Source of the DNA: a virus
Reading direction: 5' to 3' (one strand)
DNA length: 34,488 bases
Virus record (IMG/VR): IMGVR_UViG_3300028883_000096
Location: 1-34,488 of that record
In this document: positions 1 to 34,488 of the stretch, one piece after another
How the letters are laid out: every line of letters starts with the position of its first letter
How positions within the stretch are numbered: the first letter of the stretch is position 1
The notes under the pieces: model-generated
The model's input: only the letters and a program-made list of their open reading frames with translations
Database searches by the model: none
What the model was told of the DNA's origin: nothing
Program-made: the position numbers and the translations under genes

Positions 1-25
1 ATTGATTTTATCAAAAATAATATTA

Positions 26-101
26 ATTCCCAAATTATTTTCGCAGATTAACAAATTAAATACATAGACGTTTTTTGGTGCAGATTAATTTGGGAATCTG
101 C
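26..101. promoter_or_regulatory. Left-end repeat sites (putative transposase binding sites)
   Basis: Three related AT-rich motifs are seen. ATTCCCAAATTATT (26-39) is matched by an exact inverted copy at 34386-34399. AGATTAACAAATTAAATACAT (about 46-65) resembles the copy at 34146-34167. GCAGATT/AATCTGC (80-86/95-101) brackets AATTTGGG and forms a near palindrome. Mu-like transposases bind several such sites near each end, so these are read as the left attachment region. The exact phage terminus is not resolved; a TGAT at 3-6 could be the end, but this is only a guess. Confidence 0.6.
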
Positions 102-205
102 TTATTTTCGTTTCGTTTTTCTTTTGGTTTTTTGTCTCTTCCTTCGCTGCGTTGATACCTTTTTGTTGACATCAACTAAATGCAATTTAAGCTATTCAGA
201 TGACT

Positions 206-676
206 TTACAAAGTACTTTTATATGCTCTGCCAATATTGATTAGGATTCGTTCGGATGTGATTGCTCTGCCGATCTCTTGCAGGTATGTATCGGATGAGA
301 GTGTTGGTGGGGTGGTGCTGAGTGCTGAACCGTCAAGGAATACCGAACTGTTGGCTGTGTGGGTTGCTCCTTCTATCGTTATCTCACCGTCGTATATGTA
401 TTCGAGTTCGCTGCCTGTTGCTGCTTCACTGAATGCTATTGCCATGCAGGGACGGTCATTGACGCTGTAATCTGTGTCTGCCAGATATGCGTTGCCTGAG
501 TCGTCTATCCATATAGGGTCGCCGGCATTTATGTCTTCCGCTGCTATCGCTTTGTATTTTGCCGGACTTGCGGTAAAGGTGGGCGTGCCTGACGCTCCTC
601 CTGCGGCTGTCTTGATGTTAAATGCAAGGTGCTTTAGTTGTATTGACCTTTCCGGGATCGCTGTTCCAACTGGCAT
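206..676 (-). CDS. Virion-associated protein, decoration-like
   Basis: A 156-residue protein and the last gene of the late block. Residues about 40-105 (YKAIAAEDINAGDPIWIDDSGNAY and onward, seen as a short beta-rich domain) resemble the small capsid-decoration/cement or fibre-tip domains in which a 'G-D-P-V-x-ID-x-x-G-x-A' pattern recurs. The start codon overlaps the stop of the upstream 624-residue gene in a TAATG junction, so the two are probably translationally coupled. Its place after the tail-tip genes suggests a virion surface or fibre component. No catalytic motif is visible. The decoration assignment rests on motif resemblance only. Confidence 0.5.
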   Translation of the reverse strand: MPVGTAIPERSIQLKHLAFNIKTAAGGASGTPTFTASPAKYKAIAAEDINAGDPIWIDDSGNAYLADTDYSVNDRPCMAIAFSEAATGSELEYIYDGEITIEGATHTANSSVFLDGSALSTTPPTLSSDTYLQEIGRAITSERILINIGRAYKSTL

Positions 677-2550
677 TATGAGCCCTCCACGAATAGTGTT
701 ACGTCTGTCTTCCCCTTATGCACGTCGTCTTTTACTTCCATTACGTGGGCTGTCGTGCTGAGTTCTCCAAGCAAACCGGAAGGCATTGCTGCTTCCCATC
801 TGTAATGGCTCAGGTCCTTATCAAGTGTGTAAATCTGCCCAACGTCCCCAATGCTTACTACTCCAATATTTGTCTTTATGCTTACCTTTGCCTGCCCATA
901 TTTCGAGAATGTCTCGCCTAAGGCATAAGCCACAGTTTTCGCTTTGTTCGTGGTGTCCTGCATAAAGCTGATAAGAGAGTTTATTATACTGATCCTGAAT
1001 AATGCACCATACAAATTAGTACTGTAAGGGCTTAGATCAGCATGTGTAATTGACCAGTGATCAACGCCGTCATATATAAGGCACTCTTCATGTACCCTCA
1101 CAAAATCCGTCGTGGGCCAAAACATCGGGCTGTAAGGAGGTGTTTCTTTGTAATATAGCTTATTGGTCTTAAAACCGTTATAATTCCATATAAAGCGTCC
1201 AAGCGTGCCGTAAGAATGATATATACCTTCATCAGGGAGTTGCGTCGGCATATTGTGAAAAGTCGCTTTAAATTGATAATCGTCTTCGGCAAAACTGCCC
1301 TGTATGTGATAAGCATGTTCTTCGATGTCGTCGCCTGTAATGCCAAGATATGAGCCAACAACCTCGCTTATGACTGTTTCGCCACACTCTATCGTCGGAT
1401 CGTCTATAATTTCTACAAGATCAAGCGTGCCAAGCACCACCGGGTCTTTTACTTCATTGAAAAAGTACTTTACCGTCGGGTAGCTCCCTGAATAGCTTGT
1501 TCTGATCCTGAATTTCATGTAATTCTCTTCGCTTACCATTTTAAGCCAGTCCCATGCCGTCGGTGTTTTACTGGATGATCCCAAAGCAAACATCGAAACT
1601 TCACTTGATTCTATCAAATAACCGCCCACCTGGTCATCATAATTATAAGGATCGTCGCCGTCGTAGTGTATTGTCCCAACAAAGTAAAGATTGTTGCCGT
1701 CGGTACCTGAGATTGCAGAAGTCGGTTTGTTTTCGTCATTCAAGCCCTGTTTATAGTACTTTATTGCATCGAATGGGCTGCCTGATCGCTCATAATAAGT
1801 ATCCGATACTGAAAGCCGCATAAACTGACGAACCACTTCCTTTGTATTATTTAGCACTTCATAAAATAGATCAGATAACTCAAACATCGTCGCTTCAAGT
1901 CCAGTCGTGTAAGTGCCCATATACGGACCGCCATGATCTAAAACTGTAAAATAATGTGTGCCGTCGTAGCCTCTCATATCAATGCACCTGTCCGTCGTGT
2001 AGGTCGTGATCGTGCCTGCATCGGCTTTGTATAACATTGATTGCTGCACATCCTTAAGCAATACATTTTCTGCGGCTACTTTACCCAAATGCACCAGGTC
2101 AATTTCAAACTTCAATCCATACTTGCTGATCTTATACTTCCTCTTGACTGACGGCTTCTGGCATCCGATAAAATACGGATAAAGCGTCGTGCCTGAGCCA
2201 CGATTATTATAAATTATAACAACGTTTGATAGGTCATAAGTTCTCGAATATGTGCCAATCGAAACACTCCCGGCATCCACCTGCACAGGATTGGTAAGAT
2301 ATGTTACCAAATCGCTGTCAAGCCACGCAAGATCGAAATTAAGCGTCAATACCGGTGCTGCCATGGCTCCAACAGGTAACTTATCGCCCATCTTTGCCGT
2401 CGGCTTTTCAATCCCCTCGAAGCCGTTCTCGTGGATTTCACTGTAAACTCTCGGAGACGGCATAGTTGTGGAATCGGCGGGTATTATTTCAACCCGCCAC
2501 TTCCATTGGCGCTCGGTGAACTCGGTATAATAGATTGTACTTCTCGGCAT
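676..2550 (-). CDS. Tail-tip/baseplate-like structural protein
   Basis: A 624-residue, aromatic- and Tyr-rich, beta-looking protein with no signal peptide, membrane segment or enzyme motif. It follows the tape measure, the YadA-like fibre and a 147-residue tail protein, which is where siphovirus-type phages encode distal tail, hub and fibre proteins. Its N-terminal part (residues 1-110) could be a Dit-like ring domain, but I cannot recognise a named family. It starts at the TAATG overlap with the upstream gene's stop codon and ends in another such overlap with the downstream gene, indicating a tightly coupled operon. Confidence 0.55.
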   Translation of the reverse strand: MPRSTIYYTEFTERQWKWRVEIIPADSTTMPSPRVYSEIHENGFEGIEKPTAKMGDKLPVGAMAAPVLTLNFDLAWLDSDLVTYLTNPVQVDAGSVSIGTYSRTYDLSNVVIIYNNRGSGTTLYPYFIGCQKPSVKRKYKISKYGLKFEIDLVHLGKVAAENVLLKDVQQSMLYKADAGTITTYTTDRCIDMRGYDGTHYFTVLDHGGPYMGTYTTGLEATMFELSDLFYEVLNNTKEVVRQFMRLSVSDTYYERSGSPFDAIKYYKQGLNDENKPTSAISGTDGNNLYFVGTIHYDGDDPYNYDDQVGGYLIESSEVSMFALGSSSKTPTAWDWLKMVSEENYMKFRIRTSYSGSYPTVKYFFNEVKDPVVLGTLDLVEIIDDPTIECGETVISEVVGSYLGITGDDIEEHAYHIQGSFAEDDYQFKATFHNMPTQLPDEGIYHSYGTLGRFIWNYNGFKTNKLYYKETPPYSPMFWPTTDFVRVHEECLIYDGVDHWSITHADLSPYSTNLYGALFRISIINSLISFMQDTTNKAKTVAYALGETFSKYGQAKVSIKTNIGVVSIGDVGQIYTLDKDLSHYRWEAAMPSGLLGELSTTAHVMEVKDDVHKGKTDVTLFVEGS

Positions 2551-2993
2551 TATAAGCTCACTGGTTCTTTTGATTTAAAAGTTATGTTCCAAGTATCGCT
2601 GGCTGTCTCAAACTGCTCCGACGTGCTCTCTTCTATCGGATAAACGGCAAGCGGCAAAAGCGAATCCCAAATATTTAGCAACGACGATTCTGCCCTCTCC
2701 AGCGTCGTTTCTGTAATATACATCATTTCATAAGTCTGCCTGTATTTCTTGAAATTCCAATAATCTATAAAATTATTGTAGTCGTCGTTGTCGGTGTGCA
2801 GCACTCCAAAGGGTGCCAGAACAACGATCAGCTTCAATTCGTCGCCGTAATGCGTAAAAATCGCACCTCCGGGCTTTTCGTCGGTCTCGCCTTCTTCGAT
2901 AACCGGCTTGATCCCTGCCACTGCAAGTGTAAGCTCCTGACCCGATCCAAGGTCTGCCGGATCATCAACAAACTCAAACGTTATTGTAGCCAT
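2550..2993 (-). CDS. Tail-associated protein
   Basis: A 147-residue acidic protein. The start has a strong Shine-Dalgarno sequence (AAGGAGG) seven bases upstream, so the ATG at 2993 is well supported. It overlaps the 3' end of the membrane-protein gene before it by 13 bases, and its stop overlaps the next start (TAATG). The pattern of a beta N-terminus and a helical middle with a Tyr-rich stretch (YWNFKKYRQTYEMMY) is typical of small tail proteins that act with a following tail-tip protein, but no family is recognised. Function is inferred only from position between the tape measure and the tail-tip gene. Confidence 0.6.
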   Translation of the reverse strand: MATITFEFVDDPADLGSGQELTLAVAGIKPVIEEGETDEKPGGAIFTHYGDELKLIVVLAPFGVLHTDNDDYNNFIDYWNFKKYRQTYEMMYITETTLERAESSLLNIWDSLLPLAVYPIEESTSEQFETASDTWNITFKSKEPVSL

Positions 2994-3271
2994 GCTTCCT
3001 CCTTCTTTTCCCCCTCTTCGTAAGAGGGGGTTAGGGGGTGTTGTCTGGGTGGATCAAAACTCGGTGTTTTCTTCACTTCAAAGATCATCATCTGATTGAT
3101 CTTTCCTTTTATCAGCCCATACCTGCGGTCCGATAACCACGAAACACAAAGTATGTAGGTAAAAGTGACGAACATATCAACCGCAATGATACGCTGTAAG
3201 TCCCAGATCGTCTCATAAGCAAAGAATGACAGCAGGAAAATCATAATCCAAATCGAAGTTAGCCATTTCAT
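2981..3271 (-). CDS. Small membrane protein with repeat-encoded C-terminus
   Basis: A 96-residue protein with a hydrophobic N-terminus (residues 1-20) and a second hydrophobic segment (about 29-45), consistent with two membrane spans. The last roughly 25 residues (RQHPLTPSYEEGEKKEEAW) are encoded by a copy of the dispersed G-rich palindrome at 3010-3046, so the original C-terminus has probably been replaced by repeat sequence. The gene then runs 13 bases into the next gene. It may be a moron or membrane-associated accessory gene within the tail block. No function can be assigned. Confidence 0.5.
   Translation of the reverse strand: MKWLTSIWIMIFLLSFFAYETIWDLQRIIAVDMFVTFTYILCVSWLSDRRYGLIKGKINQMMIFEVKKTPSFDPPRQHPLTPSYEEGEKKEEAWLQ
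3010..3046 (+). repeat. Dispersed G-rich palindromic repeat, copy 1
   Basis: CCCCCTCTTCGTAAGAGGGGG forms a hairpin and is followed by TTAGGGGGTGTTGTCT. This is a full-length copy and lies within the 3' coding end of the membrane-protein gene. Confidence 0.9.
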
Positions 3272-3610
3272 TTAATACCCCTTTATCATTTCTGGTTTAA
3301 TCATTGTGAAATCCAAAGCCCTTGCGAGTTCGTATTCAGCGATCCCAAACTCAGATTGCTTCCAGTCCGAAAGCAAGTAATACTTATCGCAACCAAGCAT
3401 CAGCGATATACATTTCCGTTTGATATAATCACGGTCTTTTGGGTCGTCGTCATCCAATCCCATGTTTTTCGTGTACCATAACGGATTAATTGCATTATAG
3501 CCCGCTTCGTGCAGTTTTACCGCAACCGCATCAAACTTCTTATAACATTCTTCAAAGGGTTCCCCTTTGACCTTACCTATTATATACACACAATCATTAT
3601 CCATTGCCAT
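3272..3610 (-). CDS. DUF4406-like protein (nucleoside 2-deoxyribosyltransferase fold)
   Basis: A 112-residue soluble protein. The N-terminal YIIGKVKGEPFEECYKKF, followed by AGYNAINPLW and a later 'GCDKYYLLSDWKQSEFG' segment, match the order of motifs in DUF4406/nucleoside 2-deoxyribosyltransferase-like proteins: a beta strand with G-x-x-x-G, a 'NP' strand end, and a C-terminal S-x-G-A/I-x-x-E helix. Family members are related to enzymes acting on the N-glycosidic bond of nucleosides; activity here is untested. The ATG at 3610 has GAGG five bases upstream. It is an enzyme-like gene between fibre and tail genes, so it is probably a cargo (moron) gene. A 7-bp repeat array lies directly in front of it. 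Confidence 0.6.
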   Translation of the reverse strand: MAMDNDCVYIIGKVKGEPFEECYKKFDAVAVKLHEAGYNAINPLWYTKNMGLDDDDPKDRDYIKRKCISLMLGCDKYYLLSDWKQSEFGIAEYELARALDFTMIKPEMIKGY

Positions 3611-3619
3611 TTCTACCTC

Positions 3620-3644
3620 AATTCGTAATTCGTAATTCGTAATT
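3620..3644. repeat. 7-bp tandem repeat, AATTCGT x3.5
   Basis: Three exact AATTCGT units plus AATT fill the intergenic gap between the YadA-like fibre gene and the DUF4406-like gene. This is one of five 7-bp arrays in the window. Confidence 0.95.
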
Positions 3645-3648
3645 ATTC

Positions 3649-4674
3649 TTAGCTCCCCGCAAACCCTTCAGCACTCCTAACAGCCGCAACCGCATAGCAA
3701 TTAAAACCACTCGGAATATTGACTTCTATCTTTAATGATCCATTAGTTGTATCGCCAGTTATCATTGGGCTGACATAAGTGGAAGCCCCTGAGTCCGCCT
3801 CCTGCAAAGTCGTTACGTCATAAACAGCCGTTGTTCCAGCATTGGCATCACGCTTGATCCCAACGAGGTAAGTTCCTACGAAGTGCTCTGAGCCACCTAC
3901 ACGCCTGATTTCGATCTGTACAAGCAAATTAAAATTGCTGTAATTTGGTAATACAAACCGTTCTGAGCTGCCATCAAGAAATAATTCATAATAAGCATAA
4001 TCGCCGGAAGAGTTCGTTATGTTCCTGCGATAAACGAGTTCTGTTTGTTGTGCGTCGCCTGTTGCTGCGAAACGACCTGCTGCGTGTGCTTGCTGTCCAT
4101 AATTAGATGCTTTTGCGTGAATTGAAGAGCCAACAAACGAAAAATTTCCACTTGCTATGTTTGTCGATCCATTAACTACTGCTGAGCCGTTTCCACTTGC
4201 CGTATTGCTATTACCAGAAGCGAATGAGGTTGATCCGCTTGCAGTGTTATTTGTGCCACCTGCTATAAATGAATTATTTCCACTTGCGAGGTTATTCCAA
4301 TACCCTCCTATTGATATTGCACCATAACCTGAAGCCGTGTTTTTTGCACCACCTAAAACCATGCTGTAATCTCCGCTTGCCACTTGACTCGCAGATGTTC
4401 TCGTTTGTTGTAAATCCACCGCATTTTGTCCCCTCTTATTCCCGCCCGTTGCCGTTCCGTCGGGAACTTGTGCTAATATCGCACCTGTGCCTTTCGGACT
4501 TATCACAATGTCAATATTACTCTCAGCACCCATGGCAACAAACTGGTGAGCAGGGACAGTCGCATTTGGTGTGTCGGTGTCCCTCGCTTCGTCGAAATAT
4601 TCAAGCCCTCCAGTGGCTTCTTCTCCGTAGAAAAAGCCGTCGGTCTCGCTATATTTCAGAACGTACTCAGCCAT
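3649..4674 (-). CDS. YadA head-repeat tail fibre / adhesin-like protein
   Basis: A 341-residue protein. Residues about 95-185 hold six or more 12-15-residue repeats of the type 'N-T-A-S-G-x-x-S-x-x-x-G-G', for example NTASGYGAISIGG and NTASGSTSFASG. This is the signature of YadA/Hep_Hag head repeats that fold as a trimeric left-handed beta roll in trimeric adhesins. The N-terminal 90 residues are a probable virion attachment part. Residues 210-341 are a beta-rich C-terminal domain that could bind the receptor. The likely role is a trimeric tail fibre or side fibre. The start overlaps the preceding stop codon (TAATG). Confidence 0.7.
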   Translation of the reverse strand: MAEYVLKYSETDGFFYGEEATGGLEYFDEARDTDTPNATVPAHQFVAMGAESNIDIVISPKGTGAILAQVPDGTATGGNKRGQNAVDLQQTRTSASQVASGDYSMVLGGAKNTASGYGAISIGGYWNNLASGNNSFIAGGTNNTASGSTSFASGNSNTASGNGSAVVNGSTNIASGNFSFVGSSIHAKASNYGQQAHAAGRFAATGDAQQTELVYRRNITNSSGDYAYYELFLDGSSERFVLPNYSNFNLLVQIEIRRVGGSEHFVGTYLVGIKRDANAGTTAVYDVTTLQEADSGASTYVSPMITGDTTNGSLKIEVNIPSGFNCYAVAAVRSAEGFAGS

Positions 4675-4931
4675 TAACCCAGCACCTTATAAGTGTTCGT
4701 GTTCATCCCTTTGTCGAACTCAGCAGCAGCCGTCAAAAGGTTTGCACCCAACGTTTTAAGGTCCGCTCCGCTCACTCCGTCGCCCAGATCGGCATCGTTG
4801 GCAATCAGCGAAGAGCCATCCACAGCGTCCCATTTCGCTTTCAGGAGCTTGATCTTATTGATAACACTCAAATACTCAAGGGCTGTGGTCTTCACAGTCG
4901 CAATCAAATTATCTTTCGTGTTCGTATTCAT
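4674..4931 (-). CDS. Small virion or chaperone protein upstream of fibre
   Basis: An 85-residue, mostly helical protein, repeating MNTNT at both its N- and C-termini. An AAAGGAAG Shine-Dalgarno element precedes the ATG at 4931. It is coupled by a TAATG overlap to the YadA-like fibre gene, so it could be a fibre assembly partner or a linker. I do not recognise a family. Confidence 0.5.
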   Translation of the reverse strand: MNTNTKDNLIATVKTTALEYLSVINKIKLLKAKWDAVDGSSLIANDADLGDGVSGADLKTLGANLLTAAAEFDKGMNTNTYKVLG

Positions 4932-4949
4932 ATTTCTTCCTTTCTTCTT

Positions 4950-4985
4950 CCCCCTCTTTTAAGAGGGGGTTAGGGGGTGTTGTCT
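4950..4985 (+). repeat. Dispersed G-rich palindromic repeat, copy 2
   Basis: CCCCCTCTTTTAAGAGGGGG is followed by TTAGGGGGTGTTGTCT. It lies in the gap between the tape measure and the small 85-residue gene; the mRNA of that operon would carry it as a hairpin. Confidence 0.95.
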
Positions 4986-5023
4986 TATTAAATCCCACCT
5001 CTACCTCTTGTCATGTGGGTGTT

Positions 5024-8000
5024 TTACATTGATTTCAATTCTTTCCTCTTCCACGCATCAATCTGACCACGCAAGGAATCGCCATCGGCTTTCATTTCGC
5101 CGTCAAATTCGATGTTCAGATTAGTATTTATTTTTGTCTGCAAAGCCCTGATCTCTTTGCGAGTCGCAGCAAGCTCGCTTCGTAAGTTCTGATTGTCCGC
5201 TCTTAGCTCTGCGGTCTGCCTGTTTATCGCCTGTGCGGTATTTTGTTCGGACATTCCACGCACCAGCACCGGGACGATTTCACTTTGCGGTTTGAGCTTA
5301 TTCTGCAATTTCTTTTGCAAATTTATGTCCTGCTGGAACTTATCAACGAAATACTCTGAGAGCGGTCTTTTGTGTTTATTGACCCATTCAAACGCCTCTT
5401 TGTTGCCTGTGGCAAGCGTCGCTTCGGCATTCATAACTGACTCGTGAATACTTAAGCGGCTTAAATTCGAATCGCTTTTCGTCGTTCCTTTACCTTTTAA
5501 ATCAACCGTTCCTTCGGCAAAAGCACCCATTACAGCAGATTCAACACCTGCAAGAGCGGCATACATCAAACCGGCTGCGATACCTCCCACGATTGCACCA
5601 GTTATCGGATTTAAGGCAAGGGCTTTGGCAAGTGCCTCGGCGGCATAGATCGGGATTTCTGCTTTCAAAGCGGAGAATGCTGTTTTAACAAATGCTTTAC
5701 TCCAGTTCTGCTGTTCCATGCCGATCTGTGAGAACATCGTTGCGTAACCGGTTACTTTTGCCTGAAGCATTGCACTTTCGGTTTCGGCAATCTGTTCTTC
5801 GACAGCCATCTGACCTTCCTGCAATTCGGCAAGCTGTTCATAATATCGTTCTGCCTCGGCAAGTTTCCCGTCGTTTATCGCTTTTGCCATGTTCAATTGC
5901 GTCTCGGCGATCTTTTCGGCATTGTCTTCCTGCTGTTCGGCAAGTGCGTCGAGGTCATTCTGGTAGCTTGCTGAAAGTTCCAGTTGCTGTTGGCTGATCT
6001 TCTTAAATGCCTCGCCGGCTGCTTTCGACATAACGGCAAACACATCCACCTGAGCGGCTTTGCGTGCCTCTGCCTGTTGCTTTTCGAGTTCGAGCTGTTC
6101 TTCAGCAAGACCATTGACTTTTTCGTAATATTCTTCAATCGATATTTCACGGTTGCGGAGCTGCTCTTCCAAATCAAGCGATGCCGTTTTATTTGTTTCA
6201 AGCTGTTTATTAAGATCATCAAGCAAACCCTGATCTTTGTTGCCGGAATAATCGGCATTGAATAAAGCATCACGGAATGCAGAAGAAATCGAATAAAGTA
6301 CGTTCGTATCATTCAAATACTTTTCTTCTGCGGCTTTCTTTTCGGCAAGGAAGCCCTTTAATGCCTGAAGTTCCTGCTGCTGATTGCCCTTGGCTTTTGC
6401 GAGCTGCTCCTGATATAGCTTTTCGGCTTCAAATATTCTGATTTCTCGCTCTCTGACCGCAAGATTCCTGATCTGATTTATTCGCTCCTCTTTGATCTTT
6501 AAGTCAACGTCAGCCGTTACTTCGTTTATTTTTTGATCAAGTTCGGCAAATAAATTGGCAATCTCAGGTGTCTCAGAAATAATTTTTTCTTTTATTTCGG
6601 AAAGCTGATCCTGCATTATCTTAACGATCAGCGAGTCGTCGCCGAAAGTCTGCGTAGCTGCGTTCAAAGCGTCCTGTGCTTCGAGGTATGCCTGATTACG
6701 TTCCAGTATTGCACTGACTTCGGCATCGGTCTGCCTTTCTATCAATTGGATACGTAGCTGTCCCTGCTCTTGCAAATTGGCAACAGAATCGTCGCCAGTG
6801 AGCTGAGGTGCCTGCGTTTCAGCGATTGCCAAACGCTGTTCGAGTGCCTTCGTTTCGGCATCATAAATTTCCTGATTGCGGCTTCGTATTGTTTCAAGTT
6901 GCTTATCCCAATAAGATTCTTTGATCTTGTTTATTTCGGCTTCTCCCTGCTCGGTTAGAAGACCGATCTTTGTATTCAAATTTTTAATTAACTCTTCTCG
7001 TTCGGAGTTCCTGACGTTGTCAAGTTCTTTGGTCCTTTGGATTTCATCCTGAACACCTTCCACGGCAATGCGTATCTTTTCCTGCTGCATGGCAATTTGC
7101 CTGTCCAGTTCATCTTTTATCTGATTATTAGACAGATCATTCTGGAGCTGTGCTATTTCCTGCAAGCTCTTTTTAATCGCTTCTTTTAGCGAGTCATATT
7201 CTTTCGGATCGCCAACTGGCGGCGGTTTCGGTGTGTTCTGCTCCACGTCGGTCTTTATCTCTTCATTGATCTCACCGGTCTTTGCCTGATAAAATCTTTG
7301 CTTATCAAGTAAAGCATCATAAAACTCATTGATAGCTTTGCGAGTGTTCAGCAAGCCGGCTTTGTCGTAGCCCTTTTCATCTGCTCTTACGTCTAATGCC
7401 TGTAAAAGCTGGTCCCTTGCGTCCTGCAATTCACCGCTGGAGGTTGCCCGGTACATTTCTTTTACGTAAGGATCAAGGAAGTTCTCTGACCATGCACGTA
7501 CATTCGAGCCGCCAAGTATCGCTTCGTCAAAACTATTCGATAGATCGCTAAATAAACCGTTTGCCTCTGATTGCACTTCGGTTAAAGCATCTTCGATGTC
7601 CCCTTTTGCTTTATCGGCTTTTACGGAGACTTCCAGCTCAAGTGTTCTTTGTTCCTGTTTGTTCAGCTCTTTCATATTAGCGATAAGCCCGGCAAGCTCT
7701 GACTTCGAGTCGGCAACACGTTCCGAAAGCCGTTTCATGTTCGTCGCCCAATCGTCTGTGCTTTTGATAGCTCCCGGAAATTCATTGCGAAGTTCCTGCG
7801 TTACAAGTTTCAATCTTTCCTGCTCTTCACGGCTTAACTTCTGCTTTTTCGATAGCTTTTCGTATTCTTCCACGAGAGCGACATTGGCTTTGATCTGTGC
7901 CTGTTTCGCTTCGTTCATCTGCTTGTCCTGCTGAATGATCTCTTTCTGTGCCTGTATTTCGTCGAGCCGTTCTTCGGCTGTTTCGTGGAAAGCACCGGCA

Positions 8001-9670
8001 AGCTGTTTCGTTATAGCCAGCAAAGCCGTTATCCCAACGATAGCCGCCCCAACGGGATTGGCTGCCAATGCACCACTGAATAGTTTCGTGGCTGCCGTTA
8101 CACCTGTAACCGCGGCTTTGTAAGTTCCAAATGCGGTAGCACCTGCGGCAATAACGGGCAGAAGATCAACGGCAAGCTCAAGCACCTCGCCGGCAATCGC
8201 TATGAATGGATCGAGTGTGTCAATAACTCCATCGAGTGCAGGGATCAACTTGTCCGATAATTTCGTAAATATTGGATCAAGCACCGGTGCAATTTTATTG
8301 CCGATCTCAGCAAAGGCAAGTTCGATCTTGCGTGTAAATTCTTCAAAGCTGATTGGCTTCAATGCGTCCTGCACGATCTGACCTGCTTTGCGTGCCTGCT
8401 CTTTGATTATTAGCGGATCAACGTCGGCACTGAATATCTTTGCCCAAAGGTCGCCTCCAATGTCTTCTGCCATTGTGCCACCAATGGCAACAGCGAGCTG
8501 ATCCTGCAAAGCCGTCGAAATCTCCCCGGCATCCACAGCATTTTTAATTGCTTCAGCTGATAGACCCAGTGCGTCGGCAATATTTATGTCGCCGTTCTGT
8601 GCCTGCGTCAATATGTCCTGTATTGATAAAATGACCTGCTTCGAGGCACCGTCGGCTGCGTTTGCCATGTCCTCGAATGGTTTCACCCAATCTCCGGCAT
8701 TTATGCGAACCTGAGTTTCTTTAAGCGAATCGGCAAGTTTGTCGGTATTCCAAACACCTTCACGCATGGCAGCCGAAAGTGTTCCCGCAAACTGGTAAAC
8801 ATCCACCCCTGCCTGTTTGAGCAAGGGTGAATATTCGTCCAAAGTATCAAGGAAATCTTCCTGTGAATTTCCTGCATTTGCGAGTCCATAAGCTATAAGA
8901 TCAAAAGTCTCCTCGAAATCCATCTTGTAGTTAGCCATCAAAGTACGGCTTTTCGAGATTATTTCGTCGTAGGAAACTCCGTGAGCGTCGGCAAGACGCT
9001 GTGCATAGACAGCAGCTTCTTCATACTGAGATACGTCAATCAGCTGACCGCCGCTTGCGTCTTTTAGCTCTCCCAGTTGCTTTTTAAGGAAAGCAATTGA
9101 GTGAGCAGCATCTTCGATAGAATCGCCGACACCTTGAGTGAAAGCCCCTTTTGCTATTTCTCCCAGCTCTTCAAGCTCTTTACCGGTTACGTTTGCCTCC
9201 GCTCCCAATGCCTTCAAAGCATTCGGAAGAGCGGTCAATGTCTCGGTCAGCTTGCCCAGACCAGCCGAAACGGCATCACCAAGGATTGAGCCGATTGCAA
9301 AGTCTTTGATCGTGGAAGAAAAGCCGCTTGAATATTCCTCGCCGGCTTCCTTGCCCATTGTTTCAAATTTGCCTTTTGCGGACTTAATCGAACCGATTGT
9401 TTCGCCGGAGAATTTTTCACCGAAATCTTTACCGGCTTGCTTGCCTGCTGCTCCTGCACCGTCGCCGATCCCTTTTATTGAGTCGCCGGCTTTTGCGGCT
9501 TCCTGTTTGATCGTCTTAAGTGCCGAAGTAATCTCTGCTTCGTCTATCGGGTCAATCTTCCCCTTTAGTGGTGCAAATGCTTTGTCAATCTGATTGGCAA
9601 TCTTAGTATATGCCTGCGGATCAACCTGCGGATCAATCTTTAATTTATATGAGCTTTCGAAATCAGCCAT
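5024..9670 (-). CDS. Tail tape measure protein
   Basis: At 1548 residues this is the longest gene in the window. The N-terminal third is glycine/alanine-rich helix typical of tape measures. Two hydrophobic segments are seen: about residues 490-565 (with ANPVGAAIVGITALLAI) and near the C-terminus (LNPITGAIVGGIAAGLMYAAL). Between them, about 600-1350, lies a long Gln/Glu/Lys-rich coiled coil. It spans the tail lumen and sets tail length; by the usual rule of about 0.15 nm per residue the tail would be about 230 nm (rough). It lies directly downstream of the tail chaperone pair, and its start overlaps the stop of the frameshift extension ORF (ATGGCTGA). Confidence 0.95.
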   Translation of the reverse strand: MADFESSYKLKIDPQVDPQAYTKIANQIDKAFAPLKGKIDPIDEAEITSALKTIKQEAAKAGDSIKGIGDGAGAAGKQAGKDFGEKFSGETIGSIKSAKGKFETMGKEAGEEYSSGFSSTIKDFAIGSILGDAVSAGLGKLTETLTALPNALKALGAEANVTGKELEELGEIAKGAFTQGVGDSIEDAAHSIAFLKKQLGELKDASGGQLIDVSQYEEAAVYAQRLADAHGVSYDEIISKSRTLMANYKMDFEETFDLIAYGLANAGNSQEDFLDTLDEYSPLLKQAGVDVYQFAGTLSAAMREGVWNTDKLADSLKETQVRINAGDWVKPFEDMANAADGASKQVILSIQDILTQAQNGDINIADALGLSAEAIKNAVDAGEISTALQDQLAVAIGGTMAEDIGGDLWAKIFSADVDPLIIKEQARKAGQIVQDALKPISFEEFTRKIELAFAEIGNKIAPVLDPIFTKLSDKLIPALDGVIDTLDPFIAIAGEVLELAVDLLPVIAAGATAFGTYKAAVTGVTAATKLFSGALAANPVGAAIVGITALLAITKQLAGAFHETAEERLDEIQAQKEIIQQDKQMNEAKQAQIKANVALVEEYEKLSKKQKLSREEQERLKLVTQELRNEFPGAIKSTDDWATNMKRLSERVADSKSELAGLIANMKELNKQEQRTLELEVSVKADKAKGDIEDALTEVQSEANGLFSDLSNSFDEAILGGSNVRAWSENFLDPYVKEMYRATSSGELQDARDQLLQALDVRADEKGYDKAGLLNTRKAINEFYDALLDKQRFYQAKTGEINEEIKTDVEQNTPKPPPVGDPKEYDSLKEAIKKSLQEIAQLQNDLSNNQIKDELDRQIAMQQEKIRIAVEGVQDEIQRTKELDNVRNSEREELIKNLNTKIGLLTEQGEAEINKIKESYWDKQLETIRSRNQEIYDAETKALEQRLAIAETQAPQLTGDDSVANLQEQGQLRIQLIERQTDAEVSAILERNQAYLEAQDALNAATQTFGDDSLIVKIMQDQLSEIKEKIISETPEIANLFAELDQKINEVTADVDLKIKEERINQIRNLAVREREIRIFEAEKLYQEQLAKAKGNQQQELQALKGFLAEKKAAEEKYLNDTNVLYSISSAFRDALFNADYSGNKDQGLLDDLNKQLETNKTASLDLEEQLRNREISIEEYYEKVNGLAEEQLELEKQQAEARKAAQVDVFAVMSKAAGEAFKKISQQQLELSASYQNDLDALAEQQEDNAEKIAETQLNMAKAINDGKLAEAERYYEQLAELQEGQMAVEEQIAETESAMLQAKVTGYATMFSQIGMEQQNWSKAFVKTAFSALKAEIPIYAAEALAKALALNPITGAIVGGIAAGLMYAALAGVESAVMGAFAEGTVDLKGKGTTKSDSNLSRLSIHESVMNAEATLATGNKEAFEWVNKHKRPLSEYFVDKFQQDINLQKKLQNKLKPQSEIVPVLVRGMSEQNTAQAINRQTAELRADNQNLRSELAATRKEIRALQTKINTNLNIEFDGEMKADGDSLRGQIDAWKRKELKSM

Positions 9671-9974
9671 GGTTATTCGCTTTCATTAATCCAATATGTG
9701 CCCAGATCAAAACGGGATCCCATTCTGCATAGATCAGTTCGCACTCCACTGCCGAGGTTGCTATTATATGGCAGACCTGCCGGTGTTGGTATTTCATTGC
9801 CTCCACACCAGCAAGCTCTTCCGTCGGAATCAGATTGAAGGCATGCCAAAATGGTTTGTCTTCGTCCTTCTTCTTTTTTACGTGAAATGCGTCCCATCGT
9901 TGAATTTCCTCTATTTTAGTGTTTTGCTTTGAAATACACGTTACGAAAGGAGTCGTCAGCTTTCTCCAGTTCCG
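9663..9974 (-). CDS. Out-of-frame tail chaperone extension (T part of a G-T fusion)
   Basis: This reading frame is +1 (equivalent to -2) relative to the preceding 127-residue gene. It is open for 103 codons, begins inside that gene, has no ATG near its beginning, and ends with a TGA inside the tape-measure start (ATGGCTGA). The translation after the upstream stop looks like real protein (for example DKPFWHAFNLIPTEELAG and ECELIYAEWDPVLIWAHIGL). Tail genes just before the tape measure typically encode G and G-T proteins made by programmed frameshifting; Mu itself is reported to use -2. The shift must occur between 9974 and 9916. TCC TTT CGT (about 9951-9943), where tRNA-Phe could slip from UUU to UUC, is one candidate site. 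Confidence 0.72.
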   Translation of the reverse strand, partial: RNWRKLTTPFVTCISKQNTKIEEIQRWDAFHVKKKKDEDKPFWHAFNLIPTEELAGVEAMKYQHRQVCHIIATSAVECELIYAEWDPVLIWAHIGLMKANNHG

Positions 9975-10299
9975 TCAAGTCCTGATTTTCCCAGAATTCC
10001 TGCGTTGCCCATTGCTCTTTTTCGTGGGTGTTCAATTGCTTGCTGTTAACGATCAACTTGCACTTATCGAACAGCATAATTTTTTTAAGCTCTACCCATT
10101 CGGCATATAGCTTTTGATAATCTTCGCTTTGATCTGCCTGTTTGTCCGCAAGTTTGCTTGTCAGTTTCAATGCCTTATCCTGCATTGGTTTCACCAGTTC
10201 GTCGTAAAGATCACGGTTTTTGTAGCTTGTGCGGATCAGTTCGAGTTCCTTTACGTATTCCTGCCCTTCGCGTTCGAAATAAAATTTAATTTTTTCCAT
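9916..10299 (-). CDS. Tail assembly chaperone (G-like)
   Basis: A 127-residue, highly charged helical protein between the tail tube gene and the tape measure gene, which is the canonical place of the tail assembly chaperone that coats the tape measure during assembly. GGAGGAG lies immediately upstream of the ATG at 10299. The ORF ends in FKAKH-stop, but an alternative frame that overlaps its last 18 codons continues to the tape measure start. A minority product fused to that extension is therefore expected. The assignment rests on position, size, composition and the overlapping second frame rather than on a recognised motif. Confidence 0.7.
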   Translation of the reverse strand: MEKIKFYFEREGQEYVKELELIRTSYKNRDLYDELVKPMQDKALKLTSKLADKQADQSEDYQKLYAEWVELKKIMLFDKCKLIVNSKQLNTHEKEQWATQEFWENQDLTELEKADDSFRNVYFKAKH

Positions 10300-10337
10300 T
10301 GCTCCTCCATGTTTAACAATTTATTCTTTTAATCCTT

Positions 10338-10373
10338 CCCCCTCTTGCAAGAGGGGGTTAGGGGGTGTTGTCT
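10338..10373 (+). repeat. Dispersed G-rich palindromic repeat, copy 3
   Basis: CCCCCTCTTGCAAGAGGGGG is followed by TTAGGGGGTGTTGTCT. It lies between the tail tube and tail chaperone genes. Confidence 0.95.
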
Positions 10374-10408
10374 GATTTCAATCCCACCTTTATCCAAAGA
10401 GGTGGTGT

Positions 10409-11077
10409 TTATTCAGCATTAGGTACTTCTACCCACTTACGCCACCAGCATTGAGACTTCGAAATTGAGGGTGCCAGAGAAACGATGTCCTCAGCATCCA
10501 CCAGACCGGAGTCAGGATCAGAAGCGTGTGAATAGAAAAGATCAGTCGGGATTGTGTAAGCGATCTCAGATTTTGAGCCGTTGAAAATGATTGTCGGTTT
10601 CACATAGTCGTCGGGGTTCGTTGTGAACGAACCGGATGTCCTTGCTATCGTTCCGATTGCAGAAAGCAGGAAAATCTCATTCGGTGTCGAGTTCTCGTTC
10701 TTCATTAAGTATGAAATCACGAGAACGAGATAATCTGACGTCCCACCGCGTTCGGTGCCATTCTCCAGCTTATATTCGGGCAGGTTACCGGAAGCCGGTG
10801 CCTTTGCGAGTAAGTCGAGGAATGTCCAGATGTCGTCGTCTGAGTCGTAGTTTGACCAGGTTATCTGCACAGTGCCGTCATCCTGAAAAGCAGGATCGGT
10901 CTGTGTGATCTCTGTCAGTTTTAGCGGTTTACCTGTGGTGCGTGTGGGCGAGCTGACTGTGGCTGGTGTGCCTGGTGTAGTAAAGATATCATACACATCG
11001 TAGTCGTCGCCGCCTGAATTGATCTTTAGAACGTAAATATCATGTACGCTCTGACCGCCGGATGTTACTAAAGCCAT
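10409..11077 (-). CDS. Major tail tube protein (probable)
   Basis: A 222-residue, acidic, beta-rich protein without membrane segments or enzyme motifs, encoded just upstream of the tail chaperone and tape measure. That is the usual place of the tail tube subunit. The leader contains AAATCGAAAGG, an 11-base element shared exactly with the leaders of the major capsid gene and the 269-residue repeat-protein gene, which suggests high expression. It begins MALVTSGGQSVHDIYVLKIN. The role is inferred from position, length and leader; I do not see a diagnostic motif. Confidence 0.65.
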   Translation of the reverse strand: MALVTSGGQSVHDIYVLKINSGGDDYDVYDIFTTPGTPATVSSPTRTTGKPLKLTEITQTDPAFQDDGTVQITWSNYDSDDDIWTFLDLLAKAPASGNLPEYKLENGTERGGTSDYLVLVISYLMKNENSTPNEIFLLSAIGTIARTSGSFTTNPDDYVKPTIIFNGSKSEIAYTIPTDLFYSHASDPDSGLVDAEDIVSLAPSISKSQCWWRKWVEVPNAE

Positions 11078-11084
11078 AATTTAT

Positions 11085-11095
11085 CCTTTCGATTT
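11085..11095 (-). promoter_or_regulatory. Shared ribosome-binding leader AAATCGAAAGG
   Basis: An exact 11-base element that contains the GAAAGG Shine-Dalgarno sequence, placed 7 bases before the tail tube start. Identical copies precede two other late genes. Confidence 0.7.
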
Positions 11096-11123
11096 ATAAT
11101 AAAAAAACTATCTTGCTTCTTCT

Positions 11124-11155
11124 CCCCCTCTTTTAAGAGGGGGTTAGGGGGTGTT
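11124..11155 (+). repeat. Dispersed G-rich palindromic repeat, copy 4
   Basis: CCCCCTCTTTTAAGAGGGGG is followed by TTAGGGGGTGTT. It lies between the 84-residue gene and the tail tube gene and reaches the last bases of the former's stop. Confidence 0.93.
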
Positions 11156-11409
11156 TAAACTTCTACCGAAACCACTTCTGATACTGTAATCGTTACGTCT
11201 TCATAGCTTGCCATCGCTGCAATCACGTCTGCCGCATCTTCCAATTCACGCTTAATCGCTATCTTATTAACAGTATCGCTATAACTAAAGCTATGGCTTA
11301 TTGCTGGCAAACCTATCGCTGCGACTACTATTGTCTTGAAATCCTCATGCTGCACTAAGTTGCCTTCGTCGTCTGTTTGACGTGGCACTGTTATCACTAC
11401 GTTATACAT
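11155..11409 (-). CDS. Small protein of unknown function, late block
   Basis: An 84-residue acidic protein beginning MYNVVITVPRQTDDEG, with an apparent alpha/beta pattern. CGGAGGA lies upstream of the ATG at 11409. It sits between a small membrane protein and the tail tube gene. I do not recognise a family; a head-tail joining or tail accessory role is possible from position only. Confidence 0.5.
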   Translation of the reverse strand: MYNVVITVPRQTDDEGNLVQHEDFKTIVVAAIGLPAISHSFSYSDTVNKIAIKRELEDAADVIAAMASYEDVTITVSEVVSVEV

Positions 11410-11411
11410 AA

Positions 11412-11642
11412 TTAATCCTCCGATTTATTTACTTTAACAATATCATCTTTCCAAACAGCTACACATATCCATACGATTAAATTCAGGATTGCGTAGCCAT
11501 ATACATATTCGCTATATTCTCGTATGTCAATATGATTGATAATAAGCGGCAATACCATCGGCATTAATATTACTGTCAATACCGACACTATCGCTATTAC
11601 TGCAAATGCCATGAACCCAAGTTTAATTATATTATCTCTCAT
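11412..11642 (-). CDS. Small two-span membrane protein
   Basis: A 76-residue protein starting MRDNIIKLG. The ATG at 11642 is chosen because GGGAGGTGG lies four bases upstream; a longer reading would begin inside the adjacent 7-bp repeat array. Two hydrophobic segments are seen (about residues 8-34 and 48-64). It lies between the fibre gene and the 84-residue gene. It could be an additional holin-like or superinfection-exclusion protein, but nothing in the sequence decides this. Confidence 0.55.
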   Translation of the reverse strand: MRDNIIKLGFMAFAVIAIVSVLTVILMPMVLPLIINHIDIREYSEYVYGYAILNLIVWICVAVWKDDIVKVNKSED

Positions 11643-11652
11643 AATCCACCTC

Positions 11653-11687
11653 CCATTTTCCATTCTCCATTCTCAATTCTCCATTCT
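11653..11687. repeat. 7-bp tandem repeat, CCATTCT type x5
   Basis: Five consecutive heptamers (CCATTTT, CCATTCT, CCATTCT, CAATTCT, CCATTCT) lie between the fibre gene stop and the Shine-Dalgarno of the next gene. Confidence 0.95.
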
Positions 11688-11688
11688 A

Positions 11689-12915
11689 TCACTGGTTCAC
11701 CATCAAAGGACTTGAACTTGCTTTGAAGGATGTTAGGGAAGCATCTGAGTAAACTGAAATTCTTAGTGGTGACGGATCAATAGAACCAACTGCCGCTATA
11801 TATTGAGGATACGTTATCCCATCTTTAGTCAATGCTATTTGCACAGATGAGACAGAAATAACACCGCTTATTATTACTTCATCTTCTGCATTAAAACTAA
11901 TATCAGTTTGCTCATAATCAGAAAGAGGGTCAATATCATACTTGACAATAACCCTATCCGAAGAAGTATATGCCATCATCCTATTGTCGTCGTCATCATA
12001 AATGCTGACAAGAAAAGCAGCTGTTGAGCTGGTTAAAAATGATCCACTATACCAGAATTTACTAAAAGTGTAAATGCTGTATAAATTAGTATTCTCCATG
12101 CCTTTTACAACCAAAGTACTCCCATCATAACCCAGAAACGGAGTTCCTGAGCTTACTTCCATAACCCTCTCCATAACACCATCATTCTCAATCTGGAATG
12201 GATTGGGATTAGCGTCTGTTGGATCTTTGCGTGTCATACGGATTGCATCTATGGTTATTGAATATGTTTCACCTACAGCTGCAAGTATTCTTATCACTAC
12301 CCCTGTAATAGTAGCCCAGCTTGGCGATCCAGTTTCACCAAATGACGATTTCTGTATTTTGAGATGATTGCATCCATCAACCAACAATGAAGTAAATGTA
12401 TATGTATACCAATTAGTTTTAGTGCCATAAGTATCACACATAAAAGCTATTTGAGCAGATGTCCCATCTGACGCATCTGCACAATATACACTTAATTCAA
12501 TATAATCATCATCAATGCTAACTGACCCATCTTCAAATTTAGTCAAGTCCTTATCTGTAAAATCTAAATTGACGGCTTTCAAGTTAGCAGTCGCATCAGT
12601 TGTAACACTAATACCTTGGCTACCTACTTTATAGTTGGTTGTGTCATCTCCATGAGTTGCCGCATGAGTCCCATCCCACTTATTATCCGCCCAACTCTCA
12701 TCTGCTTCACAGGTGGCAATGAGCTTCGTATTATGATTATACATATAGAGCAGGTCATTCTGAGTAAGGGATATACCTTTGAGCCGCTTAAGCAAAGTTT
12801 CAAAATCCACGTTGGTAACGTTACCAAGCCCTACCTGCGATTTCGTAACGGCATGCGGGTTTGCCACGTCGGCAATGTGGTTATCCATTACTTTGTTCGC
12901 TGAATATTCTATCAT
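11689..12915 (-). CDS. Tail fibre-like protein
   Basis: A 408-residue protein. Residues about 14-37 (ADVANPHAVTKSQVGLGN) carry the 'NPH-x-V-T-K-x-Q-V-G-L-G-N-V' motif found in many phage tail fibres. Residues about 85-230 have the look of a beta-sandwich, carbohydrate-binding-like domain. Residues 240-408 form a further beta-rich C-terminal domain. It probably contributes to receptor recognition. A GGGGGC Shine-Dalgarno sequence lies just before the ATG at 12915. It is grouped with the 116- and 269-residue genes upstream, which may be part of the same fibre or adhesin complex. Confidence 0.7.
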   Translation of the reverse strand: MIEYSANKVMDNHIADVANPHAVTKSQVGLGNVTNVDFETLLKRLKGISLTQNDLLYMYNHNTKLIATCEADESWADNKWDGTHAATHGDDTTNYKVGSQGISVTTDATANLKAVNLDFTDKDLTKFEDGSVSIDDDYIELSVYCADASDGTSAQIAFMCDTYGTKTNWYTYTFTSLLVDGCNHLKIQKSSFGETGSPSWATITGVVIRILAAVGETYSITIDAIRMTRKDPTDANPNPFQIENDGVMERVMEVSSGTPFLGYDGSTLVVKGMENTNLYSIYTFSKFWYSGSFLTSSTAAFLVSIYDDDDNRMMAYTSSDRVIVKYDIDPLSDYEQTDISFNAEDEVIISGVISVSSVQIALTKDGITYPQYIAAVGSIDPSPLRISVYSDASLTSFKASSSPLMVNQ

Positions 12916-12916
12916 G

Positions 12917-13267
12917 TTAGCCCCCTGTTCCGACGGTTACTGTCAGCTCCCCTGCTGTTATATTGTTTTTGGTATAAACAAATTTCAAGGTGCTGATCTG
13001 TGCAGAAATATAATAGATCAGTTTGTCTAAATTGTTGTTGGCTGCGTCTATCGTAATTGATTTTTCAAGGTCGTAGTCGCTTGCGTCTATGGGATCGGGA
13101 TTGTCCGATACGTAAATATTCAGCGTTCCGTCGAGAGTGCCCTCGGCAGAACGCCAGGACACTCCGATCGTTGCAAATTCTGTGTGCATTGATATGTCTT
13201 TCAGAACGACGGTCTCAGTCTTATCTGCCGACATATCATAAGCGTCCAGTACTTTTTTAACTATCAT
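12917..13267 (-). CDS. Structural protein of unknown function, fibre-associated
   Basis: A 116-residue, beta-strand-rich protein with WRSAEGTLDGTLNIYVSDN, a pattern seen in small beta-sandwich virion proteins that report a measured or mean value shape ('x-G-T-L-x-I-x-x-S-D'). It starts one base after the upstream stop, with GGAGGGC as Shine-Dalgarno, and stops just before the fibre gene. The tight linkage to the fibre gene and the repeat-protein gene suggests a shared virion structure. No family is recognised with confidence. Confidence 0.5.
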   Translation of the reverse strand: MIVKKVLDAYDMSADKTETVVLKDISMHTEFATIGVSWRSAEGTLDGTLNIYVSDNPDPIDASDYDLEKSITIDAANNNLDKLIYYISAQISTLKFVYTKNNITAGELTVTVGTGG

Positions 13268-13268
13268 C

Positions 13269-14078
13269 TTAGCCCTCCACTACGAGAGTCATTGAAATCG
13301 TGTTTGTTGCCGGTGTAAAGGAAGACGAAGTCGCCACGATAGAGATCACGTCGCCGGCTGCCACATCGTAATCAGTTGTTCCGTAATCCACTGTCTTACT
13401 TGATTTAGTCGTCGGATCGTCATCAATGGCATGGCTGAGCCCTGTTGGAGTCAACGGCGTTCCATTCTTTTCGATTGTGAAAGCGATTGATCCGGCTGTC
13501 CTTGCGTCGGACATTAGAATGGCAGAAGCCACCAGGTAGCCATCATAAGGGCAGACGAACTGCATAAGTGTTACGTCGCTAACGTCTGCACTCATTGAGT
13601 ATGTGCCTGTGAATGCCATCTTGGAAGCTAATGCAGGTGTTTCAACTCCTCCGTCGTTAGTGATCATAAGCACACCGGAATCGGATTTGATTGAGACGGC
13701 TGTTGATCCAAGCTTCACCACATCCGCATCAATGGCAAGGTCGCCGGAGTCGTCTGTCAATGTTATAGGTGTTGATCCAAGCTCTAAGTTGTCAGCGTCA
13801 ATTGCCAGATTGCCGGAGTTATCAGTTAGCGAGATCGGTGTTGTTCCAAGTTCAAACACATCTGCGTCGCATGCCAGAGCTCCGGAATTATCGGTAAGCT
13901 CCACCGGTGTTGATCCGATGTCGAGAGCGGTGGTCGCCTTGACGGTGGCTGTGCTTAAGGCACCGGAATCATTTGCCAAAGTGCAGGGAGACGCTCCGTC
14001 GGAGTCAATCTTCCACGAACTTTTGTAAGTGCCGGTGTTCAGCTTCTGCACCCAGTTCTTAATAGTTGATATAGCCAT
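13269..14078 (-). CDS. Tandem-repeat virion/fibre protein
   Basis: A 269-residue protein with four 23-residue repeats from residue 54 to about 145, each of the form '(I/L)-G-S-T-P-(I/V)-x-L-T-D-N-S-G-x-L-A-x-D-A-D-x-x-x', plus a degenerate copy at about 28-53. This spacing suggests a beta-helix or beta-solenoid shaft. Residues 150-269 form a compact beta-rich C-terminal domain with 'CPYDGYLVASAILMSDART', resembling a receptor-binding or trimerising tip. The leader contains AAATCGAAAGG as in the capsid and tail tube genes, so strong expression is likely. The role as a fibre or decoration protein is inferred. Confidence 0.65.
   Translation of the reverse strand: MAISTIKNWVQKLNTGTYKSSWKIDSDGASPCTLANDSGALSTATVKATTALDIGSTPVELTDNSGALACDADVFELGTTPISLTDNSGNLAIDADNLELGSTPITLTDDSGDLAIDADVVKLGSTAVSIKSDSGVLMITNDGGVETPALASKMAFTGTYSMSADVSDVTLMQFVCPYDGYLVASAILMSDARTAGSIAFTIEKNGTPLTPTGLSHAIDDDPTTKSSKTVDYGTTDYDVAAGDVISIVATSSSFTPATNTISMTLVVEG
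13644..13919 (-). repeat. Four 69-bp in-frame repeats
   Basis: Four direct repeats of 69 bases (23 codons) inside the 269-residue gene. The first three protein units are closely alike and the fourth has diverged. Copy number could vary between related phages. Confidence 0.85.
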
Positions 14079-14085
14079 TTCTTTG

Positions 14086-14096
14086 CCTTTCGATTT
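14086..14096 (-). promoter_or_regulatory. Shared ribosome-binding leader AAATCGAAAGG
   Basis: An exact copy of the 11-base leader element, placed 7 bases before the start of the tandem-repeat virion protein. Confidence 0.7.
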
Positions 14097-14130
14097 ATTT
14101 CAAAAAAATTCTCTTCATTTCGTTGCTTTC

Positions 14131-14186
14131 AGCGGTCAGTTATCGGCTTTCAGCTAAATGCTGATAGCTGACTGCTGAAAGCTAAA
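14131..14186. repeat. 7-bp tandem repeat, AGCTGAC type x8
   Basis: Eight consecutive degenerate heptamers (AGCGGTC, AGTTATC, GGCTTTC, AGCTAAA, TGCTGAT, AGCTGAC, TGCTGAA, AGCTAAA). The first half is roughly inverted relative to the second, so a stem could form. It reaches the stop codon of the spanin gene. Confidence 0.9.
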
Positions 14187-14616
14187 TCTTACTCTTAGTC
14201 AATTTCAAAATCACTAAGATCACAATTGCCGCCGTCAGGAATCCTGCCACAAAGATCACGAGCTTAAGCCAGAACGGAGTAGTTTCGATCTGAACGTTGT
14301 CCTGATAATTTATCAATGTGTCCCTGGCAGTGATCCTTACCGTGTCCGGTTGTATCCTCCAATAAAATTCAGTACGAACCGGATAATAGCGAATGTCAAC
14401 AAGTGTGTCCTTTTGCAGAGTCCGAATAATCTGAATGATCGTATCGGTAACCGAAGTTGCCTTGGATGAATCAATTATCGGAGCCGGCGAAAAGACATAC
14501 GTCGTATCACGAATAAATACTTCCTTGTGCGAAGGGTCAGGGCACAGCAAGCTGCACCCTGAACTTAGCGGAGCAAGTAGAGCAGCGAAGATCAATATTT
14601 TTACGATTTTACTCAT
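14182..14616 (-). CDS. Unimolecular spanin (u-spanin)
   Basis: A 144-residue protein with both membrane signals expected for a u-spanin. An N-terminal lipoprotein signal ends in the lipobox LSSGC (lipidated Cys21). A single hydrophobic span sits near the C-terminus (about residues 115-138, ending in KLTKSKI). The linker between them is beta-rich, not coiled coil, as in the T1 gp11 type. Such proteins link outer and inner membranes and fuse them in the last step of lysis. It overlaps the endolysin gene by 8 bases and closes the lysis cassette. Its presence indicates a host with an outer membrane. Confidence 0.8.
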   Translation of the reverse strand: MSKIVKILIFAALLAPLSSGCSLLCPDPSHKEVFIRDTTYVFSPAPIIDSSKATSVTDTIIQIIRTLQKDTLVDIRYYPVRTEFYWRIQPDTVRITARDTLINYQDNVQIETTPFWLKLVIFVAGFLTAAIVILVILKLTKSKI

Positions 14617-15118
14617 GAACAGGTGTAAAATGTGTTATCCTGAAATATTTGCTCAATTCGAGCTTTCGATATTGAATGTCTACTTTATTGTTCGTGTTGC
14701 CTTCGATAGTTTTGCCTGAGAGCCGGTGCCACCAGATAACGAAGCCGATATGACCTCGCCATGTATTTCCATGCTGCCAGATGGCAAGCCATCCGGGATA
14801 AACTTCTGCATAGCCCTTATAAACGTGTTTGGCTTTTATGCTAAATTCAGTGATAAATTTGCGTGCCACAGCAGAGCGTACTGTTGGATAACTGACCCCC
14901 ACTTCATCAAGCACATAGCTAACGAAGGAGGCACACCAGTTTGAGCCCTTCGGCACTCCGACGTGTTCGTTGAATTTATCAATTATCTCTGAGCTATTCT
15001 TTGAGGTCTCCTTCACGCCATAATATTTATATGCCGTCGGGAGCACATTTGTATTATTAGCCAACGAGAATGGCGATAGCCACAAAGACCACAGCAACAG
15101 CAAGCAAAAATAACGCAT
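14609..15118 (-). CDS. CHAP-domain endolysin with N-terminal signal
   Basis: A 169-residue protein. Residues 1-20 (hydrophobic, LLLLWSLWLSPFSLA) are a signal peptide or signal-anchor. The rest is a CHAP amidase/endopeptidase domain: catalytic Cys62 in SNWCASFVSYVL, His123 in RGHIGFV and Asn141 in TIEGNTN. CHAP enzymes cut peptidoglycan peptide or amide bonds. The exported form suggests secretion through the host Sec pathway, with the holin acting as a timer. The first 62 bases, covering the whole signal segment, overlap the end of the holin gene in another frame. It is followed by the u-spanin gene. Confidence 0.88.
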   Translation of the reverse strand: MRYFCLLLLWSLWLSPFSLANNTNVLPTAYKYYGVKETSKNSSEIIDKFNEHVGVPKGSNWCASFVSYVLDEVGVSYPTVRSAVARKFITEFSIKAKHVYKGYAEVYPGWLAIWQHGNTWRGHIGFVIWWHRLSGKTIEGNTNNKVDIQYRKLELSKYFRITHFTPVHE

Positions 15119-15326
15119 AAGCCGTATTCCCTTTTTGAAGTTCTTTAATTGTATCTATTTCTACCATGACGTAGCGGTCAAAGAGTATGAAAGCGGTCAG
15201 GAAAAGACCGAGATACACTATTGACTCGCCCAGCATTGCGAATGCAGGCAGTGTGAACCACAATACGGCAAATACCAGTATTCCAATCACAACTGTCCAG
15301 CTCAGGTATTTCGTTAAATTTTTCAT
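15057..15326 (-). CDS. Holin-like membrane protein
   Basis: An 89-residue protein with three hydrophobic segments (about residues 9-30, 33-50 and 68-88) and a short charged stretch between the last two. The start (ATG at 15326) overlaps the preceding stop as ATGA, with AAGGA upstream. Size, topology and its place directly before the endolysin gene support a holin, which permeabilises the inner membrane at lysis. Holins are too diverse for a motif-based assignment. Confidence 0.7.
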   Translation of the reverse strand: MKNLTKYLSWTVVIGILVFAVLWFTLPAFAMLGESIVYLGLFLTAFILFDRYVMVEIDTIKELQKGNTAYALFLLAVAVVFVAIAILVG

Positions 15327-15643
15327 TTCTGATCCTTAACATGAAACAATCGGTTATGTTCATCAATTTTATCGTATATGCGACGGAGGTCGCCTTTCAA
15401 GTCCTCAACGAGCTTTTTAAATTCAGCCCGGTCTTCTCCGGCTTTTGCGTCGAGCAAACGGAAGCGATCTTTCAGCAGGTCAATTTCATTGCTGATCTTT
15501 GCCATGTCTTCATACTTTGCAAGTTCTTGCTTAAACATATCTCTGTTTGTCTGCCTTAGCTTGAAATACATGCCGATCACTACTCCCGCCGTTGTTGCCA
15601 GAAAAATTCCAAATTGTATCCAATTATATAAGCTCATTTCCAT
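15323..15643 (-). CDS. Membrane-anchored coiled-coil protein of lysis cassette
   Basis: A 106-residue protein with one N-terminal span (about residues 6-27) followed by a continuous charged coiled coil (about 30-98). This resembles an inner-membrane spanin subunit or a haemolysin XhlA-like/antiholin factor, but a u-spanin is already present, so a second spanin is not needed. It is coupled to the holin gene by an ATGA overlap, which supports a role in lysis timing. A start at the second Met (15637) is also possible. Confidence 0.55.
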   Translation of the reverse strand: MEMSLYNWIQFGIFLATTAGVVIGMYFKLRQTNRDMFKQELAKYEDMAKISNEIDLLKDRFRLLDAKAGEDRAEFKKLVEDLKGDLRRIYDKIDEHNRLFHVKDQK

Positions 15644-15661
15644 ATTTTGCCCTTTATTAAT

Positions 15662-15691
15662 GTGCCCTCACTGTTAGCCAGCCGAGGGCAC
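15662..15691 (-). terminator. Hairpin between capsid and lysis genes
   Basis: GTGCCCTC (15662-15669) pairs perfectly with GAGGGCAC (15684-15691) around a 14-base loop, just after the major capsid stop codon. On the minus strand no U run follows, so it is more likely a weak attenuator, a processing or an mRNA-stabilising hairpin that lowers lysis gene expression relative to capsid. Confidence 0.55.
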
Positions 15692-15704
15692 TGATTAACG
15701 GAGA

Positions 15705-16697
15705 TTATGAAGCACTAAGAACTTTGATGTTTCGTATTCTGCGGGCTGCGTATTGGTCTTCGAACTTCCACGCACCGCGTATTTCCCAGGTGAATCCTTC
15801 ACTCTGCTTGTCATCAGGATCGTAATCCTTCCAGGCAAGCCCTGAGTTAGTTACGAAAGAAAAACGCTGTTCGCCGGGGCTAACCACCCAGATTGAGGTT
15901 GTAGTCTCTACGGCTGAGACTGCGTCGTCGTCTTCCGTATTTGGCATCGAATCATCGAGCATTTTCACCAATGGAATGTTGGCGAAGGTTGCAATTGGCA
16001 TGCCAAATTTATCGACGGTTGATCCGAGCAGGTGAAGGTTGCGTGCAATAGTGGTAAGCCTTGCGTGCATGGCATTATTCACCCACATATATTTGTCGCC
16101 TTCTACCTCGCCAGCCCATTTCATCAGGTTTTCTGTAAAGTCTTCGTAGTTGTCAATTGATGTAAGATCGTAGCTGTCGCCACCGGCAGGATCATAAGAA
16201 CCTGCGTTGATCACACCCTTCTCGCCTGTGGGCCAGCCGGGGATGTCTGTTGATCCGTCGAAATACAGGATAAGACCTTTCAATATGTTTGTGAGCCCTG
16301 TGCCCTGGAACATCTTCACGTCGTAAGCCCTTGCAAAGTGCCGTAAGCGTCTCTGGAGCTTTTTGTACAGGTGTGAGTCTTTATCACGCAAACCGAGCTG
16401 CCAATCTCGCAGGTCGGCTTCGTCAATATGAACGGAATCGCCCATAAAGTACTGAGAGCCGGTTTCACGTGTTCCGGGTGCGACGTCCTGAGCGGTATAA
16501 TCACCACCTCTGGCACGAGCCGCAAGGTTCGAGTCATTGTCAGCGGGATACCAATCAAAATCAACAGCGTCGAGCTCAAACGCAGAATGATCATTGAGGA
16601 AGCGTAAAAGCGGAGAATGCTGTAAAAGCAGAGCTGCGGCTTCACGTCCTATCTGACTGTTTGTCTCGATCTGGCTTAGTTGAATTAAATTTGCCAT
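15705..16697 (-). CDS. Major capsid protein
   Basis: A 330-residue protein. Features of HK97-fold coat proteins are seen: an N-terminal helical arm, a long charged segment 'DLRDWQLGLRDKDSHLYKKL' (E-loop/spine region), and a late 'FGMPIATFANIPLVKMLDD' segment followed by a beta strand with 'WVVSPGEQRFSF'. The last is typical of P-domain and A-domain sequence in phage coat proteins. It lies directly downstream of a scaffold-like gene. The leader has the shared AAATCGAAAGG element, and a hairpin follows the stop. It assembles the icosahedral head. Confidence 0.85.
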   Translation of the reverse strand: MANLIQLSQIETNSQIGREAAALLLQHSPLLRFLNDHSAFELDAVDFDWYPADNDSNLAARARGGDYTAQDVAPGTRETGSQYFMGDSVHIDEADLRDWQLGLRDKDSHLYKKLQRRLRHFARAYDVKMFQGTGLTNILKGLILYFDGSTDIPGWPTGEKGVINAGSYDPAGGDSYDLTSIDNYEDFTENLMKWAGEVEGDKYMWVNNAMHARLTTIARNLHLLGSTVDKFGMPIATFANIPLVKMLDDSMPNTEDDDAVSAVETTTSIWVVSPGEQRFSFVTNSGLAWKDYDPDDKQSEGFTWEIRGAWKFEDQYAARRIRNIKVLSAS

Positions 16698-16704
16698 TTT
16701 TTAA

Positions 16705-16715
16705 CCTTTCGATTT
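16705..16715 (-). promoter_or_regulatory. Shared ribosome-binding leader AAATCGAAAGG
   Basis: An exact copy of the 11-base leader element, placed 7 bases before the major capsid start. Confidence 0.7.
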
Positions 16716-16743
16716 ATAAAAAAAAAATTTCTTTCTTAATCAC

Positions 16744-16776
16744 AAACACCCCTCGATCCCCTCTTACCAAGAGGGG
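16744..16776 (-). repeat. Dispersed G-rich palindromic repeat, degenerate inverted copy 5a
   Basis: AACACCCCTCGATCCCCTCTTACCAAGAGGGG reads as a diverged copy in the opposite orientation to its neighbour 5b; it has C4 and G4 arms rather than C5 and G5. Confidence 0.75.
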
Positions 16777-16793
16777 AAGCCCTCCTGATCGTT

Positions 16794-16830
16794 CCCCCTC
16801 TTACCAAGAGGGGGTTAGGGGGTGTTGTCT
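16794..16830 (+). repeat. Dispersed G-rich palindromic repeat, copy 5b
   Basis: CCCCCTCTTACCAAGAGGGGG is followed by TTAGGGGGTGTTGTCT, between the scaffold and capsid genes. Together with 5a it forms an inverted pair. Confidence 0.93.
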
Positions 16831-16839
16831 TATTTCAAT

Positions 16840-17475
16840 TTACATCTTCTTCGCAAAATCCTGATTAACGGCTTCGAGTATCTTATCATCCACCGATCCG
16901 AAGAGCTTTGGCACTTTTGTCGGGTCTTTCGGTGGGTTCTCGGTTGCCGTATTGGATTTCGCAATAGTCGCATTTTCCGGCATATCGTCAAGTATTGCGA
17001 CGACGTCGTCAAAATTTTTCATAAGCATGCCCTTGTACTTTTCTTTGCTCTTAATACTGATCTTGCCTTTGCGAACAGCTTCATTGAGTTTTTGAACGGC
17101 TTTTTCCTCCAGTGCGGACTTTTGCGTTGTTTCGTACTGGGTCTTTATATTCGTGATCTCTGTGGTCAGAGCTTTCACCATTTCTTTCAAATCTTCCATA
17201 TCTTTGCTCCCTGAGGGTTCTGGTTTGGATTCGTCTTGCTTAGCATCATCCTTTTTGTCCGGATCGTCTTTCTTATCATCTTTCATCAAGTCCTGCAATT
17301 TTGCTCCGAGAGCTTCAAAGCCCTTTTTGAGTGCGTCGGGATCTGCTTTGTTCTCATTGATCTGGTCTGCAATCTTTTTGATCTCTTCGTCTATCTGGTC
17401 CTTTTTATCATCAGGCACAGACAGCCCGAGATTCTTCATTAATTCGGTAAAGTACTTTTTTAACTGCTCAAACAT
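16840..17475 (-). CDS. Capsid scaffolding protein
   Basis: A 211-residue, strongly charged Lys/Asp/Glu-rich protein, almost entirely helical, with a low-complexity segment (about residues 74-95, DDKKDDPDKKDD) and a coiled coil (about 95-140). The C-terminal part (KGKISIKSKEKYKGMLMKNFDDVVAILD) resembles the tail of Mu I/scaffold-type proteins. No protease active site is seen, so only the scaffold function appears to be kept. It lies directly before the major capsid gene, as is usual. ATG at 17475 is preferred over an in-frame GTG at 17487. Confidence 0.7.
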   Translation of the reverse strand: MFEQLKKYFTELMKNLGLSVPDDKKDQIDEEIKKIADQINENKADPDALKKGFEALGAKLQDLMKDDKKDDPDKKDDAKQDESKPEPSGSKDMEDLKEMVKALTTEITNIKTQYETTQKSALEEKAVQKLNEAVRKGKISIKSKEKYKGMLMKNFDDVVAILDDMPENATIAKSNTATENPPKDPTKVPKLFGSVDDKILEAVNQDFAKKM

Positions 17476-17487
17476 AAATCCACTCAC

Positions 17488-17621
17488 AATTTTGTTGTCA
17501 AAAATTCATGGTGCAATTTCGTAGTATTTACTATTAATTTAGTTATATATACGTATTTGCAAAGGTTTAGCGATTTTTTTTTAAGATTTTTGCATTGTTG
17601 TTAAACTAAAAGAGGTGTGAA
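17488..17621. promoter_or_regulatory. Divergent promoter region between late and packaging operons
   Basis: A 134-base, AT-rich gap between two operons transcribed away from each other. It must hold promoters for both. AT-rich segments such as TTAGTTATATATACGTATTTG (17540-17560) could form a Bacteroidota-type -7 element, but neither start is decisive. AGAGGTG before 17622 is the Shine-Dalgarno sequence of the plus-strand gene. A shared late-gene activator could act here. Confidence 0.5.
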
Positions 17622-17987
17622 ATGCCTTTTGTGGATGCTGATATTATTGAGCCGTTCATTCATTCGGCAATTAATAAGAAGCTACAAGCCGACAGTGATC
17701 TCTTCGATATTTACGAGAATCAGGCGGCTTGCTTTATAAGAGATACTACCGGCGAGGACATCCCGACGGATACCGACGACAGACCGGACTGGGTAGATTC
17801 CGTTGCCGCAGCCATAATCGAATGGCTGGCAATGACCTCAATTTCCGGATTGTCGGAGAATGAAACGAAACGGATCAAAGACCGGTACGACAGAGCAGTG
17901 AAAGAAATGTCGAAATATCGTACTGCTCCGACAACGGCAAAAAATTCTTTTATCAAAACAGGGAGCTATGAGCAGGAAGAATGGTAA
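17622..17987 (+). CDS. Head-tail connector, Mu gp36-like (DUF1320-like)
   Basis: A 121-residue helical protein. Residues 1-100 show the pattern of gp36-like connectors: an N-terminal 'VDADIIEPFIHSAI' segment, an acidic segment with 'RPDWVDSVAAAIIEWLAM', and a basic helix 'KDRYDRAVKEMSKY'. Such proteins form part of the head-tail connector. The start is supported by AGAGGTG nine bases upstream. It overlaps the next gene by 7 bases. In Mu it follows the coat gene on the same strand; here it starts the opposite-strand packaging operon. Confidence 0.65.
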   Translation: MPFVDADIIEPFIHSAINKKLQADSDLFDIYENQAACFIRDTTGEDIPTDTDDRPDWVDSVAAAIIEWLAMTSISGLSENETKRIKDRYDRAVKEMSKYRTAPTTAKNSFIKTGSYEQEEW

Positions 17988-18418
17988 GTTTTAATCAAAC
18001 ATGGACAAATCTGGCGACGGCGATAACTACGGAAGCCGAAACGATTTTATCAGGGGTTACAGATTCTACTTTGACAGTGGAAAAGGGTGTCTGGAAATTC
18101 GATTTTGCGGTAAAGCAAAATGAAGTGCTTATTGACACCCCAGCCGCTCCGGCAATTATTATCAATGCCATGCGGGAAGCACCGTTTTTAACCGAAAACC
18201 CTGCCATCCCGACGGCTGTTATTGATGTGCTGATCGTTCTCGAACCGCAACCTGATTCGGTTACGGCTGTTGCCAATCTCGTAACTGTGGCAGACCGCGT
18301 GTGGAAAGTGATCCGTAAAACGCTGAAAGTGCATAATATGAACATGTTCCCGCTTTCTACGTATTCGGACAGCCCACGATTTGTGATCTCGTTCAATGTT
18401 TCATATTCGGAGAGTTAA
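17981..18418 (+). CDS. Mu gp37-like tail terminator/joining protein
   Basis: A 145-residue protein. The mixed beta/alpha pattern, with 'AAPAIIINAMREAP', 'VIDVLIVLEP' and a C-terminal 'FPLSTYSDSPRFVISFNVSYS', resembles gp37-like/tail terminator proteins that cap the tail tube and join it to the head. ATG at 17981 overlaps the upstream gene's TAA, with AGGA upstream. It is the second gene of the packaging operon. The family assignment is by order of genes and overall pattern. Confidence 0.55.
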   Translation: MVSFNQTWTNLATAITTEAETILSGVTDSTLTVEKGVWKFDFAVKQNEVLIDTPAAPAIIINAMREAPFLTENPAIPTAVIDVLIVLEPQPDSVTAVANLVTVADRVWKVIRKTLKVHNMNMFPLSTYSDSPRFVISFNVSYSES

Positions 18419-18916
18419 ATGGGGAAAAAGTCAAATCACCTGACCAAAGGGACTCAGCGAAAGATCTGGGAAATGAAGCGTAAAAATCCTGATCTTTCGG
18501 CAAACGCAATTGCCGATCATTTCGGATGTACGATCAACCAGGTAAGATGGGCAATCCGTTCCGTTAGCGAAGGCAAAGGACACAGACCGACGAACCGAAC
18601 CAGAGCCGCAAAAGCCGAAAACATAAAAAATGAAAAAAATTTGACGGAACTGATAAATTCCCAAATTCAATACGCTTTTGCTCAGCTCGAAGCAAATTTG
18701 CAGATTGATCCTGTTCAGCGTGCTTCCATGCTGGGGACGCTGGTAAGAGCAAATAAGCAGGCGATTGAAGCCGAAATGCAAGTCCATTTGAAAGGAATGG
18801 ATTGGGCCACATTTACCGAGGCGATACGAATGTTTCAGCCCGACGCAACCGACAAAGACATAATTAAAATTTTTAACGAGGCAAAAGTCAGATGTCAGAT
18901 AAATTCTCAAGATTAG
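18419..18916 (+). CDS. Terminase small subunit (Mu gp27-like)
   Basis: A 165-residue protein with an N-terminal helix-turn-helix (about residues 9-55: QRKIWEMK, SANAIADHFGCTINQVRWAI) and a C-terminal helical oligomerisation part. This is the architecture of small terminases, which recognise packaging sites and recruit the large subunit. Its 3' end overlaps the large-terminase start by 25 bases, which is typical for the TerS-TerL pair. Mu-like phages start packaging near the left end. Confidence 0.75.
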   Translation: MGKKSNHLTKGTQRKIWEMKRKNPDLSANAIADHFGCTINQVRWAIRSVSEGKGHRPTNRTRAAKAENIKNEKNLTELINSQIQYAFAQLEANLQIDPVQRASMLGTLVRANKQAIEAEMQVHLKGMDWATFTEAIRMFQPDATDKDIIKIFNEAKVRCQINSQD

Positions 18917-20481
18917 ACCTCGAAGCAAAACAGCTTGCCGCTGAGATCGCAAAGCTGGAGGAGGTAAAGCCCAAGGACGCAAACGGCTTTGACGAAAAGC
19001 TGCTCACTCCGAAATGGCGAAAGTACAGGAAAACTTATTCAAAACGATCTTTTGAATATTTCTCAAGGACATACTTTCCTCCGGAAGTTCACAGGCAGGG
19101 ATATTTCAAGCCGGGACGGCTGCAACTTGCAATTCCTGAAATTGCCACGAAAAAGGGCTTGCATTTGATTTTAGGACCTCGTGGGTATGGAAAGACGGTA
19201 ACGGCTTTGATGACCACGGTATGGCTTTTTTTGACGCATAATAAAGTATTTTTTGGCACTTACTCAGAGACCATGGATAAAGCCAGGGCTTTAATGCGAA
19301 CAATTGCGAACATCTTACGGGAGAATACACGAATAAACCAAGACTGGGGCATTTCGATCGAATCTGAGAATGATGACGAACTGGTCTTTAAGATTGCCGG
19401 CAACACATTAAGGAAGCGATTGAAGCCCTACTCTCCCGGACGTTCTATGAGAGGTGCGGTGGCTGGCTTTGACCGTCCCGAATTTATTCTGGCTGACGAT
19501 GTAGAAACGGAATCAAGTTCGCTTGAGCCGGAGATCGTTGCACAGCGTCTCCGCAAATTGGAAGAGGCATTGAAATCACTTGCCGATGGCGGCACTTTTA
19601 TAATTCTTGCAAATAATTTTAATGAAGAATGCGCAGGGAATAAGTTGCTGATCCAACAGGACGACGGCAAACTGGCACCGGGACACACCGTCCACGTCTT
19701 TCCTGCATGGTCTGACGTGGCTGGTCCGCTTTGGTCTGACCGCTACCCGGCAAAGACAGAAGAGGAACTCCAGCAATTACATCAGGCAGACGACGAAGAG
19801 TGGTCCGGCAATTTCCAGCAAAGACCGGAAGCCCTTGGAGGTTTCATATTCCCGAAACAGCATTTTGAGTTATATGACGAACTGCCTTACGATGCAAGAG
19901 GTATCACATATTGCGATCCAAACCTTGCGTTAAATCTTGAAATATCGGACACAACAGCCATGGGTGGGCTTTTGTATTCACCAGAGCAAAATTGTTTTTA
20001 TGCTTACCGTTTAAGATGTAAGGCATTCGGAGACAGCGACGAACTTTTGAACGGATTTCTGGACACTTACGATCCGCAAAGAATAAAAGTGATGGCATTC
20101 GACGGACATGTGAATCAGGAAGCGATCTGGACGAATATGGTGCGTAACTGGGCAATTCGTCATCAAAGACCTTACCCTCCTATTGATTATCGCCGTTACG
20201 ACGTAGATTTGCATGCAAAGACGGCTTCGATGATCTATCATCAGGGCAGGATCAAATTCCCCCGTGGGTGGATTGAAACCGAGGAAGGACAAAGATTTTA
20301 TAAACAGATCATTCGATTTAAAGGCAAAAAGAATAAGCGGAAAGGTCAGCGAGTGGATGCTGCGGACTGGCTGATTTGTGCATTTCAATATATTCACGAG
20401 CCCGAAATTGCAATGGGTGAGGGCTATGGGTATCTGAGAAAAGCGAGAATGAAAAGATTTGATTATGATGTTAGTTATTGA
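18892..20481 (+). CDS. Terminase large subunit
   Basis: A 529-residue packaging motor. The ATPase has Walker A GPRGYGKT (95-102) and Walker B FILADDVE (198-205, with the acidic pair following). The C-terminal RNase H-like nuclease has acidic residues Asp342 (CDPNL), Asp404 (AFDGH) and Asp489/Asp492 (VDAADWL). It drives ATP-dependent DNA translocation into the procapsid and cleaves after a headful. The length fits Mu gp28-like terminases. The start lies inside the small-subunit gene, implying translational coupling. A pair of inverted dispersed repeats follows the stop codon. Confidence 0.93.
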   Translation: MSDKFSRLDLEAKQLAAEIAKLEEVKPKDANGFDEKLLTPKWRKYRKTYSKRSFEYFSRTYFPPEVHRQGYFKPGRLQLAIPEIATKKGLHLILGPRGYGKTVTALMTTVWLFLTHNKVFFGTYSETMDKARALMRTIANILRENTRINQDWGISIESENDDELVFKIAGNTLRKRLKPYSPGRSMRGAVAGFDRPEFILADDVETESSSLEPEIVAQRLRKLEEALKSLADGGTFIILANNFNEECAGNKLLIQQDDGKLAPGHTVHVFPAWSDVAGPLWSDRYPAKTEEELQQLHQADDEEWSGNFQQRPEALGGFIFPKQHFELYDELPYDARGITYCDPNLALNLEISDTTAMGGLLYSPEQNCFYAYRLRCKAFGDSDELLNGFLDTYDPQRIKVMAFDGHVNQEAIWTNMVRNWAIRHQRPYPPIDYRRYDVDLHAKTASMIYHQGRIKFPRGWIETEEGQRFYKQIIRFKGKKNKRKGQRVDAADWLICAFQYIHEPEIAMGEGYGYLRKARMKRFDYDVSY

Positions 20482-20483
20482 CC

Positions 20484-20521
20484 AGACAACACCCCCTAAC
20501 CCCCTCTTGGGAAAAGGGGGA
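20484..20521 (-). repeat. Dispersed G-rich palindromic repeat, copy 6a (inverted)
   Basis: AGACAACACCCCCTAA is followed by CCCCCTCTTGGGAAAAGGGGG. It lies directly after the large-terminase stop, opposite in orientation to 6b. Confidence 0.93.
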
Positions 20522-20533
20522 ATAAGATAAAAT

Positions 20534-20567
20534 CCCCCTCTTGCAAGAGGGGGTTAGGGGGTGTTGG
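20534..20567 (+). repeat. Dispersed G-rich palindromic repeat, copy 6b
   Basis: CCCCCTCTTGCAAGAGGGGG is followed by TTAGGGGGTGTTGG, just upstream of the portal gene. With 6a it forms an inverted pair of repeats in the TerL-portal gap. Confidence 0.93.
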
Positions 20568-20588
20568 AAAATAAATGAAAGGCAAAAA

Positions 20589-21839
20589 ATGGCAACAAAA
20601 TATGTGTATCCTTATTCGGTAAAAACAGCTCTGCCGACGCTGTCGCAGATAATTGATTCTTTGGCACGTGCCGACGCAAAGTCAACGGAATACCGGGACA
20701 TCCGTCCGCTAATGGCAATCGAAAAAAGATTGTTTAAAGCGGTTTCGAGGTTTGAAGGTTACCGCAAGCGACGGCGAACAGCCCTGCGGTCCACGTCGTG
20801 GACTATTCAGGCGATTGATCCGGCTTATGAGACGGAAGTCGAATTCATTGAAGCACGCTTGAAAGATGCAATAAAATTTATTGTGAATAATTATCATGAT
20901 ACGGTGGAGTTCGGCAAACTTGCCTTGGGTTTGAAATGGGACATTGAAACCTGGGACAATGAAGACCAGACCAGAGAAGCATGGGCTCCGATAGAGTTCA
21001 AATATTATGAGCCGGAAGATTGCGAGTTCAATGAAGACTATCCGGGAGGTGTAGCTCAGCTCTTGCACGAAAGCGGACTTATGCTGCGTAAAGCATTTCA
21101 GGAAAGCATTCTCGAATCGTATATATTGGCATACGACGGCAACCCACTTCATGGCGGCTTGCTTCGCACTTTGCTGATCCCCGGCTGGCTGTGGTCTCAG
21201 GATTTGCAGGATTGGCGAAACTTCAACAGGCGATTGAAGGGTCTGGTCGTGGCAAATTACGGAGGTATGCAGGCAGCCGACGCAGACGCACAGGAAGCCG
21301 CAGAGGAAGCCGTCAGGACGCTCGGCGATACGAATTGGGCAGCAGTACCGGAATCAATTAAATTTGAGTTCTTGAAAATGGTGGATGCAACGGCAAATTC
21401 AAGTTATCAGGACTTCAAGAAGCAAATGCAGGAAGACTTTGAGGTTGCGTGGCTGGGAACGGCAGGCACCACAGGACTCGACAATCCGTATGGTTCGAGA
21501 GCAGCCGTGGAAGCTCTGATCCACCAGGTAGGACAAACAATCGCTTACGAAGACCGGCAAAATTGCAAAGATGTGATAAATGAACAGCTGATCAGGCAGG
21601 ATTACATGCGTAATTTTGCAGGGGAGTCGGACAGGCACGTACTTCCTTATGAATTCGTGTGGAAAGTGGAAAAAGTGCAGGACAATGAACGCAACGCGAG
21701 GGTAGCCCTTTCGATGCTTAGAGACATGAAAGTGCCATTATACCGGACAGAACTGGAAGAAAAATGCGGTTTTACGATAGCCAGCGAAGACGAAATTATT
21801 CAGCCGAATACGCAGGTGTTTACGGGAATGGAGATTTAA
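20589..21839 (+). CDS. Portal protein (Mu gp29-like, DUF935-type)
   Basis: A 416-residue protein. It matches the order seen in DUF935 portals: 'AIEKRLFKAVSRFEGYRKRRRTALRSTSW', a central 'GGLLRTLLIPGWLWSQDLQDWRNF' segment, a later 'VVANYGG', and a C-terminal segment 'RMLRDMKVPLYRTELEEK'-like. The portal dodecamer forms the DNA-entry vertex and binds the terminase. ATG at 20589 is chosen; a longer frame from 20541 would only add repeat sequence. It lies between TerL and the gpG-like gene, as in Mu. Confidence 0.85.
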   Translation: MATKYVYPYSVKTALPTLSQIIDSLARADAKSTEYRDIRPLMAIEKRLFKAVSRFEGYRKRRRTALRSTSWTIQAIDPAYETEVEFIEARLKDAIKFIVNNYHDTVEFGKLALGLKWDIETWDNEDQTREAWAPIEFKYYEPEDCEFNEDYPGGVAQLLHESGLMLRKAFQESILESYILAYDGNPLHGGLLRTLLIPGWLWSQDLQDWRNFNRRLKGLVVANYGGMQAADADAQEAAEEAVRTLGDTNWAAVPESIKFEFLKMVDATANSSYQDFKKQMQEDFEVAWLGTAGTTGLDNPYGSRAAVEALIHQVGQTIAYEDRQNCKDVINEQLIRQDYMRNFAGESDRHVLPYEFVWKVEKVQDNERNARVALSMLRDMKVPLYRTELEEKCGFTIASEDEIIQPNTQVFTGMEI

Positions 21840-21840
21840 T

Positions 21841-21900
21841 AGCGGTCAGCAGTCAGCTTTCAGCATTCGGCTGATCGCTGACCGCTGATCGCTGAAAGCT
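21841..21900. repeat. 7-bp tandem repeat, AGCGGTC/CGCTGAT type x8
   Basis: Eight strict heptamers plus four bases (AGCGGTC, AGCAGTC, AGCTTTC, AGCATTC, GGCTGAT, CGCTGAC, CGCTGAT, CGCTGAA, AGCT). The second half is close to the reverse complement of the first half, so it can fold as a long hairpin. It fills the whole gap between portal and gpG-like genes. Confidence 0.95.
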
Positions 21901-21904
21901 ATAA

Positions 21905-22327
21905 ATGGCAAACGAAATAAAAATATTGCTCGACGAAACGAAACTGCTGAAAGCGGGTTTTCGTGCTATTGAGCTTATGAATCAGCAGGTGGCAAAGTCG
22001 AAGGATGTGGAGAACAGGGCTTATAAACCTTATTCGACGGCTTACGCTGAGTGGAAGGAGAAGAAGTACCCGCAATTTCGTGGTAAAGTAAATCTTACCA
22101 GAACGGGACGCATGTTGCGAGGGCTTAACGATGTGGCAGTGGATAAGAACGAGATCAATATAAGATTTGCGGATCGGGAGTCGGCTGAAATCGCTTATTA
22201 TCATAATGTGATGGGAGCAGGAAAGTCAAAAGTTATAAGAAGGTTTTTGGGATTGACGAAAAAGCAGCTTGAAGACAAGACGCTGAATAAATTTATTGGG
22301 GAATCGGTGGAGATCAGGTTTTTATAG
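21905..22327 (+). CDS. Virion morphogenesis protein (Mu gpG-like)
   Basis: A 140-residue basic protein. The segment 'YSTAYAEWKEKKYPQFRGK-V-N-L-T-R-T-G-R-M-L-R-G-L' and the end 'RRFLGLTKKQLE' are typical of the gpG/phage virion morphogenesis family, which completes the head-tail joint. The gene ends the plus-strand operon, and the array of heptamers reaches to its start. Confidence 0.75.
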   Translation: MANEIKILLDETKLLKAGFRAIELMNQQVAKSKDVENRAYKPYSTAYAEWKEKKYPQFRGKVNLTRTGRMLRGLNDVAVDKNEINIRFADRESAEIAYYHNVMGAGKSKVIRRFLGLTKKQLEDKTLNKFIGESVEIRFL

Positions 22328-22353
22328 CTGTCAGCTGTCAGCAGTCAGCGGTC
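22326..22353. repeat. 7-bp tandem repeat, AGCTGTC type x4
   Basis: Four heptamers (AGCTGTC, AGCTGTC, AGCAGTC, AGCGGTC) directly follow the gpG-like stop codon and sit beside the terminator. Confidence 0.95.
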
Positions 22354-22356
22354 TGC

Positions 22357-22383
22357 AAAAAAAAGCCCTCACAGGGAGGGCTT
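22357..22383 (-). terminator. Strong intrinsic terminator between convergent operons
   Basis: On the minus strand, AAGCCCTC, loop CCTGT and GAGGGCTT form an 8-bp hairpin, followed by a run of eight T (A run at 22357-22364). It lies five bases past the stop of the last early gene, so it ends the early transcript. From the plus side the hairpin lacks a U run and should stop the packaging operon less well. Confidence 0.9.
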
Positions 22384-22388
22384 CTAAA

Positions 22389-22577
22389 TCAATTTGCAAG
22401 TTTGCTTTCGAGCAGTTGACATATTTTCAGCCATACTTCATGTAGCTCGATTGCGGTGCTTGATGGAAGCCGGTTACTTCCACCGTGCCATTCTACAAAT
22501 TCAAGGATTGAAGTTGATGCGGCGACGGCGGTATCCATCCTCTGGATCAGTTCGTTAAAAATTTCATTTTCTTTCAT
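22389..22577 (-). CDS. Small protein of unknown function
   Basis: A 62-residue acidic helical protein (MKENEIFNELIQRMDTAV at the start). The start is the ATG overlapping the BRO-N gene's stop (TAATG), so it is probably co-translated with that regulator. It is the last gene before the terminator. I do not recognise a family; a partner or inhibitor of the antirepressor is a possibility from linkage alone. Confidence 0.55.
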   Translation of the reverse strand: MKENEIFNELIQRMDTAVAASTSILEFVEWHGGSNRLPSSTAIELHEVWLKICQLLESKLAN

Positions 22578-23170
22578 TATAAGCTCCTTGGGATTGATGA
22601 ATATTCTTTCCATGCGTTACGGCGTAAGTTATCGAGAAAAAATAATTTTTCGATATGCTTTTCCTTCACTCCGAAAGCCATGGATAGGGAAGCGGGAGTG
22701 AGCTTGCCCTGTAAATTAAGAATGAATTGAGAGCGACGGACACCTATCCCCGAAGTTCTGACGAAGAGATCAACGGCACGGCGACGAAGGAAGGCTTCCT
22801 GCATGGCATTTACCTGAGTAAGCTCAAGATTTTTCTTTCGTATCTCGATTTCTCCCACTCGTATCTTTTGCAGGAACTCTGCCAAAGCCCGGCGAAACTT
22901 TCGGGCTTTCTCCGTTTTGGCAAGCATGGCGATAATATAACAGCCAATCTCGTTAAACGCAAGATGTTCCTGCTTTCCACCAAGGGGTGTCCCAATTTGG
23001 GACACCCCTTTAAAAGGTTCAAGCTCTGCCTGATTTCTGTAATAAATCTTTTTTACACCACGGAATGGATTTGTAAAACCTAAATGTCTGCCCAATTCAT
23101 GAGCCGTCATCCATAGCTGACCTTCTTTTTCAAGAAAATCATCTCTTCGTAAAATGATTGAGTTATTCAT
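22577..23170 (-). CDS. BRO-N domain antirepressor-like protein
   Basis: A 197-residue protein. Residues about 1-115 are a BRO-N domain: 'MTAHELGRHLGFTNPFRGVKKIYYRN' and 'LAFNEIGCYIIAMLAKTEKARKFRRALAEFLQ'. The remainder is a variable C-terminal part with a possible HTH. BRO-N proteins bind DNA and act as phage antirepressors or regulators. The gene has a good AGGAGG Shine-Dalgarno sequence (seven bases before the ATG), and its leader holds two RNA-structure candidates (23198-23341). It is far from the repressor gene, unlike classical ant genes. Confidence 0.8.
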   Translation of the reverse strand: MNNSIILRRDDFLEKEGQLWMTAHELGRHLGFTNPFRGVKKIYYRNQAELEPFKGVSQIGTPLGGKQEHLAFNEIGCYIIAMLAKTEKARKFRRALAEFLQKIRVGEIEIRKKNLELTQVNAMQEAFLRRRAVDLFVRTSGIGVRRSQFILNLQGKLTPASLSMAFGVKEKHIEKLFFLDNLRRNAWKEYSSIPRSL

Positions 23171-23197
23171 AAAACCTCCTGTAATTAAACTACAAAA

Positions 23198-23259
23198 CCG
23201 AACTCTTGTCTACACCCTACGAAAAGTGCCTTAGTCCTCACGGTACTAAGAGAGTTCGG
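23198..23259 (-). ncRNA. Candidate three-way-junction RNA in BRO-N leader
   Basis: A 9-bp outer stem CCGAACTCT (23198-23206)/AGAGTTCGG (23251-23259) encloses a 6-bp hairpin, CTTAGT (23230-23235)/ACTAAG (23245-23250), adjacent to the outer stem, and a further 23 bases with a weak stem. Both the length and position (between 28 and 89 bases before the ATG) fit a regulatory leader on the minus strand. It does not match the cores of hammerhead, purine, preQ1 or tRNA that I can check by eye. Either strand could be the transcribed one. Confidence 0.45.
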
Positions 23260-23274
23260 CTTTATAATTTTCCT

Positions 23275-23341
23275 CGGCAATAAAAAAATCGCCTTAACGG
23301 AGCGAATTTATTGCCGTCGTAGATTGCAGACAACGGCAATA
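23275..23341 (-). promoter_or_regulatory. Three-arm switching hairpin (attenuator-like)
   Basis: On the minus strand three arms lie in order: TATTGCCG (23341-23334), CGGCAATAAA (23316-23307) and TTTATTGCCG (23284-23275). The middle arm can pair with either the first (8 bp) or the last (10 bp), so two exclusive structures exist. Within the second option a TCGC/GCGA hairpin (23305-23302/23292-23289) is followed by seven T, resembling an intrinsic terminator. This may terminate lipoprotein mRNA or attenuate the BRO-N gene. Confidence 0.5.
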
Positions 23342-23354
23342 TATAAAAACACTC

Positions 23355-23894
23355 TTAATTTTGCAAATTTTTGTTTTTTTCGGCTTCAATTTCTTTTTTA
23401 AACTTTTTATAAAATTGTTCAGGCATAACACCAGCATTGATCCTTACTCTTGCGTCGAGCAATGAATCCGCATTAATTGATAGAATTTTTGCTGTTGTTT
23501 TATATGGGAAATACCATACTTTACCATTTTCATGTATTAAATATGGCTCCCCCAATTTTTTATGGTATATCTCATTTAATTGGGAAGATATTTGTTTAGC
23601 TTCATCCATATTCTCGGCTTTTAAATCCATTATTATAAATCCGAAAACCCCATCTTCAAAACCAATGGCAGCAATTTTAACATCGTAGCCCTCGTATGAT
23701 GACATATTTATTTTATAATAATGAGGTGCTTCGGCAGATTCAAATTTTGCAAGATATTTTGAACTAATATAAGCGATTGCATCATCTTCTGGAGTTCCAA
23801 ATTCAACTCCCATAAATTCATCGAAATCATCTGTATTAGCTGTACAGCTTGCGAGCAGAGCGAGTGCGATTAAAGTAATCAGTAAGTGCTTCAT
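23355..23894 (-). CDS. Small lipoprotein (probable lysogenic conversion gene)
   Basis: A 179-residue protein with a lipoprotein signal peptide: 'MKHLLITLIALALLASC', lipobox LASC, lipidated Cys17. The mature part is about 160 residues and has a Lys/Glu-rich C-terminal helix. The gene lies in the early region, with AAGGAG before the ATG and its own downstream hairpin. A surface lipoprotein expressed from this region often acts in superinfection exclusion or host surface change; this is inference. No homologous family is recognised. Confidence 0.65.
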   Translation of the reverse strand: MKHLLITLIALALLASCTANTDDFDEFMGVEFGTPEDDAIAYISSKYLAKFESAEAPHYYKINMSSYEGYDVKIAAIGFEDGVFGFIIMDLKAENMDEAKQISSQLNEIYHKKLGEPYLIHENGKVWYFPYKTTAKILSINADSLLDARVRINAGVMPEQFYKKFKKEIEAEKNKNLQN

Positions 23895-23934
23895 TATTTT
23901 TTCTCCTTAAATTGATAAAATCAGTTTTTGTAAT

Positions 23935-24120
23935 TTAATCATTTTTTTGGTTTTTACCCCCTCTTTTAAGAGGGGGCAGGGGGTGTTTTCTTTCATCCAA
24001 TACCTCTTGCAGAGCTATGCGTTCAGCGTCGGCACGGTTTAGATTGCCTTCGTACTCGCAGATGGCGGCACGCTCTTCGTAGCGGAATTTTTCGTCGTCG
24101 GTCATGTTAATTGATTGCAT
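23935..24120 (-). CDS. Small acidic protein with repeat-encoded C-terminus
   Basis: A 61-residue protein whose N-terminal 43 residues (MTDDEKFRYEERAAICEYEG and onward) are a helical Glu-rich segment that resembles small phage proteins. The last residues (RKHPLPPLKRGGKNQKND) are encoded by a copy of the dispersed G-rich repeat. GAGG precedes the ATG at 24120, which overlaps the upstream gene's end. Function unknown. Confidence 0.5.
   Translation of the reverse strand: MQSINMTDDEKFRYEERAAICEYEGNLNRADAERIALQEVLDERKHPLPPLKRGGKNQKND
23957..23988 (+). repeat. Dispersed G-rich palindromic repeat, copy 7
   Basis: CCCCCTCTTTTAAGAGGGGG is followed by CAGGGGGTGTT. It supplies the 3' coding end of the 61-residue gene. 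Confidence 0.9.
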
Positions 24121-24304
24121 CTTTAACCTCGCAGATTACGTGAATATCGTGATCAATTAATTCTTCAGTGATCTTTGGCGAGGTCTGCTTTTCGATGATC
24201 GTTTTTTTCACAGGCAACATGTGGATAGACTTTACCATGAAGTTTGGATCATTGAGCAGCTTTTCGACGGCTTTGAATGATTTAACGGTTATTATTTGTA
24301 ACAT
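24107..24304 (-). CDS. Small protein of unknown function
   Basis: A 65-residue protein beginning MLQIITVKSFKAVEKLL. The ATG at 24304 overlaps the upstream gene by 23 bases; an AAAGGA lies about 10 bases upstream. It has an alpha/beta pattern without recognised motif. It is one of a run of tiny overlapping genes. Confidence 0.45.
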   Translation of the reverse strand: MLQIITVKSFKAVEKLLNDPNFMVKSIHMLPVKKTIIEKQTSPKITEELIDHDIHVICEVKDAIN

Positions 24305-24503
24305 TATTTCCCATCCTTTCATTGTAGTCCGTTAGTAAAATTGCAAGGGCTTCGCCTTGGTGTAATATGGATTGCTGCATTGCTTCTGTTGCATCAAGCA
24401 ATTTGCCAGCTACCTTGATGGCATTATTTATTTGGTTGTCGTGGTATAACTGTTTGCGTTGTATCACTTTGATTTCCCGCATTATATCTTTGTTTGTTAT
24501 CAT
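24282..24503 (-). CDS. Small helical protein of unknown function
   Basis: A 73-residue protein, mostly helical with coiled-coil character (residues 8-60). It starts at an ATGA overlap with the upstream gene, within the repeated junction GAAAGGATAGAAAAATGA. No family recognised. Confidence 0.5.
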   Translation of the reverse strand: MITNKDIMREIKVIQRKQLYHDNQINNAIKVAGKLLDATEAMQQSILHQGEALAILLTDYNERMGNNVTNNNR

Positions 24504-24688
24504 TTTTCTATCCTTTCAATAATTTTTATTATTTTTTCTGTTGCTATGTCGATGATTCTATCTTGGTTTTGAAACATCCACGACACTTGCTCTGCTGTAC
24601 ATGGACCGACGATAGTGCTTGAATGGCACATGTTTACACTTGCCTCCTTGATTATGCCTTTAATTGCCTTTCTGTCTTCATCTTTCAT
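24500..24688 (-). CDS. Small protein ending IERIEK
   Basis: A 62-residue protein that starts MKDEDRKAIKG. The open frame is longer, but the upstream part overlaps the zinc-ribbon gene read in another frame, so the ATG at 24688 is chosen. It contains a 'CHSS-x-V-G-P-C' pair of cysteines of unclear meaning. The C-terminus ERIEK comes from the repeated junction sequence shared with neighbours. Function unknown. Confidence 0.5.
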   Translation of the reverse strand: MKDEDRKAIKGIIKEASVNMCHSSTIVGPCTAEQVSWMFQNQDRIIDIATEKIIKIIERIEK

Positions 24689-24845
24689 CTTGTAAATCCT
24701 CGCAATCCTCATCATTGAAATCGCTATCGCACTCCCAGCAGTAATACTGAGAATAGACATTATCTCTACCAAATAGATTAGCTTGCACATCATAGCTGCC
24801 ACAAAACGGACAGGTAACTATTTCTTTGTTTTTATCGTAAGTCAT
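24678..24845 (-). CDS. Very small zinc-ribbon protein
   Basis: A 55-residue ORF from ATG 24845, found in a frame different from the longer one that crosses it. It has two CxxC knuckles: CPFC (about residue 12) and CWEC (about residue 36), the arrangement of a zinc ribbon, followed by an acidic tail (SDFNDEDCEDLQDER). Its start is in an ATGA overlap with the upstream gene's stop, as is the rule in this run, and it ends 11 bases after the next gene's start. Possible role: DNA, RNA or protein binding. Confidence 0.65.
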   Translation of the reverse strand: MTYDKNKEIVTCPFCGSYDVQANLFGRDNVYSQYYCWECDSDFNDEDCEDLQDER

Positions 24846-25075
24846 TTCTCTTTCCTTTCAATATATTTCTTATAAGAATACTCTACTGTTATCAATGCTT
24901 TCTGAAGGTCAATTATATCAACGACAACGGACTGATCGCCAAATGAAATCTTGACTAATCCTTCATTATCTTGGTTTAAGTTCTCTACGGTAAGAGTTCC
25001 TGTTGTGCTGTAATAACGTTCTGTATCGAGTGTACCCTCTTTGTATATAGAAAGCTTATTAATAGTATGTATCAT
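24842..25075 (-). CDS. Small protein ending IERKEK
   Basis: A 77-residue protein with an alternating beta pattern (residues 10-60, including VKISFGDQSVVVDIIDL) and a basic C-terminus. It starts at an ATGA overlap in the same junction motif (GAAAGGATAGAGAAATGA) and ends in another copy. No family recognised. Confidence 0.5.
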   Translation of the reverse strand: MIHTINKLSIYKEGTLDTERYYSTTGTLTVENLNQDNEGLVKISFGDQSVVVDIIDLQKALITVEYSYKKYIERKEK

Positions 25076-25263
25076 TTCTCTATCCTTTCAGTATCTGTTG
25101 GCGGATAATGCTTGCTGAAATCATACTCAAACAAACATTTACACTTGTTGCAATAATAATATTCACCTGCTATTGTTTGCCTATTAAACCATTCAGTGGT
25201 GCTGTTTACATTCAAACTTCCACAATGATGGCAGCTTATAAATATTCCGTTAATGGAAATCAT
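25072..25263 (-). CDS. Small zinc-ribbon protein ending TERIEK
   Basis: A 63-residue protein with CHHC (residue 11) and CNKC (about residue 38) knuckles, the arrangement of a single zinc ribbon. The segment between them is 'NSTTEWFNRQTIAGEYYYC'. This resembles the 55-residue zinc ribbon encoded two genes downstream and may be a paralogue. It starts after the Mu F-like gene, with GAAAGGAAAGAGAA upstream. Probably a nucleic-acid- or protein-binding factor. Confidence 0.6.
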   Translation of the reverse strand: MISINGIFISCHHCGSLNVNSTTEWFNRQTIAGEYYYCNKCKCLFEYDFSKHYPPTDTERIEK

Positions 25264-25280
25264 TTCTCTTTCCTTTCAAT

Positions 25281-25895
25281 TTAGCGGACATAGACTTGCC
25301 ATCGGTGGATGCAGTTGTAGCCACCGCGATAAATCCACACTGGCAAGCCCTGACCGTTGTCGAGTTTTAATATTTCTTCTTTGGTATAAACTTTATTGAG
25401 GTGCTTGCGGCAAAAGGGTCGCTGTGCCTGAGCACCGATATATTTGAATTTGTTGACGCCGGCTCGCTCAGCACCGGCGAATGCGTTGATCGTCTGGAAG
25501 CCGGCTTTTGCTGTGTTGGCAGCCGTTCTGGCACGATGTTTTATTCCGTCGTATTTGTCGAGTAACTGTTTTTCGAGTTCCCGGATTGGCAAATTTGTCC
25601 GCAGGGCTTCATCCACGATATTTATTATTTCGGGTTGAATTTTGCCTTCGAGAGTGGCGAAATCCCTGCCAGCCGTTTCGAGCACTTTTGCGGCGGAGTC
25701 TATGTATTCCTGCGGCATGGTGCGTCTGTCAATCCATTGCTGCATTGCCTGACGTTCGAGTTCGGCACGCTGATCGTTAGCTATATTGCTCTCGAACAAT
25801 ATCTGCTGGACTGCGTCGCTTATTTGCTCCGGAGTCGCTCCCGCTCTTACCATTCGCAGGATCGTTTCGTTGATCTGAGTTAGTACTTGTTCCAT
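25281..25895 (-). CDS. Mu F-like minor head protein (SPP1 gp7-type)
   Basis: A 204-residue protein. The C-terminal part has the Mu F signature order: 'RARTAANTAKAGFQTI', 'RPFCRKHLNKVYTKEEI' and 'NGQGLPVWIYRGGYNCIHRW'. Members are minor head proteins that interact with the portal and may be ejected with DNA. The normal Mu place is just after the portal; here it is in the early block on the opposite strand. ATG at 25895 is preferred to an in-frame GTG at 25940. It overlaps the upstream zinc-ribbon gene by over 110 bases in another frame. Confidence 0.75.
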   Translation of the reverse strand: MEQVLTQINETILRMVRAGATPEQISDAVQQILFESNIANDQRAELERQAMQQWIDRRTMPQEYIDSAAKVLETAGRDFATLEGKIQPEIINIVDEALRTNLPIRELEKQLLDKYDGIKHRARTAANTAKAGFQTINAFAGAERAGVNKFKYIGAQAQRPFCRKHLNKVYTKEEILKLDNGQGLPVWIYRGGYNCIHRWQVYVR

Positions 25896-26160
25896 TTTCT
25901 TCAAAATTAAGTGATTGCTGAGCCGTGGGATGTTTGCCACGGTGCAGCTTAAAATCGAGATATTTGTCGTCGAATTTTTCGATTGGGATACGTTCTTCTT
26001 TTAGCTTGTCCGGGTTGAATACATAGACATCGAAAATAACTGCCCGGGAGCGAAAGCGGCAGCCGCAGTCCACGCAAAGGTGGGTGCGAATATCCGCGTC
26101 ATGGCGTTTGTCGCTCCACGGGATTTTAACGTTGTCAGAACCGCAGACAGGACATGTCAT
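25777..26160 (-). CDS. Zinc-ribbon regulator, Ogr/Delta-like (candidate late activator)
   Basis: A 127-residue protein. Residues 1-50 carry two CxxC knuckles, CPVC (3-6) and CVDC (29-32), separated by a basic segment with 'SDKRHDADIRTH' and followed by FRSRAVIFDVYVFNPD. This ordering (CPxC, R-rich segment, CxxCxxxF and a hydrophobic strand) is like Ogr/Delta zinc-finger activators of phage late genes. Residues 55-127 are unrelated and low in complexity (many Asn, Ser, Gly). It starts at an ATGA overlap with the DnaA-like gene. A role in switching on the late genes is inferred. Confidence 0.55.
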   Translation of the reverse strand: MTCPVCGSDNVKIPWSDKRHDADIRTHLCVDCGCRFRSRAVIFDVYVFNPDKLKEERIPIEKFDDKYLDFKLHRGKHPTAQQSLNFEENGTSTNSDQRNDPANGKSGSDSGANKRRSPADIVREQYS

Positions 26161-26615
26161 ATCAACCCCAGTCTTAGTTTACATTCATTTACGATCTTGC
26201 GTGCTGAGTAGCCGTAAGCGTCCTGAACGGAGGCGACCACGACGTCGTCGATATTATTTGCACCATGCAGGACCGTCGAATGATCGAAGCCGCTGAAACG
26301 CCCTATTTCCATTAGGGAATAATTGAGCTTGCGGCTTAAGTAAAAGAAGATATGACGGGCTTGCGTGAGCCGTGCCTTGCGGTTTTGCGACGTGATGTCA
26401 TCGGCTGCAAAGCCAGAGACTTCGGCGACGGTTGCAAGGATTTGATCAAGTGTATGGTAACCCTTTTCACGCATAACGGAGACAGCGTCTTCGATATACT
26501 GATTTAAGCGAACCGCAAGAGATTCGAAACTCTCGCGGTACTTATCATAAAGGACATTCGGAGCAAGCGGCACGAAGTCGGCTGCGTGGTTTGCTATGTC
26601 TTTAGCTGTTAGCAT
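26157..26615 (-). CDS. Free-standing DnaA domain IV protein
   Basis: A 152-residue protein. The C-terminal about 95 residues match the DNA-binding domain IV of DnaA: 'TVAEVSGFAADDITSQNRKARLTQARHIFFYLSRKLN' then 'SLMEIGRFSGFDHSTVLHGANNI'. This includes the DHSTV signature that reads the DnaA box. The AAA+ and domain I parts are absent. It could bind DnaA boxes to divert host initiation or to regulate phage promoters. ATG at 26615 has GGAAGTG upstream. It overlaps the ParB-like gene by 14 bases. Confidence 0.85.
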   Translation of the reverse strand: MLTAKDIANHAADFVPLAPNVLYDKYRESFESLAVRLNQYIEDAVSVMREKGYHTLDQILATVAEVSGFAADDITSQNRKARLTQARHIFFYLSRKLNYSLMEIGRFSGFDHSTVLHGANNIDDVVVASVQDAYGYSARKIVNECKLRLGLI

Positions 26616-27657
26616 AATGCACTTCCGATATTTGTTCAAGAATTACAGAGAGATCTTCGAGTGGGAAGAGGAAAGCAAGTTCTTTATCAATAAATATATT
26701 CCAATAGATAAGCCGGTTGCCATCCTGAATAACACCTTCGCTATTTGGGTATATCACTGATTGCTGATCGTTGTTTAGAGCAGAGATCGGCATAGTATAG
26801 CATGCGAAGTCGTCGGGTTCGAAGACAAAAGCGGGCTGTGGCTTTTGTGGCTCTGGCTTTGGTTTCGGCTCTGGCTTTGGTTTTGGTTCGGGTTTTGGCT
26901 CTGGTTTCGGCTCAAGCTGTTGCTTAAGGTGCTTTTTATATTCGATAATGGTTTGATATGCTTTATTGAGCGAAATATCGCCGGCAAAGAAAGCGTCACG
27001 GACTTTATCCCATTTATCAGAAATTTCGTTGGTTTTGTTGTGATTAACACCCTTATTGCCGATCTCATTTAAAAACTTCTCCCGATAATCGGCATTGCAG
27101 ACGGCAATGTATTGCGAGACCTCTTTTGGTTTAATACCGATTTTTTCAGCAATGAATTTTACGGAGTCGAGAGGAGCAAGAATAAGCTCTTCACGGCTTT
27201 TTTCATTCTGAAAGAGGGGGTGGTTTATGACTTCACTATCTTCTGTAAGTTTGTGCTCTTGCTTTAACTTACCGATTTGGTACAAAATTTGCTTGTACTG
27301 GTCAATTTCGAGTGAAATAATTTGCGGCGATTTGTCTCTTTGTTTGTTTGCCACGAGCAAATCGAGCTTAGTCAAAAGCGGATCATCATACTCTTTGATG
27401 ATGCAGGGGACGAACTCAAGACCAGCCATTTCTGCGGCTCTTACTCTGCGGTGTCCGCTAATGATAGTAAAACCCTCATAATCGTTTTCGTCGAATAGTT
27501 CGGTATGCGTAACGATGACAGGGTGCAGGATGCCACGCTCTTTGATAGACCCCAGAAAGTCGTCGTCAATGTGCATATCGCCATAGATCAGTTCCTGATC
27601 TGGGTGTGCAGTGAGTAAATTAGTTGAAATCTGTTGAATTTGTGTTTCGGTGTTCAT
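26602..27657 (-). CDS. ParB/Spo0J-like protein with Pro-Lys-rich linker
   Basis: A 351-residue protein. Residues 15-100 form the ParB N-terminal (CTPase-type) domain with the 'ISGHRRVRAAE' box (66-76). Residues about 160-240 form a helix-turn-helix region ('VKFIAEKIGIKPKEVSQYI'). Residues 249-276 are a strict Pro-Glu/Pro-Lys linker, 'EPKPEPKPEPKPKPEPKPK', followed by a novel C-terminal domain (280-351). No ParA is present in the window. It probably binds a parS-like site in phage DNA. A good AAGAGGAAG lies before the ATG. Confidence 0.8.
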   Translation of the reverse strand: MNTETQIQQISTNLLTAHPDQELIYGDMHIDDDFLGSIKERGILHPVIVTHTELFDENDYEGFTIISGHRRVRAAEMAGLEFVPCIIKEYDDPLLTKLDLLVANKQRDKSPQIISLEIDQYKQILYQIGKLKQEHKLTEDSEVINHPLFQNEKSREELILAPLDSVKFIAEKIGIKPKEVSQYIAVCNADYREKFLNEIGNKGVNHNKTNEISDKWDKVRDAFFAGDISLNKAYQTIIEYKKHLKQQLEPKPEPKPEPKPKPEPKPKPEPQKPQPAFVFEPDDFACYTMPISALNNDQQSVIYPNSEGVIQDGNRLIYWNIFIDKELAFLFPLEDLSVILEQISEVHYANS

Positions 27658-27666
27658 TTCTTCCTC

Positions 27667-27894
27667 TTAAAATTTATTATCGATGCGTTTAAAAAATGTA
27701 TTTGCTATTTCTCTAATATCCGTAATGAATAGTATGAAAAGGGCAATGCCCCAAGTCTGGAAGAAGGAGGGTGCGAACTCCCACCAAGACGGTGGGAGTG
27801 CAGGCACCAAAAAAAGATGTATCATCAAAGCGATCAGCAGGGCAAGGAAGCCCAGTATGCCGAGAACGGTCAGGAATTCAAGTAAGGTTTTCAT
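27667..27894 (-). CDS. Small two-span membrane protein
   Basis: A 75-residue protein with two hydrophobic spans (about residues 7-33 and 45-62). ATG at 27894 is chosen because AAGGAGGC lies five bases upstream; it overlaps the preceding gene by 17 bases. An 8-bp perfect inverted repeat (27778-27785/27791-27798) lies inside the coding region at residues 'LPPSWW'. Possible function: membrane-associated early protein. Confidence 0.55.
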   Translation of the reverse strand: MKTLLEFLTVLGILGFLALLIALMIHLFLVPALPPSWWEFAPSFFQTWGIALFILFITDIREIANTFFKRIDNKF

Positions 27895-28312
27895 TGAGTG
27901 CCTCCTTATATTGTTCGTCCATTTCCTTTCTTGCCTCTTCATGGTAAGTTATCTTGCCATTCACTTTATCCATTATGGCTTCCAATTGGTCAACGTATTT
28001 GTCCTCTTCCAGCATTGAGAGCAGGATTCCTGCATAATTAATTATGTCTTTCAAGCTCTCTTTGATCCCCTCGGCTTGCCGCTCTGGTCTTAGCGGATTG
28101 CGTTTGATTGAATTATTTACGGCATCAACATGTTTGTTGAAGTAAACCGACCACACCTGATATTGGGACAGTGCGAGAGCTTTGGCAATGCGTTTGAAGT
28201 TCTGATTTGCGTCGAGGTCTCCGGCATAATCGCCACCTTTTAGAGTCAGCGTGCCGAGACATTCGTTCTCGAAAAATTCTTTGAACAATTTATTTCGCTC
28301 TTTGATTGTCAT
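27878..28312 (-). CDS. DUF1599-like (nucleotide-modification-associated) protein
   Basis: A 144-residue helical protein. The order 'KGGDYAGDLDANQNFKRIAKAL', 'VYFNKHVDAV' and 'ERQAEGIKESLKDIINYAGIL' resembles the DUF1599/Nmad1 family seen in phages, with its D-Y-N-F and K-H pairs that may bind a nucleotide and metal. Related proteins are found near nucleotide-modification genes, but no DNA-modification enzymes are in this window. The start directly follows the DUF3164 gene's stop. Confidence 0.55.
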   Translation of the reverse strand: MTIKERNKLFKEFFENECLGTLTLKGGDYAGDLDANQNFKRIAKALALSQYQVWSVYFNKHVDAVNNSIKRNPLRPERQAEGIKESLKDIINYAGILLSMLEEDKYVDQLEAIMDKVNGKITYHEEARKEMDEQYKEALNENLT

Positions 28313-28942
28313 TTATGCCTCCACGCTTGAAAAGTTAAGATTAATAGTTTTGAATTCGCCGTCGCCGTTCTTTTCGTAGAATCTAACGTAACGCTTGGAA
28401 TCGGCTGCCTTGGATGCGTCGTCAATCAAGGAAAGGGCTTCCTGAAAGAGTTTGTCCTTGATCTCGGAACGGTATTTGTTCAAAGCAAGGATACGTTTCG
28501 GATCGAGCTTGCCTCCTTTTTTCTCGAATGCCGAGAGCAGGATTTTGCCGATGTGGTGCTGTTTGTCGGTAAGTGAGTTCTGGACGAACTCGGTAAGTTT
28601 GTTCTTTGCCTCAAGGATCAGCGTTTCGTCGAATACGATGCCTTCCTGCTTTTGCAGTTCGATCTTGAGTGAGTTATCGAAAGCGGTCAAGTTATATCCA
28701 CCGGTAAGTTTTTCGGGCTTCAAATTGTGTTCCTTCCGTTTGGTATCGTGTGAATCCTGGCAGAGCTTTATGGCATCTGCTTTGAGTTTAGCGAGGTCTT
28801 TGCTGAGCTTGTAAGCTCTTTTGATTATCGGATGAATCTTGCGTTCATCGAAGATCACTGACTTATTGATGTAATTGAAAGGGACTTTTTGTCCTTTTTC
28901 ATCAATCCAGTGATCCGTCGGCTTGCTGCCTGTCTGTTTCAT
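28313..28942 (-). CDS. DUF3164 family Mu-like phage protein
   Basis: A 209-residue protein. The N-terminal 'TDHWIDEKGQKVPFNYINK', the central 'ALNKYRSEIKDKLFQEAL' and the C-terminal 'AADSKRYVRFYEKNG' match DUF3164 proteins, present in most Mu-like phages in the early/middle block. Their function is not known; a role in replication or host takeover is proposed. AAGGA lies upstream of the ATG, which overlaps the end of the 121-residue gene. Confidence 0.85.
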   Translation of the reverse strand: MKQTGSKPTDHWIDEKGQKVPFNYINKSVIFDERKIHPIIKRAYKLSKDLAKLKADAIKLCQDSHDTKRKEHNLKPEKLTGGYNLTAFDNSLKIELQKQEGIVFDETLILEAKNKLTEFVQNSLTDKQHHIGKILLSAFEKKGGKLDPKRILALNKYRSEIKDKLFQEALSLIDDASKAADSKRYVRFYEKNGDGEFKTINLNFSSVEA

Positions 28943-29267
28943 TTTCGAGTTCCTTTTTAAGTATTGGAAAAAAGCTGATTAATATTATTAATTGTTTGTT
29001 AAAGTCTTTTAGTTTCTGGTTGTCTTTGAATAACTGTATAGCGTATTTTGATGGAACGATTGGCTCCCCTTCCGAATTCTTCCACTGATAGAATTCTTCC
29101 AACGTCCCCTTCTCCAGCAATGATTCTAATGTCTTCCTGATCTGCTGCATGCCTTGCCAGAGTTTTCTGAGAGCCAAACGTTTCGATTCCGTCTTTGCGG
29201 TCTTTCCAGTCCATTCGATTTTCTTTAAATAAGTGTCTAAAAATTCAATTTGTTTTTCGAGTTCCAT
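28902..29267 (-). CDS. Small protein of unknown function, early block
   Basis: A 121-residue basic helical protein that starts MELEKQIEFLDTYLKKIEW. The ATG at 29267 is chosen; a longer frame would run into the dispersed repeat at 29272-29303. It overlaps the DUF3164 gene by 41 bases. No family recognised. Confidence 0.55.
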   Translation of the reverse strand: MELEKQIEFLDTYLKKIEWTGKTAKTESKRLALRKLWQGMQQIRKTLESLLEKGTLEEFYQWKNSEGEPIVPSKYAIQLFKDNQKLKDFNKQLIILISFFPILKKELENETDRQQADGSLD

Positions 29268-29271
29268 ATCA

Positions 29272-29303
29272 AACACCCCCCTGCCCCCTCTTAAAAGAGG
29301 GGG
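29272..29303 (-). repeat. Dispersed G-rich palindromic repeat, copy 8
   Basis: AACACCCCCCTG is followed by CCCCCTCTTAAAAGAGGGGG. It lies between the gp16-like gene and the 121-residue gene, just upstream of the latter's start. Confidence 0.9.
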
Positions 29304-29310
29304 AGGTTAA

Positions 29311-29949
29311 TTAGTTCATTTCTGAGATCATTCGTTCTTCGTAAGGTCCGAAAGCCGTCGAAAGTACTGAATAGATCTGTTTGTAGCGTTGTATTAGGTA
29401 CGACATTTCCTGTGGCGATAGGTATTCGTAGTTCATCCGGTGCTGGTTTTTCGTAAATTTCTTGAATCCGCCTTCGATAAGGAATCGGTGCGATTTCGGG
29501 TTGATCGTATCTTTATATATATTATAGAAGACAGTGCGAGGGATCAACTTGTGTTCCTGCCAGCGTTTGATCAGATAAAGCCGCAGTTCGCTTCCGGTGT
29601 AATTCGTACCGGTTTCGTCATCCTGAAAGATGTAATCGCCGAAGTCGTGATAATGGAAGCCATAAGACATCATGTAAAAGCGTAACATATTGAGCTGGTT
29701 TTTCGTACCGGTTGTTTTGTGCTTTTCGGGCTTTTCGATACCTCCCAGAACGCGGAGGCGGTGGATCGCCTCCGTTAGTTCTGAGTTGGTAAGGTCTTTG
29801 TAAATCTTGCCGAACATGATATTACAGGTTTCGTCCCGGAGGGCTTTTACTGCGTCGGAATCGTGCCGGAAGTTCTCATTAATATTTGCCATGGCAGCAT
29901 TGTATAATGATCTATACAGTTTGCTTCTGGGTGAAGGTTGCTCAGTCAT
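29311..29949 (-). CDS. Mu gp16-like (GemA-type) regulatory protein
   Basis: A 212-residue protein. The central part, with 'FGKIYKDLTNSELTEAIHRLRVLGG' and then 'TKNQLNMLRFYM', is similar in order and spacing to gp16/GemA proteins of Mu-like phages, which affect host gyrase or gene expression. The C-terminal 100 residues are basic and aromatic-rich, unlike short gp16 proteins. The ATG at 29949 has GGAGG upstream and overlaps the preceding gene by 8 bases. The similarity is partial. Confidence 0.55.
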   Translation of the reverse strand: MTEQPSPRSKLYRSLYNAAMANINENFRHDSDAVKALRDETCNIMFGKIYKDLTNSELTEAIHRLRVLGGIEKPEKHKTTGTKNQLNMLRFYMMSYGFHYHDFGDYIFQDDETGTNYTGSELRLYLIKRWQEHKLIPRTVFYNIYKDTINPKSHRFLIEGGFKKFTKNQHRMNYEYLSPQEMSYLIQRYKQIYSVLSTAFGPYEERMISEMN

Positions 29950-30265
29950 AACTGCCTCCGTACATGAATTCGCTTGCGAACATTTCACGAAAGAACTCCG
30001 TTTCAACACCCATTTCGTCGAGTGTGTTAAGGATCAGGTTGTATGCTTTGTCGAATCCGACGGCACGCTCACCGGCTTTATATTTGGCATGGTATTCTTC
30101 GAGCAGTTCGTTGATGCGTTCCACAATGTCTTTAAGCTGCCATGCAGTAAATGTCGGGATAAAAGGTTTCCAGTCGCCGGCTTCATCTTCGAAGATGTCG
30201 AAGAAGTCATCTTGAGAGCCGTCATTATAGACAGCCGAGCCGAGATATTGAGCTTTCTTTTCCAT
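29942..30265 (-). CDS. Acidic protein of unknown function, early block
   Basis: A 107-residue, strongly acidic protein (DGSQDDFFDIFEDEAGDW near the start) with a helical C-terminal half. AGAGGAG precedes the ATG at 30265. Very acidic small early proteins sometimes mimic DNA or bind DNA-binding host factors; here there is no motif to show it. Confidence 0.55.
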   Translation of the reverse strand: MEKKAQYLGSAVYNDGSQDDFFDIFEDEAGDWKPFIPTFTAWQLKDIVERINELLEEYHAKYKAGERAVGFDKAYNLILNTLDEMGVETEFFREMFASEFMYGGSYD

Positions 30266-30288
30266 TATTTTGTCTCCTCTTTAATAAG

Positions 30289-30564
30289 TTAGGAATATTC
30301 ATTTTGCAGTTCTTCTGCTTCAATTCGGAGAGCATTCTCAGTATCTGAGAGCTCCTGAATGCGTTGTTTAATGAATGATTTGCGTTTTTCACGCATAAAT
30401 GGTGCGGCGTGCAGACCTCCGTCGGCGAGTAAGTTGAAAAAATCGGAGTGCGACATTTCAAGTCCTTTGATAAACTTAACGAGTTTGTCTTTTTTTGCAC
30501 GATCAATATTGACATTGAAAGAGATCGGGTCTTTCATCGGGATTTCATTGCGATAGTAACTCAT
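30289..30564 (-). CDS. Possible ribbon-helix-helix DNA-binding protein
   Basis: A 91-residue protein. Residues 11-45 ('KDPISFNVNIDRAKKDKLVKFIKGLEMSHSDFFNLLA') have a beta strand followed by two helices, the arrangement of ribbon-helix-helix regulators, followed by a charged helical tail. Its start overlaps the upstream stop (TAATG), so it is likely co-translated with the 125-residue gene. A regulatory role is likely but not shown. Confidence 0.5.
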   Translation of the reverse strand: MSYYRNEIPMKDPISFNVNIDRAKKDKLVKFIKGLEMSHSDFFNLLADGGLHAAPFMREKRKSFIKQRIQELSDTENALRIEAEELQNEYS

Positions 30565-30941
30565 TATTGACCTGCCTTTCCATTAAGTAGTGGAGTGCTT
30601 CCGTTTGGAGCAAGCACGTTAATTTTTTCGGCGAGGGATTGACCTGGTAAGAAGTCAATCAACTCCTGATTCAAGGCACCATTGAAAGCGTTGGAAACGT
30701 CGTGAAGCTGCTGTTCGAGCTGTCTTTTTTCCTTGCGTACTTGTTTGAGTTTGCGGACATTTGGATCGTTATTTACTTTGTTTTGCAAACGTTTTACTTC
30801 CTGTGCTTTTGCAGATAGCTTAGATGCGAAGGCGTTGCCCATGCGACCAAGTTTCACTAAGTTTTGCAGTTTGTTTTCGGTTATCTCGACACCGGAGGGC
30901 TTGTCTGATCCGAAAAGTTCGATTGCTACGTCGTTGCTCAT
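30564..30941 (-). CDS. Coiled-coil early protein of unknown function
   Basis: A 125-residue basic protein with a coiled coil (about residues 33-85, with many Lys/Arg/Gln/Leu) between more polar ends. AAGGAGC precedes the ATG at 30941. It occupies the position of MuB but is far too short and has no Walker motif, so it is not that ATPase. It might be a transposase partner. Confidence 0.5.
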   Translation of the reverse strand: MSNDVAIELFGSDKPSGVEITENKLQNLVKLGRMGNAFASKLSAKAQEVKRLQNKVNNDPNVRKLKQVRKEKRQLEQQLHDVSNAFNGALNQELIDFLPGQSLAEKINVLAPNGSTPLLNGKAGQ

Positions 30942-30960
30942 AATTGCTCCTTAATTTGTT

Positions 30961-32931
30961 TTAAAAAATTGATTCGTCGAGTAGTTCAACTACTTCGTGA
31001 TCTATATAATCATCATCATAATTTTCTGATCCCTCCCCACCAGGCGAAGTGGGGATTACGGGATCATGGCGAGGGCTAAGACCTTGTACTTCATCGTCGT
31101 CTGTGCCCTGTGTATTTTCTGCACTATCCATTGATATTGCACGATTTTTGTAAAGTAATTTTTCTTGATTATCAGATAAACACCCCCTATCCCCCTCTTG
31201 GGAAGAGGGGGGATTATTTGTCCAGGGCGAGTAAACCGGGTCGGTCTGTTCTTCAAAGGACTGCTCCTGAATGCGTTGATTTTCGCGGCGGCGATAGATA
31301 TATTCGCCGGCTGTTTCGAGTGAATTGATAAGTGCGTTGTGAGCTGTGCCAATGAAGAAGACAGATCCTGGCTCTGGTGTTCGGTCATCCTGCCACTTTT
31401 TGTCATATTCGAGATATACGTAAGCGGTGTCAGGGTTTCGCCAATCGGGAACGACGGCTATTTTCCTGCCGTAAAATTCTTGAGTCAGCTCGGTGCAATG
31501 GTAGTTATACGATTGGTTTTTATGGGTTACTATTGCCGAGCCGAGGCGTGCCTTTACGGAATGGCGGAATTCCTTTGGTGAAAGATAGTAAAATAATTGT
31601 GGTTTGTTGGCTTCGGGGAATTCCACCTTATTCGTGCCTGCTCCGTAATACTCAAAAGCATTGGCTATTGTCGGAAGTTTGCCGGTCAGCTTTTTGAAAG
31701 TAGCGAGTGATGAAGTCTGCACACGATTAACATAGTCGTTATACAGCCAGTTTATAAAGTTATCCCATGCCTCCTGCATTTTAGGTGCAAATTTCTGGGA
31801 GAGTGAAGCCGTATTGTTCAATGACAAACGAACTGCCTCTTTGCGGTCTGCACCCTGATAAGCGAGGGCGTGAGCCGTAGCAACGTGTTTGTCTTTGTGT
31901 TGCCTGAATGAGCGTTCAATGGCTGCTTTCAATGGGAATTTCGGGATGTTCGGCAAGTTATAGATCAGTGGTGCTTCCTGTCCCGGAAATATCTTGCGGA
32001 ACCACGAACCACGCTGATTGAGACCGGCGAGGGCTTCATCCGAAAATAGATTATGCAAAAATGAACGGATATGAGCGGAACGGAAGGTCTTTGAATTATC
32101 AAGGACGATACCGTATTCCGGAACTCCGAACATTTCGTAACATTTAGCGAAAGCCATTGAAACGGCGTTGATAGATTCTGACTCGATCGGCTGAACGAGA
32201 AGCGGGTAACCGGTTATGCCGTCGAATATCTGTAAATAGCTGAATAAAGTTTTTTTGCCGTTTATATCCACCCAGGCATCGAACTGTGAGCCGTCAATGA
32301 CCCACATTTTTGCTGCTCCCATGCCTTTGCGGAGCAAGCCGGCATCGGTAAAGAGTGCTATATAGTCCCAGCGATTGGTTGGCATAAGGTTGTTGAATTG
32401 CTTTTTCTGGTAGCGTCGTTTGTGTCGTAGCTTCCAGTTTCCGCGGTGTGCATATCCGACGAAGTACTGATCTTTACGCATAATGCGTTTTTGATAGACG
32501 AATTCGGCGAGTTCGTGAGGAGTGTTGAAATTGTCAACAGCTCCGTTGATCGTGCAATATTCGAGAGTTGCCTGAAGGGCAGATTCGCGGATGTTAGCGA
32601 CCTGTGCCTGGGACATATATTTCTGGAACGTGTTTGCGATCAGCCGAACCTCGATTTCTCCGGGTAGTTTGCGGGAGAAGCCGCGGTCGTTGCGTTTTTT
32701 TCTTGGCATTCGTATTTCCTCAATTTGCTGCTGCTTATAATTTGGGAGCCAGAGGTGGACGGCATCCTTACGAAAAATTTTGAGGTAGGGACCACGACCA
32801 GCAGGATTGGGAGCAATGCCGAGGAGGAATTGATCGAGCCCACGTTTGCGAACAATAGTAGATTTTGCACGCCCTGTTATGGCTGCGAGGTCGTCGATAG
32901 TATAGCCGGTATGGGTTGTTATAGTGTTCAT
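30961..32931 (-). CDS. Mu A-like DDE transposase
   Basis: A 656-residue protein. Residues 1-60 form a helix-turn-helix with 'YTIDDLAAITGRAKSTIVRKRG', similar to MuA N-terminal DNA-binding domains. Catalytic core acidic residues are Asp213 (VIDGSQFD), Asp278 (VLDNSKT) and Glu339 (AAIERSFRQHKD), spaced 65 and 61 apart, as in Mu-type transposases. A beta-barrel domain follows (about 450-530). Residues about 573-587 are encoded by an in-frame copy of the dispersed G-rich repeat, and a second short palindrome lies at 625-633. The protein moves the phage by transposition. The leader has no Shine-Dalgarno and holds an ATTAATTTGGGAATC site. Confidence 0.92.
   Translation of the reverse strand: MNTITTHTGYTIDDLAAITGRAKSTIVRKRGLDQFLLGIAPNPAGRGPYLKIFRKDAVHLWLPNYKQQQIEEIRMPRKKRNDRGFSRKLPGEIEVRLIANTFQKYMSQAQVANIRESALQATLEYCTINGAVDNFNTPHELAEFVYQKRIMRKDQYFVGYAHRGNWKLRHKRRYQKKQFNNLMPTNRWDYIALFTDAGLLRKGMGAAKMWVIDGSQFDAWVDINGKKTLFSYLQIFDGITGYPLLVQPIESESINAVSMAFAKCYEMFGVPEYGIVLDNSKTFRSAHIRSFLHNLFSDEALAGLNQRGSWFRKIFPGQEAPLIYNLPNIPKFPLKAAIERSFRQHKDKHVATAHALAYQGADRKEAVRLSLNNTASLSQKFAPKMQEAWDNFINWLYNDYVNRVQTSSLATFKKLTGKLPTIANAFEYYGAGTNKVEFPEANKPQLFYYLSPKEFRHSVKARLGSAIVTHKNQSYNYHCTELTQEFYGRKIAVVPDWRNPDTAYVYLEYDKKWQDDRTPEPGSVFFIGTAHNALINSLETAGEYIYRRRENQRIQEQSFEEQTDPVYSPWTNNPPSSQEGDRGCLSDNQEKLLYKNRAISMDSAENTQGTDDDEVQGLSPRHDPVIPTSPGGEGSENYDDDYIDHEVVELLDESIF
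31035..31054. repeat. Short palindrome within transposase 3' end
   Basis: CCCCAC (31035-31040) pairs with GTGGGG (31049-31054) around an 8-base loop. It encodes the segment TSPGG and may be a minor insertion of another repeat type. Confidence 0.5.
31174..31212 (-). repeat. Dispersed G-rich palindromic repeat, copy 9 (in transposase gene)
   Basis: AGATAAACACCCCCTAT is followed by CCCCCTCTTGGGAAGAGGGGGG. It lies inside the transposase gene and keeps the reading frame open, encoding PPSSQEGDRGC near its C-terminus. Confidence 0.9.
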
Positions 32932-32957
32932 TTTTTGACTATTTTAATTTAATTGTT

Positions 32958-32977
32958 GCATATTAATTTGGGAATCC
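32958..32977. promoter_or_regulatory. Internal ATTAATTTGGGAATC operator-like site
   Basis: ATTAATTTGGGAATC (32962-32976) is identical to part of the left-end site at 84-98. It lies between the Ner-like gene and the transposase start. In Mu, a similar internal site serves as both repressor operator and transpositional enhancer; the same double role is proposed here. Confidence 0.6.
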
Positions 32978-32996
32978 ATATATTGAGAACAAAATG

Positions 32997-33212
32997 TTAT
33001 GAAAATGCCAATGCTTCGGCATTGAGCTTTTTCTTGCGTCGCAGGTTAGCATGGATGCGGTTGAGCTCTATGTTAACCAGTTCGACATACTTTGGATTGT
33101 TGTTGTGATAAAGCATCCGGACATTTTGCGGAGTGCAGCCCTCGGAGTTGGCTACTTTAGTGAAGACTCCGTTGTAAGGTGCTTTACGAAAGTTTATGTT
33201 AAAAGAGTTCAT
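32997..33212 (-). CDS. Small HTH protein, Ner-like regulator
   Basis: A 71-residue basic protein. The segment 'NGVFTKVANSEGCTPQNVRMLYHNNNPKYVEL' has the spacing of a helix-turn-helix. Its size and its place between repressor and transposase genes, transcribed away from the repressor, match Mu Ner (a Cro-like regulator that damps early transcription). It has no clear Shine-Dalgarno. The next gene is the transposase. Confidence 0.6.
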   Translation of the reverse strand: MNSFNINFRKAPYNGVFTKVANSEGCTPQNVRMLYHNNNPKYVELVNIELNRIHANLRRKKKLNAEALAFS

Positions 33213-33275
33213 GGCTTATGCAATAATTTATGAACAATAATTCTTAATTCATTGCAAAACTATAAACAATCTTTG

Positions 33276-33308
33276 ACATTTCCAAAACATTTTCAAAGTA
33301 TTTTCAAA
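33276..33308. promoter_or_regulatory. Three 11-bp tandem repeats, probable operator
   Basis: ACATTTCCAAA, ACATTTTCAAA and GTATTTTCAAA lie end to end in the gap between the divergent Ner-like and repressor genes. Their period of 11 bp places them on one face of DNA, as expected for a regulator-binding site. TTGACA (33273-33278) overlaps the first unit and may be the repressor promoter's -35 element. Confidence 0.65.
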
Positions 33309-33331
33309 AAAATATAAAAAAAGGTGAAAAA

Positions 33332-34147
33332 ATGACACCGGGAGAGCGTTTAAAATTATTTGTCAATCTTGTATATAACGGCAATATCAGTGCATGTGCG
33401 GCAGATATGGGTGTTCATCAATCGCATTTATCTGTCTATGTCAATGCGAAGCGAAACATTGGCAATAAGATGATGCAATACTTTGAAATGGTTGGAGGCA
33501 ATGATCTGTGGCTTATGAAGGGTGTTGGCAGCATGTTCAGCAATAATGAAAAGGGCAGGGCTCTGGAGCGGAAGTTTGGTAGCGTGGCAGAGACGATAAA
33601 ATCGGGTGGGGACGTTGAGCCAGTAGCAAGCGTCAGGATTACTGAGCAAGGCAATAACATAAAAGAGGTCGAGCCGGTATATACGATAAAGGGAAGCAAC
33701 GAAGCGAAGGCGTTCCGGGTGCAGCCGATAGGAACGAGCCAGATACTGCTTACATTCTTTCAAGAGCCGGCTGGGGCAGCAGTAAGCAAACCGGTACTGG
33801 ACGGAGGTGAGTCGGAAGTTAATCTTGCGGAGGTGCTGAAATTGGATCAGGAAGTGTTTGTTGTTGAGGTGGTTGGTGATTCGATGACCGAAGCGGGTAT
33901 ATATCCGGGAGATTTGCTGTTTGTGCGGAGGAACCAGGAAGCAAAGGATCGGGACATTGTTCTTGTATATATAGAAGGCGAGCTGATCGTTAAGCGTCTA
34001 AGGACACAGAACGGCAAAAAATGGCTTGTTTCGGACAATACGGAGTACCTTCCTATTGAGATCAATGGAGGAGAAGAGATCATTATCTTTGGGATCGTCG
34101 AAAATAGCATACGGAGGCACAAAAAGCCGAATGGCAATGGTGGGTAG
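33332..34147 (+). CDS. Phage repressor, HTH plus S24 (LexA/UmuD-like) peptidase
   Basis: A 271-residue protein. Residues about 5-40 form an HTH ('ACAADMGVHQSHLSVYVNAKRN'-type). Residues about 145-260 are a peptidase S24 domain with Ser184 in VVGDSMTEAGI and Lys221 in IVKRL, the catalytic pair of LexA and UmuD. A likely self-cleavage region is around 'EPAGAAVSKP' (145-154). DNA damage should therefore inactivate it via RecA, so the prophage is probably SOS-inducible, unlike Mu c. The gene faces away from the early operon. AAGGTG lies before the ATG. Confidence 0.88.
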   Translation: MTPGERLKLFVNLVYNGNISACAADMGVHQSHLSVYVNAKRNIGNKMMQYFEMVGGNDLWLMKGVGSMFSNNEKGRALERKFGSVAETIKSGGDVEPVASVRITEQGNNIKEVEPVYTIKGSNEAKAFRVQPIGTSQILLTFFQEPAGAAVSKPVLDGGESEVNLAEVLKLDQEVFVVEVVGDSMTEAGIYPGDLLFVRRNQEAKDRDIVLVYIEGELIVKRLRTQNGKKWLVSDNTEYLPIEINGGEEIIIFGIVENSIRRHKKPNGNGG

Positions 34148-34399
34148 ATTCCCAAATTAAAATACATCTAATGCAATAATAGAATAGGGAGCATAAAAAG
34201 TCAGATTCCCAAAATAAAGTGCAATTAAATGCAATTATATATGCTTTTATATGCAATTCAGTTGCACTAAACAACATTACCAAATTAAAGTGCAATAATA
34301 GAAAGAGTACTATATAAGCGAGATATAAAAGAAATAAGTGTAATACAAAAATAAGCGGCGACGCCAAAAAAATATGACCACGAACAATAATTTGGGAAT
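34146..34399. promoter_or_regulatory. Right-end repeat sites (putative transposase binding sites)
   Basis: Copies of the end motif lie at 34146-34167 (AGATTCCCAAATTAAAATACAT), 34203-34220 (AGATTCCCAAAATAAAGTG), 34277-34297 (TTACCAAATTAAAGTGCAAT) and, inverted, 34386-34399 (AATAATTTGGGAAT). TGCAATAATAGAA is also present twice (34172-34184 and 34291-34303). The last copy is the exact inverse of the left-end site at 26-39. The remaining 90 bases could be either phage end or host flank; no coding potential is seen there. Confidence 0.6.
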
Positions 34400-34488
34400 A
34401 TTCCGGATAGAGATGCTTATAAAAAGGGATGTTTAAGATTGAATAATTTAGTAATAAATAATAGCTATCAAAATTGCATCGCCTGATG

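Follow-up and report, generated by a model that had tools for sequence, protein, structure and literature searches.

Relatives of DnaA domain IV, the DNA-binding domain of the bacterial replication initiator, have been studied experimentally in phage-like elements that make gene transfer agents. In Caulobacter crescentus, the promoter-binding protein GafY (CCNA_01111), a homologue of DnaA domain IV, activates the gene transfer agent genes (PMC9632790, PMC11150451). It was first named HdaB and its overexpression affected replication, but the authors argue that it does not regulate oriC (PMC9632790, PMC11150451). In Rhodobacter capsulatus, GafA has a DnaA-like N-terminal domain that is needed for activation (PMC9638019, PMC6363796). 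As for ParB, its presence in Roseobacter Mu-like phages was noted earlier (PMC5488378). Here we analyzed a Mu-like phage in which a gene for a ParB-family protein overlaps a gene for a free-standing DnaA domain IV (DnaA-IV). The two genes look like neighbouring early regulators, each of which recurs in Mu-like phages though not as a pair, rather than like a new two-part machine.

The window, i.e., the whole stretch of DNA analyzed, is the complete IMG/VR virus record IMGVR_UViG_3300028883_000096 (34488 bp). Its Mu-like features are a MuA-type transposase, a DUF3164 protein, Portal_Mu, a Mu-type protease, a terminase and transposase-end-like repeats (Table 1). The GemA label of one early gene is tentative, because its product has no Pfam GemA match. 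Copies of the repeat TAATTTGGGAAT cluster at both window ends and directly before the transposase gene, on its upstream side, and its core TTTGGGAAT occurs 7 times against 0.63 expected, a number reached in none of 100 shuffles. This suggests that the repeats are candidate transposase end sites and that the genome is nearly complete. As the record is a whole virus with such repeats at both ends, genes absent from it are not obviously lost through truncation. Near the right end, short repeated TGCAATTAAATGCAATT/TGCTTTTATATGCAATT motifs at 34218-34260 are possibly host-factor or transposase accessory sites.

Table 1. Features of the window, with positions, strand and the basis of each assignment
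Feature	Position	Strand	Basis or remark
Candidate transposase end-binding sites, repeat TAATTTGGGAAT	26-37, 86-97, 32964-32975, 34148-34159, 34205-34216, 34276-34287, 34388-34399		
Head-morphogenesis-type protein, 219 aa	25281..25940	-	36% identity to 12015-13349 of L088; also in L008 and L009
Zn-ribbon-like protein, 127 aa	25777..26160	-	Directly downstream of dnaA-IV, 4-base overlap
Free-standing DnaA domain IV protein, 152 aa	26157..26615	-	ATG 26615; alternative TTG 26639 gives 160 aa
ParB-family protein, 351 aa	26602..27657	-	ATG; Pfam ParB_N (PF02195), about 50-52.7 bits vs cut-off 26.3
DUF3164 protein	28313..28942	-	PF11363, 110 bits; typical of Mu-like early regions
Putative early gene in GemA position	29311..30009	-	Weak similarity to same-position L088 gene
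MuA-type transposase, 656 aa	30961..32931	-	PHROG 310 transposase, E 3.8e-9
LexA/UmuD-type repressor	33332..34147	+	NCBIfam LexA/UmuD models; divergent from early operon

The initial annotation had reported no ParA, replication protein or MuB, and our protein scans agree with it. The window proteins scanned included no ParA, replication protein or initiator ATPase, and a MuB-type HMM gave no match in the window, where the only AAA_22 match is the terminase. A profile built from other Mu-like phages detected no Mor-type activator in the window or in two of its relatives, L088 and L009. Our HMMs for Mor, MuA, MuB, GemA and Gam were built in-house on small sequence sets; that for Gam included a mis-framed member and was not relied on.

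Both genes of interest are present on the minus strand, as first annotated. The DnaA-IV product matches Bac_DnaA_C (Pfam PF08299) with 67.8 bits against a cut-off of 31.5, and phmmer relates it to the structures 1J1V (DnaA domain IV, 5e-7), 1L8Q and 3PVP. Its AlphaFold model (pLDDT 89.7) is overlaid by Foldseek on the DnaA-DBD/DNA-box complexes 3PVP (TMt 0.89, rmsd 1.5) and 1J1V. The DnaA box-binding fold occupies residues 57-122, preceded by an extra helical N-terminal part (residues 1-50) without family match. The domain IV fold and the base-reading residues are thus common to this protein and to the bacterial initiator, whereas domains I-III and the AAA+ ATPase belong to DnaA alone: AAA+ domain III and the helicase-interacting domain I are absent from the 152-160 aa product, in which the C-terminal profile alone matches. 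The description of the gene as encoding only the DNA-binding domain of DnaA therefore stands. Its start overlaps the 3' end of parB by exactly 14 bases (26602..26615, minus strand), the figure given initially. No Shine-Dalgarno-like motif precedes either possible dnaA-IV start, ATG or TTG, while 32 of the 43 window starts examined have one, so that translation of dnaA-IV is probably coupled to that of parB.

The window ParB is built like the ParB of ParABS and Spo0J-Noc systems, with a ParB_N domain (residues 6-100), a helix-turn-helix-like region (by eye, ~168-190) and a C-terminal domain of ~80 residues, and phmmer finds matches to Spo0J/ParB/Noc structures. The Pro-Lys linker mentioned in the initial annotation was found as well (KPEPKPEPK, about residues 250-272). 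The AlphaFold model of this ParB, built on two sequences, is of too low a quality to be used (pLDDT 53). Unlike the known systems, the CTPase motif GERR reads GHRR and ENxQR reads ANKQR, with the Glu replaced; the ParB of L088 has GHRR and SNQTR at these positions. With ANKQR in place of ENxQR, and with neither a ParA nor a parS-like site found in the window, spreading by this ParB is uncertain and clamp-type spreading cannot be claimed.

A terminase scan retrieved L009 and L008 among viral contigs and, in a metagenome bin, L088 and L089. Our sample of the window's clade consists of these four relatives; the early region lies outside the sequences of L008 and L089. In L088, a ParB gene (28% identity over the alignment) is followed by a Cys-rich, by eye Zn-ribbon-like gene and by a head-morphogenesis gene (36% identity), which is the order of the window. 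Relative to L088, dnaA-IV is an extra gene between ParB and Zn-ribbon genes, in a syntenic block ParB-[DnaA-IV]-Zn ribbon-head protein that ends with the head protein. Apart from the full-length dnaA of the host, no DnaA-IV was found anywhere in the bin of L088, and among the matches listed for 148 genomes of the phylum of this host there was only full-length DnaA. A 191-aa HTH gene of L088 was tested as a diverged DnaA-IV and rejected. Judging from the two genomes, ParB is probably the older resident of the locus. Neither DnaA-IV nor ParB_N nor an AAA_22/MuB-type protein is encoded in the whole 30.6-kb record of L009, and the window's group (window 28900-30960, L009 and L088) appears to be without a MuB gene altogether. 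Since L009 lacks ParB, DnaA-IV and MuB together, ParB plus DnaA-IV is not a general stand-in for MuB. No relatives emerged from single-sequence viral scans with DnaA-IV, ParB or the transposase, nor from a scan with a ParB alignment.

Both families were also found in another Mu-like clade. Three of 80 DnaA-IV loci (L150, L158 and L179) are Mu-like, with the gene order ParB, MuA, MuB, DnaA-IV, DUF3164 or Gam, and GemA. A MuA scan gave 71 loci, and HMM searches found a free-standing DnaA-IV in about 20 of them; these counts come from home-made HMMs, and Pfam, applied to DnaA-IV and ParB only, confirmed 22/22 DnaA-IV proteins tested (including that of the window) and 13/13 ParB proteins. Some of the high-GC ORFs listed by the HMM searches are real genes with an extended frame, such as L158 5416-6600, where the real gene starts near 6079. 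L179 / L223 has two tandem free-standing DnaA-IV genes between MuB and Gam (4898-5197 and 5415-5789), the first being more diverged. Among the 48 loci with enough flanking sequence (L184-L246 set), which include close relatives such as L226-L228, a ParB_N gene lies just upstream (5' side) of MuA in 47. DnaA-IV is found in 15 of the 48, each time with ParB (15/15, Fisher p = 1), in the early operon and almost always kilobases away from ParB. ParB_N is a near-universal early gene of that clade and DnaA-IV an optional one. Because ParB is almost universal there, its co-occurrence with DnaA-IV is uninformative.

The initial annotation had treated ParB and DnaA-IV as one system. Such a functional unit, in which a site marked by DnaA-IV would load or anchor a ParB that spreads or bridges DNA, could account for the adjacency, the 14-base overlap and the probable translational coupling, and the two genes do co-occur in many Mu-like phages. 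Nevertheless, we regard it as highly improbable: L088 keeps ParB in the same synteny without DnaA-IV, L009 has neither gene, the association in the other clade has a Fisher p of 1 with the genes almost always far apart, and the E-N-x-Q-R motif of the window ParB reads A-N-K-Q-R. The adjacent arrangement is therefore not conserved in the transposable phages searched, an outcome that the initial annotation had named as refuting its proposal. In the literature searched we found no description of a ParB and DnaA-IV pair, in line with the initial annotation.

ParB genes are also present in cultured Mu-like phages, namely Rhodovulum vB_RhkS_P1, Pelagibaca vB_PeaS-P1, Ochrobactrum POA1180, Sinorhizobium Aussie and Microcystis Mwe-Yong1. 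As in the window, these are ParB_N proteins of the early region of a transposable phage, with no ParA annotated beside them. They flank MuA on its 5' side or lie close to that position, and they keep ENLxR, whereas the window ParB follows DUF3164, carries ANKQR as well as a Pro-Lys linker, and belongs to a phage in which MuB is missing. DnaA-IV gave no match in the stretches read of Rhodovulum P1, POA1180, Aussie, Mwe-Yong1 and PeaS-P1.

Free-standing DnaA-IV proteins are common in phages, being found in hundreds of viral contigs and several cultured phages. A scan with a four-member DnaA-IV alignment matched at least 327 viral contigs, and in ~65 of the 80 fetched the ORF is shorter than 300 aa. 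All 41 examples aligned, that of the window included, match Bac_DnaA_C. Cultured carriers are Cellulophaga phi19:3 (gp013), Tenacibaculum Gundel_1, Leeuwenhoekiella Arctus_1, EBPR podovirus 2 (gp7), Microcystis Mae-JY35 and Bradyrhizobium ppBeUSDA76-2. Their proteins have the same domain as that of the window, a similar size (~100-170 aa) and an early or replication-side location, but these phages are not known as Mu-like and no ParB neighbour was noted in them. Five 'Bacteriophage sp.' records (MT837747, MT837279, MT835476, MT835859 and MT835965) were discarded as bacterial contigs with full-length dnaA or parB; in one of them dnaA lies near parB, as at a normal chromosome origin. In a 73-member tree, the window copy groups with the Bacteroidota-phage copies of Cellulophaga, Tenacibaculum and Leeuwenhoekiella (support 0.83) and apart from those of the other Mu-like clade, within the limited resolution of so short a domain. 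This grouping suggests that the window phage acquired its DnaA-IV separately.

The genes around DnaA-IV in other phages bear on a role in replication or targeting, in which domain IV would mark a phage or host site and recruit replication proteins or transposition, serving as the DNA-binding part of an initiator split in two. In Arctus_1, Gundel_1 and phi19:3, DnaA-IV has genes with the annotation DNA replication protein beside it or close by, and it follows MuB, an AAA+ ATPase, in several Mu-like loci. The window itself has no helicase loader and no MuB, and its phage DNA has no DnaA-box cluster; moreover, with MuB, ParB and DnaA-IV all absent from L009, the pair is not required as a replacement. 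We consider this role improbable.

Our preferred reading, to which we give a probability of about 0.45, is that ParB and DnaA-IV are two separate neighbouring early regulatory genes of one operon, and that DnaA-IV is a site-specific DNA-binding transcription regulator whose translation is coupled to parB. The ParB-family protein would be this lineage's version of an early gene that is present in the majority of Mu-like phages in one or more other clades. DnaA-IV would be a recurrent phage protein that has kept the DnaA fold and the base-reading helix and lost the initiator ATPase. Most likely it would regulate transcription in the early or middle phase of lytic growth, a part played by GafY and the GafA N-terminal domain in gene transfer agents. 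We infer this role, and the binding sites that go with it, from relatives: DnaA-IV is most likely an early regulator that binds DNA, because the sole experimentally studied relatives in phage-like elements, GafY and GafA, activate transcription. Like them, the window protein has a DnaA-IV-like DNA-binding domain in a phage-like element. The likeness has its limits. GafY acts with GafZ, whereas the neighbours here are ParB and the Zn-ribbon-like protein; no GafZ-type partner, sigma-like or with a DUF6456 match, was obtained among the scanned neighbours of DnaA-IV. GafA has lost the R399 contact (E8; PMC9638019), which the window protein keeps, and the element types differ.

Two further results count against a regulator: no operator was identified, and the DnaA-IV of the other Mu-like clade does not simply fill in for an absent late activator. 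A Mor-type activator is present in every one of the 18 DnaA-IV-bearing Mu-like loci that extend far enough downstream, so that the idea of DnaA-IV as a replacement for a missing Mor is not supported in that clade.

The DNA-contacting residues bear on both the regulator and a second explanation. In the alignment with E. coli DnaA, the window protein has the same residue at R399, R407, D433, H434, T436 and H439, and Ser at T435; its base-contact equivalents are R79, D111, H112, S113 (a conservative change) and H117. The backbone contacts R442 and K443 are Asn/Asn. With its DnaA-box-reading residues kept, the protein would fit a host DnaA-box target equally well. A free domain IV could thus occupy the DnaA boxes of the host oriC early after induction, bar the assembly of DnaA-ATP and free the replication machinery. 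The identity of the R399, D433, H434, T436 and H439 equivalents speaks for such a block, as do the position of the gene in the early operon and the lack of an ATPase domain. DnaA boxes, whose search had been proposed initially, are neither enriched nor clustered in the phage (2 boxes against 3.5 expected) or in the DnaA-IV-bearing Mu-like loci (2 against 3.2), so that the dense targets of a true DnaA-box binder would be on the host. Mu-type replicative transposition is independent of DnaA, as established for Mu, and the phage would be spared for this reason.

On the other side, the two Asn replace backbone contacts, and the recognition helix has diverged in some of the Mu-like copies: H434 is kept in 16/22 and H439 in 12/22, and the copies that lack them, about a quarter and about half, probably no longer read DnaA boxes. 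This divergence points to phage-specific sites rather than host DnaA boxes. In addition, the best-studied free-standing relative, GafY/HdaB, for which a replication role was first proposed, has been re-explained as a transcription activator (PMC9632790). Because of these experiments on free-standing relatives and of the diverged helices, we rank the regulator first and the block of host initiation close behind it, as possible but less than likely. A broader version, which we find rather unlikely, would have Mu-like phages repeatedly gain a free-standing DnaA-IV that, early on, blocks the DnaA boxes of the host and shuts down initiation on the chromosome during DnaA-independent transposition; the copies with diverged helices would then be former blockers recruited to phage promoters.

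A block of host initiation would give a transposing phage a simple dominant-negative route to stop host replication. A GafY-like regulator would mean that phages have reused the DnaA DNA-binding fold many times in regulation, Mu-like early operons included; we found no earlier description of this fold in such operons in the literature searched. Either reading would correct the annotation 'replication initiator DnaA' on phage genes of this kind.

Finally, the window contains a sole long perfect palindrome of 29 bp, AAGGGGTGTCCCAATTTGGGACACCCCTT, at 22982-23010. It is present in a single copy inside a Bro-N antirepressor-like ORF and is a possible operator or parS-like site.
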